Of a stretch of 64,000 bases of DNA, positions 1 to 64,000 are shown piece after piece. Below the pieces are notes generated by a model that saw only the letters and a program-made list of their open reading frames with translations, searched no databases and was not told where the DNA came from. The translations under genes and the position numbers were made by a program. Positions within the stretch are counted from its first letter, which is position 1. Every line of letters starts with the position of its first letter. Origin of the DNA: Microcoleus sp. FACHB-1515 (GTDB taxonomy: Bacteria; Cyanobacteriota; Cyanobacteriia; Elainellales; Elainellaceae); the NCBI RefSeq assembly GCF_014696105.1, contig NZ_JACJPO010000047.1, positions 1-64,000 on the forward strand, given 5' to 3'.

Positions 1-583
1 AAGATTTGGGTCGGTCAAGTTTCTGTTTCAATTAGTCACACATTGTCAAACCTTTGCTTTTGCCAAAGCATTTATGTACGGCTACTGTTCATCTCCTATT
101 TAGGATTGCTGTAAGATCCCGTAACGGGTGAATATGCAGAAACATTCTGCATAACATCCTAATTTTGGTAATTATGCCGAACCTTTCCGCATAGTATGCT
201 GCTGGAGGTGATTAGGCCGAAATGTTCACTTTTCTTAGTTGTCGCCTCAGCTTGATACCGTTCCGCAAGCTGCGCGGCCAGCGAAGCTGATTTGTTCCGG
301 GAAGCACGATCGCCCCCACACGCTTGCAAAATTTTTCCAGGCGTTGTAGCCTCAGTTATCGCTTTTTCTGATGCGCCGAAGCGTTCCAAGGGAGTGCGGA
401 CACACACCCAAGGAACTAACCCTCAAAACTGATCTGTCCAGCCTGAAGGCTAGCTTCGATTGTATCTGCTGGCCGTCTTGCTGTCGCAGTGAGGCGGCTT
501 CGTTGTGCATGGAGGCGGTAGTGCAGCGGGCAGGTGCGGTCTGCCCCTGCATTCTTCTATGCTCACCGACTGGAGACAATCGA
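1..583. other. Left-edge region without a convincing gene
   Basis: No protein-coding gene is supported before the ATG at 584. The stretch contains the three-copy inverted-repeat array described separately at 127-235. An open frame on the minus strand (407 down to 159) overlaps two of the three repeat copies, but the copies fall in different frames, so I treat it as a chance frame or a decayed gene end. The rest (236-583) is mixed-composition DNA in which I see no RNA gene. Confidence 0.5.
127..235. repeat. Three degenerate copies of a GGTRAWTAnGCnGAAnnnTTC inverted-repeat unit
   Basis: Copies start at 127, 167 and 210. Each has GGTRAWTA followed by an inverted repeat. Copy 1 has ATGCAGAA (134-141), a 3-base spacer and TTCTGCAT (145-152), a perfect 8-bp palindrome. 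Copy 2 has ATGCCGAA (174-181) and TTCCGCAT (185-192) with one mismatch. Copy 3 keeps GGCCGAA-ATG-TTC (218-230) with a decayed right arm. The centres lie 40 and 43 bp apart, near four helical turns. The palindromic core and regular phasing suggest binding sites for a dimeric protein (regulator or recombinase), or a decayed tandem repeat. That role is inferred. Confidence 0.6.
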
Positions 584-892
584 ATGACCTACGAATACGA
601 AGACTACGAGGCGATCGAGCCGTTTGAATTTCCGCCCGATCGCCTCATCCCGCTTGAACCGGAACCGCCGCGCCCGATCGCGCTGCCGCCCGTGTATGAC
701 CCGGAAGTGCTGCGCCTGCTGGCTGTCGGCTCGCGTCCGGTCGTCAATCGATTTGTGCGACTGCTGCATCGATCGAACATCGCGCACTCCAGCGAATGGA
801 CGCAGCTAATTCCGACGCCGAATCCGGGTGAGTTCATGCGGATGTTGACCAAGCGCGTTCCGCTTCAGGCCGACGACTTCGATTTGCCCTGA
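584..892 (+). CDS. Small conserved-looking protein of unknown function (102 aa)
   Basis: I do not recognise a named family. The 102-residue protein starts with an acidic, tyrosine-rich segment (MTYEYEDYEAIEPFEFP), continues through a proline-rich stretch to about residue 40, and ends in a more regular, probably helical part. It has no signal peptide, membrane segment or catalytic motif. The ATG at 584 is chosen because GGAG lies 8 bases upstream; the same frame is open further upstream, but that part has unusual composition and no good start. A strong hairpin follows at 901-941. The gene lies upstream of rbgA on the same strand, about 150 bp away. It is probably a soluble cyanobacterial protein, and the function is not inferred. 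Confidence 0.6.
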   Translation: MTYEYEDYEAIEPFEFPPDRLIPLEPEPPRPIALPPVYDPEVLRLLAVGSRPVVNRFVRLLHRSNIAHSSEWTQLIPTPNPGEFMRMLTKRVPLQADDFDLP

Positions 893-900
893 TCGCGCTT

Positions 901-941
901 TCCCCAATGCTGAGAATTCCGTGATTTTGAAGCATTGGGGA
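901..941 (+). terminator. Hairpin after the gene ending at 892
   Basis: The 11-base arms TCCCCAATGCT (901-911) and AGCATTGGGGA (931-941) are perfectly complementary around a 19-base loop and lie 9 bp past the stop codon. The T-run after the stem is weak (ATTT), so termination is likely but not certain. Confidence 0.6.
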
Positions 942-1043
942 ATTTCCGCTCGATCGGCTGAAAGATGCGGCTGAACTTGGATTTGCAAACGGCGATCGCA
1001 ACTCACCGCTACGATAGAAACGAATCTTTTTCTCCGCATCCGC

Positions 1044-1925
1044 ATGAGTTCACCGCCCATTCAGTGGTATCCCGGCCACATTGCCAAAGCCGAACGCGCC
1101 CTACAGGAGCAGCTTAAGCGGGTAGACGTGGTGCTGGAAGTGCGCGATGCTCGCATTCCGCTGACGACCAAGCATCCGCAAATCGATCAGTGGGTCGGCA
1201 ACAAAGGCCGCGTCTTGGTGCTGAATCGGCTCGACATGATTCCCCCCTCACTGCATCAAAAATGGATCGACTGGTTTGCCGCGCAAGGTGAAACCGCCTA
1301 TTTCACTGAAGCGCAGCACGGCAAAGGCGTTGCCGCAGTTGCCCAAGCCGCCAAAATTGCAGGCGAGCAAATGAATCAGCGCAGGCGCGATCGCGGCATG
1401 TTGCCTCGTGCGGTGCGAGCCGTTGTGATTGGCTTTCCCAACGTTGGCAAGTCTGCTTTGATTAACCGCCTGCTGAATCGGCGCGTGGTCGAAAGCGCTC
1501 GGCGTCCCGGCGTCACACGACAACTGCGCTGGATTCGGATTTCTGACCAGCTTGAACTGCTCGATGCTCCGGGCGTTTTGCCCTCGCGTCTCAACGACCA
1601 GCAGGCGGCACTGAAGCTGGCAATCTGTGACGACATTGGCGAGGCATCGTATGATAATCAGCGCGTTGCTGCTAGCTTGATCGATTTGCTCAATCAGCTT
1701 CCGGCTGGAATGAATGTCGGGGCAGCACTGCGATCGCGCTATGGCCTCGATCCGACCCATCTGACGGGAGAAAGCTACATCCGCGATTTGGCCGACCACC
1801 GCTATCAGGGCGATGTGGAGCGATCGGCACGTCAACTGCTCAACGATTTTCGCAAAGGCAATCTTGGCGCACTGCCGCTGGAGTTGCCGTTGCAGCCCGC
1901 CGAATCGATCGTTCAACCGACTTGA
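1044..1925 (+). CDS. rbgA: Ribosome biogenesis GTPase YlqF/RbgA
   Basis: Circularly permuted GTPase of the YlqF/RbgA family, which in other bacteria acts in late assembly of the 50S ribosomal subunit. The permuted motif order is visible: G4 as NRLD (61-64; many families have NKxD), then the P-loop GFPNVGKS (130-137), the G2 threonine in PGVTRQ (158) and G3 DAPG (174-177). The N-terminal WYPGHIAKA is typical of the family. The length of 293 aa is normal. The C-terminal part (about 210-280) corresponds to the RNA-binding ANTAR-like region of RbgA. Its 3' end overlaps the convergent cyclase-like gene by 13 bp. Confidence 0.93.
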   Translation: MSSPPIQWYPGHIAKAERALQEQLKRVDVVLEVRDARIPLTTKHPQIDQWVGNKGRVLVLNRLDMIPPSLHQKWIDWFAAQGETAYFTEAQHGKGVAAVAQAAKIAGEQMNQRRRDRGMLPRAVRAVVIGFPNVGKSALINRLLNRRVVESARRPGVTRQLRWIRISDQLELLDAPGVLPSRLNDQQAALKLAICDDIGEASYDNQRVAASLIDLLNQLPAGMNVGAALRSRYGLDPTHLTGESYIRDLADHRYQGDVERSARQLLNDFRKGNLGALPLELPLQPAESIVQPT

Positions 1926-2515
1926 AGCTTGTAGGTGATTAGGTCAAGCCCAGAAATGGAAACGGTCAGCGGTTCCCACTGCCGCCCTTCATGCTGCACC
2001 TGCCGATAAGCCGCTTCGGTCAGCAAAATTTCACCCGATCGCGCCAGATCTTCACCCAGCTTGCAGGCCAAATTCATCTCGCTGCCATATAAATCGTTAT
2101 CGCCCACCCGCAGCACATCGCCATAGCCAATGCCAATGCCCGCATGTAGATCTTGCGCGTCTGGCAAATGCACATTCACAGCAGCCAGTCGCGCCTGAAT
2201 CGCGATCGCGCAGTCGATCGCATCGGTCACGCTGTCAAAAATCGCGAAGAGATTGTCGGCTTCGCGCTTCACCGTTTGGCCTTGGTGCTGCTCGATCACA
2301 GGAATGGCGATCGAGGCGAGCCGCTGCACCATCGCCAAAAAGTGAATGATGCTGTAGCGAATCGTCAGCCGCGAAAATCCAGCCATATCCAGCACAAGAA
2401 CGGCGTGCGTCTGCAAGAACTGCTGGTAAATTTGGGCGTCGATCGCATCTGTGGCTTCGGGCTGTTCGTTGCGTAAGCGCAAGAGGCGATCGAGATCGGC
2501 TTTTGAGTAAGTCAT
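1913..2515 (-). CDS. Class III nucleotidyl cyclase homology-domain protein, atypical active site
   Basis: A 200-aa protein that is almost entirely one class III adenylate/guanylate cyclase homology domain. Both predicted metal-binding aspartates are present (D43 in LDMAGFS, D87 in KREADNLF), as are the base-contacting pair K83 and D141 (DLYGSEMNLACK) and the transition-state asparagine N148. The position that should hold the transition-state arginine is lysine (K152), and the usual GD of the second metal motif is AD. It could therefore be a weak, altered or inactive cyclase, or a cNMP-related sensor. There is no membrane or receiver domain. Its 3' end overlaps rbgA by 13 bp in convergent orientation. 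Confidence 0.75.
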   Translation of the reverse strand: MTYSKADLDRLLRLRNEQPEATDAIDAQIYQQFLQTHAVLVLDMAGFSRLTIRYSIIHFLAMVQRLASIAIPVIEQHQGQTVKREADNLFAIFDSVTDAIDCAIAIQARLAAVNVHLPDAQDLHAGIGIGYGDVLRVGDNDLYGSEMNLACKLGEDLARSGEILLTEAAYRQVQHEGRQWEPLTVSISGLDLITYKLQVG

Positions 2516-2545
2516 GCAAATCGATGCGGAAACAAAGCAATTTAG

Positions 2546-3838
<1,293 letters not shown>

Positions 3839-3859
3839 GGTGTGTATGAAAAGGCATTG

Positions 3860-3898
3860 ATCCTCCCCAACCCCATAAAAAAGGAGGGAACCGAGCCG
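3860..3898. repeat. Degenerate copy of a dispersed G/C-run palindromic element
   Basis: TCCTCCCCAACCCC, then an A-rich loop, then GGAGGGAACCGAGCC. It aligns with the reverse complement of the right half of the element at 31479-31562. It lies just after fabG and may act as its hairpin terminator, since TCCTCC can pair with GGAGG. Confidence 0.55.
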
Positions 3899-4019
3899 CA
3901 CAGGATATTTTCTCGCGACTCGATCGATTGTGACAGTCAAAAATTTTCAATACTGCGATCGCTATTCTGCATCCTTCGTAAGTCACACTATTTCATAGCG
4001 GTCTTGCGGAGAAATAGTG

Positions 4020-5924
4020 ATGACAACTTCGAGCGACTTCGATTACAGCACAGCCCAATCGATTCCCGAAATTTGGCCGCGCTTGGCGCAGCGAGCCGAC
4101 GTTGCCGACGTGGTAGCCGTTCAAGATCCGCACAGTCAGCCGCCAATGACGCTGACCTATCGCGAACTGTACGAGCAGATGCGCTGGTTTGCGGCTGGTT
4201 TGCAGGCGATGGGCATCCGGGCAGGCGATCACGTGGCGCTGTTTGCCGATAACAGTCCGCGCTGGCTGATTGCCGATCAAGGCATCATGACGGCAGGTGC
4301 GGCGGATGCCGTTCGCGGAACACAAGCCGATCGATCGGAACTCCTGTTCATCCTCGAACACAGCGACAGCGTTGCCCTCGTCGTGCAAGACCAAGCGACG
4401 CTGAAGAAATTGGGCGCAGAAATCGATCGCCTCCCCCTCCGGTTCATCGTCCTGCTCAGCGACGAAACGCCCACCGCTACTCATTCCGCCAAAATCCTGA
4501 ATTTCTCCCAACTGATCGAACTGGGGCGATCGCAGCCGCTCCAGCCCGCACCCCGGACGCGCCAAGACCTCGCGACGCTGATGTACACCTCCGGTACATC
4601 CGGCCAGCCGAAGGGCGTGATGCTCAGTCACGGCAATTTGCTTTCGCAGGTAGAAAATATTCCCGCTGTTGCTCAGCCGCTGCCGGGAGAGCGCGTTTTG
4701 AGCATTCTTCCGATCTGGCACAGCTACGAGCGATCGTTTGAATATTTCATCTTTTCGCGCGGCTGTACGCAGATTTACACGAACATTCGCTATGTCAAAC
4801 AGGACTTGAAAAACTTCCAGCCCTACTACATGGTGAGCGTGCCGCGCATTTGGGAATCGGTGTATGAAGGTGTGCAAAAAACCTTTCGCGACCAGCCTTT
4901 GAGCAAGCAAAAGCTAATCGATCGCTTCTTCAAAATCAGCCAGCGCTATGTCTGCGCCCGTCGCGTCGTTCAAAATCTGAATCTGAGCAATCTGCATCCT
5001 TCCGCAATCGATCGCATCGTTGCCACGATTCAAATGATCGTCTTGTGGCCGCTGCACAAGCTGGGCGATCGCATCGTCTACGGCAAAGTGCGGGCGGCAA
5101 CGGGCGGCCAGCTAAAGTTCATTGTCAGCGGCGGCGGCTCGATCGCAGACTACCTGGAAGACTTCTACGAAATCGTTGGCATTCCGATCTTGGGCGGCTA
5201 TGGCTTGACCGAAACTTCGCCCGTCACGCATGTCCGCCGACCCTGGCGAAATCTGCGCGGGGCAGACGGGCAGCCCATTCCACACACCGAAACGAAAATT
5301 GTGGATGTCGAAACGCGCCATCCCCTGCCGCCCGGACAGCGCGGAGTTGTGCTGCTGCGCGGACAGCAGATCATGCAGGGCTACTACAAAAATCCCGAAG
5401 CAACGGCCAAGGCGATCGATCGCGACGGCTGGTTCGACAGCGGCGATCTTGGCCTGGTGACTGAGCAAGATGATCTGGTGATTACCGGACGCGCCAAAGA
5501 TACGATCGTCCTCTCGAACGGTGAAAATATTGAGCCACAGCCGATCGAAAATGCCTGCCTCCGCAGCCCGTATATCGATCAAATCATGCTGGTGGGACAG
5601 GATGAGCGATCGCTCGGTGCTTTGATTGTTCCGAATATCGAGGCTTTGAAGGTGTGGGCGATCGAGCAGGGAACCGAACTGAGTGAAGATGGTCAAACCG
5701 GACTGACGCTGAGCAGTCCGCAGGTGCAAGAGCTTTTCAAGCGAGAACTGTTGCGCGAAGTCAAGAATCGACCGGGATATCGAGGGGACGATCGCATCGG
5801 CGTTTTCCGCATTCTCACCGAACCCTTCACGATGGAAAACGGCATGATGACGCAGACGCTAAAGATTCGCCGCCAAGTTGTGATGGAGCGCTATCGCGAT
5901 ATGATTGACGAGATGTTCGCCTGA
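4020..5924 (+). CDS. aas: Long-chain acyl-ACP/acyl-CoA synthetase (AMP-forming)
   Basis: ANL-superfamily AMP-forming ligase of 634 aa, resembling cyanobacterial Aas, which activates free fatty acids to acyl-ACP and recycles fatty acids released from lipids. The AMP-binding P-loop signature MYTSGTSGQPKG lies at about 188-199. It is followed by GGYGLTETSP, the DGWFDSGDLG motif and ITGRAKDTIVLSNGENIEP near the C-terminal hinge. Whether the acceptor is ACP or CoA cannot be told from sequence alone. A GTG at 4017 directly precedes the chosen ATG at 4020. It is downstream of fabG on the same strand but separated by about 180 bp and a repeat, so probably a separate unit. Confidence 0.88.
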   Translation: MTTSSDFDYSTAQSIPEIWPRLAQRADVADVVAVQDPHSQPPMTLTYRELYEQMRWFAAGLQAMGIRAGDHVALFADNSPRWLIADQGIMTAGAADAVRGTQADRSELLFILEHSDSVALVVQDQATLKKLGAEIDRLPLRFIVLLSDETPTATHSAKILNFSQLIELGRSQPLQPAPRTRQDLATLMYTSGTSGQPKGVMLSHGNLLSQVENIPAVAQPLPGERVLSILPIWHSYERSFEYFIFSRGCTQIYTNIRYVKQDLKNFQPYYMVSVPRIWESVYEGVQKTFRDQPLSKQKLIDRFFKISQRYVCARRVVQNLNLSNLHPSAIDRIVATIQMIVLWPLHKLGDRIVYGKVRAATGGQLKFIVSGGGSIADYLEDFYEIVGIPILGGYGLTETSPVTHVRRPWRNLRGADGQPIPHTETKIVDVETRHPLPPGQRGVVLLRGQQIMQGYYKNPEATAKAIDRDGWFDSGDLGLVTEQDDLVITGRAKDTIVLSNGENIEPQPIENACLRSPYIDQIMLVGQDERSLGALIVPNIEALKVWAIEQGTELSEDGQTGLTLSSPQVQELFKRELLREVKNRPGYRGDDRIGVFRILTEPFTMENGMMTQTLKIRRQVVMERYRDMIDEMFA

Positions 5925-5984
5925 GCCTGAATTAACAGGCGTTTAAGGGCGATCGATTCTTTTCAATCTCTTGCAAACGCAGTC

Positions 5985-6434
5985 ATGGAAGTCACAAAAC
6001 CTCATTTGCTTCTGAAGCGAGCCGTTAATGTGAAAGCTGTTGTGACGGATCGCTGGAAAGCAGAGGTGCAGCAGCAGCTACAGGCGCAAATCAATCAGCT
6101 TGACTCGCAGCTTCAGCAGCTCGACGGGCAAGGTCAGCGCATGGCCGCCGAAATTCAACGGCAAAGTCCGCAGCCGAACGATCCGGCTGTGACGCAGCAG
6201 GTCAGCAACATTCAGCTTCAGGTCAACCAAAAGAAAAGCGAACTGCTCGAAAAGAAAAATCAGATCTTGCAGCAGCTTCAGCAGGTACAGCTTTTGGAAC
6301 TCGACCAGGAAGTCAATCAGTTTCAGGTCGAAAGTTTCTTTCGCGTTGAAGCGGGCGACAACCTGATTCGCAAAATGCAGGTCGAAATTTTGCTGCGTGA
6401 CGGCATTGTGCAGGAAATTCGCGGCGACGTTTAG
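5985..6434 (+). CDS. YlqD-family coiled-coil protein
   Basis: A 149-aa protein with a short N-terminal beta-like part (LLLKRAVNVKAVVT), then about 70 residues of glutamine-rich heptads (roughly 25-105) that should form a coiled coil, and a C-terminal segment ending in LLRDGIVQEIRGDV. This matches the YlqD family, which has no established function. It has no signal peptide or membrane segment. It follows the acyl-ACP synthetase by 60 bp on the same strand and may be co-transcribed with it. Assignment is by overall pattern. Confidence 0.72.
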   Translation: MEVTKPHLLLKRAVNVKAVVTDRWKAEVQQQLQAQINQLDSQLQQLDGQGQRMAAEIQRQSPQPNDPAVTQQVSNIQLQVNQKKSELLEKKNQILQQLQQVQLLELDQEVNQFQVESFFRVEAGDNLIRKMQVEILLRDGIVQEIRGDV

Positions 6435-6565
6435 CGCTCCACAATCTACCTTTTAGGAGAAGCATTCAATCGCAAAATGCGATCGATCGCACATTTTGCC
6501 GTCTCCAACCGATGTAGAATATCTGACTGGTATCTCTCTTAATTACTGACTCGGAAAGCCGCTCC

Positions 6566-7867
6566 ATGATTCACGAAGTTTTCATGCCTGCCCTCAGTTC
6601 CACCATGACCGAAGGCAAGATCGTCTCCTGGACAAAATCGCCCGGAGACAAAATCGAAAAAGGCGAAACCGTCGTGATTGTCGAGTCCGACAAGGCCGAC
6701 ATGGACGTGGAATCGTTCTATGAAGGCTATTTGGCAACGATTATCGTCGAGGCAGGCCAGTCGGCTCCAGTTGGGGAGGCGATCGCCCTCGTTGCCGAAA
6801 CCGAAGCCGAAATCGAAACCGCCAAGCAAAAAGCCAGCGCACCCGCCGCCGCTGCCGTGCAAGAAGCCACTGCTGCCAGCGAACCTGCTGTCCAAGAATC
6901 CGCCGCCGCAGTCGCCCAAAACGGAACGAGCAATGGAGCCAGTAATGGAGCGAGCAGCGGACGAACGATCGTATCTCCCCGCGCTCGCAAACTCGCCAAA
7001 GAACTCAAAATCGATCTCGCAGGCATTCAAGGCAGCGGCCCACATGGTCGCATCGTTGCGGAAGACATCGAAGCCGCCGCAGGCAAAACTTCCGCACCCC
7101 CTGTGCCTGTCCCGCCACCCGCCCCGGTTGCGCCTCCACCGCCTGCCCCCGCTCCAGTTGCCGCTCGTCCGCCTGCGCCTGCTCCAGTCGCTCCTGGTCA
7201 GGTGAAGCCGCTCAACACTTTGCAGCAAGCCGTCGTCCGCAACATGATGGCAAGCTTGCAGGTTCCCACGTTCCACGTCGGCTACACGATCACGACGGAC
7301 AACCTCAACGCGCTCTACAAGCAAATCAAGTCCAAGGGCGTGACGATGACCGGACTGCTAGCGAAAGCCGTCGCTGTGACGTTGCAGAAACATCCGATCG
7401 TCAACGCTGGATACACCGATCAAGGCATTCAGTACAGTGGCGAAATCAATATCGCCGTTGCCGTTGCGATGCCGGATGGTGGGCTGATTACCCCGGTGCT
7501 GCGGCAGGCTGACCAGATGGACATCTATTCGCTCTCGCGCAGTTGGAAAGATCTGGTCGATCGCGCCCGCAGCAAGCAGCTTCAGCCCGACGAATACAGC
7601 ACGGGAACTTTCACGCTGTCCAATCTGGGCATGTTTGGGGTCGATCGATTCGACGCGATTCTGCCACCCGGACAAGGCTCAATTTTGGCGATCGGTGCAT
7701 CGCGTCCGCAAGTGGTCGCCACCAAAGACGGCATGATGGGCGTCAAGCAGCAAATGCAGGTGAACATCACGTGCGATCACCGGATCATCTATGGAGCCGA
7801 TGCTGCCGCCTTCCTGCAAGACTTAGCGAAGCTGATTGAAACCGATCCGCAATCGTTGACGCTGTAG
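6566..7867 (+). CDS. pdhC: Pyruvate dehydrogenase E2 component (dihydrolipoamide acetyltransferase)
   Basis: E2 core of the pyruvate dehydrogenase complex, 433 aa, transferring acetyl groups from lipoamide to CoA. Domains in order: lipoyl domain (1-80, lipoylated K43 in ESDKADMDVES), an Ala/Glu-rich linker, the peripheral-subunit-binding domain (about 135-172, SPRARKLAKELKIDL), a Pro/Ala-rich hinge (about 175-212) and the acyltransferase domain (about 215-433). The catalytic histidine is H405. The usual DHRxxDG motif reads DHRIIYG here, as I recall for plastid-type E2 proteins. A single lipoyl domain fits cyanobacterial E2. A TAGAAT-like -10 box lies in the 131-bp leader. Confidence 0.94.
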   Translation: MIHEVFMPALSSTMTEGKIVSWTKSPGDKIEKGETVVIVESDKADMDVESFYEGYLATIIVEAGQSAPVGEAIALVAETEAEIETAKQKASAPAAAAVQEATAASEPAVQESAAAVAQNGTSNGASNGASSGRTIVSPRARKLAKELKIDLAGIQGSGPHGRIVAEDIEAAAGKTSAPPVPVPPPAPVAPPPPAPAPVAARPPAPAPVAPGQVKPLNTLQQAVVRNMMASLQVPTFHVGYTITTDNLNALYKQIKSKGVTMTGLLAKAVAVTLQKHPIVNAGYTDQGIQYSGEINIAVAVAMPDGGLITPVLRQADQMDIYSLSRSWKDLVDRARSKQLQPDEYSTGTFTLSNLGMFGVDRFDAILPPGQGSILAIGASRPQVVATKDGMMGVKQQMQVNITCDHRIIYGADAAAFLQDLAKLIETDPQSLTL

Positions 7868-7924
7868 CTTGCTTTTGAATTTTGAGAGGGTTGTGGCGAT
7901 CGCAGTTGAGCCGATCGCCACAGA

Positions 7925-9082
7925 TCAAAGAGACGCCACAATGAAATCGCGACGCGATAGTTTGGCATCCTGAACGATCGCAATCAAATCTCGGCCTTTA
8001 TAAATGGCGGTGTCGGCCTTTGCCTCTCCGATCGAATTGCGGTTGACCAGCCTGTAGCGGTTGAGCGGAGCACCGATTTGAATCTGGTCGCGCTCGGATC
8101 GATCGAAATCGACGATTGTGGCGTAGCCCGATCCGAGATAGGCACTGTCCGTTAAGCTTTGCCCGATCACAAAGCGATCGGCTCCCTCGCCGCCTGTGAG
8201 TCGATCGCGTTCGAGTTTGCCGCCGCCCCAGCCGTTCAGAATATCGTTGCCGCTTTCGCCCACAAGCTGATCGTTACCTTGCTCACCCAGCAGGCGATCG
8301 TTTCCATTTTGGCCGTAAAGCTGATCGTCGCCGCTGCCGCCGCGCAGCAAATCGTTGCCCTGATTGCCATAGAGAATGTCACTGCCGCGATCGCCCAGCA
8401 GCGAATCGTTGCCTTCCAGTCCAGACAGCACATTGCCGAAGCGATTGCCGCTGATGGTGTTGTCGCCCGCGCTGCCCGTGCCAAACCGAGCGCGACCGAG
8501 CAATACCAAATTTTCGATTCCGGTTTTTTCCAGCGTGTAATTCAGGGGAATTCTGAGCGTGTCTTTCGATCGTCCCGTCCGCTGCTCGATGATTTTGAAG
8601 CTGTAGCTTTGGACGATGTAGGTATCGTTGCCGCTGCCGCCATCTAGTTCGTCGTACCCGTCGCCTGCAATTAACGTATCTCTGCCGCCGCCTCCAAACA
8701 GGCGATCGTTGCCGCCACCCCCGTCAAGCGTATCGTTGCCGTCAAAGCCGTAGAGAATATCGCGACCGCTGACTCCTTTGAGGACGTTGTTCGATCGATT
8801 GCCTTCGAGCAGGTTGTTGAAGCGATTGCCTCTGCCGAAAATGCCAGCTTCCAAATCAAGGTTCTCGACGTTATCGGGCAGCGTGTAGTCAAAAGAAACG
8901 ATCGCTTTATCAAAGCCTTCTCTGGGATATTCAATGATCACCGTGCCCGGATTGATGACGAGATAGGTGTCGTTGCCAAAGCTGCCGTTGAAGGCATCTT
9001 CACCCGCTTTGCCGTCAAAGTAGTCATCTCCTCCCGTCCCAAACAGCACATCGTTGGATGCGGTGCCGATAATCGCCGTCAT
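7925..9082 (-). CDS. RTX-like calcium-binding repeat protein
   Basis: A 385-aa protein built largely of glycine/aspartate-rich nonapeptides of the GGxGxDxLx type, in blocks near residues 5-35, 90-140 and 205-280. Such repeats wind into calcium-binding parallel beta-rolls. There is no signal peptide, as usual for type I secretion substrates, and the last 60 residues lack repeats and could hold a secretion signal. No enzymatic domain is visible and no type I exporter components lie next to it. The ATG at 9082 follows a purine-rich AGAGAG stretch; a TTG seven codons upstream is an alternative. It is probably extracellular, with unknown function. Confidence 0.82.
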   Translation of the reverse strand: MTAIIGTASNDVLFGTGGDDYFDGKAGEDAFNGSFGNDTYLVINPGTVIIEYPREGFDKAIVSFDYTLPDNVENLDLEAGIFGRGNRFNNLLEGNRSNNVLKGVSGRDILYGFDGNDTLDGGGGNDRLFGGGGRDTLIAGDGYDELDGGSGNDTYIVQSYSFKIIEQRTGRSKDTLRIPLNYTLEKTGIENLVLLGRARFGTGSAGDNTISGNRFGNVLSGLEGNDSLLGDRGSDILYGNQGNDLLRGGSGDDQLYGQNGNDRLLGEQGNDQLVGESGNDILNGWGGGKLERDRLTGGEGADRFVIGQSLTDSAYLGSGYATIVDFDRSERDQIQIGAPLNRYRLVNRNSIGEAKADTAIYKGRDLIAIVQDAKLSRRDFIVASL

Positions 9083-9279
9083 TGCTGTTGCTCTCTCTAA
9101 CAAATCGTCTCGTCCCCAACGCTAGCACTGCGGTTTGGGGCGTTAGGTGAGGGCACGATGAAGCTTTCGAGGCGGAATGTTTGGAGATGCCAAACTGGGC
9201 GATCGACTTCACCCGAAGTGTTGAGAAACGTCAGTTCGAGCAATTCGAGCAATTCAAAATCGCTCGTTTGCTGCTAGCT

Positions 9280-10743
9280 TTACTGCCCTTTTTTGCCTTC
9301 GAGCCAGTAGGTCATTTGCTCGCCGATGCCTTTGATCGAAATGATGCCGCGCGGCTGAAGCTCGTAGTCGCAGCGGAGGCGATCGTAAGCTTGAGCGCAG
9401 ACTTGAATTTTGCCCGGAGCACCCTGCGACTCCATGCGGCTAGCAAAATTGACCGTATTGCCCCAGAGGTCATACGCGATTTTTTGCTTGCCGATTACGC
9501 CTGCAATCACAGGGCCAGTACTGATGCCGATGCGTAACTGCAAATCATTGCCATTGGGCGATCGCACCTGAGCAATAATTTGCTGCATCGCAATCGCCAT
9601 GTCTGCGATCGCCGTGCAGTGGTCAGGGCGCGGCGTGGGAATGCCTCCGGCCACCATGTAGGCATCGCCTACCGTTTTGATTTTTTCGAGGTCGTGATCT
9701 GCCGCGACGCGATCGAACTGCGAAAAAATTTGGTTGAGCAGTTCGACGAGTTCTGCGGGCGCAATTTCTTGAGACAGTCGCGTAAAGTTGACCACATCGG
9801 CAAACAGCACCGTTGCTGCATCAAAGTGATCGGCGATCGTTTCCGCAGGCGGTTTGTGCTTGAGGCGTTCGGCGATCGACTGCGGCAGCAAGCTCAGCAG
9901 CAGGCGTTCAGTTTCTTGCCGCTGCTTACGCAGTTCGGTTTCCATTTGTTTGCGATCGGTAATGTCTTGCACCGATCCTTCGTAGTAGAGCAGTTCACCT
10001 TCGTCATCGTAAATGGCGCGGACGCTTTCAGAAATCCAAATTTTGCTGCCATCTTTGCGATGAATTTGCGACTCAAAATCCGATACTTGCCCGTAGCGGC
10101 GCAGATACGATCGCAGTTCGTCGCGCCGTCCCGCTCGCACATAAAAATCGTTGTTCCAGTCGCGATCGTCGCTCAAAATGGCGTCCGGCGAACGGTAGCC
10201 ATAAATTCCGGCTAGAGCGCGATTGGCGCTGAGGTAGCGGCCTTGCGGTGTGATCTGAAAAATTCCGTCCAGGCAGTTGTCAAAAATGCTGTGAAATTTC
10301 GCTTCCGCGACTTTGAGGCGGGCGTTTTGGGTTTGCAACTGCTGCTGCAAGCGATAGATCGTCAGATGCGTTTGGACGCGCGATCGCACTTCGGCCACGT
10401 GAAACGGCTTGGTGATGTAGTCCACACCGCCAACCTGAAAGGCTTTCACCTTGTCGCCCGTTTCGCCGATCGCACTGATGAAAATCACGGGGATGTCGTG
10501 CGTGCGGGGATCAGCCTTGAGCTGCTGGCACACTTGATAGCCATTCATCTCTGGCATTGAGATGTCGAGCAACACTAATTCTGGCGGCTCAGTTTGTGCG
10601 ACCAGCAGCCCCATCTGACCGCTGGTGACTGCGCGGACGCGATAGCCTTTGAGCGTCAAAATATCCGACAGCAAGCGCAGATTTGCAGACACATCATCAA
10701 TGATCAAAACGTCGCCAGGGCGATCGAGCGGTTCACTGCTCAT
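9280..10743 (-). CDS. Response regulator-PAS-adenylate cyclase
   Basis: A 487-aa signalling protein with three modules. An N-terminal receiver domain (about 8-125) has acidic pair D16/D17, phospho-acceptor D60 and K112. A PAS/PAC sensor (about 145-265) ends in a YYEGSVQDITDRK-type motif. A class III cyclase domain (about 300-485) is complete: metal-binding D316 and D360, adenine-selecting K356 and D425, transition-state N432 and R436 (DLWGNTVNFASR). The Lys/Asp pair predicts cAMP rather than cGMP synthesis. A partner histidine kinase is not adjacent. The ATG at 10743 is preferred to a GTG 24 bp upstream. The Crp/Fnr gene at 39049 is a possible cAMP effector (inference). Confidence 0.92.
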   Translation of the reverse strand: MSSEPLDRPGDVLIIDDVSANLRLLSDILTLKGYRVRAVTSGQMGLLVAQTEPPELVLLDISMPEMNGYQVCQQLKADPRTHDIPVIFISAIGETGDKVKAFQVGGVDYITKPFHVAEVRSRVQTHLTIYRLQQQLQTQNARLKVAEAKFHSIFDNCLDGIFQITPQGRYLSANRALAGIYGYRSPDAILSDDRDWNNDFYVRAGRRDELRSYLRRYGQVSDFESQIHRKDGSKIWISESVRAIYDDEGELLYYEGSVQDITDRKQMETELRKQRQETERLLLSLLPQSIAERLKHKPPAETIADHFDAATVLFADVVNFTRLSQEIAPAELVELLNQIFSQFDRVAADHDLEKIKTVGDAYMVAGGIPTPRPDHCTAIADMAIAMQQIIAQVRSPNGNDLQLRIGISTGPVIAGVIGKQKIAYDLWGNTVNFASRMESQGAPGKIQVCAQAYDRLRCDYELQPRGIISIKGIGEQMTYWLEGKKGQ

Positions 10744-10899
10744 AGGCACAGGGATAAGATCAATCACAGTCCTTACCTGGTCAAAAGCGAAACGCGGCTT
10801 TCCGCTTTTGTTAAGTGACTCTACAGCGCCCGAATCGATCGAACCGCCAAGAACCGCAAATTTTCGGAAAAATTTCTTTCCGATCAGTATCTGATAATT

Positions 10900-11718
10900 C
10901 TATCTTTTGGCAATGGCGAACAGAGTCAAGATTTTGTAAATTACAGCCTCCGGCTGCTCCAAATGCGGCAAATGACCGCAGGGCAACCACTGAAGCTGAC
11001 TGCGATCGATCGCCTGCTCAAATTTTTTGGCGTCTGCCGTGCCCAACACATCATCGTTTGTTCCCCACAAAATCAATGTGGGATGAGCAACTTGGGAAAT
11101 TTGCTGAGCCAGATATCCATAGCCGCCGCTGCGTGTAAAGGATGCGATCGCATCTGCCCAATACGGCAATTCCTGATGCAGCAGCGCACAAGCGATCGCA
11201 TCTGCCAAAATGATATTTCCGCTCAACACTGCTGCTTCCAGTGCCGCCCGCTTTCGCAGTCGCAGCCATCCGGTCGCCGGACGATCGAGCATCGGTGGCA
11301 ACCACTCTCCGGCGACGCTGCCAGAAAATCCAACGCTGTCAATTAGCCCGATCGCTTCCACTCGTTCGGGATGATGCAAGGCAAAATCGATCGCCACCGC
11401 ACCGCCCATCGACGCGCCAACCAGAATGATCGGCTGTTCGATTTGCTGACAAAACTGGAAAAGATGCTGCCGGATGCGAATCGGATTGACCTGCATCTGC
11501 GGCTGACGAGCACTAAAGCCAAACCCCAGCAGATCGATCGCCCAAACGCAACAGTGCTGCGCCAGTCGCGGCAGAATCGCTCGAAACTCCAGCAAGGAAC
11601 TGTCAAATCCGTGCAGTAAGACGATCGCATACTCAGAGGCACAGCCTTGCCGCCCTTGCTGAACAAAGCAGGTGCGAACGGCTGCACCGTCAGGAAGCGC
11701 GATCGACTGCCAGCGCAT
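10900..11718 (-). CDS. Alpha/beta-fold hydrolase
   Basis: A 272-aa alpha/beta hydrolase. It has an oxyanion-loop HG motif (LLHGFDSS), the nucleophile elbow GASMGGA (serine about residue 103), a late acidic residue in LWGTNDDV and a C-terminal histidine in CGHLPHLEQPE, which together make a plausible triad. The substrate cannot be read from the sequence. No signal peptide is seen. The start is uncertain: a TTG at 11772 would add 18 residues and neither site has a clear ribosome-binding sequence. It is divergent from the ABC exporter at 11876. Confidence 0.8.
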   Translation of the reverse strand: MRWQSIALPDGAAVRTCFVQQGRQGCASEYAIVLLHGFDSSLLEFRAILPRLAQHCCVWAIDLLGFGFSARQPQMQVNPIRIRQHLFQFCQQIEQPIILVGASMGGAVAIDFALHHPERVEAIGLIDSVGFSGSVAGEWLPPMLDRPATGWLRLRKRAALEAAVLSGNIILADAIACALLHQELPYWADAIASFTRSGGYGYLAQQISQVAHPTLILWGTNDDVLGTADAKKFEQAIDRSQLQWLPCGHLPHLEQPEAVIYKILTLFAIAKR

Positions 11719-11875
11719 CTGATTGACCAGCGCGATCGAATCGGGCTGAGTTAAATGCTGATGAAGGTGCAAGCGTTTGAGATTGAAGTTGATTCCTCAG
11801 CTTGACATATTGGGCAATGCCTTGGCTCGATCGAAAACTTGATACGCTAGCAACACAAGTTTGGTGTGACGCATC

Positions 11876-13603
11876 TTGAAACGATTTCGATCGAGCTATC
11901 GGCAACTGCTGCCGTTTTTACAAACGCAACGGCAAACGATCGGGCTGGCCTTGCTGTGTACCTGCGTGTTTACCGCCTTTTGGCCGCTGCTGGCGTGGCT
12001 GGCGGGCGAACTGCTGGGCGCACTGGTGCAAGGCGATGTTCCAACGCTGGCGCGACTAGCGGGGATTACGGCGGCTTGCTTCCTCGTGCAAAAGCTGGCG
12101 CAATACGGCCAAGATGCGCTGATGGCGAAGGCGGCACTGGCGATCGCGCTCAACGTCCGCAAGCGAATTTACCGACATCTGCAAACGCTCGACCTGAGCT
12201 ACTTTGAGACGACACAAACCGGAGATTTGTCATATCGCTTGACGGAAGATGTCGATCGCATTGGGGAAGTCGTCAACAAGGTGTTTCACGACTTTGTGCC
12301 TTGCGTGCTGCAATTAATCGTCGTCTTTGGCTACATGATCTATCTCAACTGGCAGCTTACCCTCGCAAGCTTGATCGCTGCGCCGCTGTTGGGCGTGATC
12401 ATCGGCTGGTTTGGCGATCGAATGCTGCATTTTTCGCGCCGCAGCCAAAATCTTGTCTCGGATCTTTCTTCTTTGCTGACCGAGGTGTTTAGCGGAATTC
12501 GTTTGGTGCGGGCGTTTGCGGCAGAAGACTATGAGGTCGATCGATTCGCTCAAGCTGCGGAACACAATCGCCAGGCAAAATACCAAGCGGCTTGGCTCAG
12601 AGCCGTGCAGTTTCCGGTCGTCGGCTTTTTGTATGCGCTCAGCGTCTTGCTGCTGTTGCTGTTGGGCGGCTGGCAAATTTCACAGGGCAATCTGACCGGG
12701 AAGGAATTCGGCAGCTATGTCGCCGCTGTTGGTCTTTTGATCGATCCGATCGCCCACCTGACCGACAACTACAACGAATTCAAGCAGGGCGAAGCATCGA
12801 GCGATCGCGTCTTTGAACTGCTGGCAATTGCGCCGAGCGTCGTGGAACGCTCCAACGCCGTGCCGCTGCCGCCCGTTACAGGCAAAGTCGAATATCGCAA
12901 CGTCAGCTTTGCCTATCAAAGCGATCGCCCGATTTTGCGACAGGTGAGCCTGCTGGCGTTTCCTGGCGAAGCGATCGCCCTTGTCGGCGCATCCGGAGCC
13001 GGAAAAACCACATTGGTAAATTTACTGCCGCGCTTTTACGATCCGCAGGCCGGACAAATTCTGATTGATGGTGTGGATATTCAATCAGTGACTTTGCGGA
13101 GTCTACGCCGACAGATCGGAATTGTGCCGCAGGAAACCGTGTTGTTTTCCGGGACGATCGCGCAAAATATCGCGTTTGGTCAACCACAGTTCGATCGCGC
13201 TCAGGTCGAGCAGGCGGCAAAAGTGGCGAACGCGCATCAGTTCATCTCGCAGTTTCCCAATGGCTATCAAACCTGGGTGGGTGAGCGCGGCGTGAATCTA
13301 TCGGGCGGACAAAGACAGCGAATTGCGATCGCCCGTGCCGTCCTGCTCAATCCGCGCATTCTGATTCTCGATGAAGCCACAAGTGCGCTCGATTCCGAAT
13401 CGGAACTGCTGGTTCAGCAAGCGCTAGAGCGACTAATGATCGATCGCACCGTGTTCATCATTGCCCATCGCCTTGCCACCGTCCGCCGTGCCGATCGCAT
13501 TTTGGTTGTTGAGCAAGGGCAAATTGTTGAATCCGGAACGCACGAGGAGCTTTTGAGGAATGGCGATCGCTACGCCAGATTTTACGCTCAGCAGTTTTCG
13601 TGA
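11876..13603 (+). CDS. ABC-type exporter, fused membrane and ATPase domains (MsbA-like)
   Basis: A 575-aa half-transporter. Residues 1-310 hold about six membrane helices of the ABC exporter type (with YFETTQTGDLSYRLTEDVDRI after the second helix). Residues 330-575 form the ATPase, with Walker A GASGAGKTT at about 370-378, signature LSGGQRQR at about 475-482, Walker B ILILDEAT and the H-loop IAHR. It should act as a homodimer in the cytoplasmic membrane, exporting lipid, drug or peptide; the substrate is unknown. The apparent start is TTG (11876), with no better ATG nearby before the conserved first helix. Confidence 0.88.
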   Translation: MKRFRSSYRQLLPFLQTQRQTIGLALLCTCVFTAFWPLLAWLAGELLGALVQGDVPTLARLAGITAACFLVQKLAQYGQDALMAKAALAIALNVRKRIYRHLQTLDLSYFETTQTGDLSYRLTEDVDRIGEVVNKVFHDFVPCVLQLIVVFGYMIYLNWQLTLASLIAAPLLGVIIGWFGDRMLHFSRRSQNLVSDLSSLLTEVFSGIRLVRAFAAEDYEVDRFAQAAEHNRQAKYQAAWLRAVQFPVVGFLYALSVLLLLLLGGWQISQGNLTGKEFGSYVAAVGLLIDPIAHLTDNYNEFKQGEASSDRVFELLAIAPSVVERSNAVPLPPVTGKVEYRNVSFAYQSDRPILRQVSLLAFPGEAIALVGASGAGKTTLVNLLPRFYDPQAGQILIDGVDIQSVTLRSLRRQIGIVPQETVLFSGTIAQNIAFGQPQFDRAQVEQAAKVANAHQFISQFPNGYQTWVGERGVNLSGGQRQRIAIARAVLLNPRILILDEATSALDSESELLVQQALERLMIDRTVFIIAHRLATVRRADRILVVEQGQIVESGTHEELLRNGDRYARFYAQQFS

Positions 13604-13653
13604 GGGCTGGGGTCGAAACCGCCTGCCCTTTGCCCGCTACTGTTGTGCCGCGA

Positions 13654-14010
13654 CTATTGGCGAAGCGGCACCCACTCGGTTACGCCCTGTCCTGCTTGCG
13701 AAGACGCATCAGGCAGCGGCGTTCGAGATTGAGGCCGATCGCCTGCAAGCTGGTCGATCAGCGAGTCGGGTGTGGCCTGTCGGAATGCGCCGCAGTAGTA
13801 CATATTGATCACTGCCGTGTAAGCCCAATCGCTCGGTGAAACGTCGGTGTAAGGGTTGGGCAGCAGTTCCGGGGCGCGTCCAGCTTGGCAGGCTTCGAGG
13901 ACTTGACGCGCGGTCGGTGCGGTTTGCACATCGCCCGGAGTTTGAGCGCGAGCCGGAAGAATGCTTGCCAGCGCGATCGCCAGCGTGGTCAAAGCGATTT
14001 GAAATTTCAT
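13654..14010 (-). CDS. Secreted protein with an SLH-like motif
   Basis: A 118-aa protein with a clear signal peptide (basic start, hydrophobic core, cleavage after ARA at about residue 22). The mature part contains one S-layer-homology-like segment (TDVSPSDWAYTAVINMYYCG, about 54-73) and a polar tail. A single SLH-like motif is too short for classic cell-wall anchoring, which uses three. The function is unknown and the location is periplasm or envelope. It is convergent with the ABC exporter gene. Confidence 0.72.
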   Translation of the reverse strand: MKFQIALTTLAIALASILPARAQTPGDVQTAPTARQVLEACQAGRAPELLPNPYTDVSPSDWAYTAVINMYYCGAFRQATPDSLIDQLAGDRPQSRTPLPDASSQAGQGVTEWVPLRQ

Positions 14011-14113
14011 GAGGAGGAAGCAGAGCGCAACAGCGGGGGCTTAAACTCCATTCTAGACAGGGCAGCAGTGGCGATCGTTCCCCACAACGCTTATTTCAGC
14101 CGATTTGCCCATG

Positions 14114-14138
14114 AAAAAGCAGGGTGGTGAAACCCTGC
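14114..14138 (-). terminator. Intrinsic terminator of rpmF
   Basis: Reading the minus strand, GCAGGGT (14138-14132) pairs with ACCCTGC (14125-14119) and is followed by TTTTT (14118-14114). It lies 33 bp past the rpmF stop. Confidence 0.85.
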
Positions 14139-14170
14139 CTTGAAGCGCGATCGAGTCAGCTTGCGTTGGC

Positions 14171-14347
14171 TTACTCTTCGTCTTCATCCTCTTCCTGCGT
14201 GGGATACACAAAGCTGCTAGAGCGTCCAGTCAAAACCGACTTGCCCAGCGACAAAGCCTTTTGAGCTTGGAGTGCAGCTTTGCGCTTCCAGGTTGCCTTG
14301 CGTTTGTCTCGCTTGGACTTTGATGTCTTTTTCTTTGGCTGCGCCAT
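14171..14347 (-). CDS. rpmF: 50S ribosomal protein L32
   Basis: A 58-aa basic protein starting [20 protein letters not shown], the recognisable N-terminus of cyanobacterial L32. The tail is acidic (EEDEDEE). The zinc cysteines found in many bacterial L32 proteins are absent, as expected for the cysteine-free form. The start at 14347 fits the family; in-frame codons upstream add non-conserved residues. It is monocistronic, with its own terminator at 14114-14138. Confidence 0.92.
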
Positions 14348-14425
14348 GACCGAGGTGCCGACTCTACAACCTTTCAATCCTAATGCATCAGCAGAAGATT
14401 AGGCTAGCGTTCCTCTGCAAAAATC

Positions 14426-15328
<903 letters not shown>

Positions 15329-15460
15329 CTACTCAGCAGCGATCGAGTGCACGGAAAACAAAAGACTTAGCGAACCGAATAGAGCATTGTCGCTCAACTC
15401 ATCCGTCAAATCACCCTAAGCTTAAATTATTCTGATACATCCGAGACGGCTTCACCACCC

Positions 15461-15479
15461 TTGATTTCTGAAAAATCAA
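15461..15479 (-). promoter_or_regulatory. Hairpin between patX and hetR
   Basis: TTGATTT (15461-15467) and AAATCAA (15473-15479) form a 7-bp stem with a 5-base loop, 54 bp after the patX stop and 136 bp before the hetR start. It has no T-run. It may act as a weak terminator, an RNA processing site or an mRNA-stability element between the two genes. Confidence 0.4.
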
Positions 15480-15532
15480 AGCGATTTTCGCCGAATTAAG
15501 CACAAAGGCGATGAATTGGCGACAATGGCTCG

Positions 15533-15676
15533 TTAGCGGCCACTGCCTCGATAGAGCGAGGAGGTTCCGGGCTGCGGGTTTGAAGGGGGTTGTGAGTTCG
15601 CTGCAAACGCCGCATGAGGAGCAACCGTCAAGCTCAGCATCAAGCCAAGAGTTAAGATTGAGATGCAAGTAATCAT
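15533..15676 (-). CDS. patX: PatX-like pattern-signal peptide precursor ending in RGSGR
   Basis: A 47-codon gene. The protein has a typical signal peptide (ISILTLGLMLSLTVAP core; AxA-type cleavage after A25 in AAFA), then 22 residues rich in Ser, Pro, Gln and Asn, ending exactly in YRGSGR before the TAA. RGSGR is the pentapeptide through which PatS and PatX inhibit HetR, and PatX precursors are known to join a signal peptide to a C-terminal RG(S/T)GR. It lies 207 bp upstream of hetR on the same strand. A purine-rich GGGAAGA sits about 7 bases before the ATG. Export followed by uptake of a C-terminal fragment into neighbouring cells is inferred from the family. Confidence 0.93.
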   Translation of the reverse strand: MITCISILTLGLMLSLTVAPHAAFAANSQPPSNPQPGTSSLYRGSGR

Positions 15677-15964
15677 TTAGATTCTTCCCAGTTGAGTGTT
15701 CTACTTCTTTCAACAGAGGGTTTGAGAAGAAATCAGGACAACTTCGTCAAGAATTGCGGTTTCGGCGTTACAGTTTTTCATCAAGTCGAGGTAGCACCAT
15801 CTGCCGCTGGAAGCTGGAAGCAGCGATCGCAAATTTGCCTTAGATCAAGCCGGAAACATTGCGATCGCCGCAGCCATCTCTAAACAGAAGCGGAAATAAT
15901 AGTAAAAATTTAGAATCAGCGTTTCGGGTGGATCGTGCGATCACCTGAAGCAATTTCCAACTTG

Positions 15965-17098
15965 ATGTGGTGTGACGACGTGAATTCTATTCCCCCTCTT
16001 GATCTGGTCGGACAGTTTCAATCGATCGCGGATGAAGTGAATGCGGCTGTGATGGCGGTTTTAGCATCAGCGCAATATATTAATGGGCCGATCGTGCAAA
16101 ATTTCGAGCAGCAGTTCGCGCAGTACATTGGCACGGCGGAATGCGTTTCCTGCAATTCTGGAACCGATGCTTTGTTTCTGGCGCTGCGAGCGTTGGGGAT
16201 CAAGGCAGGTGACGAAGTAATCACGACGCCGTTTTCGTTTTTTGCAACAGCAGAAGTGATTACGGCAGCGGGTGCAACTCCGATTTTTGTCGATATCGAG
16301 CCGGAAACGTTCAACCTCGATCTCAGCTTGATTGAAGCCGCAATTACGCCACGCACCAAGGCGATCGTGCCTGTGCATCTGTTTGGTCAGCCTGTGGACA
16401 TGGCTCGGCTGATGGCGATCGCTCGCTCCCACAATCTCTACGTGGTTGAAGACTGTGCTCAGGCAGTCGGCGCAGAATGGAACGGTCAACGAGTCGGCAG
16501 CATCGGACACATCGGCTGCTACAGTTTTTATCCAACGAAAAATTTGGGTGCCTGTGGCGACGGCGGCGCAGTGACAACCAGCGATCCCCAGCTTGCTCGC
16601 AAGATTCGATCGCTGCGGACACATGGCGAACGCGAACGCTACATCCACGAAGATATCGGCCTGACCAGTCGGCTCGATGCTGTTCAAGCGGCGATTCTGC
16701 AAATTAAGCTGCGCTATCTTGACCAGTGGAATGCCCAGCGGCAAAGACTGGCCGATCGCTACACCGAACTGTTCGATCGCATTCCGGGAATCATTGCACC
16801 TCGTCCGATCCCCGGTGGCAAAACCGTGTGGCATCAGTACACGATTCGGCTGCAAAATCGCGATGCGGTGCGATCGCAGCTTCAGCAGCAGGGCGTGAAT
16901 ACGATGCTGTACTATCCGATTCCGCTGCATCGTCAGCCTGTGTATGAAAAAAATTATGCCGAGGTGAAGCTTCCCATTGCCGAGCAGATGGCGCGAGAAG
17001 TGCTGTCGCTGCCGATGTTTCCGGAACTGTCGATCGAGCAGCAAGATCAAGTGGTTTACGCGCTGAAAGACTGTTTGATCGAAGCAGCCTCTTCTTAA
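15965..17098 (+). CDS. DegT/DnrJ/EryC1-type PLP-dependent sugar aminotransferase
   Basis: A 377-aa fold-type I aminotransferase of the DegT/DnrJ/EryC1/StrS family, which usually transaminates nucleotide-linked keto-sugars for surface polysaccharide or glycoconjugate synthesis. Visible motifs are CNSGTDALFLALRA, VVEDCAQAVGA with the PLP-ring aspartate, and FYPTKNLGACGDGGA with the Schiff-base lysine K192. The start is uncertain: ATG 15965 is used here, GTG 15980 would begin closer to the conserved PPLDLVGQ motif, and GTG 15935 is also possible. Sugar substrate unknown. Divergent from patX and hetR. Confidence 0.88.
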   Translation: MWCDDVNSIPPLDLVGQFQSIADEVNAAVMAVLASAQYINGPIVQNFEQQFAQYIGTAECVSCNSGTDALFLALRALGIKAGDEVITTPFSFFATAEVITAAGATPIFVDIEPETFNLDLSLIEAAITPRTKAIVPVHLFGQPVDMARLMAIARSHNLYVVEDCAQAVGAEWNGQRVGSIGHIGCYSFYPTKNLGACGDGGAVTTSDPQLARKIRSLRTHGERERYIHEDIGLTSRLDAVQAAILQIKLRYLDQWNAQRQRLADRYTELFDRIPGIIAPRPIPGGKTVWHQYTIRLQNRDAVRSQLQQQGVNTMLYYPIPLHRQPVYEKNYAEVKLPIAEQMAREVLSLPMFPELSIEQQDQVVYALKDCLIEAASS

Positions 17099-17171
17099 TT
17101 AGAGCAGCCTCTTCCGAACGGTAGACAATATGGGCAAGAATAGAAAATTGTTGTTTGGACGATCGCCCGCC

Positions 17172-18254
17172 ATGAGCAATTCTTCTGTGCTTGCGCCTGC
17201 TGAACTCGACTGGTCACTGCTGCTGCAACAACTGCTCGATCGCCAATCGCTGTCGATCGAGCAGGCGGCAGATCTGATGCGCGGCTGGCTGATGGAATCA
17301 ATTCCGCCCGTGTTGTCCGGTGCTATTTTGACGGCGCTTCAAATTAAGGGCATTGCGGCCAGTGAACTGGCAGGCATGGCGGAAGTTCTGCAAGCGCAAT
17401 CGATCGCCAGCAGCCTGGCGGCAATCGAGCTTCCCACACCTCTAATTGACACCTGCGGCACAGGCGGCGACGGTGCATCCACGTTCAACATTTCGACGAC
17501 AGCGGCGTTTGTGGCGGCTGCCGCAGGCATTCCCGTCGCAAAACACGGCAATCGAGCAGCATCAAGTCGCGTTGGTACGGCAGATGTCCTGGAAGCACTG
17601 GGCGTCAATTTGGCGGCTGAACCGGATCGTATCCGTGCTGCCCTACCCGAAGTAGGAATTACTTTTTTGTTTGCTCAGGGCTGGCATCCGGCAATGAAAT
17701 CAGTCGCGCCGATTCGCCGGACGCTAAAAGTCCGCACGATTTTTAACCTGCTGGGGCCGCTGCTCAATCCGCTACCGATTACAGGTCAAGTGATGGGCGT
17801 GTTTGATTCTGCCCTCGTCGGAACGGTGGCGGAGGCGCTACAGCTTTTGGGACGCGATCGCGCCATTGTCCTGCACGGACGCGAAAAGCTGGACGAGGCC
17901 GGACTTTCTGCCCCGACCGATCTGGCCGTTCTCGCAGATGGACAGGTGCAAGCGGTGGCGATCGATCCCCAGTCGATCGGGCTGACTGCTGCCCCGACCA
18001 GTGCCTTGCGCGGCGGCGAAGCAGCGGAGAACGCCGAAATTTTGCGATCGCTCCTGCAAGGCGGCGGCACAACCGCTCAGCAGGAAGTTGTTGCCCTCAA
18101 TGCCGCGCTTGCGCTGATGGTCGGCGGATTGGTGACGGGCGATCCCCGCGATCCGGCGACTTATGCGGCGGGCGTGACGATGGCGAAAGACATTTTGCGA
18201 TCGGGCGCAGGCTGGACGAAGCTAGAGCAGCTTGTGTCATTCTTGCAGGCGTAG
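17172..18254 (+). CDS. trpD: Anthranilate phosphoribosyltransferase
   Basis: Tryptophan biosynthesis enzyme joining anthranilate and PRPP. The 360-aa protein shows the signature [15 protein letters not shown] and the [21 protein letters not shown] segment that binds PRPP and metal. The ATG at 17172 starts the family-like N-terminus. It is solitary with respect to other trp genes, as is common in cyanobacteria. It is convergent with the following minus-strand gene with a single base between the two stops. Confidence 0.94.
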
Positions 18255-18255
18255 G

Positions 18256-21063
18256 TCAAGCGGGCTGGAGCGATCGAATAAAGCGCTGTAGCTGACGGCT
18301 TTCCAGTTCCAAAACGCGCCGCGCAAAATCGTGGTCGTGATCCAGCAGATCATCGAACGTATCGACGGGAAGGGCGAGAATTCGAGTTGGTTCGCTGTCG
18401 GCCACGATCGTATTTTTCGTTTCGCTATGCGCCAACACTTCCAGTTCATCTAAGGTTTGACCGGGGCGCAAACTTTCAACTCGCTTTTCCTGATCGTCAA
18501 GGTGGAAGTAAATTTTGGCATCACCTTCGACCAGTAACAGCAACTCGCGGCAGGTATCGCCCGCTTCGGTAATCATTTCTCCGGCTTTGTAGCTGCGAAT
18601 GCTGGCGCGATCGCTCAGCGCAATCAAGGTTTCGCTGTGCATTCGATGGAAGAAATCGCTGTTAAATAAGTACACGACTTTTTCTAGCTGGGGAAAAGCC
18701 GTCAGCGGCGGATGAGCATCGAGAGAGCTGATTAACTGCGCGGTTTGTTGCACGAGCGGCGCGATCGATTCGTGCTGGAAATTGGCGGCGATCGCTTTGC
18801 TTTCAGCCGGATCAAGCTGAGCAATTACAAACAAACTTCCGGCTTGAATCAGCGGATTTTGATCTTGCAGCAATGCTTTGAGGTGCACCAGAATTTCAGC
18901 AGGCGCAGCTTCAACCGAGCAAGCAGCGGGCTGTTCGTTGATTCGAGTCAGCAGTTGCAAAACTTCAGGATGCAGGCGATCGCGCCAATCTTCAGCCTCT
19001 AGCAATTCTGCCAAGATAGTTGAGTTAAGCTGACCGAAAGCACGAGCCAGATCGATCGCAGTCGGGTCGTTTTTCAGCGACACCAACGCTTCTAAAATGC
19101 TGCGAGCAATCAGTTCTTTTTTGTGGTGAATGCTTTCACGTAGCAACATCAACACAGCGCGATGTTCTCGCAAAATCGGCTGATTCAAAGCGCGATAGGA
19201 TGCAATCAGATCAGGAAGTTGGGCAATCAAGAATTCAGTACGACGGACGATCGCAGCTTCTGGTGAAAGCCCGCTCAAGATCCAAGCTTCTTCCTGTGGC
19301 GTAATCGAATATTGTTTACGCAAGTCGCGAACTTCTGTGGAATCTTGCTGGATGAATTGATCGAAGTCGGGCTGGCGTTGCTGAAGTGACATCAGCCGTT
19401 CGAGCGATCGACGATAGCCATTAAGTCGGATTTGATTTTCCAGGTTGCGCTGGCGATCGGGATTCAACAATTCCGGATCTTCAATGCCCAATTCATCCAA
19501 AACTTGACGGTGTTCATCATCAGTAATTCCCAACTCCTGCCGCATTTGCTGAAGGACACCGAGGCTGCTGGAATAGTTGACGTAGCCTTCTTCCAATGCT
19601 TCACGAACAACGCCTTTATAGGCTTGATGTCGCTTTTCTTTGGTGAAACCGGGAAGCACTTTGGCAAGTACATAAACTTCATGCGTGTTGAGATCGCTAA
19701 TCGATCGACCTTCCAAAAATTGCGACACATTAAGCTGCAATTTCTCAAGCTGTTTGCGGAATCGACTTGCCAAGCTTTCCCGCGAATATAAGTCAGGACT
19801 GCGCCGCCAAGTTTTGTAAGCCCAGAGTGTGCTGAGCGATACTAACCCAATATCATAAGTATATTGAATCGCGATCGGAAGAAGCTGAATCAGCGGACGA
19901 CCCGCGAAGATAAAGAAGAAGTTGAAGATGAAAAAGGTGCAGATGGTGAAAATTCGGTGGCGAATGACTTCAGGAGATAAATTCAGTTTGCGGCGACGAG
20001 TGTAGGCTCTGACGCGCTTTTCCAGGAGGCGACCGAGCCAGTAGAAAATTGCCGTAAACAGTCCCAGCGTTAGCGGGACAGCCACAATTTTTGGAATGTT
20101 AATGGCCTGACCAAACAGATAGAAACCCGGATCAAACAGTGAGGCAAGCTGATCGGGCTGTCTTGCCCAAGCGCCAGAGAAATAATAGCTCCAACTGCCT
20201 GCATAGAGATAGTAATAGACGAAATAGCCGACGACTAAACCGACATAGCCGTAATACAAAAATGATTCTTCAGGCTGCTTTAAGCCGTCCCAATACGATC
20301 GCTCTGCGTCAATATCAATGCAGGGATTTTGGCAGGCAACGCAGGCACTTTGCTCTTTGCCATCGGGTAGGACGGTGCGACACATGGATTGCGTGATCGT
20401 TGAATCGCTCATGTGGGCTTTGCTGCTGAATAATCCGCCCGGTTCACCGTAGATTTTTTGCACAGGAGCCATCGGACAGAAATATTGACACCAGGATTTT
20501 CCGCCGTAAAAATAGCCGACTGCGATCGCTGCTCCGATCGTAAACAACAGCCAGCCAGCTAATACGAATCGATCGGCATTAAAAAATAGAATGCGTCCAC
20601 ACAAGCCAACAAATAGCCAGCCGAACTGCAAGTAAGGATAATTTCTGCCGAGCCAAGAATCGGATTTGACTTTGGCGATTTCATAGCGGACTTTTCCAGT
20701 TTTGGGATTCTCGCGCTTAAACTGCCTTTGCCAGCCGATCGCACGGGGAATTTGTGACAGAAACGACAAAGGACAAATGCGCCGCCAAACTTCGTGACCA
20801 AAGACGAGCAAAATGAAAATTGCCGAAGGGACGATCGCGCCCCAAAAGATTGTTGCTCCCAGCGGATATGGCTGCTCTGCTAAACAGTTGCCCTGCACTT
20901 CAACACAAGTTTCTGGCAGTCGAAAGGGACTCCAAGGATGATTGGGTTCGGTGAGTGCGGGCGTCCAGGGATCGTAGAACAGTGAGGCAATGACGAGCAG
21001 CCACGCGATCGTCAGCACCCAGCGAACCAGGTGCATTTGCCGTTCTGGAAATTGAGCAAACAT
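18256..21063 (-). CDS. Large membrane protein with NapH/NosR-like iron-sulfur region, helical repeats and cNMP-binding-like domain
   Basis: A 935-aa multidomain protein. Residues 1-415 hold about eight membrane helices and cysteine clusters resembling the membrane-bound polyferredoxins NapH/NosR/RdxA: C97-P, WCQYFCPMAP (C192, C196) and CVACQNPC (C241, C244, C248, with C228 nearby). Residues 430-640 are charged and helical. Residues 640-780 look like HEAT-type helical repeats. Residues 800-925 have the cyclic nucleotide-binding fold, but the phosphate-binding cassette (QTLDELEVLAHSETKNT) lacks the conserved arginine, so cNMP binding is doubtful. Inferred role: redox sensing or electron transfer coupled to a regulatory C-terminus. 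Confidence 0.72.
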   Translation of the reverse strand: MFAQFPERQMHLVRWVLTIAWLLVIASLFYDPWTPALTEPNHPWSPFRLPETCVEVQGNCLAEQPYPLGATIFWGAIVPSAIFILLVFGHEVWRRICPLSFLSQIPRAIGWQRQFKRENPKTGKVRYEIAKVKSDSWLGRNYPYLQFGWLFVGLCGRILFFNADRFVLAGWLLFTIGAAIAVGYFYGGKSWCQYFCPMAPVQKIYGEPGGLFSSKAHMSDSTITQSMCRTVLPDGKEQSACVACQNPCIDIDAERSYWDGLKQPEESFLYYGYVGLVVGYFVYYYLYAGSWSYYFSGAWARQPDQLASLFDPGFYLFGQAINIPKIVAVPLTLGLFTAIFYWLGRLLEKRVRAYTRRRKLNLSPEVIRHRIFTICTFFIFNFFFIFAGRPLIQLLPIAIQYTYDIGLVSLSTLWAYKTWRRSPDLYSRESLASRFRKQLEKLQLNVSQFLEGRSISDLNTHEVYVLAKVLPGFTKEKRHQAYKGVVREALEEGYVNYSSSLGVLQQMRQELGITDDEHRQVLDELGIEDPELLNPDRQRNLENQIRLNGYRRSLERLMSLQQRQPDFDQFIQQDSTEVRDLRKQYSITPQEEAWILSGLSPEAAIVRRTEFLIAQLPDLIASYRALNQPILREHRAVLMLLRESIHHKKELIARSILEALVSLKNDPTAIDLARAFGQLNSTILAELLEAEDWRDRLHPEVLQLLTRINEQPAACSVEAAPAEILVHLKALLQDQNPLIQAGSLFVIAQLDPAESKAIAANFQHESIAPLVQQTAQLISSLDAHPPLTAFPQLEKVVYLFNSDFFHRMHSETLIALSDRASIRSYKAGEMITEAGDTCRELLLLVEGDAKIYFHLDDQEKRVESLRPGQTLDELEVLAHSETKNTIVADSEPTRILALPVDTFDDLLDHDHDFARRVLELESRQLQRFIRSLQPA

Positions 21064-21311
21064 AGAATTGTCCTATTGGTTGACACTGAAAGGCGGAACG
21101 TAAATCAATATAGACAAATAACTATGGTGAATGCGCTTTATATTGAGATCATAACGATGCTGAACGATAAAATGCTGCAACATAGCATCGAGAATTCTTA
21201 GGGTTGATCATTTCATTTTTTGAGGACGATGCGATCGATTCTCTTGTCCTGACGCATCTGGAAGCACACGATAGACTAATCAATACGCAAGCAGAATAGG
21301 TACGCAAAAGC

Positions 21312-22790
21312 ATGGATTTTCAAGGCATTGAAACGTCACGATTGGACTGGTCGGGCGACTGTTTGGCGATCGGTTTGACCGAAGAGGGAATCGAACTGAC
21401 GGGCGATTTGGCCGCACTTGACCAAAAACTTTCAGGAACGCTGGCCGAACTCATCAGCGAAATTGACTTTAAGGGCAAAGAAGGCAGCAGCGCCATTACT
21501 CGCGTCGGCGCGAACAGCCCAATTCGCAAAGTCGCGATCGTCGGCTTGGGCAAGGCGGAGAACTTGACGCTGAACAGTTTGCGGCGGGCGGCGGCAAGCG
21601 TGGCGCGATTGGCAAAGCGCGAAAAAGTGAAAACCTTGGGCGTTGATTTGCCTGTGTGGAATCAAGATGCTGCACTCAGTACGCAGGCGATCGTCGAAGG
21701 GATGGAACTGGCGCTATATCAAGACAATCGCTTCAAGTCCGAGGGCGACAGCGGCCACAGTTTGGAGCGCGTTGATTTGCTGAACCTGGGCAACCAGGAA
21801 GCGGCGATCGCGCTGGCTCGACAAATTTGCGTTGGCGTCAACTTTGCGCGGGAACTCGTTGCGGCTCCAGCGAATATCGTCAATCCGGTGACGATGGCAG
21901 AAGCGGCGGAAGCGATCGCTCGCGAGTCGAATTTGGAAATTGAAATCCTGGAGCGCGAAGATTGCGAAAAGCTGGGCATGGGCGCGTTTCTGGGCGTGGC
22001 GCAAGCGTCAGATCTGCCGCCGAAATTTATTCACCTCACCTATCGATCGATTGGAACGCCGCGCCGCAAAGTCGCGATCGTCGGCAAAGGACTGACGTTC
22101 GATTCCGGCGGGTTGAACATCAAAGGGCAGGGCAGCGGCATTGAAATGATGAAGACCGACATGGGCGGAGCCGCCGCCACCTTGGGAGCCGCCAAAGCGA
22201 TCGCTCTGGTTCGTCCCGCAGATGTCGAGGTTCACTTCATCAGTGCTGTTACGGAAAACATGATTTCTGGTCGCGCCATTCATCCGGGCGACATTCTCAC
22301 CGCATCGAACGGCAAAACGATCGAAGTCAACAACACGGATGCAGAAGGACGGCTGACGCTGGCGGATGCCTTGGTGTTTACTGAGAAGCTGGGCGTGGAT
22401 GCGATCGTTGATCTGGCGACCTTGACGGGAGCTTGCGTCGTAGCGCTGGGTGACGACATTGCCGGAATGTGGACATCCGATGATGCCTTGGCAAACGAAC
22501 TGCTGGCAGCCGGAAATTTGGCGGGCGAAAAGTTCTGGCGAATGCCGATGGAAGAAAAGTATTTTGATGGCCTCAAGTCCGTTGTGGCCGATATGAAAAA
22601 TACTGGCCCTCGTCCGGGCGGTGCAATTACCGCTGCACTGTTTCTCAAGCAGTTTGTGCAGGAAACACCTTGGGCGCACCTCGATGTGGCTGGTCCCGTG
22701 TGGACAGATAAAGAAACGGCGCTAAACAGTGCCGGAGCAACCGGATTCGCCGTGCGGACATTAGTGAACTGGGTGATGAATCTGGCTTGA
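21312..22790 (+). CDS. pepA: Leucyl aminopeptidase (M17 family)
   Basis: Cytosolic M17 metallo-aminopeptidase of 492 aa. The family signature NTDAEGRL lies at about 341-348. The metal- and substrate-binding KGLTFDSGG segment is at about 259, followed by the [10 protein letters not shown] region. Members form hexamers with two metals per active site and trim peptides from the N-terminus. The length is normal. A bidirectional hairpin terminator follows at 22807-22849. Confidence 0.95.
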
Positions 22791-22806
22791 GGTTTGAGAT
22801 GGTGTC

Positions 22807-22849
22807 GAGGACTGAGCATTGAGATAGCATTTCTCAGCGCTCAATCCTC
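22807..22849. terminator. Hairpin between convergent pepA and glycosyltransferase genes
   Basis: GAGGACTGAGC (22807-22817) pairs with GCTCAATCCTC (22839-22849) with one central mismatch. An inner TGAGA/TCTCA stem extends it. The position suits termination from both sides. Confidence 0.7.
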
Positions 22850-22867
22850 TGCACTTTCAAACTCTGC

Positions 22868-24019
22868 CTAGTTTGTTTTGATCGGCTCGCCTTCTAAGTT
22901 GGCGATCGCTGCAACGGGCAGCGGCTCTCCTGCGATCAGCGCTTTTTGAAAATTGGGATACCACTGGCCGAGTTCGCTGGCGGGCGTGGCAAAAACGCGA
23001 TCGGCTAATCGCCACGCTGTGATCATGCCGCGCATCTGCGGCAAACTCCAGCGGCGGCTGAGCGTGTCTTTGAACAGTTCTGCCAATATACGACGCGCCG
23101 TTAGTAGATAGAACTTGCGGCGATCGCGATCGATGTTGTTCGAGTGTTTTTGCAGGCAAGCAGCTTGATTGAGTGCCGACAGTGCCGCTACCTGATAGCG
23201 CGATAGGCGACTGCTGCCGCTGTTGAAGTGGTGCAGCTTGGCTGCGACTGCTTCGAGCAAAATGCCACGCCGCGACACGCGATAGCTAGCATCCAAATCT
23301 TCAGCGGCAGCATACGCCCGCAGCATCGGCTCAAACTGCGTTTGGGCGATCGCCTCGCGCCGATAGGTCATGCGGCAGCCGTGAAACAATGGCAGGGGAT
23401 GCACGTTGAGATGTGCGATCGAGTCTGGAACGAGATGCTGCGGCATTGTGCCATCATAGGCAATCCACAACTCCTCTGCATTCATCAAAAACAAATAGCG
23501 CCAAACAAGCTGAAATAAACGGTTTGCGCTGAGTCCTCGTGACTTTTCCGACCAGCCCGTTTGCTTGCGATCGTCTGCGATCGTCATTTCCGATGGCGGT
23601 TCATCGGCCAAGCTTGCCTGCACGCCGCACACCGCACGCTGCGTGTCCGCCTCGTACACCCGCATAATTTCTTCGGCGCAGGTCGGATACATCAACGAAT
23701 CGTCGTCGATCAAAAACACCACATCTGCTGTAGCGCGAGCAATTCCCTGATTGCGCTGCTGCGTCAACCCAGGCTGCACTGCTCCTTCATAGACCCAGCG
23801 TAAGCCTGAAGCGAGTGGGGCAATTTCGCGCATCACGCGATCGCGAGTCGCTTCCCAATGGGGACTCGCATCCACAACGATGATTTCAGAGGGGGGACAG
23901 GTTTGCTCGATCGCTAGCTTCAAGCAACCTGGCAAAATTTTTTCGCGATTGTAGGTTGCAATTACGAGTCCCCAGGTCAATTTCGTCATGGTGGTTCTGG
24001 TTTGCATATTCGCGTTCAT
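22868..24019 (-). CDS. Family 2 glycosyltransferase
   Basis: A 383-aa GT-A fold glycosyltransferase. The N-terminus shows the GT2 start VIATYNREKILPGCL, a second-strand IIVVDASP and the DxD-type metal/nucleotide-sugar site in VFLIDDDSLM (D105-D107). The C-terminal third is helical with no transmembrane helix, so it is probably cytosolic or peripheral and involved in polysaccharide or glycolipid synthesis. Acceptor unknown. Several ATG codons are possible: the first is at 24019, and 23989 (MTKLTWGLVIATYN) fits homology equally well. Confidence 0.82.
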   Translation of the reverse strand: MNANMQTRTTMTKLTWGLVIATYNREKILPGCLKLAIEQTCPPSEIIVVDASPHWEATRDRVMREIAPLASGLRWVYEGAVQPGLTQQRNQGIARATADVVFLIDDDSLMYPTCAEEIMRVYEADTQRAVCGVQASLADEPPSEMTIADDRKQTGWSEKSRGLSANRLFQLVWRYLFLMNAEELWIAYDGTMPQHLVPDSIAHLNVHPLPLFHGCRMTYRREAIAQTQFEPMLRAYAAAEDLDASYRVSRRGILLEAVAAKLHHFNSGSSRLSRYQVAALSALNQAACLQKHSNNIDRDRRKFYLLTARRILAELFKDTLSRRWSLPQMRGMITAWRLADRVFATPASELGQWYPNFQKALIAGEPLPVAAIANLEGEPIKTN

Positions 24020-24562
24020 TCTGACGGTTGCTTCAAATTCAAGGCATCTTTCATAGGGTCAGAGTTGCAAAAGTTCTTTTCAACACCGTTCCGATTTTGC
24101 CTAACCCCTCTTGCAAAATTTCGTGAATTAGCCGAACTCTAAGCTGCGTTGCCTGGTATTGGCCGAACCTGACACGAAAGACGAGAGATGCTGAATGCTG
24201 TGACAGGTTTAAGCGTTGAACGTCACGGCTTTGAGCGTTTTGGCTGGATGCAGGTTCGATGCTGAATGGGCGATCGCCTGAGGTTGCTTGACTCTCTATT
24301 TCTTCAAAGGTTCCCCTCGATTTACATCGATTGACTGTAAATCAAGTGTTTTCTCGGTAGCTTTAACTAGGGTAGAGCCGAACGAAAAATTCAAATGTGC
24401 GTCGCTACACTTGAGCTTTGTGCTTCATAATATCTTGATTCAACTTTTGAGGGCGATCGCGCCGATCCCGACTCTAGATAGATCTTTTGCATGACCAAAG
24501 CAGGAGATAAAGAAGAATATAAACTTTTGCAACTGTTGCAGAGTCGTTAGGAGTCGATCGAA
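24020..24562. repeat. Intergenic region with scattered GCCGAA-repeat remnants
   Basis: I see no gene I can support in these 543 bp. The region contains fragments resembling the repeat unit at 127-235: GTTCCGATTTTGCCTAACCCC (24089-24109, inverted orientation), GTGAATTAGCCGAACTCT (24123-24140), GGTATTGGCCGAACC (24155-24169) and GGGTAGAGCCGAACG (24370-24384). They are degenerate and spacing is irregular. Confidence 0.4.
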
Positions 24563-25312
24563 ATGATTGTGAAACAGACGCAAGAAGGCTGGCAGATCAT
24601 CTATCATCGTGCTCATGCCCTGCTTGCCTCACAGCTTGGCGGCCAGTGGAAGCGATCGGAGTCGCCACCCCGCATCTTTGAAAGCATGGCAGCGATCGGC
24701 CACCACGACGATCTAGAGCGCGAGTGGGAAGGCGACCACCTGACCAAAGCTGGAGCGCCAATGGATTTCATGCTCGACACGATCGATGACGACGATTTGG
24801 AAAAGTCGCTCGATCGAATGCGAACCCATGTGAAAAATTCGCTTTATCGCGGACGCTGGGTGGCTTTGCTCACGTCGATGCATATGAGCCGCTTGAACGA
24901 ACCGCAGCGCGGTAGCTCAAAGGAAATGGACGAATTTCTCGATGAGCAAATTGCCAATCAGCAACGCTGGATCGAAAGCTTGGGCATCACCAAGGATCAA
25001 GCTGCTGAGTCCTATGCATTTATGCAGTGGTGCGATCGCCTGTCGCTCATCTTGTGTCAGGGCAAGGTTCCTGCCGATCAGCGTGCCCTCGAAATCAGCA
25101 AAGGGCCGGACGGCGTGCGCTATGACCTGATCGAGCAGGCGGACGGCTGCATCACCGTTGTGCCTTGGCCGTTTCAAGACGATCGCTTCACGGTCAATGT
25201 GGATGCGCTGATGGTAAATCAGCTTCAGTTCAAAGACAATGACGAACTGATTGAAGCAATGCAAACTGCGCCCGTTGAATCGCTGGAATGGACATTTGTG
25301 AAGACAAGCTAA
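24563..25312 (+). CDS. DUF3891 family protein
   Basis: A 249-aa soluble protein. The N-terminal segment IIYHRAHALLASQLGGQW and the AIGHHDD motif (about 46-52) match my memory of DUF3891, a family without assigned function. The clustered histidines and acidic residues (HH-DD) resemble metal-binding helical proteins of HD-like type, but this is only a resemblance. It has no signal peptide or membrane helix. The gene ends before a clean intrinsic terminator at 25358-25388, so it is probably monocistronic. Confidence 0.75.
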   Translation: MIVKQTQEGWQIIYHRAHALLASQLGGQWKRSESPPRIFESMAAIGHHDDLEREWEGDHLTKAGAPMDFMLDTIDDDDLEKSLDRMRTHVKNSLYRGRWVALLTSMHMSRLNEPQRGSSKEMDEFLDEQIANQQRWIESLGITKDQAAESYAFMQWCDRLSLILCQGKVPADQRALEISKGPDGVRYDLIEQADGCITVVPWPFQDDRFTVNVDALMVNQLQFKDNDELIEAMQTAPVESLEWTFVKTS

Positions 25313-25357
25313 GCTCGTTGCACAATTCTTTACTCCTCATCTCCTGAGAATCTTTTA

Positions 25358-25388
25358 GGCTGGGAAAGGATTTCTTCCCAGCCTTTTT
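25358..25388 (+). terminator. Intrinsic terminator of the DUF3891 gene
   Basis: GGCTGGGAA (25358-25366) and TTCCCAGCC (25375-25383) form a 9-bp stem with an 8-base loop, followed by TTTTT (25384-25388). Confidence 0.9.
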
Positions 25389-25407
25389 GTCAGTGCTGAT
25401 ATCAAAA

Positions 25408-25932
25408 ATGTCGATCGCGCCGCTTGCTTCTTTAGAATTTCTTCCCTTCCTCAATTCTGAAGGCGAACTAGATTCTCAGTTTGAAGGAATAGGCGTGTAT
25501 GCCATTTTTGATGCGGAAAAAACGCTGCAATATATTGGTTATTCTCGCGATGTGAGCCTTAGTTTGAAACAGCATTTGGTGCGGCGTCCGCAGCAGTGCT
25601 ACTGGCTGAAGGTGCAGACGATCGATCGCCCCAGCCGCGCGATTCTTGAAGAAATTCGTACCGCTTGGATCGCTGAGAATGGCGTAGTTCCATCAGGAAA
25701 TGGCTCAGACGAAGCGGGTTGGACACAGGCGATCGACGCGAAAACAGCGCTGACCGCCGAAGAGCGATCGGCGTTTGCCGCAGGTGATGAACTGACGCAG
25801 ATGAAGCTGCTAAAACAAGTTGCCAGACGAGTCGAATCTGACGTGATGGCGCAGCTTGAAGCGCGAGGCGTGAAGATGCAAGTTCGCTTTAATCCAAAGT
25901 TGAAAGAAAACGGTTTGCTAGATTTGAAGTAA
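25408..25932 (+). CDS. GIY-YIG domain protein
   Basis: A 174-aa protein whose N-terminal half carries the GIY-YIG nuclease signature as GVYAIFDAEKTLQYIGYSRD, with the arginine after the second motif also present. The C-terminal helix region is long and charged. Members with this architecture in cyanobacteria are uncharacterised; nuclease activity would require the downstream catalytic glutamate, and E in LEEIRTAWIAENG is a candidate. The ATG at 25408 is preferred over an upstream TTG that falls inside the preceding terminator. It is convergent with the small acidic gene that follows. Confidence 0.78.
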   Translation: MSIAPLASLEFLPFLNSEGELDSQFEGIGVYAIFDAEKTLQYIGYSRDVSLSLKQHLVRRPQQCYWLKVQTIDRPSRAILEEIRTAWIAENGVVPSGNGSDEAGWTQAIDAKTALTAEERSAFAAGDELTQMKLLKQVARRVESDVMAQLEARGVKMQVRFNPKLKENGLLDLK

Positions 25933-25935
25933 ACC

Positions 25936-26166
25936 CTACGCAATTAAGTCAACAAGGTCCCATTCGAGCGGATCGATCGCAGGCGGCTTTTGAAGCAGCA
26001 AATCGTGCTCTACGCTTTCTGGATCAAGATTTTTAAATAGCGCGTCCATTGCTTGCAGATCTTGCGGTGAAATGCAGGGCAACGCTTCGCTGTCGCTGGA
26101 AAACCAGTTGATAGTCAGATTCATGGAGGTCGATCGATCGCCTGTTTTCATCGGTGACTCAAACAT
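25936..26166 (-). CDS. Small acidic protein of unknown function
   Basis: A 76-aa protein (or 62 aa if it starts at the ATG at 26124). I do not recognise it. The C-terminal 60 residues carry about twelve acidic against two lysine residues and contain the patterns SPQDLQAMDALFKNLDPES and IDPLEWDLVDLIA. It has no cysteine pairs, signal peptide or helix long enough for a membrane. It lies 29 bp downstream of the adenine methyltransferase on the same strand and is likely the last gene of that cluster. A small acidic protein could be a protein-interaction partner or a DNA mimic, but nothing proves that. Confidence 0.6.
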   Translation of the reverse strand: MFESPMKTGDRSTSMNLTINWFSSDSEALPCISPQDLQAMDALFKNLDPESVEHDLLLQKPPAIDPLEWDLVDLIA

Positions 26167-26195
26167 CTTTTTAATAAAACTTAAGCAGTGATTCT

Positions 26196-28016
26196 TTATG
26201 GTGATTTCAACTTTGCGATCGCGCCATCAGTCAGGTGATAGAGTTCGCAAACAAGCTGTTCAATTTGGTGTTCCAGCTCCGCGATCTTTGTACTAATTGT
26301 TTCGTCGAGTCGTGCTTGTACAAGTGTGATCAATCGATCGCGTTTCGATCGATCTTCAACTGGCAAAGGAAGCGATCGCAGTTGGGCAGAACCGACGCGC
26401 AAATAGCCGCCCTGCAATTGATTTCCCGAAAACAGCAGCTTGAAATAAGCATCGACAACCTGACTGTTGAGCAAGCCCAGCAGATAGCGCAAATCGATCG
26501 CTTCCGAGCGAATCACGCAGGTGGATTTTCCCGGCCAAAGGTTGCCTTCAAGATCGATCGCGGCTTCCAACTGTCGCGTCATTCCTGCCACGATCAGCTT
26601 GGGTTGACAAGCCTGTATCCGTCGCTTGTGCAAGCAGGGATCGATCGGAAGGCGGATGACTGGGCGATCGAATGTTTTTCCCAAATAGCGCAGCGGTTTT
26701 TCGCCCCAGCGGATGCGGTAGCGATCGATCGTGCCGCTGTTGATCAATCGCAATTCCGCTTCTGCCTGCGCTTCAGTGATGAATGGCTGAAGCAGGTAAG
26801 CCTCGCTCACCGTTGCCGCTGCGTGAATTTGCGCGATCGATTTCCAGGTTGGCAGCGTTTGCAGTTGCGTCAGCGGCGATCGATTGGCTGACAGCAGCCA
26901 GGGGCGATTGGCAAGGAAGCGATCGGACGAGAGCCAGTGCGTTTCCTCAACGCCGATGCCAACCACCTCATAGCGAATCGTGGCCGATCGCGTCGGTGCT
27001 TGCTTTTGGGCAACAAAGACGATCGGATAAACCGAGGCGGCAAAAATTCGTTGCTGCGAGTAATCACGCAGGGAAAGAAGCTGATTGTCTTGGGCGAGCA
27101 GCGATCGCGCGGCGGCTGCATAATCGGCTGAAATCAATTTGTTGGGAACGATCATGCTGGTGATGCCGCGCGATCGACACAGATTCAATCCCTGCTCGAT
27201 GAACACGCAAAACAAATCCCAGTTGCCGCTGGCCGCTCGAAAGTGCTGCGTGCAGTACTGCCGCCAGTCCGGACAGGTGAGCGTCATCCGCTCCGCGTCA
27301 AGATAAGGCGGATTGCCAATCACGGCATCATATTGGCGTTGAAGCAGTTCTGAAGACGGATGAACAACAGCATTGCCGCACTGAAGATTGGCATCGAGAT
27401 TAGGAAATTGCGTTGGTGCTGATACCCCTTCGATCGCTTTCAGCAATAAGGCAATTTGTGCGATCGCCACCGCCCCCGGATCAATATCCACGCCAAAGAT
27501 GCAGCGTTTAAGCAGATCAAAGCGACCGCGTCCGGGAACCGCATCGCCGTTCTGCTTCAGCAATTTTTCGTAAGCCCGCAAGAGAAAAACGCCGCCACCA
27601 CAGGCCGGATCAAGAATCGTCGAGATTGGGCAACGTATAGCCTGCTCGACCATGTAATCAGCAATTTCGATCGGCGTGTAGAAAACGCCATGCGCCCGCT
27701 GCTGATGCGGCGATTGCAGCAGTTCATACACGTGAGCGAAGCAATCGATCGAATCGGTCAGACTCGCAAGGCGATCGAACAGCGCCGCAGAAAACAGCGG
27801 CGGATTCAGCCAAGTTTGCGGAAGCGGCAGGCCGCGATCGCGTAGTTCCACCAAAGCGGAAGCCGCCTGAGCGCAATTTTGCACAGGCGAAATTAAATGG
27901 CGCTGCTGAGCAAACTGCAAGCAAAGCAAACTCAGAATCAGCGAGGCAGAATCCGCATCAGGAGCAGCGATCGAAATTTCGTGGCGACACGCTTCGATCG
28001 TCTGCTTCAGCTTCAT
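26196..28016 (-). CDS. N6-adenine DNA methyltransferase, Eco57I/TaqI type, without an adjacent classical restriction gene
   Basis: A 606-aa gamma-class amino-methyltransferase. SAM-binding motifs: X GVFYTP (110-115) and I DPACGGGVFL (136-145). Catalytic motif IV NPPY is at 235-238 in VIGNPPYLDAERM. The C-terminal 250 residues resemble the target-recognition domain of the TaqI/Eco57I group (IRWGEKPLRYLGKTFDRP and LLGLLNSQVVDAYFKLL). No nuclease motif is fused. It overlaps the upstream HMCES-like gene by 4 bp (ATGA), which argues for translational coupling. The recognition sequence cannot be deduced. It could be an orphan methylase or part of a modification-based system with its neighbours. Confidence 0.85.
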   Translation of the reverse strand: MKLKQTIEACRHEISIAAPDADSASLILSLLCLQFAQQRHLISPVQNCAQAASALVELRDRGLPLPQTWLNPPLFSAALFDRLASLTDSIDCFAHVYELLQSPHQQRAHGVFYTPIEIADYMVEQAIRCPISTILDPACGGGVFLLRAYEKLLKQNGDAVPGRGRFDLLKRCIFGVDIDPGAVAIAQIALLLKAIEGVSAPTQFPNLDANLQCGNAVVHPSSELLQRQYDAVIGNPPYLDAERMTLTCPDWRQYCTQHFRAASGNWDLFCVFIEQGLNLCRSRGITSMIVPNKLISADYAAAARSLLAQDNQLLSLRDYSQQRIFAASVYPIVFVAQKQAPTRSATIRYEVVGIGVEETHWLSSDRFLANRPWLLSANRSPLTQLQTLPTWKSIAQIHAAATVSEAYLLQPFITEAQAEAELRLINSGTIDRYRIRWGEKPLRYLGKTFDRPVIRLPIDPCLHKRRIQACQPKLIVAGMTRQLEAAIDLEGNLWPGKSTCVIRSEAIDLRYLLGLLNSQVVDAYFKLLFSGNQLQGGYLRVGSAQLRSLPLPVEDRSKRDRLITLVQARLDETISTKIAELEHQIEQLVCELYHLTDGAIAKLKSP

Positions 28017-28675
28017 GCGGCCACAGGTTCAATGCAGGTCGGGCTGTCGTGCTTGGGATTGTTCACTTCCAGGCTGACCGGATAGTGCTGCATTCGATCG
28101 GCTTCGTAGGGTCGCAGGAGCGGCTGTAAATCCGAGGAATTGGCGGCGGGATCAAGCCAGCGATCGTAATCTTCCGGATGCAAAATCACAGGCATTCGAT
28201 CGTGAATGTCTGCCATCAGTTCGTTGGGACTCGTCGTGACGATCGTGCAGGAATGAATCTCAGTGCCGCTGGCGTCCTGCCAATGTTCCCACAGTCCCGC
28301 AAAGGCGAAAAGTTCACCTGCCCCGACGCGAAAATAAAACGGCTGCTTGCGCTTTTCGCGTCGTTGCCATTCGAAGAAACCATCCGAAATGATCAGGCAG
28401 CGCCGCCGCTTAAAGGCATTGCGGAAGGATGGTTTTTCGGCGATCGTTTCGGCTCGTGCATTGATCATCTTGGCGCCAATGCCCGGATCTTTTGCCCAGC
28501 TTGGAATCAATCCCCAGTGCAGCAGTTGCAGGGTGTGAGCGCGTTCTGTGTGCAAAACAGCGGGGACATTTTGCGTCGGGGCGATGTTGAAGCGCGGCGG
28601 CAGGTTGGGTGCGCTGAGGCCAAATGCTGCTGCGATCGCGTCTCCAGACTGGCTGAGGGTATATCTGCCGCACAT
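28013..28675 (-). CDS. yedK: SOS-response-associated protein YedK/HMCES (abasic-site crosslinking)
   Basis: SRAP-domain protein of about 220 aa that shields abasic sites in single-stranded DNA by a covalent bond to its N-terminal cysteine. The chosen start gives MCGRYTL, so C2 becomes N-terminal after Met removal; an extra ATG immediately upstream would bury it. The other active-site residues are visible: N72 (INARAET), E102 (DGFFEW) and H158 (IHDRMPVIL), matching C2/N75/E105/H160 of E. coli YedK with small offsets. It lies between a RecB/Cas4-like nuclease gene (10 bp upstream) and the methyltransferase (4 bp overlap). Confidence 0.93.
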   Translation of the reverse strand: MCGRYTLSQSGDAIAAAFGLSAPNLPPRFNIAPTQNVPAVLHTERAHTLQLLHWGLIPSWAKDPGIGAKMINARAETIAEKPSFRNAFKRRRCLIISDGFFEWQRREKRKQPFYFRVGAGELFAFAGLWEHWQDASGTEIHSCTIVTTSPNELMADIHDRMPVILHPEDYDRWLDPAANSSDLQPLLRPYEADRMQHYPVSLEVNNPKHDSPTCIEPVAA

Positions 28676-28685
28676 CACGCTTCAC

Positions 28686-29480
28686 TCAAATGCTCAACAT
28701 CAGTTGTAGCCCAGATTCGGGTTTGGCATCCTCTGGCAAAGGTTCAGGTTCTGCCTGAATCGCCGGACAGTAGCGGGCATAGGCGCAGCGATCGCACTGC
28801 TCACCGGGGAAGGGAAGCCACTGGCGATCGTGCCGAAGCTGCACGGCCAACTCGCTAATCACGCTTTCCACCTGCCGCCGATGATCGGGCGTGACATCAA
28901 AGCTGATTTGCTCGCCCGTCCGCAGATACAGCAGCGTCAACCGCTTGAGTGCCTGCTGATAGTGCTGCTCCAAAGCAAGATAGTAAAGGCCAATTTGCAG
29001 ATCGATTTCATCTTCTAGAATCGGCTCTGGATCTTTGGTGGATTTGTAGTCAATCAGTTCGAGTCCATCGTCAAGATAGTCGAGGCGATCGTAGCGTCCT
29101 GACAAGACAAACTCTAGATTTTCGACGCACAAACTGCCTTGAATTTTGCCTTCAACCGCCACAGGCTGACGCATCGCGCTTTTGCCCGAAATGAAGCTTT
29201 CGTAATAGCGTCGCAAAATGCCGCGCCCTTCGCTAATTTGATTGGGCGTCAAGTTTGTGGCCTGTTGTCCCCAGCAGTGTTCAATCCACTCGAAGCGGGG
29301 AACCGGGTCTTGATAGTGCCAATCCTGATAGATTTGCGCCAAGGCTTGATGCAGTGAAGTTCCCAGCGCGGCTGAACTGAAGAAGGCCGCTCCCTGCACG
29401 CGCCGTTCGTAGCGGAAATAGTAGGCTTGCGGGCAGCGGTAGTAGGTCTGGAGTTTGGCGGCAGAGAGCGTGTAGGACAT
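28686..29480 (-). CDS. PD-(D/E)XK nuclease with Cas4/AddB-type iron-sulfur cysteines
   Basis: A 264-aa RecB/Cas4-like nuclease. Active-site residues are recognisable as H44 (SLHQAL), D131 (SGRYDRLD), and D144 with K146 (LIDYKS). Four cysteines have the Cas4/AddB layout for a 4Fe-4S cluster: C16 near the N-terminus and C229, C232 and C238 near the C-terminus (CDRCAYARYC). It probably acts as an exonuclease or end-processing enzyme. No CRISPR array or cas genes are in the window, so a Cas4 role is not supported. It is the first gene of the minus-strand cluster with YedK/HMCES and the adenine methyltransferase. Confidence 0.87.
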   Translation of the reverse strand: MSYTLSAAKLQTYYRCPQAYYFRYERRVQGAAFFSSAALGTSLHQALAQIYQDWHYQDPVPRFEWIEHCWGQQATNLTPNQISEGRGILRRYYESFISGKSAMRQPVAVEGKIQGSLCVENLEFVLSGRYDRLDYLDDGLELIDYKSTKDPEPILEDEIDLQIGLYYLALEQHYQQALKRLTLLYLRTGEQISFDVTPDHRRQVESVISELAVQLRHDRQWLPFPGEQCDRCAYARYCPAIQAEPEPLPEDAKPESGLQLMLSI

Positions 29481-29705
29481 AATTTCTGACGGATGAGCAG
29501 CGACCAGCGCGACTGCTTGCTGTTGATTATGACACTACATCTGTGATTTGAACAGGAGATTCTTGGAAACCAGACTCTAGATATAGAGCATTGAGTTTGC
29601 GATCGCTACGTGATTAAATTCAGGCAAAGAGCGACGAGGCAGCAAACTCGCAACACATTCAAGCGAGTGCGCTTGTCCGACTCAAGCGGCCTGCTGGCAA
29701 AAATC

Positions 29706-31376
29706 CTATGGCATAGCGGCCTGTTGGAGGCGATCGGATTTCCAGCAGCGATCGCCCTGCACCAGAGTATGCACCTGCCAAGCCGAATTGGTTTGCGGAA
29801 AGTCCGATCGATAGTGTCCACCCCGACTTTCTTCGCGAAAAGCTGCACTTTTGAGGATCAAATCGGCAATGTCGAGCAGGTTGCGGGTTTCGCCCCAGTC
29901 GCGAACAGCGTTAAAGTCAAGGGCGGCTAAAGTTCGTCCGGGTTCTAGCTGCGTCAAGGTTTGGCTGATCGACAGTGCGGCAAATGCCTGTCGCCACTGG
30001 TGAACCTGCGCGATCGCTTCCTCCAGCAATTTTCCATCACGACAGATTCCCGCACTTTGCCAAACCAGCTTCGGCAGGTTCGATCGAATTTCGGCCACAG
30101 TCGGATCAAGCGTGAAATCGATCGCACCAGTCGGTGAAGCGGCAGGAAGATGAAGCGGATCGGGCAGATCGATCGATCGCAGTTGCGCTCCAAAGACAAG
30201 ACATTCGAGGAGCGAATTGCTGGCGAGTCGGTTTGCGCCATGCACTCCGGTACTGGCCGTTTCGCCCAGCGCATAAAGTCCGGGAATTGAACTGCGGCTG
30301 TCCAAGTCGGTGAGGATGCCGCCCATCCAGTAGTGAGCAGCGGGCGCAACCGGAATTGGTTCGTGGAACAGATCGACACCCCACTGCTGGCAGACCGAAA
30401 TGATGTTGGGGAAGCGGTGGCGGATGCGATCGACCGGGATCGATCGCAAATCCAGCCAAACGTTTGCCTCGCCCGTGCGCTGGAGATGCGTGAAAATGGC
30501 GCGGCTGACGACATCTCTGGGCGCAAGTTCGCCAGCGGGATGATAGTCAAAGGCGAAGCGGCGATTTTGTCCGTCTACTAAATGTGCGCCTTCGCCCCGG
30601 ACGGCTTCGCTAATCAAAAAGCGGGGTGCTCCCGGTTTGGTCAGTGCGGTCGGGTGAAACTGCATGAATTCCAGATCGCGTAAGCGGGCGTTCGATCGCC
30701 ACGCCATCGCCACGCCATCTCCGGTGCTGAGGGTTGGATTGGTCGTTTGCGCGAAGACTTGCCCGCCGCCTCCGGTTGCCAGCACGATCGCCCGTGCCGC
30801 AATCCAGCGAATCTCGTTGCCTTGAACCAAGCAAACTCCTTGACATCGCCCCCCGACCATCCACAAATCAAGAACAAACACGGGCGAAAGGACGCGAATA
30901 TTTTTGCGGCTCAACACTTGGCGGGTGAGCGTTGTCACGATCGCTCGTCCGGTTGTATCAGCGGCATGAAGGACGCGCCGCCGGGAATGAGCCGCTTCTA
31001 GCGTCAAGGCGAGATCGTTGCCCGATCGATCGAAGCCGACGCCCATTTCAACTAGCGATCGCACACAGTCTGCTGCTTGTTCGACCAAAAGCTGAACGGC
31101 AGCAGGTTCACACAAGCCTGCTCCAGCTTTAAGCGTGTCTTCGATGTGCAAAATCGGTGAATCTTCGGGAGCGATCGCTGCCGCAATGCCGCCTTGTGCC
31201 CAGTCGCTCGCCGAGTCGGACAGCGGATTTTTTGCCAGTAGGCCAACTTGCAGATCGGAAGGGAGGCAAAGGGCGGCATACAGTCCGGCTGCACCGCCGC
31301 CCACAATCAACACATCAAACTGTTCCAATGAAAAATCGCTCCTTGTGCGGCGGGGCGTGATGCAGATGGCATCCAT
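29706..31376 (-). CDS. nadB: L-aspartate oxidase
   Basis: FAD enzyme oxidising L-aspartate to iminoaspartate in NAD synthesis. The 556-aa protein begins with a dinucleotide-binding motif VGGGAAGLYAA near residue 25. It contains the SDWAQGGIAAA and HAADTTGRAI segments and the HGANRLASNSLLE signature of the succinate dehydrogenase/aspartate oxidase flavoprotein family. The absence of an iron-sulfur partner subunit nearby and the overall length favour NadB over SdhA or FrdA. The C-terminal helical domain is complete. Confidence 0.93.
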   Translation of the reverse strand: MDAICITPRRTRSDFSLEQFDVLIVGGGAAGLYAALCLPSDLQVGLLAKNPLSDSASDWAQGGIAAAIAPEDSPILHIEDTLKAGAGLCEPAAVQLLVEQAADCVRSLVEMGVGFDRSGNDLALTLEAAHSRRRVLHAADTTGRAIVTTLTRQVLSRKNIRVLSPVFVLDLWMVGGRCQGVCLVQGNEIRWIAARAIVLATGGGGQVFAQTTNPTLSTGDGVAMAWRSNARLRDLEFMQFHPTALTKPGAPRFLISEAVRGEGAHLVDGQNRRFAFDYHPAGELAPRDVVSRAIFTHLQRTGEANVWLDLRSIPVDRIRHRFPNIISVCQQWGVDLFHEPIPVAPAAHYWMGGILTDLDSRSSIPGLYALGETASTGVHGANRLASNSLLECLVFGAQLRSIDLPDPLHLPAASPTGAIDFTLDPTVAEIRSNLPKLVWQSAGICRDGKLLEEAIAQVHQWRQAFAALSISQTLTQLEPGRTLAALDFNAVRDWGETRNLLDIADLILKSAAFREESRGGHYRSDFPQTNSAWQVHTLVQGDRCWKSDRLQQAAMP

Positions 31377-31478
31377 ATCCCTACTTTACAAAGAGCGATC
31401 GCGAAATAACAAAATGAACGAATCCAAACCCTCTAGGGCATGTTTTAACAGCCTTTCGGGATGGCATGACCGTTGGGC

Positions 31479-31562
31479 AATCCCCCTAAATCCCCCTTGA
31501 AAAGGGGGCGTTTGAGTCGTGGTTCGGCTCCCTCCTTGATAAGGAGGGTTGGAGGGGATTGT
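31479..31562. repeat. Palindromic dispersed element with nested G/C-run hairpins
   Basis: The element runs from AATCCCCCTAAATCCCCC to GGAGGGGATTGT. Two inner hairpins are CCCCCTT/AAGGGGG (31492-31508) and CCCTCCTT/AAGGAGGG (31530-31548, loop GAT), and the ends AATCCCC/GGGGATT can also pair. Shorter relatives occur at 3860-3898 and 50261-50283. It lies 20 bp past the psbU stop and may also terminate psbU transcription. Similar CCCCCTAAATCCCCC elements are common in filamentous cyanobacteria, as far as I recall. Confidence 0.75.
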
Positions 31563-31581
31563 GCGGCTTTTAAAGCACAGT

Positions 31582-31989
31582 CTAGCGGTAGATGCCGTTA
31601 TTGAATCGATCGCCGCCTTCGACAAACACTTCGCTGGGGTCAGAGACGGTGAAATTGTCGAAGTTGGAGCGCAAAATTTCCTTTTGACGATCGCTCAAGT
31701 CCGGCATGTTCAGCACGTCTTCGACCGACTCAAACGGCGCATATTTCACGATCATCCGCGCCAGCGTTGGGTACATGCCGGGATATTGAGTAAAGGCGCG
31801 GACGTTTGTGTTGTTCAGGTCAATCTTGGAACCCCGTTCACCCAGCAGGTCATCGGCGGCATTCCGCACCGCCAGCACGGGCGACGTGAAAACCGAATTT
31901 AGCGGCGTGGCGATCGCCATTTGCGTTCCGCCCAGCCAGCCAGCCAGCAGCACCAACACCACTGCCAGGACGCTCACCAATCGTTTCAT
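31582..31989 (-). CDS. psbU: Photosystem II extrinsic 12 kDa protein PsbU
   Basis: Lumenal extrinsic subunit that stabilises the oxygen-evolving complex. The 135-aa precursor has a signal peptide ([17 protein letters not shown], cleavage near AIA at about residue 28). The mature part contains the recognisable [12 protein letters not shown] motif and helix-hairpin-helix-like regions ([20 protein letters not shown]). A strong GGGAGGGAT Shine-Dalgarno precedes the ATG at 31989, which decides the start against an ATG 15 bp upstream. Confidence 0.95.
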
Positions 31990-32112
31990 TCGTATCCCTC
32001 CCACTCAAAAACTCGCTATTTTAATACACAGCTTCTTAGATAGAGCCTACCATCTTCGCTGAGCAATTTAGGATGTAAACAGCGGCAAGTGCAGCAGCGG
32101 AGCAAATCAGCC

Positions 32113-33279
32113 ATGAAAAACTACTGGCAAATCGGTTCGGTGTTTGGCATTCCGCTCCTACTGCACACCTCCTGGTTTTTCGTCCTCGCTCTATTTACGC
32201 TGCATTTTGGCTCAAGCTGGCAGCAGCAAAACTGGCGCAGTTCAACGGCTTGGAGTGCCGGATTTGCAATGGCGCTGCTGCTGTTTGCCTCGGTTTTGCT
32301 GCATGAACTCGGCCACTGTCTCGTGGCACGATCGCAAGGCATTTCGGTTCGATCGATCACGCTATTTCTGTTCGGCGGCGTGGCGGCGATCGAGTCTGAA
32401 TCGAAAACGCCGCAGCAGGCGTTTCACGTGGCGATCGCTGGCCCGGCTGTCAGTTTTGGCCTGTGCGTTCTGCTGCTGCTGTTGCGATTGCTGTTGCCCC
32501 TCCCGGAACCTGCCGCGATCGTGCTGGAAACCTTGGCGAGCATCAACTTGATTTTGGCGCTGTTTAACATGATTCCCGGTTTGCCGCTAGATGGTGGACA
32601 AGTCCTGAAGGCGGCAATTTGGCAGACGACCGGAAGTCGGCAAAAGGGAGTCCGCTGGGCGGCCAGAGTCGGCCAAACGCTGTGCTGGATTGCGATCGCA
32701 GCGGGAATCACTTTGTATTTTGTCACCTCGCTCCGAGCGATCAGCGGCTTGTGGATCGCGCTGCTGGGCTACTTTGGCATCCGCAGCGCCAGCGCTTACC
32801 GTCGCGTTGCCAATTTGCAAGATGCGCTGTTGCGACTGAAGGCCAGTGACGTGATGCGGCGAGATTTACAGGCGATCGACGCTCACCTAAGTCTGAACGA
32901 CCTCGCCACAAAGTCGCCCGCCACCTATCGCGTCATTGAAAATCAGCGAGATTGCGGCATCATCTGGCCAGAAGCGGCTTCTGGGTCTTGCGTCGGAACT
33001 GCACCTGTGACGAGCGTGATGGAGTCGATCGATCGACTGGCGATCGTGGATGAAGCCACTTCGCTCTGCAGCGTGGTCGAGCAGCTTGAAACAACGCGGC
33101 GAGTCGTGGTTGTGGCGGCGGGTGAACTGGTGGGCGTGATCGATCGCGGCGATGTGGTCGAGGCGATCGGACGGGCGCTCAAGCTGCCAGTTGCGGCTTC
33201 GGTGGTCGATCGCGTCCGAGCGGAAAATGTTTACCCGCCCGGACTGGAGCTTGAGGCAATTGCGCGATCGGCAGGCTGA
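32113..33279 (+). CDS. Site-2-type membrane metalloprotease (M50) with C-terminal CBS-like region
   Basis: A 388-aa intramembrane zinc protease. HELGH at 64-68 lies in a membrane helix and the second metal motif NMIPGLPLDGG has its aspartate at residue 160. About five membrane helices occupy residues 1-225. Residues 240-388 resemble a degenerate pair of CBS domains (SDVMRRDLQAID; VTSVMESIDRLAIVD; ELVGVIDRGDVVEAI), placing it in the FtsH-independent M50B/CBS group. It probably cleaves membrane-bound signalling proteins; the substrate is unknown. Its 3' end overlaps the convergent lplA gene by 49 bp. Confidence 0.88.
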   Translation: MKNYWQIGSVFGIPLLLHTSWFFVLALFTLHFGSSWQQQNWRSSTAWSAGFAMALLLFASVLLHELGHCLVARSQGISVRSITLFLFGGVAAIESESKTPQQAFHVAIAGPAVSFGLCVLLLLLRLLLPLPEPAAIVLETLASINLILALFNMIPGLPLDGGQVLKAAIWQTTGSRQKGVRWAARVGQTLCWIAIAAGITLYFVTSLRAISGLWIALLGYFGIRSASAYRRVANLQDALLRLKASDVMRRDLQAIDAHLSLNDLATKSPATYRVIENQRDCGIIWPEAASGSCVGTAPVTSVMESIDRLAIVDEATSLCSVVEQLETTRRVVVVAAGELVGVIDRGDVVEAIGRALKLPVAASVVDRVRAENVYPPGLELEAIARSAG

Positions 33280-33974
33280 GATTTGATCTGCTGCCATTCG
33301 GCTTCGGTCAGCGGTGCTGGCTGCAAACTCATTTGAAAACAAGCTTCCGCAGCCGCTTCGAGGGCGAAAATGAGATCAGATTGTGAAATTGTGGGGACAT
33401 TGATCGCCTCATCCGTGCCAAAAACCTGCTGAAACAAAGCGCGATCTGGCTCCAGACGAATCGAACCATGCTGCAAAATTGCCGTTCCGCGTCTGACCTG
33501 AGCGCTACCAATCAACTTCGTGCCCTCAGGCATGACGAGATCGGCGGCTGTCGCCGTTCCGAAGCAGTTGGGATTGTGAATGTAGCCGCGTCCGGCTGAA
33601 CCAAAGTCGAGATTGATTCCAAGCGATCGCCAACCCGCAATCAAAAATTCGCAGATCGATCGATAGGCCTGCATCCGGTTTCCCTCGCCAGACGTGATTA
33701 CGGCATAGGTGAGATCGCCCTGATGCAAAACCGCCCGTCCGCCGCTGGGTCGTCGTACCAAATCGATCGCTTCGCCTTGCCAGGACAAATTGCGCCACTC
33801 GATCGGATAGCGTGACTGATGAAAGCCAAGTGAAATGGCGATCGGTTTCCAGGTGTAAAAGCGCAGGACGGGCGGCTGGTTGCCCTGACAGAATTGCTCA
33901 AATAGCCACGAATCGATCGCCATCTGCACCGATCCGGGCGCGGTGAGCAGAGGAATCGATCGCCACTCGGTCAC
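33231..33974 (-). CDS. lplA: Lipoate-protein ligase A family protein
   Basis: A 247-aa biotin/lipoate A/B protein ligase domain. The lipoate-binding loop RRPSGGRAVLHQGDLTYAV (about residues 79-97) and the catalytic lysine in TKLIGSAQVRRG followed by AILQHGSI are visible. It would attach lipoate or octanoate to E2 and GcvH lipoyl domains; ligase against octanoyltransferase activity cannot be separated by eye. The GTG at 33974 is chosen because it starts just past the upstream YbjN-domain gene stop (TAGCGTG); the longer frame would run back into that gene. Confidence 0.85.
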   Translation of the reverse strand: MTEWRSIPLLTAPGSVQMAIDSWLFEQFCQGNQPPVLRFYTWKPIAISLGFHQSRYPIEWRNLSWQGEAIDLVRRPSGGRAVLHQGDLTYAVITSGEGNRMQAYRSICEFLIAGWRSLGINLDFGSAGRGYIHNPNCFGTATAADLVMPEGTKLIGSAQVRRGTAILQHGSIRLEPDRALFQQVFGTDEAINVPTISQSDLIFALEAAAEACFQMSLQPAPLTEAEWQQIKSQPADRAIASSSSPGG

Positions 33975-33975
33975 G

Positions 33976-34476
33976 CTAGCTGGCGGCAAATTCAGCCTGT
34001 AGCGCTTCGTCGTTGTCGTCGGCAACAGTGGCGACAACCGTGATATTGCGCGAAACTTCTCCGGGCGATAGTTCCGCAACCGTCCGCGTCGCAGAAACAA
34101 TCACTTGATTTTCAACGATGCCAAAACGCGCTTCAAACGTGCTTGACCAGTTCATCTCCAGCAGTTTTCGCAGCAGCAAGCCTTCGTTTTGCACCGGAAG
34201 TTTGAGGATGGGCGACCAAACGGTCAGCGTGTCTTCGTCGGTTTCTCCGGTAAGCTGGACGAAAACTTCGACGCTGCCATATTTGAACTTCCACAGGTGG
34301 CCTTGCTCAGAATGGCTCACCATCGCACTGTCATCTTCCTGCAAGCTGCTAATTACCGTTTCGATCACCTCCAGATGATTGGCAGAAGCAATTTCTTCAG
34401 TTAGCAGCGCTTGACTTGCATCGTCAGTCCCAGAAGTGTAAGTCATTGTTTTTAATAGTTTTGCAGCGTTGTCCAT
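33976..34476 (-). CDS. YbjN-domain protein
   Basis: A 166-aa soluble, acidic protein that resembles the YbjN/type III secretion chaperone-like fold, with the pattern VEVFVQLTGETDEDTLTVWSPIL and LLRKLLEMNWSSTFEARFGI. Such proteins are thought to assist other proteins, but their role in cyanobacteria is not established. It may start at 34476 or at the internal ATG at 34446. It is directly upstream of and probably co-transcribed with lplA, with 1 bp between stop and GTG. Confidence 0.72.
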   Translation of the reverse strand: MDNAAKLLKTMTYTSGTDDASQALLTEEIASANHLEVIETVISSLQEDDSAMVSHSEQGHLWKFKYGSVEVFVQLTGETDEDTLTVWSPILKLPVQNEGLLLRKLLEMNWSSTFEARFGIVENQVIVSATRTVAELSPGEVSRNITVVATVADDNDEALQAEFAAS

Positions 34477-34569
34477 CCCAACTGTAGCTTTTTGGGAGGC
34501 GATCGCTTCTGTAATTTGTCTGATTTTTTACGACTTGGGGTTTTGGTTTGACCCTCCACCCCAAATCGC

Positions 34570-35637
34570 TTACTGCTCGATCGGCTTGCGGGCAAACCAG
34601 CACTTGCTCATGAAGTGCGATTCGGTTGCGATGTCGATGAACCCTGCTTCTTTGAGACGAGCTTCCATGTCGTCAACGGTGTAGTTGCGATAGTACGGCT
34701 CGTGGAACATGGCCGCAAAGCCTTCCATCAGCGGAGCAAGTTCCGGTGAATCGCTCATCTGAATTGAGTCGCAAATCACAAAGACGCCTCCGGGCGCAAT
34801 GACGCGGAACGCTTCGTTGATCACAGTTTGGCGGACGGCTGCGGGCAGTTCGTGGAACAGATAGACGCAGGTGACGGCGTGGAAGTAGCGATCGAGATAC
34901 GGCAGTTCCTCGGCGTTCGCCTGCACCAGTTGCGGCAGTTCACCCGGATCTTCCGACAAAAGCTGATTGGCTTTTCGCAAATAAGCCGGAGAGAGATCCG
35001 AACCGTACAGCGACACGTCCGACAGTGCGCCGCGAATCATCTTCAGCGTCCGGCCTGTGCCACAGGCGACATCGAGGATGCGAGTTTGGCGAGTGTTGGG
35101 TGCGCCCATCTCGGCCAGTCCGCGCTTGAGCGGGGCAAGAATGCGGCGGCGCATCGCATCGGCGGAGCCGTTGAACAGAATTTCCACCTGCAAATCATAC
35201 AGATTGGCGGATAGATCGCTAAGATAACCGTCAGTTTGGTGGTGGAAGTTTTGCAGATAATAGCTGGGGTAGCCCTCAGTTTTGATGTTTTCCGAAAAAT
35301 CCTGGTAGCGCTTTTGGTTGGCGCGATCCCAAATCTGCGGCATATCCAGCCACAAAAGCGGATAGAAGCGGAAAAAGTCTGCCCAGGGATTATCAAAAAC
35401 GAGGCTGGCTGAGTAGACGCCGCGATCGACATCTGCCCAGTCGGTTTCGATCAGTTGATTCAAACGCTGCTGCACTTTGAGGAGCAGTTCAGGAGAAAGG
35501 CCGCTGGTATTAATGCGTTCCGATCGCGGAGCCAGCAGGTTTAATAAACTCGTACTTAAAGCTTTATGAGTCAGCCCGAAGACGCTCTTGCCTTGTTGGA
35601 AGGACTGGTAGGCCAACTTGGTGAGAGTATCAGCCAT
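34570..35637 (-). CDS. Class I SAM-dependent methyltransferase
   Basis: A 355-aa protein with an N-terminal helical extension (1-150) and a Rossmann methyltransferase domain. SAM motif I is DVACGTGRTL (about 189-198), the acidic residue after strand 2 is in YGSDLSPAYL, and motif III-like VIAPGGVFVICDS is present. The N-terminal part (LDMPQIWDRANQKRYQDF) recurs in uncharacterised cyanobacterial methyltransferases. The substrate is unknown; small-molecule or lipid methylation is more likely than nucleic acid. Confidence 0.83.
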   Translation of the reverse strand: MADTLTKLAYQSFQQGKSVFGLTHKALSTSLLNLLAPRSERINTSGLSPELLLKVQQRLNQLIETDWADVDRGVYSASLVFDNPWADFFRFYPLLWLDMPQIWDRANQKRYQDFSENIKTEGYPSYYLQNFHHQTDGYLSDLSANLYDLQVEILFNGSADAMRRRILAPLKRGLAEMGAPNTRQTRILDVACGTGRTLKMIRGALSDVSLYGSDLSPAYLRKANQLLSEDPGELPQLVQANAEELPYLDRYFHAVTCVYLFHELPAAVRQTVINEAFRVIAPGGVFVICDSIQMSDSPELAPLMEGFAAMFHEPYYRNYTVDDMEARLKEAGFIDIATESHFMSKCWFARKPIEQ

Positions 35638-36089
35638 TGGATTTGATCAGGAAAATAGCAACTACTGTGAATAAGTGTAACGAAGATAAATCTTGATGGA
35701 CGGAACCAATTCAGAGGATTTGTGAGTTTGAGGCGTTGATGTAGGGGTAGGGCGCTATCATGTCCTTAAAAATCGATTTTTTGATTAAGAAATTTTGCTG
35801 TCGATCGAACTTTGCTACACGACCTTGCTTAGAGCAGAAATGCCCCACGCCCCGGATTGCTGCCGAAACATACAGAAGATTTTGTGATTTTGAGTAGCCC
35901 TATCTGCTGCAAGTGAGCGAATCAGATTCGCGATCGGAGGTGTAGCTAGACGCAAAGTAATCGCTGGCGATTGCAGGCGTGAAAGGGAATTGATGCCTTC
36001 ACAGACCAGCCGCAAAATCATTGCGCGATATTACGATCGATCGCGGATAATAGAGAGGTTTTAATCGCGCCAGTCCTTTTCTACGAGCC
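35638..36089. other. Intergenic region between divergent methyltransferase and aspS genes
   Basis: This 452-bp region has no supported gene; an open frame of 68 codons on the minus strand (36021-35815) has no recognisable features. A GATAATAG sequence about 40 bp before the aspS ATG is a plausible -10 element. No clear terminator or RNA gene is seen. Confidence 0.45.
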
Positions 36090-37877
36090 ATGCGAAGCTA
36101 CTACTGCGGCCAGATCCGCCCCGAACATATTGGAGAAACCGTCACCCTTTATGGTTGGGTCGATCGCCGTCGCGATCATGGCGGCGTGATTTTTCTAGAC
36201 TTGCGCGATCGATCGGGCATCGCCCAAATTGTCAGCGATCCAGAGCGAACGCCGACTTCTTATGATGCGGCAGACGCGCTGCGAAACGAGTACGTGGTGC
36301 GGATTACGGGTCGCGTCACCCGTCGCCCCGATGAATCGCTCAATCCCCGCTTGGCAACAGGCGAAGTGGAAATTTATGCCGAAGAAATTGAACTGCTGAA
36401 TGCCGTTCGCAAACAGCTTCCGTTTCAGGTGTCAACGGCAGATACCGAAACGGTGCGCGAAGATCTGCGCCTGAAATATCGCTATTTGGATCTCAGACGC
36501 GATCGCATGAGCCGTAACCTACAGTTGCGCCATCAGATCGTCAAAGCGATTCGCCGCTATCTTGAAGATGCCGAAGGCTTCATCGAAGTGGAAACGCCAA
36601 TGCTGACGCGATCGACGCCGGAAGGCGCTCGCGATTTTCTCGTTCCCAGCCGCGTCAATCCGGGTGAATTTTTCGCTCTGCCGCAGTCGCCGCAGCTTTT
36701 CAAGCAGCTTTTGATGGTGTCGGGACTCGATCGCTACTATCAGATCGCTCGCTGCTTTCGCGATGAAGACCTCAGAGCCGATCGCCAGCCGGAATTTACG
36801 CAGCTTGATATGGAAATGAGTTTCATGTCGGTCGAGGAAATCATCGACCTGAACGAAAAACTCGTCTGCCACATCTTCAAAACGGTTAAAGAGATCGAGT
36901 TGCCGCGCCCTTTTCCGCGCCTCACCTATGTCGAAGCAATGGATCGTTACGGCAGCGACAAACCCGATACGCGCTACGGACTGGAACTCGTTGATGTTTC
37001 CGATTTGCTCAAAGATTCAGGATTTAAGGTATTTTCGGGCGCGATCGCCAGCGGTGGCATCGTCAAAATTCTGCCGATTCCCGGTGGCAATGATGCAATC
37101 TCGAATGTGCGAATCAAACCGGGCGGCGATCTGTTTAATGAAGCAGCCTCGGCAGGTGCAAAAGGTTTGGCCTACATTCGCGTCCGCGACGATGGCGAAA
37201 TTGACACGATCGGCGCGATCAAAGACAACCTCAGTCCGGAACAAAAAGCGGAACTGCTGGAGCGAACCGGAGCCAAACCCGGACATCTGCTGCTGTTTGG
37301 TGCAGGCGATACGAATACGGTCAACAAAACGCTCGATCGACTGCGGCAAACGATCGCTCGTGAACTGAATCTGATTCCACCGGACAAAATTAATTTGCTG
37401 TGGATCACCGACTTCCCAATGTTCGAGTGGAATGCAGATGAAAAGCGATTGGAAGCACTGCATCACCCGTTCACCGCTCCGCATCCTGACGATCTAGCCG
37501 ACCTGAAAACGGCTCGCGCTCAAGCGTATGATTTGGTGTTCAACGGCTTTGAGATTGGCGGCGGCAGTCGGCGGATCTATCAGCCAGATTTGCAGCAGCA
37601 AGTCTTTGAAACGATCGGGCTTTCGGCTGAAGAAGCGCACAACAAATTCGGCTTTCTGCTCGAAGCGTTTGAGTACGGAACGCCTCCACACGGCGGCATT
37701 GCCTATGGACTCGATCGCCTCGTGATGCTGCTGGCCGGAGAAGAATCGATTCGCGATGCGATCGCCTTTCCAAAAACGCAGCAGGCTCGCTGTTTGCTGA
37801 CAAATGCACCTTCAACAGTAGATGACAAGCAGTTGAAAGAGTTGCAGATTGCCACGACGAATAAGCCGAAGTCGTAG
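36090..37877 (+). CDS. aspS: Aspartyl-tRNA synthetase
   Basis: Class IIb aminoacyl-tRNA synthetase charging tRNA with aspartate. The 595-aa protein has an N-terminal OB-fold anticodon-binding domain ([22 protein letters not shown], about 22-43), motif 2 around [32 protein letters not shown], a bacterial GAD insertion (about 290-420) and motif 3 ([13 protein letters not shown]). Length and the GAD domain mark the bacterial type. Whether it is discriminating or also charges tRNA-Asn depends on the presence of GatCAB and AsnRS elsewhere. Confidence 0.97.
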
Positions 37878-37943
37878 GGGCGATCGACAGGCTGGGGCTG
37901 AGGTGAAGCTGGTAGATGCACAAGAGATACCAGCGCTGCGAAC

Positions 37944-38777
37944 CTACTGCGGAGCAGCAAGCTTCAATGTCCAGTAGTGTTGCCATTGCTCAGTGCCCAG
38001 ATCGTCCGAGAGGAAAACATGTCCCACGCCGATTTCTCGCATGTTGGGATTCAGCATGTTGGCTCGATGTCCGGGACTGTTGCTCCAGCCGTCTACAACC
38101 AAAGCAGCCGTTGCATAGCCCGCCGCGATATTTTCCGCCGCAGTCGAAAATTGATATCCGGCGGCGCGAATGCGCTGATCAAAGGTCGTACCGTCTTTAT
38201 TGTTGTGGCTATAGAAATCTTGCGAGGCCATGTTTTGGCTGTGTCCTTGAGCAGCAGCATTGAGCCGTCTGTTCAGCCGCACCGAAGTCAGGCCGTTGCG
38301 CGATCGAAAATCGTTGACGAGTGACAAAACCTGCTCGGCCACGCTGGGGGCGGGAGGTGTGGAAGGCAATCCTTTGATTGGTGCTGCCGCAGTGGTTGCC
38401 AAGCTCAAACGGTAGTTGTTTGTGCCGCGTCCGGTTGTGGAAACTTGCAGAAAATAAGTTCCTGCCGCGAGATTCGACTGAATTGCTTTTCCCTGCGGAC
38501 GCATCCGTTCGGCTGCGATCGCTTCACCTGCATCGATCAGCCCGTTTCGATTGCGGTCTTGGATCAGTTGCAGATTTGCTCCCCGACCGGAGCTTCTAAA
38601 CTGCAAGTTGAGTTTGCTGGTGTTTGTCAAGCTGAAGCTGAATAAGTCGCTGCGGTTTTTCGCACTGACGCGATCGCGAATCGTAGCCGCATCCGAAATT
38701 GGCACGGCAGCATTCAGATTGCGCTGACCAGATTGCATCATGACTCTGTCCGAAAAGTACTTTTCCAGGTAAGCCAT
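37944..38777 (-). CDS. CAP/SCP-domain protein with an N-terminal pre-peptidase-like domain
   Basis: A 277-aa protein. The first 130 residues resemble a bacterial pre-peptidase C-terminal type beta-sandwich, containing an EF-hand-like calcium loop DRNRNGLIDAGE. The C-terminal 130 residues are a CAP/SCP (PR-1) domain with LNAAAQGHSQNMA, FYSHNNKDGT, AAENIAAGY and SPGHRANMLNPN motifs, including the paired histidines typical of the CAP cavity. It has no obvious signal peptide, though extracellular action is expected from the domains. The start is uncertain (ATG 38777 used; ATG 38741 and a TTG at 38858 are possible). Confidence 0.85.
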   Translation of the reverse strand: MAYLEKYFSDRVMMQSGQRNLNAAVPISDAATIRDRVSAKNRSDLFSFSLTNTSKLNLQFRSSGRGANLQLIQDRNRNGLIDAGEAIAAERMRPQGKAIQSNLAAGTYFLQVSTTGRGTNNYRLSLATTAAAPIKGLPSTPPAPSVAEQVLSLVNDFRSRNGLTSVRLNRRLNAAAQGHSQNMASQDFYSHNNKDGTTFDQRIRAAGYQFSTAAENIAAGYATAALVVDGWSNSPGHRANMLNPNMREIGVGHVFLSDDLGTEQWQHYWTLKLAAPQ

Positions 38778-39048
38778 CGGACTTGGCGATCGCCAACCTG
38801 GAATGTACGGATGTTCCAACTTCTCAGATCGGACGGCAAACGAAGCGATCGACTTCAACGAGGCGGAATCGCTGGCTTAAATTTTGCAATTACAAATTTC
38901 ATCCCTCCGCGAAATCTTGGAGGATTCCTGCCGATTCTGGGTAGTATAGTTTTGACGGCAGCGCATTCCCGCGATCGAAATTGGCTTGCTCTTTGCACGT
39001 TGAGCCAGCGGCGGATGGTTGTTTGAGTTCTAAAACTGTCATTTTTTT

Positions 39049-39732
39049 ATGCAGACTGAAGCTTTCAGTAAGCTTTTCCCGCTTTTCAACGCCGCCAGTC
39101 CCGACACGCTCGACTGGCTGCTGTCGATCGCCACTGAACACGACTATCCTGCCGATCGCGCCGTGCTGATGGAAGATGCGTGGGGTAACGCTGTGTATTT
39201 TGTCGAATCTGGCTGGGTGAAGGTGCGGCGACATGCAGGCGAAGCCGTCGTTACGCTGGCAATTTTGGGACAGGGTGATTTCTTTGGGGAAATGGCAATT
39301 CTCGACGAGTCGCCGCGATCGACTGATGTGGTTGCCCTCTCACCTGTCAAGCTGCTCAGCATTTCTGCCCAAAAGTTTATCCAAACCTTGTTTCGCGATT
39401 CGCAGCTTCACCACCGAATGCTGCAACTCATGGTGCGCCGTTTGCGCCAAACCAACTTTCGCTTTCAGCTCCGCCAGCAGCGACCCGCCATCAAGCTCGC
39501 CAATACGCTTTTGGCATTGGGGGAAAACTACGGTCAGCAATCGCCACAGGGAACCGACATTTTCAACATTCCCACCAAAGATTTAGCGGATGTTGCAGAC
39601 ATTCGCGAAGACGAAGCAGCCTACATCATGGAAAAGCTGCACACGAAAGGGTTAATTCAAGTCGATCCCGATCGCCAACTGATTCACCTCGTCCGCATCA
39701 AGCATCTCGCGCATTTGGCAGGTCGAATTTAA
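39049..39732 (+). CDS. Crp/Fnr-family transcriptional regulator
   Basis: A 227-aa regulator with an N-terminal cyclic nucleotide-binding fold (about 10-125) and a C-terminal winged helix (about 150-225, IPTKDLADVADIREDEAAYIMEKL). The phosphate-binding cassette reads FGEMAILDESPRSTDVV, keeping the glutamate (E81) and arginine (R90) that contact the cNMP phosphate. Cyclic-nucleotide control is therefore plausible, and the adenylate cyclase at 9280-10743 could supply the signal (inference). No Fnr-type N-terminal cysteine cluster is present. Targets cannot be read from this window. Confidence 0.88.
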   Translation: MQTEAFSKLFPLFNAASPDTLDWLLSIATEHDYPADRAVLMEDAWGNAVYFVESGWVKVRRHAGEAVVTLAILGQGDFFGEMAILDESPRSTDVVALSPVKLLSISAQKFIQTLFRDSQLHHRMLQLMVRRLRQTNFRFQLRQQRPAIKLANTLLALGENYGQQSPQGTDIFNIPTKDLADVADIREDEAAYIMEKLHTKGLIQVDPDRQLIHLVRIKHLAHLAGRI

Positions 39733-39784
39733 TCCAGGCAGGGACACGGTGACGCCATGCCCCTGTGAAGATTGGTGAATCGAT

Positions 39785-40120
39785 CTAAACCAAACCTGGG
39801 CCTTTGCCGCGATCGTCGTGGTCGCTTGTCAGCTTGCCGGATTCGTCGGTGTCGTTAATTTCCGCGAGTTCCGCTTCTCGGTCTGCGGCTTCGGCGGCTT
39901 CTTTTTCCTGCAAGTCTCCCGGTTCTTCGTAATACATTTCCGGCTCGATCGCGTAGTTGTTCACCAAGCCTTCTTTATCAACTGTGTAGCCCTCAGTGGC
40001 TGGATCAGTGTCGTCTGGTGTGTGCTTGTATTCTTCGCCTTCTCGCTCCACGCGGGCAGCCGTTTCAGCCGGAATAATGCCGCGATCGTAACTGTCAGAT
40101 TCAACGTTCGGATTGCTCAT
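39785..40120 (-). CDS. Small acidic protein of unknown function
   Basis: A 111-aa highly acidic, low-complexity protein rich in Asp and Glu with repeated polar stretches (DDTDPATEGYTVDKEG; EKEAAEAADREAELAEI). It has no signal peptide or hydrophobic segment and is likely disordered. A GGAGG Shine-Dalgarno 5 bases upstream fixes the ATG at 40120 rather than an upstream GTG. Proteins of this character in cyanobacteria are often stress-related, but I cannot assign a family. Confidence 0.68.
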   Translation of the reverse strand: MSNPNVESDSYDRGIIPAETAARVEREGEEYKHTPDDTDPATEGYTVDKEGLVNNYAIEPEMYYEEPGDLQEKEAAEAADREAELAEINDTDESGKLTSDHDDRGKGPGLV

Positions 40121-40271
40121 GTTATCCTCCACACAGATTTATTGATTTACTTGCAGTATTGAGGCGCAGTTGAAATTTTTCCACCTACCTTAAGGCTGAA
40201 ATGCTGAATGATTTCGCCGTCTATCGAAGTTGCTTGCTTCAAGTCAGAACTACGATCGCAAGTGCGCTCAT

Positions 40272-40772
40272 CTAAAACAAATTGCGCCACTGCTGCTCGA
40301 TTGCAGCGGCTTCCGGCGTTCCTTCTAGCGGAAACATCGGCAAAAAATCTTTATCGGTTTGAACTTCGTAAGGACCCTCTTTAATTTCCAGCATCACGGT
40401 ATTGGGCTGAAGTGCGACCAGGGTGTGATAGGTTCCTTCAGCCAGTTCAACCGCGCGAGTTGCACCTTCTGCACTGAGCCGTTCTGTGTCAATCGGTTCG
40501 CCTTCTCCATTCATCACGATCAAACCGATCGCCCCTTGAATCACCAGGAAAAACTCAAAGCCGTTCACATCGGGAACGCGCTGGTGGCGATGTGGGCGCA
40601 CATAGGTTCCGGGCTGCAACACGTTGAGAAATCGCTGAACGCGCTCAGAATGCTCGTGGAAGTTATAGTTCTGCCGCTGCCGCGAATTCGATCGCGCCTG
40701 GTCTGCGATCGAGTCCATCAGGTCTTGAGTCAAGCGTTTGAGCGGCAGCGGTTCCACGAGCAGTTTTGGCAA
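40272..40772 (-). CDS. Cupin-fold metalloprotein, WbuC family
   Basis: A 166-aa single-domain cupin. The metal-binding motif appears as RPHRHQRVPDVNGFEFFLVIQG (histidines near residues 61 and 63, acid residue downstream) with a second cupin strand at TYHTLVAL. This pattern matches the WbuC family, found near surface-polysaccharide genes in other bacteria; the reaction is unknown. No polysaccharide locus surrounds it here. Confidence 0.8.
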   Translation of the reverse strand: MPKLLVEPLPLKRLTQDLMDSIADQARSNSRQRQNYNFHEHSERVQRFLNVLQPGTYVRPHRHQRVPDVNGFEFFLVIQGAIGLIVMNGEGEPIDTERLSAEGATRAVELAEGTYHTLVALQPNTVMLEIKEGPYEVQTDKDFLPMFPLEGTPEAAAIEQQWRNLF

Positions 40773-41301
40773 GACGATGGAGGCTAGCCTAGCGCAGGAT
40801 CACAGTTGGAGGCAAATGCGATCGCGACTGAATGAGCACACAAATCTATCAGCGGAGAGAAGGCAGCGGTAAAGTGGCAATTGTCTAGCACAAACTATTA
40901 AAAATGCCTGTGACGACCTACTCAAATTGGTAGAAAAGATTAATTTTGACTGTAAAGAAGAATTTTGTAATTTATCACACAAATTATGAGCAATTTGCCT
41001 GAAACAACGAGCGATCCTCGATCGAAAAGTGTCGCCGCTGCTGCTAATTGCCGGGTGAGTTGATGGAGTTGCGATCGCTGTTTTGTCTCTTCCTCAAGAC
41101 GGGGATCGCCCAGTGTGCAAGCGATCCCCGTCTTTCTACGGAGGAGTTGATGTTGCCACTTTCGGAAAAGGCTGACATAATTAAACTGATTGATAAGTAA
41201 CGTTTCTCGGTGCAATCTAACTTCAAATTTGTTTGCTGAATTCTGAGCCGTTACTTCCGAGAATAACCAAGTTCAATATTCTTTTTCGCGAGTTAAAACC
41301 C
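40773..41301. other. Intergenic region containing a strong hairpin
   Basis: This 529-bp region contains no supported protein gene. Its main feature is the perfect 14-bp inverted repeat at 41096-41134, listed separately. GAGTTGATG occurs on both sides of the hairpin (41057-41065 and 41143-41152, approximately), which might mark a small inserted or duplicated segment. Confidence 0.45.
41096..41134. terminator. Perfect 14-bp stem hairpin, possible terminator of an unannotated transcript
   Basis: AAGACGGGGATCGC (41096-41109) pairs exactly with GCGATCCCCGTCTT (41121-41134) across an 11-base loop, followed by TCT. No protein gene ends nearby on either strand, so it may end a small RNA or be a structural repeat. 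Confidence 0.55.
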
Positions 41302-41511
41302 ATGCTGTTAGAAACCCCTAAGTTCGAGGAACTCAAGACGCCAGCAGTGCAGTCGATTCACTGCCCCAACTGCGGCAGCTTTGCCAAGCGCCATTTGCTC
41401 GCGAGCGAAAAGACGCAGACCGAATGCCCGACCTGCGACTATTTCATGCTGACCTGCTCGCGCACAGGCAGCGTCCTCGAAGCGTATGCGCCCGGAATGT
41501 GGATGCGTTAG
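41302..41511 (+). CDS. Small zinc-ribbon protein
   Basis: A 69-aa protein with two CPxC knuckles (C21/C24 in HCPNCGS and C42/C45 in ECPTCDY), a typical zinc ribbon. The C-terminal VLEAYAPGMW is hydrophobic. It resembles small replication-restart or PriA-associated zinc-ribbon proteins annotated in cyanobacteria, but the function is not established. The frame is open upstream; the ATG at 41302 is the first in a conserved-looking part. It is convergent with rlmN, 6 bp away. Confidence 0.78.
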   Translation: MLLETPKFEELKTPAVQSIHCPNCGSFAKRHLLASEKTQTECPTCDYFMLTCSRTGSVLEAYAPGMWMR

Positions 41512-41517
41512 ATCGAT

Positions 41518-42576
41518 TTAAGCGCGACCAAGTTGCGCCTGTGACGCTCGCAACTGCCCACAGGCCGCATCTGCTTCTAGACCGCGCGATCGCCGCACAC
41601 TCACCGCAATGTGCCGATCCTGCAATGCCTGCACAAACGCTTGAATGCTGCGGGGATCAGGCCGCTTGTAGCTGACTTCACGAATCGGATTGTATGGAAT
41701 CAGGTTGACGTGACTTTGAAAGCCGCGCAGCAATGCGGCCAGTTCGATCGCATGTTCCAGTCGGTCATTCAAGCCGCCCAGCAAAATATATTCAAAGCTG
41801 ACGCGCCGTCCGGTCGTCTGCACATATTCCTGACATTCAACCAGCAGCGCTTGGATCGAAAACTTGTGAGCACTCGGAATTAGCTGTTCACGCAGTGCTT
41901 GGTTCGAGGCGTGGAGACTCACAGCTAAGGTCGCCTGAAGCTGATGCTGCGCTAGTCGGCGGATCGCGTTGGGAATGCCCACTGTGGAAATGGTGATCGA
42001 TCGCGCCCCAATGCCGATGTCTTCGTTGATCGATCGCACAGCCACCAGCACATTCTCAACATTTAGCAGCGGCTCGCCCATGCCCATAAACACAATGTTG
42101 CTGACCCGCTGCCCAAAATCTTCCTGGACGGTCAACACCTGATCGACAATTTCATGCGGAGCAAGATTGCGTAAAAAGCCGCCTTTTCCGGTCGCGCAAA
42201 AATCGCAGCCCATCGGACAGCCGACCTGAGAGGAAACGCAAACCGTCAGCCGCTTTTCAGTCGGAATCCCGACCGTCTCGATAATCTGTCCGTCCGCCAT
42301 CCGCAGCAGAAATTTTACCGTGCCGTCCGGAGCCGCCGATCGATAGTGCAGTTCCGATCGCCCAATTGCCACGTCCGCCATGCTCGATCGCCACGCCTTC
42401 GGAAACACCGAAATGTCCGCGATCGATCTAGCTCCCTGCTGGTAAATCCACTGATGCAGTTGTTTTCCGCGATAGGCAGGCTGGCCGTGCTGCTGCACCC
42501 AAGCGCTGAGTTCCGCTAGGGACATACCCAACAGCGGCGTTTGCGTAGCGGTTTGTTCTAAAAGTTCAGTCGTCAT
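41518..42576 (-). CDS. rlmN: Dual-specificity RNA methyltransferase RlmN
   Basis: Radical SAM enzyme forming 2-methyladenosine in 23S rRNA and some tRNAs. The 352-aa protein has the radical SAM cluster motif CxxxCxxC at C120, C124 and C127 ([14 protein letters not shown]). The two mechanistic cysteines are C113 (which acts in methyl transfer) and C339, at the expected spacing. The N-terminal [14 protein letters not shown] helix is the accessory RNA-binding domain. Its length matches RlmN rather than the antibiotic-resistance enzyme Cfr; placement against Cfr is by overall resemblance. Confidence 0.95.
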
Positions 42577-42629
42577 GGTGCGATCGATCGGTCTGTTTCG
42601 ATCTTAGCGGCTGCGATCGCCAGACGGCG

Positions 42630-43358
42630 TTATTTTTTAGGGCGATCGCTCCTCATATTTGATCCGCGACTGGTTGGATCGATCGGTTTAGCAGGAGGTG
42701 GATCTACCTGAAGCTGCGATCGCCCGTTGCGAATGACGCGAATCATTTCGGCTAGCTGCTGCTCCATGTCGCGCAGGACGCGATCGGCGTAGGCATCCGC
42801 TCCGGCTTGGACATCTTCGCACTCCGCGATCGTGATGCGGCGCATTTCCTCTAAATCTTGCTGAGCCTGACGGCGCATTCGCTCGATGTCGGCCATCGTT
42901 TGCTCTTGAGCGGCTTCGCATTCTTGCTGAACGCGCTGGCGGATTTGTTGCGCTTCCAGTTCTGCTTGGCGAATCAAGCCCATTTCGTCCAGAATTTGGG
43001 CGGCGCGGCGTTCGGCAGATTCCAAAATTTCTTGCGCGTACTGTTCGGCTTCCAGCAAAATTTCGTCTTTGTGGCGTACCACTTCGGCAGCTTCCTGAAA
43101 GGCAGCGGGCAAACCAAGGCGAATTAGATCAAGCTGGTCGAGAATTTGCTCTTCGTCGATCAGCGTCCGCCGACTGAGGGGAATGCGCGGACTGTCGAGG
43201 ATCATTTCTTCGAGCTTGTTTAGCTCGGTGGGAATGTCTACCGTTCCTCGTGCTGCATCTCCATAGGCAGTTCCATCTTGCGGACTGGCTCCGTTACGGT
43301 TGGCGTCGCCACTGCTTCGAGCGGCGCTGTTGGAGGTGGAGGAGTCTGGACGTAGCAT
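42630..43358 (-). CDS. Long coiled-coil protein (DivIVA/ATP synthase b-like)
   Basis: A 242-aa protein. After a low-complexity N-terminus (1-40), residues 45-75 carry [21 protein letters not shown] and [12 protein letters not shown]. About 120 residues of charged heptads follow (85-210), predicting a long coiled coil. Databases often label such proteins DivIVA-domain or F0 subunit B-like; both labels are weak. Its 5' end overlaps the 3' end of coaD by 121 bp on the same strand, so the true start may be internal, though MLRPDSS looks family-like. A cell-shape or division scaffold role is possible but unproven. Confidence 0.7.
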
Positions 43359-43819
43359 CGGTGGATGTCCAAAGCAACAGATGAAGGAACAAGGTGGTCG
43401 ATCGGGCCGCCAAAGCGAGCAATTTCTTTGACCTGACTACTGCTAAGGAAGCTGTATTCGGTTGAAGTTGCCAGAAAAACCGTTTCGACGCGATCGGACA
43501 GGGTTTTGTTAGTATGCGCCATTTGTAGCTCTTTCTCAAAATCAGAAACAGCCCGCAGGCCGCGCAGCAAGACGCGAGCTTGACGCAGTTGGGCATAGGT
43601 GACGGTTAATCCGTCAAAGCTGTCTACTTCGACATTTGGCAAGTGCTGGGTCGATCGCTGGATCTGCTCTACTCGCTTTTGTACCGTAAACAGCGGCGTC
43701 TTGCTGGGATTGGACATGACCACGACGATCACTTGCTCATAAAGCTGACAGCCCCGCTCAATGATGTCGAGATGGCCGAGGGTAATTGGGTCGAAGCTAC
43801 CAGGGTAGATTGCAATCAC
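43238..43819 (-). CDS. coaD: Pantetheine-phosphate adenylyltransferase
   Basis: Coenzyme A biosynthesis enzyme (phosphopantetheine plus ATP to dephospho-CoA). The 193-aa protein has the nucleotidyltransferase motif [12 protein letters not shown] near the start, the [12 protein letters not shown] segment and the [16 protein letters not shown] motif. The C-terminus is extended beyond about residue 158 by a Pro/Thr/Glu-rich tail of 36 residues that is encoded within the overlap with the next gene. The GTG at 43819 begins at the conserved strand; the frame upstream is open but unlike the family. Confidence 0.94.
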
Positions 43820-44011
43820 GGCTGATGCAAGCGCAAAGGATCTGACGCTGATTATACCGGACGCTTCGATCGCAATTCCTGCGGGCATCTGGTCAACAAT
43901 CGCACAAGTGACGAAGGGCGATCGTGCCCATCTTGCAATCATTCTCCAGTGACTGACTCAATCAATTCACTTGGCTTCTGCCTTGACACTGCTGCAACTA
44001 AAATCTTCCTT

Positions 44012-44173
44012 TCAAGTTTGTTTATCACCACTCTTCATCTGGTCCAGGCGCTCTCTCAGAAGGGTGCGAATTTTGCCAGCTAAGGATAGTTCTTGCCATG
44101 CAACATCGGTACGGCAATCGATCTGCTCACGCATATCGCTGACATCGACGCTGATTCTGTCCTTCTGTGCCAT
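44012..44173 (-). CDS. Tiny ribbon-helix-helix-like protein, second gene of a pair
   Basis: A 53-codon frame with ATG at 44173. The protein starts MAQKDRISVDVSDM, then a segment like a helix-turn-helix (TDVAWQELSLAGKIRTLLRERL). An N-terminal beta strand (RISVDV) followed by two helices is the layout of CopG/Arc-type ribbon-helix-helix proteins. It lies 26 bp after the related-looking 44200-44373 gene on the same strand. It may be a partner, a second regulator or a degraded copy. No toxin gene is recognisable. Confidence that it is translated is moderate because of its length. Confidence 0.5.
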   Translation of the reverse strand: MAQKDRISVDVSDMREQIDCRTDVAWQELSLAGKIRTLLRERLDQMKSGDKQT

Positions 44174-44199
44174 GTACCGCTTCAGTCTTTACATTGCTG

Positions 44200-44373
44200 C
44201 TACTCAAACTTTTCTTCTCTTTTCAAATGATCTAAACGGGCTTTTACCGCTTCTTTCAGTAGAATGTTTGCCATTTGCGAGACAGATCGCTGTTCGTGGT
44301 CTGCCAGGATCTTCAAATCCCGCTTCAAATCATCGTCAGCATAAATACTTAACTTAGGAGCTTTCGCTGGCAT
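44200..44373 (-). CDS. CopG-like ribbon-helix-helix protein
   Basis: A 57-aa protein from ATG 44373: MPAKAPKLSIYADDDLKRDL, then LADHEQRSVSQMANILLKEAVKARLDHLKRE. The strand KLSIYAD and helix RSVSQMANILLKEAV are the classic ribbon-helix-helix DNA-binding pattern, as in CopG-type antitoxins or plasmid regulators. It is followed 26 bp later by a second tiny gene of similar architecture. The lack of a toxin-sized reading frame argues that this is a small regulator, or an antitoxin that has lost its toxin. Confidence 0.68.
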   Translation of the reverse strand: MPAKAPKLSIYADDDLKRDLKILADHEQRSVSQMANILLKEAVKARLDHLKREEKFE

Positions 44374-44519
44374 ATTGACTGACCAGAAGTGCAGAACTGA
44401 CAGCACTTTCATCGATCGATCGTACCGCTATTCACTCTACCGAGCGTCACCGAGCATCAATCTCAAGGTCTACTTAGAGTTACCTAGAAGTTTATAGAGT
44501 TGTTTTGCGTTACCTGTGG

Positions 44520-44594
44520 TATGCTGCAAATGACAACCAAAACAACACCCGTGCGATCGAGCTTGGAACCGAGACCGCACGGGTGTTGTTTCTA
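44520..44594 (+). ncRNA. Candidate small RNA ending in a strong intrinsic terminator
   Basis: TATGCT (44520-44525) resembles a -10 box, which would start a transcript around 44532. AACAACACCCGTGCG (44541-44555) and CGCACGGGTGTTGTT (44576-44590) form a perfect 15-bp stem with an inner CTTGG/CCGAG stem, followed by TCT. No protein gene ends just upstream on the plus strand, so the hairpin may terminate a short non-coding RNA of about 60 nt. Alternatively it is the terminator of an unrecognised minus-strand transcript. It lies 24 bp before the gene at 44618. Confidence 0.45.
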
Positions 44595-44617
44595 CACGCA
44601 ACGGTAGTTTTTCCATG

Positions 44618-44887
44618 ATGCCAGAAGATTCACCGGAATTTGATGCCGGATCAGACCACGATTTGATATTGGAGGCTTACAAGCGCAGAGCCGAGCGGCG
44701 ACTGGTCGATGAACTGCTTGATGCGATTCGGCAGGCAAACGAACCGCGACCCTTGGTGATTTTGGAGCGGCAGCAGGCTGATTTTTTGCGGAATTTGATG
44801 CTGGATTTGATTGCCGGAAATGAATCGGCTCGGTTTGCGATCGATCGACTCCGCATCGGGCTGGATTTACTTGATGGGCGCACCTAG
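44618..44887 (+). CDS. Small conserved-looking protein of unknown function (89 aa)
   Basis: An 89-aa helical, charged protein (MPEDSPEFDAGSDHDLILEA, then a region rich in Arg, Leu and Asp ending DRLRIGLDLLDGRT). Predicted helices span about 20-45, 50-66 and 70-85. I do not recognise a family and see no metal or catalytic motif. It overlaps the 3' end of convergent dnaG by 4 bp. An alternative ATG is one codon upstream. Confidence 0.62.
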   Translation: MPEDSPEFDAGSDHDLILEAYKRRAERRLVDELLDAIRQANEPRPLVILERQQADFLRNLMLDLIAGNESARFAIDRLRIGLDLLDGRT

Positions 44888-46794
44888 GTTTTTTGGCCGA
44901 CCCAAGGCGCTTGAGCAAGGTCAGCAAAGGTCGTGCAGCGATCGCGATCGAGTTCGTCAATGCGCTTTTTCTCCACATACATTTGCTTGTGGTAGTACTG
45001 GCTCAGTTCGATCGCCGTCAGGAAGTCGGTTTGCTGCCACAGTTCGCTGAAGTGGCGATAGCGTTTTTCGCACAACACACGCTCAAGACAGTCGGCAGCG
45101 GCTTTAATCACCAGCCCGGTGCGGACGAGGTCGCACTCGATTTTTTCTTCAAGGTGGAAGAGGTGATAGACCGCATTGAACTGAGTCGGAAATTCGGCGC
45201 AGCGATCGCGCAATTGCGACAGCAAATCCTCCTGATCCGCTAGCTCCAACACCTGCCGCCACAGAAAGCGGTGATGAGAGAGGCTGAACTGAAGGTCACG
45301 TTCTTCTAGGGCGGCAATTACGCTCGATCGATGTTCCGGCAGATGCAGATAGATTCGCAAGAGCGTTGCTTCTGCCTGCTCCAGAAAATCTCCGGGTGTC
45401 GGTTGAGGCGGTGGTGTTCGAGTGTCGTCGGGCGATCGCCTGCGCTGACGCCGCACCTGAGCCAGCAGGTTATCAGCCAAAAGCGGCACAAGGCGCGAAT
45501 CGTTTTGGCTCAAGATTTCGGCGCAGTGGCGAACATAGTGTGTCCGCGTGTCGGCGTTGGCAATGTCGCCCAGCAGCTTGACGATCTGCTGCGTCACCTG
45601 CTGGAACTGGTCGGCTTGGCGGAGGTTGCGATCGATCAGCATTTGGGAAATTTGCCAGTCCAGCCACAGGGGAGCAGTGGAAACGAGCGATCGATACTCA
45701 TCTGCTGAATTGGTTTTAAGGAATTCGTCGGGGTCTTTGCCCTGCGGAATATTGAGGACGCGCAACCGCACTTCACCGGAATAGGCCAGATCTGCGACTT
45801 CACCGATCGCCCGCTCTGCCGCCTTGTTGCCTGCCGCATCCGCATCAAAATTCAGTACGACCTGTTTTGAGTCGCAGTAGCGTAACAGCAGGCGGACTTG
45901 CGCGATCGATAATGCCGTCCCCAGACTCGCAACCACGTTAGCAATTCCGGCTGTGTGCAGCGCGATCGCGTCGAAATAGCCCTCGACCACGATCGCGCAG
46001 TCTTGTTTGGCGATCGCCGCTTTTGCCTTGTCAAGCGCAAACAGCGTTTTGCCTTTGTCGAATAGCGGCGTTTCCGGCGAGTTGAGATATTTGGGCTGCT
46101 CATCGCCCAGCGATCGCCCGCCAAAGCCGATCACTCGTCCCGTCAGATCGCAGATCGGAATCATCAGGCGATCGCGGAATCGATCGTAGTAGCCGCCCTG
46201 ATTCGATCGCGGCACGATCAAGCCCGCCTGCTCGACCAGTTCGACCGGAAAGCGCTTTTGCTCGACCAAATAGCCGTAGAGCGTTTGCCATCCGGCGGGC
46301 GCGTAGCCGAGGTTGAACTGCGCGATGGTTTCGTCAGTGAGTTGGCGATCGTGCTTCAGATATTCCAGTGCCGCCCGTCCTGCCGACTGGTGCAGCGCGT
46401 GGGAGTAAAAGGCCGCTGTGAGTGCCGTAATTTCGTAAAGCTGTTCGCGTAAGGAAAGCTGCCGCTGAAATTCCTGTCGCTGCTCAGGCTCAAGCGTCTG
46501 AACGGGAATTTGATAGCGACGAGCGAGATCGAGAACGACTTCACCGAACGATCGCTTGCCAATTTCCATCAAAAACTTGAACGCATTGCCGCCTGCCCCG
46601 CAGCTAAAGCAGTAGTAAAACTGTTTGCCTGGACTGACGCTGAAGCTGGGCGATTTGTCATCGTGAAACGGACACAGCCCCGTGAAATCTTTGCCCCGCT
46701 TTCGCAGTACGACATGTTCCGACACAATATCGACAATATCGACGCGCTGCTTGACTTGCTCGATCGTATCGGGGTGCAGCCTGGGAGTGTCCAT
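44884..46794 (-). CDS. dnaG: DNA primase
   Basis: Replicative primase synthesising RNA primers for DNA polymerase III. The 636-aa protein has the CHC2 zinc-binding domain (CPFHDDKSPSF and YYCFSCGAGGN), the RNA polymerase core with TOPRIM motif IVVEGYFDAIAL and further acidic metal ligands (NFDADAAG), and a C-terminal helicase-interaction domain that starts after about residue 440. The ATG at 46794 begins the family-like N-terminus MDTPRLHPDTIEQVKQRVDIV; 13 more codons are open upstream. Confidence 0.96.
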   Translation of the reverse strand: MDTPRLHPDTIEQVKQRVDIVDIVSEHVVLRKRGKDFTGLCPFHDDKSPSFSVSPGKQFYYCFSCGAGGNAFKFLMEIGKRSFGEVVLDLARRYQIPVQTLEPEQRQEFQRQLSLREQLYEITALTAAFYSHALHQSAGRAALEYLKHDRQLTDETIAQFNLGYAPAGWQTLYGYLVEQKRFPVELVEQAGLIVPRSNQGGYYDRFRDRLMIPICDLTGRVIGFGGRSLGDEQPKYLNSPETPLFDKGKTLFALDKAKAAIAKQDCAIVVEGYFDAIALHTAGIANVVASLGTALSIAQVRLLLRYCDSKQVVLNFDADAAGNKAAERAIGEVADLAYSGEVRLRVLNIPQGKDPDEFLKTNSADEYRSLVSTAPLWLDWQISQMLIDRNLRQADQFQQVTQQIVKLLGDIANADTRTHYVRHCAEILSQNDSRLVPLLADNLLAQVRRQRRRSPDDTRTPPPQPTPGDFLEQAEATLLRIYLHLPEHRSSVIAALEERDLQFSLSHHRFLWRQVLELADQEDLLSQLRDRCAEFPTQFNAVYHLFHLEEKIECDLVRTGLVIKAAADCLERVLCEKRYRHFSELWQQTDFLTAIELSQYYHKQMYVEKKRIDELDRDRCTTFADLAQAPWVGQKT

Positions 46795-46872
46795 CGTGCC
46801 TGAAGGGGAATCGTTTGAGGCAGTATTGTACAACAGATGGAGGCAGATGGCAGGTCAGACAGTTTTTGCAAC

Positions 46873-46903
46873 AAAAAAGCGCGATCGAGTCGATCGCGCT
46901 TTT
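46873..46903 (-). terminator. Intrinsic terminator of psaF
   Basis: On the minus strand, AAAAGCGCGATCGA and TCGATCGCGCTTTT (46903-46875) form a stem, with the T-run at 46878-46873. It lies about 20 bp past the psaF stop, so transcription probably stops there. Confidence 0.8.
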
Positions 46904-46922
46904 GGTGAGTGAGTGGCAGAAC

Positions 46923-47411
46923 CTAGCGGGGCGAAACGGGAATTTCCATCTCGTTAGCGGTTAGTTCACCGCTAAGCAGTTCCTTGACTGCCAGCAGCGG
47001 CCACAGCAAGCTGCTCAGCACGATGCTGACGGCTTTGGGAACGTTGATTACCACTTCATTGATTTCCGGCTCTTTCTGATTCCGTGCCCAGATGATGTAC
47101 GTACGGCCTGACCAGCCGATCAGTCCGGCAATGTAAAGGAAGATTAAGCCAGGAATGGTGAATTCTCCAGCGTGGCTGAGGCGACCGTCCACAACGAGGT
47201 GCGGCAGACCTTCGGGACCACAGAGCAACGTGGAGTAGCGATCGAAGCGATCGCGGGCAGCAGGAGTGCGAGCGTTGGAGGCACGCTGCTGAAAGGCCGG
47301 AACATCCGCGCAGGGCGCAAGGCCACCGGGCGAATTGTCTTCTGCAAGGGCGGAAGGCGTGAAACCGACCCACAGAAATAGAATGAGGGCTAGAGCAAAC
47401 AATCGACGCAT
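46923..47411 (-). CDS. psaF: Photosystem I reaction centre subunit III (PsaF)
   Basis: Lumenal/transmembrane photosystem I subunit that docks plastocyanin or cytochrome c6 and stabilises PsaA/B. The 162-aa precursor has a signal peptide (cleavage after ALA near residue 23). It contains the LAPCADVPAFQQRA segment, the conserved YSTLLCGPEGLPHLVVDGR motif and a membrane helix at about 85-105 (FLYIAGLIGWSGRTYI). No psaJ gene follows; the intrinsic terminator begins about 20 bp downstream. It is divergent from tsaD, with a 241-bp shared upstream region. Confidence 0.97.
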   Translation of the reverse strand: MRRLFALALILFLWVGFTPSALAEDNSPGGLAPCADVPAFQQRASNARTPAARDRFDRYSTLLCGPEGLPHLVVDGRLSHAGEFTIPGLIFLYIAGLIGWSGRTYIIWARNQKEPEINEVVINVPKAVSIVLSSLLWPLLAVKELLSGELTANEMEIPVSPR

Positions 47412-47447
47412 TGGAATTGTTTCCCTTGATTACAAAAAACAAAGAAT

Positions 47448-47478
47448 TTTGTACAAAAAGTAAAGGAATTTGTACAAA
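47448..47478. promoter_or_regulatory. Paired TTTGTACAAA palindromes upstream of psaF
   Basis: TTTGTACAAA occurs at 47448-47457 and again at 47469-47478, 21 bp apart centre to centre, on the same face of the helix. GAATTTGTACAAA-like context is repeated. The sites lie 37-67 bp upstream of the psaF start and could bind a dimeric regulator controlling psaF; the match to known cyanobacterial sites (e.g. HLR1) is weak. Confidence 0.45.
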
Positions 47479-47652
47479 CACTATCGAACTTCCCAGCAAT
47501 CATACTGCTCAAGGGAAACGACGTAAAGTTAAGCTTTTCAACATCAATCTTTCTCCATGAATTTGATTCAAACTTTGGTCTTTCAAGATTGATAAAATTT
47601 ATTAAGATAGGTTTATTCGACTTCAATAAGTGATAGCGGAATTGGTGTAGAA

Positions 47653-48705
47653 ATGGCGATCGTTCTGGCAATTGAAACAAGCTGCGATGAAACCGCTGTG
47701 GCGATCGTGCAAGATCGTCAGGTTCTCAGCAGCGTCGTCGCCTCACAAATCACGACGCATCAGCAGTACGGCGGCGTTGTGCCCGAAGTCGCCTCGCGGC
47801 AGCATTTGGAAGGCATTAATCTGGCGATCGTCCAAGCCTTCGAGCAGGCAAATTTGGGCTGGGAAGCGATCGACGCGATCGCGGCCACCTGTGCCCCCGG
47901 ACTGGTCGGCGCTCTGCTAGTCGGTCTCACCGCAGCCAAAACGCTTGCGCTGCTGCACCAAAAGCCGTTCTTGGGCATTCACCACCTGGAAGGCCACATT
48001 TACGCTTCTTACCTCAGCGATCCCACGTTGGAACCGCCGTTCCTCTGCCTCCTCGTCTCCGGTGGACACACGAGCCTGATTCACGTCAAAGCCTGCGGCA
48101 ACTATGAAACTTTGGGACAAACTCGCGATGATGCGGCAGGTGAAGCGTTTGATAAGGTGGCGCGGCTGCTAAAGCTGGGATATCCAGGCGGACCAGCGAT
48201 CGATCGCCTCGCCCAATCCGGCAATCCCCAAGCTTTTCCGCTGCCCGAAGGCCAAGTTTCTCTTCCGCAGGGCGGCTTTCACCGCTACGATTCGAGTTTC
48301 AGCGGCCTCAAAACAGCGGTTCTGCGTTTGACTCAAAAGCTACAGGAGGACGAACTGCCCGTAAACGATTTGGCGGCCAGCTTTCAGGCTACTGTTGCGA
48401 AAGCCTTGACGAAGCGGGCGATCGCTTGCGCTTTGGATTTCGGACTGAACACGATCGCAGTTGGCGGCGGCGTGGCAGCAAACAGCGGTCTACGTCAGCA
48501 TCTCCAAGCAGCCGCAGCAAAACACAATCTCAGGGTAATGTTTCCGCCGATGAAGTTTTGTACGGACAATGCCGCCATGATCGGCTGCGCGGCGGCGGCT
48601 CATCTGGAAGCGGGTCACGTTTCGCCCTTGACGCTGGGAGCGCAGTCGCGATTGGCGATCGAGCGCGTCATGAGCTTGTATCAAGCCGAACCTGTTCAAA
48701 ACTGA
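47653..48705 (+). CDS. tsaD: tRNA N6-adenosine threonylcarbamoyltransferase TsaD
   Basis: Kae1/Qri7/YgjD family protein that transfers threonylcarbamoyl to A37 of ANN-decoding tRNAs. The 350-aa protein starts [16 protein letters not shown], has the metal-binding HHLEGH motif at about 114-119, and the [14 protein letters not shown]-binding segment. Neighbouring psaF in divergent orientation is a recurring arrangement in cyanobacteria as I remember it. Confidence 0.96.
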
Positions 48706-48819
48706 ACTCTGTCAATTTCCGGATGTCCTGAACTGCCGCTGCTTCTAGATTGAAAGACGATTTGAGCTTCAATTTTTTTGATAGGCTCGATCGCCCACAC
48801 CCAATTCCCGACATTCAAC

Positions 48820-50199
48820 ATGAGCGATCGCTTTCCCGATAATTTCTGGTGGGGCGCAGCCACCGCCGCCTATCAGATTGAAGGTGCAGCCCTAGAAGAT
48901 GGCCGCAAGCCGAGTACCTGGGATGCCTTTAGCCAGAAGCCAGGAAAGGTGCTGAATGGGGATACGGGCGCGATCGCCTGCGACCACTACCACCGCTACG
49001 CAGACGACGTGAAGCTGATGGCTGACCTTGGCATCCGCCACTATCGCTTCAGCATCGCTTGGCCGCGCATCCTGCCAGAGGGACGCGGAGCCGTGAATCA
49101 GAAGGGACTCGACTTTTACAAACGACTGGTTGATACGCTGCGCGAACACAACATCACGCCACACGCCACGCTGTTCCACTGGGACACGCCGCAAGCCCTC
49201 GAACAAGCTTACGGGGGCTGGCAGAATCGCCAGATCGCTTCGGATTTTGCAGATTATGCGACGGTTGTAGTCAGAGAGTTGGGCGATCGCGTCTCGCACT
49301 GGATGACGCTCAACGAAATTGCCTGCTTCACGCATCTGAGCTATGCGGTCGGCTGGCATCCGCCCCACGCTCCGGGCAAGCAGGTGAAGCGACAGAAAGA
49401 CGTGTGGCAAACGTCGCATCACGCGCTGCTGGCTCACGGCATGGCGGTTCAGGCGATTCGGACGGCTGCACCGGGCAACTGTTCGATCGCCCTTGTGGAT
49501 AATCCGGTCGTCACGATTCCCCTCACCGAATCGCCTGCCGACATTGCCGCCGCGCAAGCTGCGTTTCCGGTTGCCAGCTTCGCCTCTGCTGCGAATGGTG
49601 GTCTGCTCTATCCCGCCCTGACTGGCAAGTATCATCCCGCCTTGCTCGATCGATTAGGCCGCGATGCGCCGGATATGCAGCCTGGAGATTTAGACATCAT
49701 TCACCAGCCGATCGACGCTTTGGGACTGAACCTCTACACGGGAACGTATGTGCGGGCGATCGATCGCGATCCGGGCTTTGAACTGCTCGACGTTCCTCCG
49801 GGCTATCCGCGCTTACACATGCCTTGGCTGCAAGTCGTGCCAGAGTGCATCTACTGGGCAGTGCGGCACGTGAGCGAAACGGTGGGGCGATCGGATTTGC
49901 CGATGTGGATTACCGAGAATGGCTGCGCTGCCGATGACCAGCTCAAAAACGGCGAAGTAATCGACACCGATCGCATCTTCTATCTGCGTCAGCATTTCCG
50001 GCAGGCACTCCGGGCAACGCAGGAAGGCTATCCGCTGCAAGGCTACTTTGTCTGGAGCCTGATGGACAACTTTGAATGGGCGTGGGGCTTCGATCGCCGC
50101 TTCGGACTCATCTACATTGACTATCCGACTCAGCAGCGCATTCCCAAATCTAGCTACCACTGGTACCGCGAATGCATCCGCCAAAATCGCGTCGTTTAA
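48820..50199 (+). CDS. Glycoside hydrolase family 1 (beta-glucosidase-like)
   Basis: A 459-aa GH1 (beta/alpha)8-barrel enzyme. The N-terminal FPDNFWWGAATAAYQIEG and the LFHWDTPQALE and GYFVWSLMDNFEWAWG segments are typical. The acid/base glutamate is E166 in TLNEIA (usually TLNEP; the proline is replaced by isoleucine). The nucleophile is E366 in WITENG. No signal peptide is seen, so it is cytosolic. Exact substrate (beta-glucoside or beta-galactoside) is unknown. A hairpin follows at 50215-50232. Confidence 0.92.
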   Translation: MSDRFPDNFWWGAATAAYQIEGAALEDGRKPSTWDAFSQKPGKVLNGDTGAIACDHYHRYADDVKLMADLGIRHYRFSIAWPRILPEGRGAVNQKGLDFYKRLVDTLREHNITPHATLFHWDTPQALEQAYGGWQNRQIASDFADYATVVVRELGDRVSHWMTLNEIACFTHLSYAVGWHPPHAPGKQVKRQKDVWQTSHHALLAHGMAVQAIRTAAPGNCSIALVDNPVVTIPLTESPADIAAAQAAFPVASFASAANGGLLYPALTGKYHPALLDRLGRDAPDMQPGDLDIIHQPIDALGLNLYTGTYVRAIDRDPGFELLDVPPGYPRLHMPWLQVVPECIYWAVRHVSETVGRSDLPMWITENGCAADDQLKNGEVIDTDRIFYLRQHFRQALRATQEGYPLQGYFVWSLMDNFEWAWGFDRRFGLIYIDYPTQQRIPKSSYHWYRECIRQNRVV

Positions 50200-50214
50200 T
50201 GACGGTGCGCTTTC

Positions 50215-50232
50215 AAAGCCTTGCCAGGCTTT
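50215..50232 (+). terminator. Hairpin after the GH1 gene
   Basis: AAAGCCT (50215-50221) pairs with AGGCTTT (50226-50232) around a TGCC loop, 16 bp after the stop. The following T-run is short. Confidence 0.55.
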
Positions 50233-50260
50233 CCAAGAGCGTCGTTCAAAGTCACCCACT

Positions 50261-50283
50261 CGTGGGGGATTTAGGGGGCAAAC
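50261..50283. repeat. Fragment of the dispersed G/C-run element
   Basis: GGGGGATTTAGGGGG matches, in reverse complement, the CCCCCTAAATCCCCC core at 31482-31496. It lies between the convergent GH1 and hisD genes. Confidence 0.6.
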
Positions 50284-50288
50284 CAGTC

Positions 50289-51620
50289 CTAATCCTCGCC
50301 CAGGTCGATCGCGTCCTCGTTGGGCGGTTCCTGAACGCGCAGCCGCACCGATTCGGCGTGAGAGGGTAGACCTTCAGCGAGGGCGAGGGCTTCGATCGCG
50401 CCCGAAACCTGCTCTAGTGCCGTCTGCGAATATTGAATCAAGCTGGAGTGCTTCATGAAGGTTTCCACCGTCAGCGCAGATGCATAGCGAGCCGATCCGG
50501 ACGTGGGCAGCGTGTGGTTTGGTCCGGCAAGGTAGTCGCCAACGGCTTCGGGTGTGGAGTGACCCAGGAAAATCGCTCCTGCATGACGAATTTGCTCTAG
50601 CAGGCTCCAGGGATCGCTCACTTCCAGTTCGAGGTGTTCCGGGGCGAATTCGTTGCTGAGTTCGGCGGCGGTGGCAAGAGAATCGACGACGATGACCAGG
50701 CCATAGTGGGCGATCGCTTTCTCAGTGAGCAGTCGGCGCGGATGGTTGATCAACTGCTGCTTCACTTCTAGGACGACGTTAGATGCAAGCGCGGCATCAG
50801 TGGTAATCAAAATGGCCGCCGCCATCGGGTCATGTTCGGCTTGCGCCAGCAGATCGGCAGCGATGTGAACAGGCTTGGCGCTGCTGTCGGCAATCACCAG
50901 CACTTCCGAAGGTCCGGCCAGCGAATCGATTCCAACCGTGCCGTAGACCAGCTTTTTCGCCAGCGTCACGTAGATGTTGCCGGGACCTGTGATCACGTCT
51001 ACTTTGGGGATCGTTTCGGTTCCATAGGCAAGGGCAGCGATCGCCTGCGCCCCACCGACTCGATAAATCTCCGAAACGCCTGCTTCTTGTGCAGCCACCA
51101 GAACCGCAGGATTGACGGCTTTTTCCGCTCCGGGCGGCGTCACCATGACGATGCGCGGTACTTTGGCAACGCGGGCGGGAATCGCGTTCATCAAAACCGT
51201 GCTGGCATAAGCGGCACGGCCACCGGGAATGTAGAGTCCGGCGCGATCGACCGGAGTATACCGCTTGCCCAGCACGACATCATCGGCCTCAAACTGCACC
51301 CAGCTTTTCGGAATTCGCTGGCAGTGAAACGCTTCGATTTTGCGGGAGGCAAGCTGAATTGCGTCAATTAAATCTTGAGGAACTTGGCGATAGGCGGCTT
51401 CGAGTTCTGCCCCGCTGACGCGCAGTTCTTCAGGCTTGAGCGTTTGCTGATCAAATTCTTCGGTGTAGTGGAGGACAGCGCGATCGCCTTGTCGCCGCAC
51501 GGCCTGCAAGACTTGCTGCACGGTCGCCTCTTTGTGAACGATCTGGTCGTCCTGAGTTCGATCGCAAATTCGCCGCAGCTCGGCTTTTGCTTCAGATCGC
51601 TGAGTAATAATTCGCAGCAT
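50289..51620 (-). CDS. hisD: Histidinol dehydrogenase
   Basis: Last enzyme of histidine biosynthesis, oxidising histidinol to histidine with two NAD and a zinc ion. The 443-aa protein shows the signature VDRAGLYIPGGRAAYASTV and, further on, the AGPSEVLVIADSSAKP segment and the FMKHSSLIQYSQTAL motif near the C-terminus. The ATG at 51620 is preferred to an in-frame TTG 6 bp upstream. It is not clustered with other his genes. Confidence 0.95.
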   Translation of the reverse strand: MLRIITQRSEAKAELRRICDRTQDDQIVHKEATVQQVLQAVRRQGDRAVLHYTEEFDQQTLKPEELRVSGAELEAAYRQVPQDLIDAIQLASRKIEAFHCQRIPKSWVQFEADDVVLGKRYTPVDRAGLYIPGGRAAYASTVLMNAIPARVAKVPRIVMVTPPGAEKAVNPAVLVAAQEAGVSEIYRVGGAQAIAALAYGTETIPKVDVITGPGNIYVTLAKKLVYGTVGIDSLAGPSEVLVIADSSAKPVHIAADLLAQAEHDPMAAAILITTDAALASNVVLEVKQQLINHPRRLLTEKAIAHYGLVIVVDSLATAAELSNEFAPEHLELEVSDPWSLLEQIRHAGAIFLGHSTPEAVGDYLAGPNHTLPTSGSARYASALTVETFMKHSSLIQYSQTALEQVSGAIEALALAEGLPSHAESVRLRVQEPPNEDAIDLGED

Positions 51621-51773
51621 CGCCAAGAATTAACAACACCAATGCGCGGTTCCGAAGCTGGATGCAAGCGTGACGATCGCCTCACTCACCTACGCCCTTC
51701 TAGCTTAACCTGGAAACCTCCAAGATGCTGCGATTGCAATTGATTCACGCGCTTGAGGCTGACAAATTCGCGA

Positions 51774-51814
51774 GAAAAAAGCTCCTCTAGCGCAAAAGCA
51801 GCGACTAGAAGAGC
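51774..51814 (-). terminator. Intrinsic terminator of petG
   Basis: On the minus strand GCTCTTCTAG pairs with CTAGAGGAGC (one mismatch), followed by TTTTTT (51780-51775). It lies about 50 bp past the petG stop. Confidence 0.85.
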
Positions 51815-51865
51815 GATCGGAGTATAGAAATCAAGCTCAAGCCAAGAGAACTCAGTTAACCGTGC

Positions 51866-51979
51866 TTACAGACCAAGCTGATTGCCCCGACGATATTGCA
51901 GATAGGCGGCTACGAACAAACCCGCCAGAGTCACGGGAATTAAGCCAAGCACGATTCCAGACAGCAACGGTTCAACCAC
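51866..51979 (-). CDS. petG: Cytochrome b6f complex subunit V (PetG)
   Basis: A 37-aa single-helix subunit needed for assembly and stability of the cytochrome b6f complex. The protein [20 protein letters not shown] through [14 protein letters not shown] is a near-perfect match to the PetG consensus. It starts at GTG 51979, with AAGGAG 8 bases upstream. It is below the size normally called by simple gene finders. Divergent from the cytochrome cM gene. Confidence 0.96.
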
Positions 51980-52291
51980 AGTTTTGCTCCTTAACCTTGT
52001 CACAACATTAGTTTATCGTGTCGATCGCCCGCTGTCTGCCCGACTAGGTCGCTCGATTGGGGACGATCGCTGTCACATTGCTTCATTTAAGTTTGTATAT
52101 CGTCATCATATCGCGAGTTGCTACCACTAGACGAATGCAAATTTGCACAACAATCAGCCGAAATTTCAGCAAAATCTTGAAGTTTTAAGCAATATCGATC
52201 GCATCGCGCTCAGGTTTCGCGATCGCCTTGCTAGGCTACTTTCAAAAACTTAAGTTATTTTATTAATTGAAAACCTTTTTGTTGCAAGACG
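51980..52291. other. Shared promoter region between petG and cytM
   Basis: This 312-bp gap has no gene. On the minus strand GATAAACTAAT about 35 bp before petG is a plausible -10 region. On the plus strand an AT-rich stretch (TTAAGTTATTTTATTAATTG, about 52250-52270) precedes cytM. A perfect 12-bp palindrome TGCAAATTTGCA occurs at about 52137-52148. Confidence 0.45.
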
Positions 52292-52681
52292 TTGACCAGA
52301 GATCTTTTGAATAACCAGATTTCAACGACGGACACCTGGATTCAGGGGATTGCTCTGGCAATTCTGGCAGCGCTGTTTGCCCTGCTGGTGATCGTGCTGG
52401 GTGTTTATCAGTTTAGCCACACCGATCCTTATATCGAGAGCGTTTTGGCGCTGAAGGGCAATGCCCAGCAGGGCGAAGCGATCTTTCAAATGAACTGTGC
52501 AAGCTGTCACGGCATTTACGCTGACGGCATGGTGGGGCCAAATCTGCATCATGTGTCTGAACGTAAATCCTCAGTACGCATCATCAATCAGGTGATCAGC
52601 GGTCAAACGCCGCCGATGCCGCAGTTTCAGCCGAGTCCGCAAGAAATGGCCGACTTGCTAAAATACCTCGAAGCGCTTTGA
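52292..52681 (+). CDS. cytM: Membrane-anchored c-type cytochrome, probably cytochrome cM
   Basis: A 129-aa monohaem cytochrome c. An N-terminal hydrophobic helix (about 17-40) is not followed by a clear cleavage site, so it likely stays as an anchor. The haem-binding CASCH is at 69-73 and a methionine ligand is offered in TPPMPQF near residue 108. The size and anchor fit cytochrome cM, implicated in modulating photosynthetic and respiratory electron flow in cyanobacteria. The family call (cM versus another small cytochrome c) is by architecture. The apparent start is TTG 52292 with no obvious better ATG. Confidence 0.78.
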   Translation: MTRDLLNNQISTTDTWIQGIALAILAALFALLVIVLGVYQFSHTDPYIESVLALKGNAQQGEAIFQMNCASCHGIYADGMVGPNLHHVSERKSSVRIINQVISGQTPPMPQFQPSPQEMADLLKYLEAL

Positions 52682-52749
52682 GCCTTGCACCTGCTGCGAT
52701 CGAAACGCAGCCAGCCGTCATCATAGAAAGGTGAGTTTTCCGGGTTGAA

Positions 52750-55005
52750 ATGCAGGTTGCACCGATCGCGCAAGATCTCGTTTTGGTTGGGGGCGGGCAC
52801 AGTCACGCGATCGCCCTGAAGCAGTTTGGCATGAAACCGATTCCGGGTGTTCGTATCACTCTGATTACCGATGTGGTGCAAACGCCGTATTCGGGAATGC
52901 TGCCTGGATATGTCGCCGGACTGTATGACTTTGACGAGTGCCACATTGATTTGCGACCGCTGAGCAACTTTGCCCAAGCGCAAATCGTCGTCGATCGCGC
53001 CGTCGGACTTGATCTCGTCAATCAGCGCGTGATTTGTGCGAACCGTCCGCCGATCGCGTTCGATGTTTTGTCGATCGGCATTGGCAGTACGCCGACCGTC
53101 GCGCCCGTCCCCGGAGCAGACAAATACGCGATCGCCGTCAAACCGATCGCCAAATTTCTCGACCAATGGCAGAAAATTCTCGATCGCGTCCGTGAAAATC
53201 CGCAGGAGCCGTTGACGCTGGCGATCGTCGGGGGTGGCGCGGGCGGCGTGGAGCTAACGCTGGCAGTGCAGGCGAATTTGCAGCGAATTTATCAGCAGTG
53301 CGGTCAGCCTCCCGCAAATTTACAGGTGCATCTGGTGCATCGGGGCGATCGACTTTTGCCGAGCCGCAGCGCGACGTTTGCGCGAAAGGTCGAAAAACTG
53401 CTGCGCGATCGCAACGTTCATCTGCATCTAAACGAATCGGTGATCGAGGTGGAGCGCGATCGCATCCGCTGCGAATCAGGACTCGAAATCGAATGCGCTT
53501 TTGTCTTCTGGGTGACGCAGGCATCGGCAGCAACTTGGCTACGCGAGTCGGGTTTGGCAACCGATGAAGATGGCTTTGTGCTGGTGGATGACTGCTTGCG
53601 ATCGTCGCATCCGCAAATTTTCGCCGCTGGTGATGTCGCCACGATGCAAAATCATCCGCGCCCCAAAGCCGGAGTGTTTGCCGTCCGGCAAGGTCAGCCG
53701 CTCGCCCAAAACCTGCGTCGCGCCCTGCAAGGCGAATTGCTCCGCCCGTTTCAGCCGCAGAAGAACTATCTGATTTTGCTGGGAACTGGAACCGGAGCAG
53801 CGATCGCCTCTCGCGACCCGTTCTGCTTCGGTGCGGCGGGTTGGATTTGGAACTGGAAAGACCGGATCGATCGCCAGTTCATGCAGAAGTTCCGCGATCT
53901 GGAGCCGATGGGGTCAGAAGGCAGCGGGCAAACTTCCCAGAGCGGCAGCCGATGGGAGGCAGAACAGCCAGCGGTGATGCAGTGTGCGGGCTGTGGATCG
54001 AAGGTGGGCAGTGGAACGTTAGAAAGCGTTTTGCAGCGGTTGAAGCAGTCGGAGTGGTCGCAGCGGGAAGAGGTATTGATTGGGCTAGATGCGCCGGATG
54101 ATGCGGCTGTCGTGCGAGTTCCGAGCGATCGCGTCCTCGTCCAGACGATCGATTACTTTCGCGATTTGGTGAACGATCCGTATCTATTCGGACAAATTGC
54201 GACGAATCACTGCCTGAGCGATCTATTTGCGATGGGAGCGAGTCCGCAAAGTGCCCTGGCGATCGCCACCTTACCCAGAGCGATCGAGTCGAAGCAGGAA
54301 GAAACGCTGTATGCGCTGATGGCGGGGGCGATCGACGTTCTCAATCAGGCCAATGCGGTTTTGGTAGGCGGACACACGATCGAGGGGACAGAACTGGCGT
54401 TTGGCCTGACCTGTAACGGTTTTGCGCTGCCCGATCGCCTGCTGCGAAAAAGCGGAATGCAAATTGGGGACGCGCTGATTTTGACGAAAGCGATCGGGAC
54501 GGGGACGCTGTTTGCGGCGGATATGCGGTTGCAGGCGAAAGGCCGCTGGATCGAAGGGGCGATCGCTTCGATGCTGCAATCGAATCAAGCCGCTGCCAGC
54601 GTTCTGCAAGCGCATCACGCGAATGCCTGCACGGACGTAACAGGCTTCGGGCTATTGGGACATTTAGCCGAAATGGTGCAGGCGTCAAACGTTTCGGTGT
54701 CGCTGCAACTGGAGGCGATCGCGCTATTGGATGGAGCCGTCACGACTGCCACACAGGGAATTTTGAGTTCGCTGCATCCACAGAATTCGCGGGTCGATCG
54801 CCTCGTTCACACCGCACTCCGACAGCATCCGCACTATCCGCTCTTGTTCGATCCGCAGACAGCGGGCGGCTTGCTGGCAAGCGTTCCGCAAGCAGAAGCG
54901 ATCGCCTGTTTGGAAACGCTCATCGCCAAAGGCTACACCCACAGCCGCATCATCGGGCAAGTTCTGCCGCCATCCAAGCAAGCAGCGATTACGATCGAAT
55001 CATGA
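52750..55005 (+). CDS. selD: Fusion of FAD/NAD(P) pyridine nucleotide-disulfide oxidoreductase and selenophosphate synthase
   Basis: A 751-aa bifunctional protein. Residues 1-385 are a two-dinucleotide-binding flavoprotein domain (VLVGGGHSHAI; AIVGGGAGGVEL; IFAAGDVATMQNHPRPKAGV), like type II NADH dehydrogenase-related proteins. Residues 400-751 are SelD, making selenophosphate from selenide and ATP. The active-site motif reads CAGCGSK (C415 and K418 correspond to C17 and K20 of E. coli SelD; the second cysteine there is serine here). DDAAV and FAMGASP motifs follow. It overlaps the next gene, selU, by 4 bp. The fused domain may supply reduced selenium (inference). Confidence 0.93.
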   Translation: MQVAPIAQDLVLVGGGHSHAIALKQFGMKPIPGVRITLITDVVQTPYSGMLPGYVAGLYDFDECHIDLRPLSNFAQAQIVVDRAVGLDLVNQRVICANRPPIAFDVLSIGIGSTPTVAPVPGADKYAIAVKPIAKFLDQWQKILDRVRENPQEPLTLAIVGGGAGGVELTLAVQANLQRIYQQCGQPPANLQVHLVHRGDRLLPSRSATFARKVEKLLRDRNVHLHLNESVIEVERDRIRCESGLEIECAFVFWVTQASAATWLRESGLATDEDGFVLVDDCLRSSHPQIFAAGDVATMQNHPRPKAGVFAVRQGQPLAQNLRRALQGELLRPFQPQKNYLILLGTGTGAAIASRDPFCFGAAGWIWNWKDRIDRQFMQKFRDLEPMGSEGSGQTSQSGSRWEAEQPAVMQCAGCGSKVGSGTLESVLQRLKQSEWSQREEVLIGLDAPDDAAVVRVPSDRVLVQTIDYFRDLVNDPYLFGQIATNHCLSDLFAMGASPQSALAIATLPRAIESKQEETLYALMAGAIDVLNQANAVLVGGHTIEGTELAFGLTCNGFALPDRLLRKSGMQIGDALILTKAIGTGTLFAADMRLQAKGRWIEGAIASMLQSNQAAASVLQAHHANACTDVTGFGLLGHLAEMVQASNVSVSLQLEAIALLDGAVTTATQGILSSLHPQNSRVDRLVHTALRQHPHYPLLFDPQTAGGLLASVPQAEAIACLETLIAKGYTHSRIIGQVLPPSKQAAITIES

Positions 55006-56033
55006 CAGCGATCGTCGAATTTTTAGCGTTAGATCACCCGATTCTCGATGTGCGGAGTCCGGGCGAGTTCGCGCAGGCGCATATTCCGGGCGCGATCAGT
55101 TTTCCGCTGTTCACGGACGAGGAGCGGGCGCAAGTTGGCATTTGCTACAAGCAGGAGGGACGCGATCGCGCTGTCGAACTCGGTTTTGCGATCGCAGGCG
55201 GCAAATTCGCCGGATTCATCGCTCAGGCAAGGGAAATTGCGCCCGATCGCCAAGTGCGGCTGCACTGCTGGCGCGGCGGAATGCGAAGCGGGGCGCTCGC
55301 CTGGGTGCTGGGCATGGCCGGATTTGAAGTGACGACGCTCAAAGGCGGCTACAAGGCGTTTCGGCACTGGGCAATGCGGCAGAACGATCGATCGCTCTCC
55401 GTCGTGACGCTGGGCGGCATGACCGGAACGGGCAAAACGAACATTCTGGCGGCACTGGCGGCGGCAGGCGAGCAGGTGCTTGACCTTGAAGCGATCGCCA
55501 ATCATCGCGGCAGCAGCTACGGGGCGTTGGGCTTGCCACCGCAGCCGAGTACTGAGCAGTTTGAAAATCTGATTGCAATGCAGTGGGCGAAATTCGATCG
55601 CGATCGACCCGTTTGGATCGAAGCGGAAAGTCGCGGCATCGGTCGCTGTCGCATTCCAATTGGCATTTTCAATCAGATGAAACAAGCGCCGATTTTGCAG
55701 ATTGTCCGTTCGCGATCGGAACGCCTCAAGTTATTAGTTGAAATGTACGGCACGGCTGAAATTGAAGAATTAGTAACCGCAACCGATCGCATTCGCAAAC
55801 ATTTGGGCGGCTTGCGAACTCAGCAGGCGATCGATTTGCTTCGACAGAAAAAACTTGCAGAAGCATTTGATATTGTGCTGGACTATTACGACAAAACCTA
55901 TCAGTATGACCTGGAGAAACGTCGGATTTTTGTTCATACGATCGATGTCACCAATTGCAGCGATCGCGAAAGTGCATTGCGACTGATAAAAGCGCATCAG
56001 CAGTTAATTGAATCAGCGATCGCAGTGTCTTAA
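55002..56033 (+). CDS. selU: tRNA 2-selenouridine synthase
   Basis: MnmH/SelU converts 2-thiouridine to 2-selenouridine at the tRNA wobble position using selenophosphate. The 343-aa protein has a rhodanese-like domain (1-125) with catalytic C89 in LHCWRGGMRSG, and a P-loop NTPase-like domain with GGMTGTGKT at 138-146. It overlaps selD by 4 bp (ATGA), pointing to translational coupling. No selA or selB is visible in the window, so selenium here appears directed at tRNA rather than selenocysteine, as far as the window shows. Confidence 0.95.
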   Translation: MTAIVEFLALDHPILDVRSPGEFAQAHIPGAISFPLFTDEERAQVGICYKQEGRDRAVELGFAIAGGKFAGFIAQAREIAPDRQVRLHCWRGGMRSGALAWVLGMAGFEVTTLKGGYKAFRHWAMRQNDRSLSVVTLGGMTGTGKTNILAALAAAGEQVLDLEAIANHRGSSYGALGLPPQPSTEQFENLIAMQWAKFDRDRPVWIEAESRGIGRCRIPIGIFNQMKQAPILQIVRSRSERLKLLVEMYGTAEIEELVTATDRIRKHLGGLRTQQAIDLLRQKKLAEAFDIVLDYYDKTYQYDLEKRRIFVHTIDVTNCSDRESALRLIKAHQQLIESAIAVS

Positions 56034-56035
56034 AA

Positions 56036-56980
56036 ATGGAAGCTTCTAACCTCTTACGCAAACTAGCACAGCGATTATTTGATGATCCGATCGAGCAAGC
56101 TGGCTTCATTGATGCGCTCATTCAGCCACAGCCGTTTTCACCTTGCATTTTGTGGTGTCACGATCGCCCGATCGAGCCACCTTTTGAAGTCATTGAACCG
56201 CTATCCTGGCAGCCGAAATTTGTCGATCGATTAGCCATTGGCACAAAACCTGGACAGAACGTTTTGCATCAGCAAGGCGATTTTTACTGTCTCGATTTCT
56301 CTTCGGTGTTTGCGGCTTCTGTTTTGCAGGCGATCGAGCAACCCATCTCGATTGCGCTGGATATGTGCGCCTCTCCGGGTGGCAAAAGTATCTTTGCGTG
56401 GCAAGCTCTACAGCCGGAATTACTGCTTTGTAATGAAGTAATCGGCAAGCGGATCGGCGCACTCGTCTCAAACCTGAAGCGCTGCCGAATTCAGCAGAGT
56501 GCAACGCTGAATGTTGATTCTCAGATTTTGGCAAACGAGATTGCGGGCGCGATCGATCTGGTAATCGTGGATGCACCTTGCACAGGTCAATCTTTGCTGG
56601 CAAAAGGTGACAAAGCCCTCGGATGTTTTCATCCGGTCAATATCAACAAAAACGCCAATCGGCAAAAGCGAATTTTGGCAAACTCGGCTCAGATTGTTGC
56701 GCCACAATGTTACTTAGCCTACATGACTTGTGCCTATTCACTAGAAGAAAATGAACAGGTTGCAGAATGGTTGCTGAGCAAGTTTCCGCAGTTTGAAGCG
56801 ATCGAAATCCCCCATCTTGCAAGCTATCGATCGCACCTGACAAACTTGCCTTGTTACCGCTTATTTCCGCAGTTTAAATTAGGAGCAGGCAGCTTCACGA
56901 TTTTGCTGCAAAATCAAGCGGAAGGGAAGCGATCGTCTTTGTCCGATCAGTTTTTATCTAAAGCAAGATTTATATCCTGA
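56036..56980 (+). CDS. RsmB/NOP2-family RNA (cytosine-5) methyltransferase
   Basis: A 314-aa Nsun-type methyltransferase. SAM motif I is DMCASPGGKS (109-118), motif IV DAPC has C182, and the catalytic motif VI TC lies at T231-C232 in MTCAYSLEENEQV. It lacks the N-terminal NusB-like domain of RsmB, so the target (rRNA or tRNA) is unclear. It follows selU by 2 bp and precedes the phosphoesterase with a 1-bp stop/start overlap, suggesting one operon from selD to the phosphoesterase. Confidence 0.88.
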   Translation: MEASNLLRKLAQRLFDDPIEQAGFIDALIQPQPFSPCILWCHDRPIEPPFEVIEPLSWQPKFVDRLAIGTKPGQNVLHQQGDFYCLDFSSVFAASVLQAIEQPISIALDMCASPGGKSIFAWQALQPELLLCNEVIGKRIGALVSNLKRCRIQQSATLNVDSQILANEIAGAIDLVIVDAPCTGQSLLAKGDKALGCFHPVNINKNANRQKRILANSAQIVAPQCYLAYMTCAYSLEENEQVAEWLLSKFPQFEAIEIPHLASYRSHLTNLPCYRLFPQFKLGAGSFTILLQNQAEGKRSSLSDQFLSKARFIS

Positions 56981-57444
56981 TGGCTGCAAAAATTGGCGTT
57001 ATTTCAGATACACATGGTTTGGTTCGCCCAGAAGCGATCGACGCACTTCGAGGCTGCGAATTAATTCTTCATGCAGGCGATATTGGCAAGCCGGAGGTGT
57101 TAGAAAAACTGCGATCGATCGCGCCTGTAATTGCGGTGCGCGGCAACAACGATAAAGGCGATTGGGCAGAAGCCATTCCGGAGCAGGAAACGCTGCAAAT
57201 TGAAGCCGTTTCGATTCATCTGCTGCACATTATTCAAGAGCTTTCGATCGTGCCGCAATCAGCAGGAATTCACCTGATCATCAGCGGCCATTCACATAAA
57301 CCTTTGATTCAAGAGCGCGCCGGCGTTTTGTATCTCAATCCCGGCAGCGCGGGGCCGCGAAGATTTAAGCTGCCTGTGTCGATCGCCCATCTCCAAATTT
57401 GCGATCGCCAAGTCCAAGCCGAAATCATCGAACTCCCGGTTTAA
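56980..57444 (+). CDS. YfcE/MJ0936-type metallophosphoesterase
   Basis: A 154-aa calcineurin-like phosphoesterase of the YfcE family. Metal-binding motifs are D10-x-H12 (ISDTHG), GD (HAGDIG), GNND (RGNNDKGD) and GHSH (SGHSHKP). Small members hydrolyse phosphodiester model substrates or 2',3'-cNMPs; the natural substrate is not known. It shares one base with the upstream methyltransferase stop and overlaps the convergent kinase gene by 4 bp. Confidence 0.9.
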   Translation: MAAKIGVISDTHGLVRPEAIDALRGCELILHAGDIGKPEVLEKLRSIAPVIAVRGNNDKGDWAEAIPEQETLQIEAVSIHLLHIIQELSIVPQSAGIHLIISGHSHKPLIQERAGVLYLNPGSAGPRRFKLPVSIAHLQICDRQVQAEIIELPV

Positions 57445-58688
57445 TCTTCTTCTGCCGACAGCCGCGATCGCAGGGCGAGCAGTGCCGTCCCAAACGCTGC
57501 TTCGGTTTGCGGCGATCGACAGACCGGAACCTTGAGCAGGCGCGATCGGATCTGCATCCACACGTCATTTTTCGCGCCGCCGCCTGCGGTGTAAATCGAT
57601 CGCACAGGTGTCGCTCCCAGTTCGATCAGCAGATGGTAGCCGCGTGCTTCAATTTGGGCGATGCCTTGCAGCAAACCGTGCAGAAATTCTACTGGATCGG
57701 CGGGGCGCGGTTCCAGTCGCGGCGGCAAGTCGGGATCGTTGATCGGAAAGCGATCGCCCGGTTGCAGCAGCGGATAGTAGTTGAGCAGGCTGGGCGGATC
57801 GATCGCGATTTGGGCACTGAGGCGATCGAGTTCGGCATCGGTGAAAAACTGACGCAGCACGGCTCCCCCGGTGTTCGATGCGCCGCCGACCAGCCACAGA
57901 TCGCCGTAACGATGGCTGTAGATGCCGTAGCGGGTATCGTCTACTCGCGTTTCGCTCAGCAGCTTCAGTACCAAAGTGGAACCCAACGAGGTGACGGCTT
58001 CACCCGGAAATTGCGCTCCGCTGGCAAGAAAGGCGGCAATGCTGTCGGTCGTTCCGGCGCAAACGTGACAGTCAGGCGGAAAGCCAAAGCGATCGCGCAA
58101 ATCCGGCAGGACAGGGGCGATCGGTGTTCCGGGCGCAACCACTTGAGGCAGATGAATTGGAAAATCGGGCATCCAGTCGGGATAGCGCAGGTCGCCCACG
58201 TCATAGCCGAGTTTGAGGGCGTTGTGGTAGTCGCTGATCCCCAATTGGCCGTGTAGACAAAAGCCCAGCCAGTCCGCCTGATGCAGAAAATAAGCGGGCG
58301 GAGCGATCGCCCCCTCATGCAGCCACCACAGCAGTTTCGCCAAGCTGGAAGTCGCGCTGACAACCGTGTGATCGGCAGGCGCGATCGATCGAACGCGATC
58401 GAGAACGGCGGATCCTCGCGCATCGCTGTAGAGCAACGGTTCTGCCAGCGGTTCACCTGCTGCATCGCAAATCAAAACGGTGGAAGACGTGCCGTTGATG
58501 GCGATCGCTCGCACCTGCTCTCGCAGTCCAGCCGGAATCTGTTCAATCAAATCAAACAAACTCGATCGCCAAAGCTGCCAGTTCGTCGGCTGATCGATCG
58601 CCACATTGACGGTCGCTTGAATCGTTTGGGCAGCGTCAATCACAACGGCGCGACTGCCGGACGTGCCAAAGTCAATGCCGAGATACAT
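57441..58688 (-). CDS. FGGY-family sugar kinase (D-ribulose/xylulose kinase-like)
   Basis: A 415-aa carbohydrate kinase of the actin-like FGGY family. The N-terminal phosphate-1 motif is YLGIDFGTSGSRAVVID; the catalytic aspartate is in GTTDSIAAF; TAGGGAKNDVWMQIRS lies in the C-terminal domain. The rather short length and the pattern resemble cyanobacterial and plant xylulokinase-1/D-ribulose kinase proteins. Substrate assignment is by that resemblance. ATG codons at 58691 and 58688 are adjacent. Its start overlaps the end of the upstream SGNH gene by 17 bp. Confidence 0.84.
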   Translation of the reverse strand: MYLGIDFGTSGSRAVVIDAAQTIQATVNVAIDQPTNWQLWRSSLFDLIEQIPAGLREQVRAIAINGTSSTVLICDAAGEPLAEPLLYSDARGSAVLDRVRSIAPADHTVVSATSSLAKLLWWLHEGAIAPPAYFLHQADWLGFCLHGQLGISDYHNALKLGYDVGDLRYPDWMPDFPIHLPQVVAPGTPIAPVLPDLRDRFGFPPDCHVCAGTTDSIAAFLASGAQFPGEAVTSLGSTLVLKLLSETRVDDTRYGIYSHRYGDLWLVGGASNTGGAVLRQFFTDAELDRLSAQIAIDPPSLLNYYPLLQPGDRFPINDPDLPPRLEPRPADPVEFLHGLLQGIAQIEARGYHLLIELGATPVRSIYTAGGGAKNDVWMQIRSRLLKVPVCRSPQTEAAFGTALLALRSRLSAEED

Positions 58689-59622
58689 CATGCGCTTCGA
58701 TCGCCTGTTTGAGAACCTGACTGACAAGCTGATTGCCTGCGATGCTCAGGTGGATCGAGTCGTAATATAGCGCGGCGGGATGCGGTGCGGTTTGGAAGCG
58801 ATCGAGCAAATCAATGTAGGAAATTTGTCGCTGAACGGTCAAATCTTGCAGGCGTTGCCGTGCCTGCATTTCATAGTCGCGACTGCCCTCTAGTTCGCGT
58901 CGCAAGGGTATCATTGCCAAAATGAAAGCGGCATTGGCTTGAGCGGCGAGGGCGGCAATCTGCGCGATCGCCTGCAAATTCACCCCGACAATATCGCCGG
59001 ATTCGGCAATCGGCGGCACGGTGGGCGATCGATAGCGGCGAATCAGTTCCGCGATCGCCAAAAGCGGCTTGCGGCTGGGATAGTGGCGATCGCGCCCGAC
59101 AATGCCCGGATTGGGAGGAGACCCAAACAGATCGTCGGTGTTAATCAGCAGCACAACAACCTGCGACTCAAAGCAGCCAAACCGCTTCAGATAAGCAAGT
59201 TCGTTGCGCGGCGACCAAGAACTTGCGGAGGCGTTCAGCACTTCGATCGCGCCTTTGAGCGATCGGCAAATCTGTTCGGAAATCAAATCGGCTTGATCGT
59301 GACGACTGCCAAAGGCGATCGAATCGCCCAGCAGCAGGACGCGCAGCGCATCCGGTGGACGAGTTGGACAAATGGCTGGACTCCGCATCGAAAAAGCGTT
59401 AATCGCAATGCGCTTGCCGAAGCGTCGGCAGGTTTGATTGGGCGCAAGCAGATAGCCAATTTGGTCATCGGCAAGGTAGAGCAGTGGATTTCCCAGGCCA
59501 AAGCATCGCAACAGCAGTTCGATCGCCACTCCCACCCCAATTGCCGCCCAAGCAATTCCACTCACCGTCATAGCAAGATTTCTTTTACGAAAGGGCAATG
59601 GCGATCGAAAGTCGCTGGGCAT
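58672..59622 (-). CDS. Membrane-anchored SGNH/GDSL-like hydrolase
   Basis: A 316-aa protein with a basic N-terminus, one membrane helix (about 18-40) and an outward SGNH-type domain. The nucleophile motif is LLLGDSIAFG (S101), Asn in the central block (LLINTDDLFG) and the C-terminal DSIHLSIAGN supplies Asp and His. It resembles SGNH esterases acting on acyl groups of surface glycans, but the substrate is unknown. Start at 59622 or 59571 (both ATG). It overlaps the FGGY kinase by 17 bp and may be co-transcribed with it. Confidence 0.8.
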   Translation of the reverse strand: MPSDFRSPLPFRKRNLAMTVSGIAWAAIGVGVAIELLLRCFGLGNPLLYLADDQIGYLLAPNQTCRRFGKRIAINAFSMRSPAICPTRPPDALRVLLLGDSIAFGSRHDQADLISEQICRSLKGAIEVLNASASSWSPRNELAYLKRFGCFESQVVVLLINTDDLFGSPPNPGIVGRDRHYPSRKPLLAIAELIRRYRSPTVPPIAESGDIVGVNLQAIAQIAALAAQANAAFILAMIPLRRELEGSRDYEMQARQRLQDLTVQRQISYIDLLDRFQTAPHPAALYYDSIHLSIAGNQLVSQVLKQAIEAHDVSRH

Positions 59623-59682
59623 TCTAGGCTCAAGCTCGATCGCACCATTCGATCGAGCGAGGCCGAGTGGGGTACTGCGTTC

Positions 59683-60408
59683 ATGTTGATTCAAAAAGTT
59701 CCGATCGCCACACTGCAAAAAATTAGAGCGCATCTTCAGCCCGCCCTCAAGCTGGAGATGCCGCCGATCGCGGATGAACCACCCGATTCGATCGCAGGCT
59801 TGAGCGATTTGTTTGCTCGCAGTTTCGATCCAGTTCCCGCACAAGGCTGGCAGTTGAGCGCGATCGATCCCGGTGCGGTGTTGAGCAAACTGCCGGGACT
59901 CCAGCTTCAGCCGCACTATCGACTGGTGGGCTATCTGTGGCGAGACGATCGTGGCAGTCGCGGAAAAGTTTGGGCAGTGCCGATCGATCGCGCCACCACA
60001 ATCGAACTGGAGCGGGCAATTGTGCGATCGGATGCTGCTGCGCCGCCTTGTCCGCCTGCCGCCCTGCCCGACTGGATGCAGGCCATTGAGGGCGATCGAT
60101 CGCCCGGATCGTTTCTGATTGCTTCCTTGCTGCGGCGCGAACTGCAAGAGTGGGGAGCCAGCGGAACTTACCAAGACTGGAGCTATCATCGCCTGATCGA
60201 TCGCGTCCCGATCGCCCTACAGCAAGCGGTGGGAGCCGATCGCCTGCAAGATTTGTCACCGCGCTTGCGCCGAATGCCCGATCGCCGCGTGGCCGTTGAA
60301 TTTTTCACCTGTCGAATGCTGTCTCCGGTGCAGATTTTTCGCCATGTGGATTTGTTTAGCGCGGCAGACTACACGGTAAGCAGTCTCGATCGCGAAGTTC
60401 TGCTGTGA
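59683..60408 (+). CDS. Uncharacterised protein (241 aa)
   Basis: I do not recognise the family. It is a soluble protein rich in Ala, Arg and Pro, with no signal peptide, membrane helix or obvious catalytic motif. Features visible: PHYRLVGYLWRDDRGSRGKVW (about 79-99), a proline-rich loop near 122-128, and WSYHRLIDRVPIALQQ (about 168-185). The ATG at 59683 is chosen because the frame upstream runs antisense across the SGNH gene and lacks protein-like composition. It is divergent from the SGNH gene and convergent with the sugar-binding lipoprotein gene, 12 bp away. Confidence 0.65.
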   Translation: MLIQKVPIATLQKIRAHLQPALKLEMPPIADEPPDSIAGLSDLFARSFDPVPAQGWQLSAIDPGAVLSKLPGLQLQPHYRLVGYLWRDDRGSRGKVWAVPIDRATTIELERAIVRSDAAAPPCPPAALPDWMQAIEGDRSPGSFLIASLLRRELQEWGASGTYQDWSYHRLIDRVPIALQQAVGADRLQDLSPRLRRMPDRRVAVEFFTCRMLSPVQIFRHVDLFSAADYTVSSLDREVLL

Positions 60409-60420
60409 GCAGCAAGCGAA

Positions 60421-61668
60421 TCAGTTCGCTCCCAAAATCAAATTCAGTCGCCGCTGAGCATTGGCAAGCGCCTCGCTCGGCGTTTGTTTTTGCAGCAAAA
60501 CGGCTTCGATCGCTCGTCCCAAGCTGTCCGAAATGCGATTGTATCCGGGGGCGATCGGGCGCGATCGTCCGGTTTCGGCCTGATCGAGAAAAACGCTCAA
60601 AGCAGGCTGTTGGCGGACGAATGCTTGATAGTCGGGACTTTGGCGCGATCGCAAATTCACGGGCAAATATCCGGTTCCGATCGCCCACTGCGTCTGAAAT
60701 TCCTCACTCAAGACAAATTCGGCAAACGTAAAGGCGGCTCGTTCGCGATCGGGCGTGGTTTTGAGAATGAACAAATTCTCGCCGCCGATGCTCGTAGACG
60801 GCTTTTCGCCAACCGGAATCGGCATGACGGCAAAATCCACTCCGGTCGGCTGCAACTGTCCCAAAGTCCAGGGGCCAGTTAGCTGCATTGCCACTTTGCC
60901 TGTCAAGAAGCGATCGAGTTCATAACCCCGCTCCGGCTCCGACAGGACGGCAGACTCGTCCTGCACCAAATCCTGCCAAAGTTGCAGCGCAGCTTCGGCG
61001 GATGGCGTTGCCAGGTTGAGATGTCCATCGGCGTCAAACAGTTCGCCGTTCGCGCTCCACAAGAAAGAGAGCCACATAAACACCGACCATTCGCCTTTGC
61101 CCAGCGGCAGCAAAATTCCGTGTCGATCGCTTGCCGTTAGCTGCTTTGCCACCTGCCGCAGTTCGTCCCAGGTGCGCGGCAAATCTTCAATTCCGGCAGC
61201 TTCAAACAGGCTCGGTCGGTAGAAAATCCCGACATTATTGACGCCAAACGGAACTGACCAGGTGTGCCCTTCCCACTGCATCGACTCAAACAGAGCCGGA
61301 TCGATCTCGGCTTTGAGCGGCGATCGATCCAGCCAATCTTCGATCGATCGAATCGCATCGAGTTCGACCAACTGTCCGGTAATCGTCGGCGCAAACCACA
61401 GCAAATCCGGCTGAGCATTGCCGACCACAGCGGCGAGAATTTTCGGCATCTGCTGATCGCCCTGTCCGGCATAGATCGATTCCACTTGAATTTGCGGATG
61501 CGTCGCGTTAAATCGATCGACCAGCGTTTGCAGCACATCGCGATTTGGCGGCGGATTGACGCCCTGCCACAAGGTCAGGTGAATCACGTTGTCATTCGGC
61601 GCAGGCTGACAGGCGGTGAGCAGCAGCACGAGGCTGAGCGCGAATTTGGCGATCGATTGCCACATCAC
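60421..61668 (-). CDS. Extracellular solute-binding lipoprotein, sugar ABC transporter type
   Basis: A 415-aa periplasmic binding protein of family 1 (maltose/multiple sugar type). The signal peptide ends in a lipobox LLTAC (C20), so it should be a lipid-anchored exoplasmic protein. The pattern LTLWQG at the start, PDLLWFAPTIT, WSVPFGVNNVGIFYR and EFQTQWAIGTGYLPV near the C-terminus is typical. No permease or ATPase gene is adjacent, so it works with components encoded elsewhere, a common arrangement in cyanobacteria. Ligand unknown; a glucosylglycerol or oligosaccharide ligand is possible. Confidence 0.88.
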   Translation of the reverse strand: MMWQSIAKFALSLVLLLTACQPAPNDNVIHLTLWQGVNPPPNRDVLQTLVDRFNATHPQIQVESIYAGQGDQQMPKILAAVVGNAQPDLLWFAPTITGQLVELDAIRSIEDWLDRSPLKAEIDPALFESMQWEGHTWSVPFGVNNVGIFYRPSLFEAAGIEDLPRTWDELRQVAKQLTASDRHGILLPLGKGEWSVFMWLSFLWSANGELFDADGHLNLATPSAEAALQLWQDLVQDESAVLSEPERGYELDRFLTGKVAMQLTGPWTLGQLQPTGVDFAVMPIPVGEKPSTSIGGENLFILKTTPDRERAAFTFAEFVLSEEFQTQWAIGTGYLPVNLRSRQSPDYQAFVRQQPALSVFLDQAETGRSRPIAPGYNRISDSLGRAIEAVLLQKQTPSEALANAQRRLNLILGAN

Positions 61669-61764
61669 TGAATTCTCATCGGTTTGTTCTTCATTATTTC
61701 GCGATCGCGGCGTTCAGGCGCTAGGGGTTAGCGGAACAGCCGACACCCAACACCCATTTCCGAC

Positions 61765-61770
61765 TATGAT
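61765..61770 (+). promoter_or_regulatory. Probable -10 element of petN
   Basis: TATGAT lies 42 bp before the petN ATG. No strong -35 hexamer is visible at the expected spacing. Confidence 0.5.
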
Positions 61771-61811
61771 CAAATGTGAACGAACTTGAATTCACTGATT
61801 CACATCACGCT

Positions 61812-61901
61812 ATGGATATCTTGACGCTGGGCTGGGTTTCGCTGCTGGTGGTTTTCACCTTTTCGGTTTCGCTGGTCGTCTGGGGTCGCAACGGTTTCTA
61901 A
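61812..61901 (+). CDS. petN: Cytochrome b6f complex subunit VIII (PetN)
   Basis: A 29-aa one-helix subunit of the cytochrome b6f complex. The protein starts [12 protein letters not shown] and ends [10 protein letters not shown], matching the PetN consensus. It is too short for usual gene calls. A second tiny one-helix gene starts 4 bases after its stop codon. Confidence 0.96.
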
Positions 61902-61904
61902 GGC

Positions 61905-62078
61905 ATGGCCGAACCTTCGATTCTCACCATTCTGGCGTTTTCTGCGCTGGGGCTGATGCTTGCCGTTACAGGTGGCGTCGCCTATCTGACGGCGGCGGAA
62001 TGGCGCGATCGCCGTCGTCGTGAACGCGAAGAAAAACAGCAGCGATCGCGCCCCAAACCAAAAGCGCGTCGCCGCTAA
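61905..62078 (+). CDS. Small one-helix protein with a basic tail, downstream of petN
   Basis: A 57-aa protein: hydrophobic helix at about 6-30 (ILTILAFSALGLMLAVTGGV and on), then a strongly basic and charged tail (WRDRRRREREEKQQ and further Lys/Arg). By the positive-inside rule the tail should lie on the cytosolic side. It starts 4 bp after the petN stop and both are followed by the terminator at 62091-62129, so it is probably co-expressed with petN. No family name is known to me; a thylakoid membrane protein is plausible. Confidence 0.78.
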   Translation: MAEPSILTILAFSALGLMLAVTGGVAYLTAAEWRDRRRREREEKQQRSRPKPKARRR

Positions 62079-62090
62079 CTTACTTTCAAC

Positions 62091-62129
62091 AAAAAGCAGG
62101 GCATTCCATCCGGGGACGCCCTGCTTTTT
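62091..62129. terminator. Bidirectional intrinsic terminator
   Basis: AAAAAGCAGGGC (62091-62102) pairs with GCCCTGCTTTTT (62118-62129), a perfect 12-bp stem with terminal A and T runs on either side, suitable for ending both the petN unit and the convergent gene at 62150-62512. Confidence 0.92.
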
Positions 62130-62149
62130 GGCGATTACTGAAAACTTGG

Positions 62150-62512
62150 CTATTCGCTGACTGAAACCAGGTCAGCCGCTTCGATCGCCTGAAGCGGACG
62201 CACGTTCACAACCAGATTCGGAACGACGCTGCCAATGTTGCGCTGAACATGAATGATCCGCGAGGCGGTGACTTCGTATTTTTCCGCGATCGCTTCGAGC
62301 GCGTTCATCAGCGATTCGCCTGCATCTTCGGCGATCGCGCCTGCTTTCACAAATCCAGACAGATTCGGTTCAACGACCAAGACGCGATCGGGATGAACGG
62401 TTTTGATGAAGTAGTCGTGAGATTCGATCGACGCTTCAATGTTAAGCGCAGCAGTCACAAGCAGCGCAAGGCTGAAGGTAATGGCGATGAGAGGGGCAAG
62501 CAGCTTTTTCAT
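62150..62512 (-). CDS. Small exported or membrane-anchored protein of unknown function
   Basis: A 120-aa protein with a hydrophobic N-terminal segment (about 4-25, LLAPLIAITFSLALLVTAAL) that could be a signal peptide or an anchor. The remainder is polar with short helices (ESLMNALEAIAEKY) and beta-like IIHVQRNIGSVVPNLVVNV. There are no cysteines and no recognisable domain. It ends before the bidirectional terminator at 62091-62129. Divergent gene is absent; the glutamine-type ATPase gene begins 880 bp to the right on the same strand. Confidence 0.6.
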   Translation of the reverse strand: MKKLLAPLIAITFSLALLVTAALNIEASIESHDYFIKTVHPDRVLVVEPNLSGFVKAGAIAEDAGESLMNALEAIAEKYEVTASRIIHVQRNIGSVVPNLVVNVRPLQAIEAADLVSVSE

Positions 62513-62629
62513 AAAACCTGTGAGGCAGCTAGAAAAAATGGCAGCGGAGCCATGTCACAACTCCGACTGCCTGAATGTTAACGCAGTTTGAACTTTTGTA
62601 AGGTATTTTTACAAAATATTTTGCTGAAA

Positions 62630-63391
62630 CTAGACGTTGATGGCGTTCATGCGGCTCAAGAAGGCGCGGAGGCGATCGCTGCTGGGCGAGGTGAGAACTT
62701 CGCGGGCGTTGCCTTGTTCTTCGATGTAGCCTTGGTTGAGAAAGAAGACGCGATCGGCTACTTCGCGAGCAAACTGCATTTCGTGCGTCACAATTACCAT
62801 CGTCATGCCTTCTCCGGCTAGCTGCTTCATCACTTCCAGCACTTCGCCAACCAGCTCCGGGTCAAGGGCGCTCGTCGGTTCATCAAACAGCATCACTTTT
62901 GGCTTCATGCACAGGGCACGAGCGATCGCCACGCGCTGCTTTTGTCCGCCGGAAAGCTGGTCAGGATAAGCGTTTGCTTTTTCAGCCAGGCCAACTTTGT
63001 CCAAGTAGAATCGCGCCATGCGTGCGCTTTCTTTGTCGTCATGCTGAAGAACTTTGCGCGGTGCGATCGTCAAGTTGTCCAGCACGGTCATGTGGGGAAA
63101 CAGGTTGAACTGCTGAAACACCATGCCGACGTTGGCGCGGAGTTGGCGCAACTGCTTCGTGCTCATTTTAGGAGCCGAAAGATCAATATTGTCTACAATT
63201 AGCCTGCCGCCGCTAATCGCTTCAAGACGGTTGAAGCAGCGCAGCAGCGTGCTTTTGCCGCAGCCCGAAGGCCCGATGATCGACACAACTTCACCGAAGT
63301 GAATCTGGCCGCTCATGCCTTTTAGGACTTGCAGCGGGCCGAAACTTTTCTTAACGTCTTGAAAAATGATGGCGGGTTCGGCGCTGTTCAT
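62630..63391 (-). CDS. glnQ: Polar amino-acid ABC transporter ATPase
   Basis: A 253-aa ATP-binding subunit of a polar amino-acid (glutamine/glutamate type) uptake transporter. Walker [10 protein letters not shown] is near residue 41, signature LSGGQKQR follows, Walker B is [12 protein letters not shown], and the H-loop is in VTHEM. GlnQ-type ATPases pair with fused binding protein-permease polypeptides in cyanobacteria. Here the divergent lipoprotein gene at 63692 is likely its partner, sharing a 300-bp control region. Confidence 0.92.
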
Positions 63392-63588
63392 GATGTTTCG
63401 TAATGAATAATCTTAACAATCTAATCATTAGCTGTTCGCTAATACGTTATTGCTAGCACATTTCGCTCTTCCTGAAGCAACGAATTAGCAGGCGTTGGAC
63501 GGCACTGCGACTTTAGTATCAAGCTGCACAAAATCGATCGAAAGCCTGCGCTACTACGGAGTTGATGTAGCCCACTTTGCACATCGTA

Positions 63589-63608
63589 ATGTGTTTCCTA
63601 AGACACAT
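63589..63608. promoter_or_regulatory. 20-bp inverted repeat in the glnQ/binding-protein intergenic region
   Basis: ATGTGT and ACACAT (63589-63594 and 63603-63608) are perfect arms around an 8-base centre. The site lies between the divergent transporter genes, 84 bp before the ATG at 63692. It is similar in style to binding sites of dimeric regulators; it is not a GTA-N8-TAC NtcA site. A TAGTACAAT sequence nearer the plus-strand gene (about 63647-63655) could be its -10 region. Confidence 0.45.
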
Positions 63609-63691
63609 GAATATCTCTACAGAGGGGCATGATCTGCGCCCAAAGTTAGTACAATAGCGCCATTTAAGATGTTTCACCTTCTGACAAAGCA

Positions 63692-64000
63692 ATGGTTAGA
63701 TTGACTCGATCGCGTTTTCTACGACAGCTTACGGCTGGATTTTTGGGTTTATTTTGTGCGCTGGTGTTTGCCGCTTGTGGGTCGAGCACAACGCCTGCGG
63801 GTGGTGATGCGGCCAGCACGGGCGCAAGTCCGGCAGCAGGCGGCGCAGCCGACACCTTGACATTTGCAATTGAACCGACGTTTGCCCCGTTTGAATTTAA
63901 TGACAGCAACGGCCAATTGACCGGATTTGACGTTGATTTGCTCAACGCGATCGGCAAAGAAGCCGGATTCACCGTCAACTATCAAACCGCGCAGTTTGAC
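63692..64000 (+). CDS. Amino-acid ABC transporter substrate-binding lipoprotein (partial)
   Basis: The first 103 codons of a gene running off the right edge. A signal peptide ends in a lipobox VFAAC (C29), followed by a low-complexity Gly/Ala/Ser linker and then the start of a family 3 periplasmic binding domain (LTFAIEPTFAPFEFND and LTGFDVDLLNAIGKEAGF). Family 3 domains bind glutamine, glutamate and other polar amino acids. In cyanobacteria such domains are often fused to the permease; the fusion cannot be seen here. Divergent from glnQ. Confidence 0.9.
   Translation, partial: MVRLTRSRFLRQLTAGFLGLFCALVFAACGSSTTPAGGDAASTGASPAAGGAADTLTFAIEPTFAPFEFNDSNGQLTGFDVDLLNAIGKEAGFTVNYQTAQFD

Follow-up and report, generated by a model that had tools for sequence, protein, structure and literature searches.

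A 47-codon gene upstream of hetR in the filamentous cyanobacterium Microcoleus sp. FACHB-1515 is very probably patX, the gene for a secreted RGSGR precursor with HetR as its target. We hold the explanation as a whole with high confidence; its sequence part is shown here, and export, processing and the release of HetR from DNA would follow by homology with Nostoc. The window (the whole stretch of DNA that was analysed, 64,000 nucleotides) contains the following features at this locus, all on the minus strand:

14426-15325, minus: hetR, 299 aa, with all PatS6-binding residues present (Pfam PF03574 and PF18460; NCBIfam NF009718; residue check).
15326-15532, minus: 207-bp gap between patX and hetR, with 190/208 aligned columns matching in the congener G001; probably the leader or promoter of hetR.
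15533-15676, minus: patX, PatX precursor ending in an exact C-terminal YRGSGR (ORF; G001 ortholog; sub-threshold NCBIfam heterocyst_PatX match).
15536-15553, minus: YRGSGR hexapeptide at the C-terminal extremity, putative HetR ligand (translation; identical in G001).
15602-15676, minus: signal-peptide-like N-terminus, residues 1-25, probable cleavage AFA/AN leaving a 22-aa mature peptide (read by eye; hydrophobic core and AFA/A also in G001).
15701-15713, minus: putative -10 element and area of transcription start, where GTA and TAG columns align (GTT replaces GTA in the window; leader alignment, placed by the DIF1 rule: box 35 bp upstream of the start).
15733-15738, minus: TCCTGA box, a DIF1-like -35 element that precedes the patX start codon by 62 nt (TCC(T/G)GA at the same place in 37/37 unselected and 17/18 multi-copy leaders).

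The initial annotation had described a 47-codon frame at 15533-15676 that ends exactly in YRGSGR, with hetR 207 bp downstream of it on the same strand. All of this was confirmed, and the strand can now be given as minus. The frame (MITCISILTLGLMLSLTVAPHAAFAANSQPPSNPQPGTSSLYRGSGR) runs from an ATG to a TAA in the ORF list and its translation, and plus-strand translation of the interval meets several stops. Judged by eye, the product begins like a signal peptide: it has a hydrophobic core at residues 5-19 and an AFA/A site, with an n-region that carries no positive charge, and pairwise comparison shows both core and site kept in the G001 ortholog. Codon strings for RG(S/T)GR ending at a stop occur only five times in the whole 5.79-Mb genome, which gives a rough rate of about 0.0004 per kb of hetR-adjacent strand before a signal peptide is even required; each of the remaining four belongs to a frame of 24-49 codons, none with a hydrophobic start (by eye). 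Together with the conservation described below, this rate bears out the earlier view that a chance origin is very unlikely.

Conservation in G001, the single congener in the searched set of relatives, settles that 15533-15676 is a real gene. The ortholog there is 46 aa long, has the same start and lies 208 bp upstream of its hetR, and both the MITCISILT start and the SSLYRGSGR end are identical. Across 46 aligned codons, differences at codon positions 1/2/3 number 5/2/17 (third-position excess, p = 0.0002), with dN 0.093 and dS 0.635 (dN/dS about 0.15), and the sole indel is one whole codon (3 nt, in frame). To judge from this pattern, the frame is under purifying selection at the protein level. 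The ORFs that overlap it on the plus strand (15511-15672) and on the minus strand (15411-15713) were ruled out as the coding frame because most of the G001 changes would fall on their second and first codon positions. Absence of the frame and motif from close relatives had been named in advance as evidence against the gene; G001 has both. Homology between the window and G001 stops about 105 bp ahead of the patX start codon, so the conserved unit spans a short leader (95/106 identities), patX (117/144), the gap that follows it (190/208) and hetR (801/900). Between these two congeners the intergenic gap is thus better conserved than patX itself, which suggests a separate hetR leader or promoter in 15326-15532.

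The best family match is to NCBIfam NF047413 (heterocyst_PatX), which scores 13.1 bits over residues 24-47 and does not reach the cut-off of 30; this match over the C-terminal half is weak but specific. At 13 bits against a cut-off of 30, routine annotation would probably miss the gene. The G001 ortholog scores 17.3 bits, those hand-picked clear relatives that gave a match 17-24 bits, and a match above the cut-off was found in just 1 of 60 related genomes. Given that relatives mostly fall under the cut-off, the model is tuned to other lineages, which lowers the formal family call and not the homology. In 14 of 39 collected PatX examples (single- and multi-copy) the protein stops right at the motif, and in 25 a tail follows. 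The residue ahead of the motif is mostly H, but W, Y, N, S and A occur too; ending exactly in YRGSGR thus falls within the normal variation.

Known PatX proteins (NF047413; Nostoc PCC 7120; Leptolyngbya BL0902 GFS31_32390) are likewise small precursors with RG(S/T)GR at the C-terminus or close to it and a DIF1-like promoter, and in Leptolyngbya BL0902 patX also adjoins hetR on the same strand. They have a signal peptide, to which the signal-peptide-like N-terminus here would correspond. There are differences in detail: Nostoc PatX has 56 aa rather than 47, the known motif is HRGTGR whereas that of the window is YRGSGR and exactly C-terminal, and the known promoter box is TCCGGA rather than TCCTGA. 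PatS shares the RGSGR at its exact C-terminus and is a HetR ligand. It is a peptide of 13-17 aa without a Sec signal, it is known from heterocyst formers, and its gene is not known to adjoin hetR; the window product, at 47 aa, has a hydrophobic N-terminus and comes from a genome without a nifH match above the cut-off, and so falls outside PatS. HetN also holds RGSGR but is a much larger protein with the motif internal. The patX products at six other loci (L037, L041, L035, L181, L184 and L185) measure only about 24-35 aa, have a minimal signal peptide or none, and approach PatS in size.

Motif, position, architecture and selection on the frame all uphold the identification as patX beside hetR. 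The importance assigned to it ("strongest biological signal") was overrated. Among the relative loci compared, patX adjoining hetR is common to many non-heterocystous relatives, and the arrangement in non-heterocystous filamentous cyanobacteria has already been published (Elhai and Khudyakov, 2018, as cited in PMC7761841, PMC12756182 and PMC11298460).

On the receptor side, the window HetR scores 259.5 bits against PF03574 (Peptidase_S48), 139 bits against PF18460 (HetR_C) and 576.5 bits against NF009718 (cut-off 489). It aligns without gaps over 298 residues to HetR of Nostoc PCC 7120 and to the solved structures (PDB 4YNL, 4YRV, 4HRI and 3QOD), and the peptide pocket is kept. R223, E253, E254, D256 and D270, which the initial annotation had listed, are all there in the alignment, and so is D278. 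One difference from these proteins is residue 130, a T in the window, where heterocyst formers have the S130 kinase site.

The contribution of the pocket residues has been measured by structure and ITC: PatS6 binds wild-type HetR with a Kd of 12 nM, D256A with 427 nM and R223W with 2353 nM, and E253A not at all (PMC4649674). In the same study, R223 lies near the free C-terminus of the peptide, E254 and D256 surround its N-terminal amine, and a loop restricts the N-terminus such that longer peptides should fit poorly (PMC4649674). This geometry implies that the window PatX would need trimming on the N-terminal side only. The window hexapeptide begins with Y and not with the usual H or E; the side chain of the first residue was without effect on binding (PMC4649674).

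These elements can be assembled into a mechanism. patX would be transcribed toward hetR from the DIF1-like TCCTGA promoter, perhaps jointly with hetR. Sec would export the 47-aa precursor, cleavage would follow AFA, and the resulting 22-aa peptide would lose residues at its N-terminal side, outside the cytoplasm, until YRGSGR or RGSGR remained. Trimming at the other end would not be needed, since RGSGR is already the C-terminus; most relatives have a tail after the motif. The trimmed peptide would then enter cells of the filament by uptake or lateral movement and occupy the cleft of the HetR hood domain, with its two arginines to E253/D270/D278, its free C-terminus to R223 and its N-terminal amine to E254/D256. 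Binding would free HetR from DNA. Export of PatX and its processing by the peptidase PatP have been shown in Nostoc (PMC12756182). By analogy, Sec export, PatP processing, uptake or lateral movement, and binding and inhibition of HetR are what we infer for the window organism, on top of the gene, its conservation, the motif, the intact HetR pocket and the conserved promoter box, which the sequences themselves establish.

The genome also encodes a second HetR without patX, invisible from the window. This protein (L142, G000:C38:18803-19678) is 68% identical to the window HetR and carries D256N, and no credible patX was found within 7 kb upstream of its gene. Related HetR paralogs elsewhere mostly have N256 and are mostly without patX. 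Where HetR adjoins patX, residue 256 is nearly always D (E in one case), and there are two rows with N256 as exceptions: L191, which has patX, and L171, which has a doubtful 13-aa ORF. In the HetR tree there are only two independent contrasts of D256N with patX, and its labels wrongly scored multi-copy loci (L186-L205, L056, L089 and L177) as lacking patX through the tail-length rule; the linkage of D256N with patX loss is therefore suggestive, a lead only. It is conceivable, if doubtful, that the organism runs two HetR circuits, one in which a peptide-sensitive HetR (D256) is locked to PatX with its TCCTGA form of the DIF1 promoter, and one in which the second HetR (D256N, no patX) is peptide-blind or weakly sensitive.

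What the pair does here is a separate question. No nifH match above the cut-off was found in the 100%-complete genome (the best hit, at 221 bits against 394, is probably the related chlL), so nitrogen-fixing heterocysts are unlikely in this organism and the pair probably has a role other than heterocyst patterning. More likely, the pair would govern how filaments behave or the expression of vegetative genes. The phrase "complete inhibitor-activator pair for cell patterning" therefore went beyond the data, both on this ground and because mutants of Leptolyngbya BL0902 suggest that PatX can act independently of HetR. In that non-heterocystous strain, the transcriptomes of patX and hetR deletion mutants suggested that the effect of PatX is largely independent of hetR, and the function of PatX and HetR in non-heterocystous filaments was called a mystery (PMC11298460).

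The main rival to the preferred explanation builds on that result: patX would be present by descent, and its secreted peptide would act mainly through something other than HetR. Both the BL0902 transcriptomes and the lack of a nifH match above the cut-off are in keeping with this. Against it, patX adjoins hetR with an intact motif in many lineages, and HetR linked to patX keeps D256 (E once) while most paralogs without patX have N256, which suggests that the link to HetR matters. We regard HetR-independent action as unlikely here, albeit the alternative to be taken most seriously, and prefer the explanation in which the PatX peptide acts on HetR.

The leader of patX carries a probable promoter element at a fixed place. 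Thirty-seven unselected leaders (35 relatives, the window and G001) were aligned, and all have TCC(T/G)GA some 60 nt before the start codon, as TCCTGA in 35 and TCCGGA in two; conserved GTA and TAG columns follow about 24 and 35 nt past the box. TCCTGA is also found in 17/18 leaders of multi-copy patX genes, at 59-63 nt, and in eight further leaders at 60-69 nt (three doubtful ORFs in that list are without it). Overall the fixed-distance box is shared by the window and about 60 other patX leaders. In heterocyst formers, the DIF1 promoter of patS, patX and hetR has TCCGGA about 35 bp upstream of the transcription start (PMC7377430). The spacing fits DIF1, and TCCTGA is apparently the non-heterocystous form of that promoter. 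RGSGR-ending ORFs upstream of HetR paralogs in two other genomes (G024, 13 aa, and G007) have no TCCTGA box and are probably chance. A genome-wide scan for a TCCTGA promoter regulon was uninformative: the pattern matched 5 times and the control 4 times, and the spacing it required did not cover the site in the window itself.

Some relatives (L034, L037, L085 and L020) have an inverted repeat such as CGTATCAG...CTGATACG across the putative -10/+1 region, absent from the window, which could be an operator. Inverted repeats after the promoter box in several relatives (L034, L037 and L085) also raised by eye the suspicion of a conserved hairpin, such that a 5′ leader RNA, rather than the peptide alone, would be the active product. 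This is very unlikely, and the hairpin was rejected: RNAalifold gives no consensus structure, covariation (pair counts) is near shuffled values, the repeat in the window itself does not exceed chance, there is no Rfam match in the window, and the left arm would fall upstream of the putative transcription start. Least probable of all is a chance ORF inside a conserved hetR leader with a coincidental RGSGR, which could draw on the shortness of the frame, the NCBIfam score under the cut-off and the conservation of the surrounding DNA, but which is in effect already refuted by the codon pattern, and which also runs against the in-frame indel, the unchanged start and end in G001 and the positional homologs across dozens of genomes.

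In other cyanobacteria, HetR-linked patX genes encode 2 to 9 RGSGR copies per precursor, in the manner of a multi-copy peptide prohormone. Such loci include L193 (nine copies; PatX ORF near 1420-1840, plus strand), L187 (eight), L192, L186, L189, L056, L089 and L177, and in a search for multi-copy precursors, 31 of the 291 genomes in the class had matches with E ≤ 0.01. In the open-access papers searched, no description of multi-copy RGSGR precursors was found.

The window patX is, by comparison with its family, an ordinary, easily missed member of the known PatX-HetR signalling pair. It is useful as a clean minimal PatX, with no C-terminal tail and facing a HetR whose pocket is intact, and the D256N paralog without patX provides a natural internal control within one genome. 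More widely, the curated PatX model misses most patX genes of non-heterocystous cyanobacteria, and the fixed TCC(T/G)GA box offers a useful second test for calling them.
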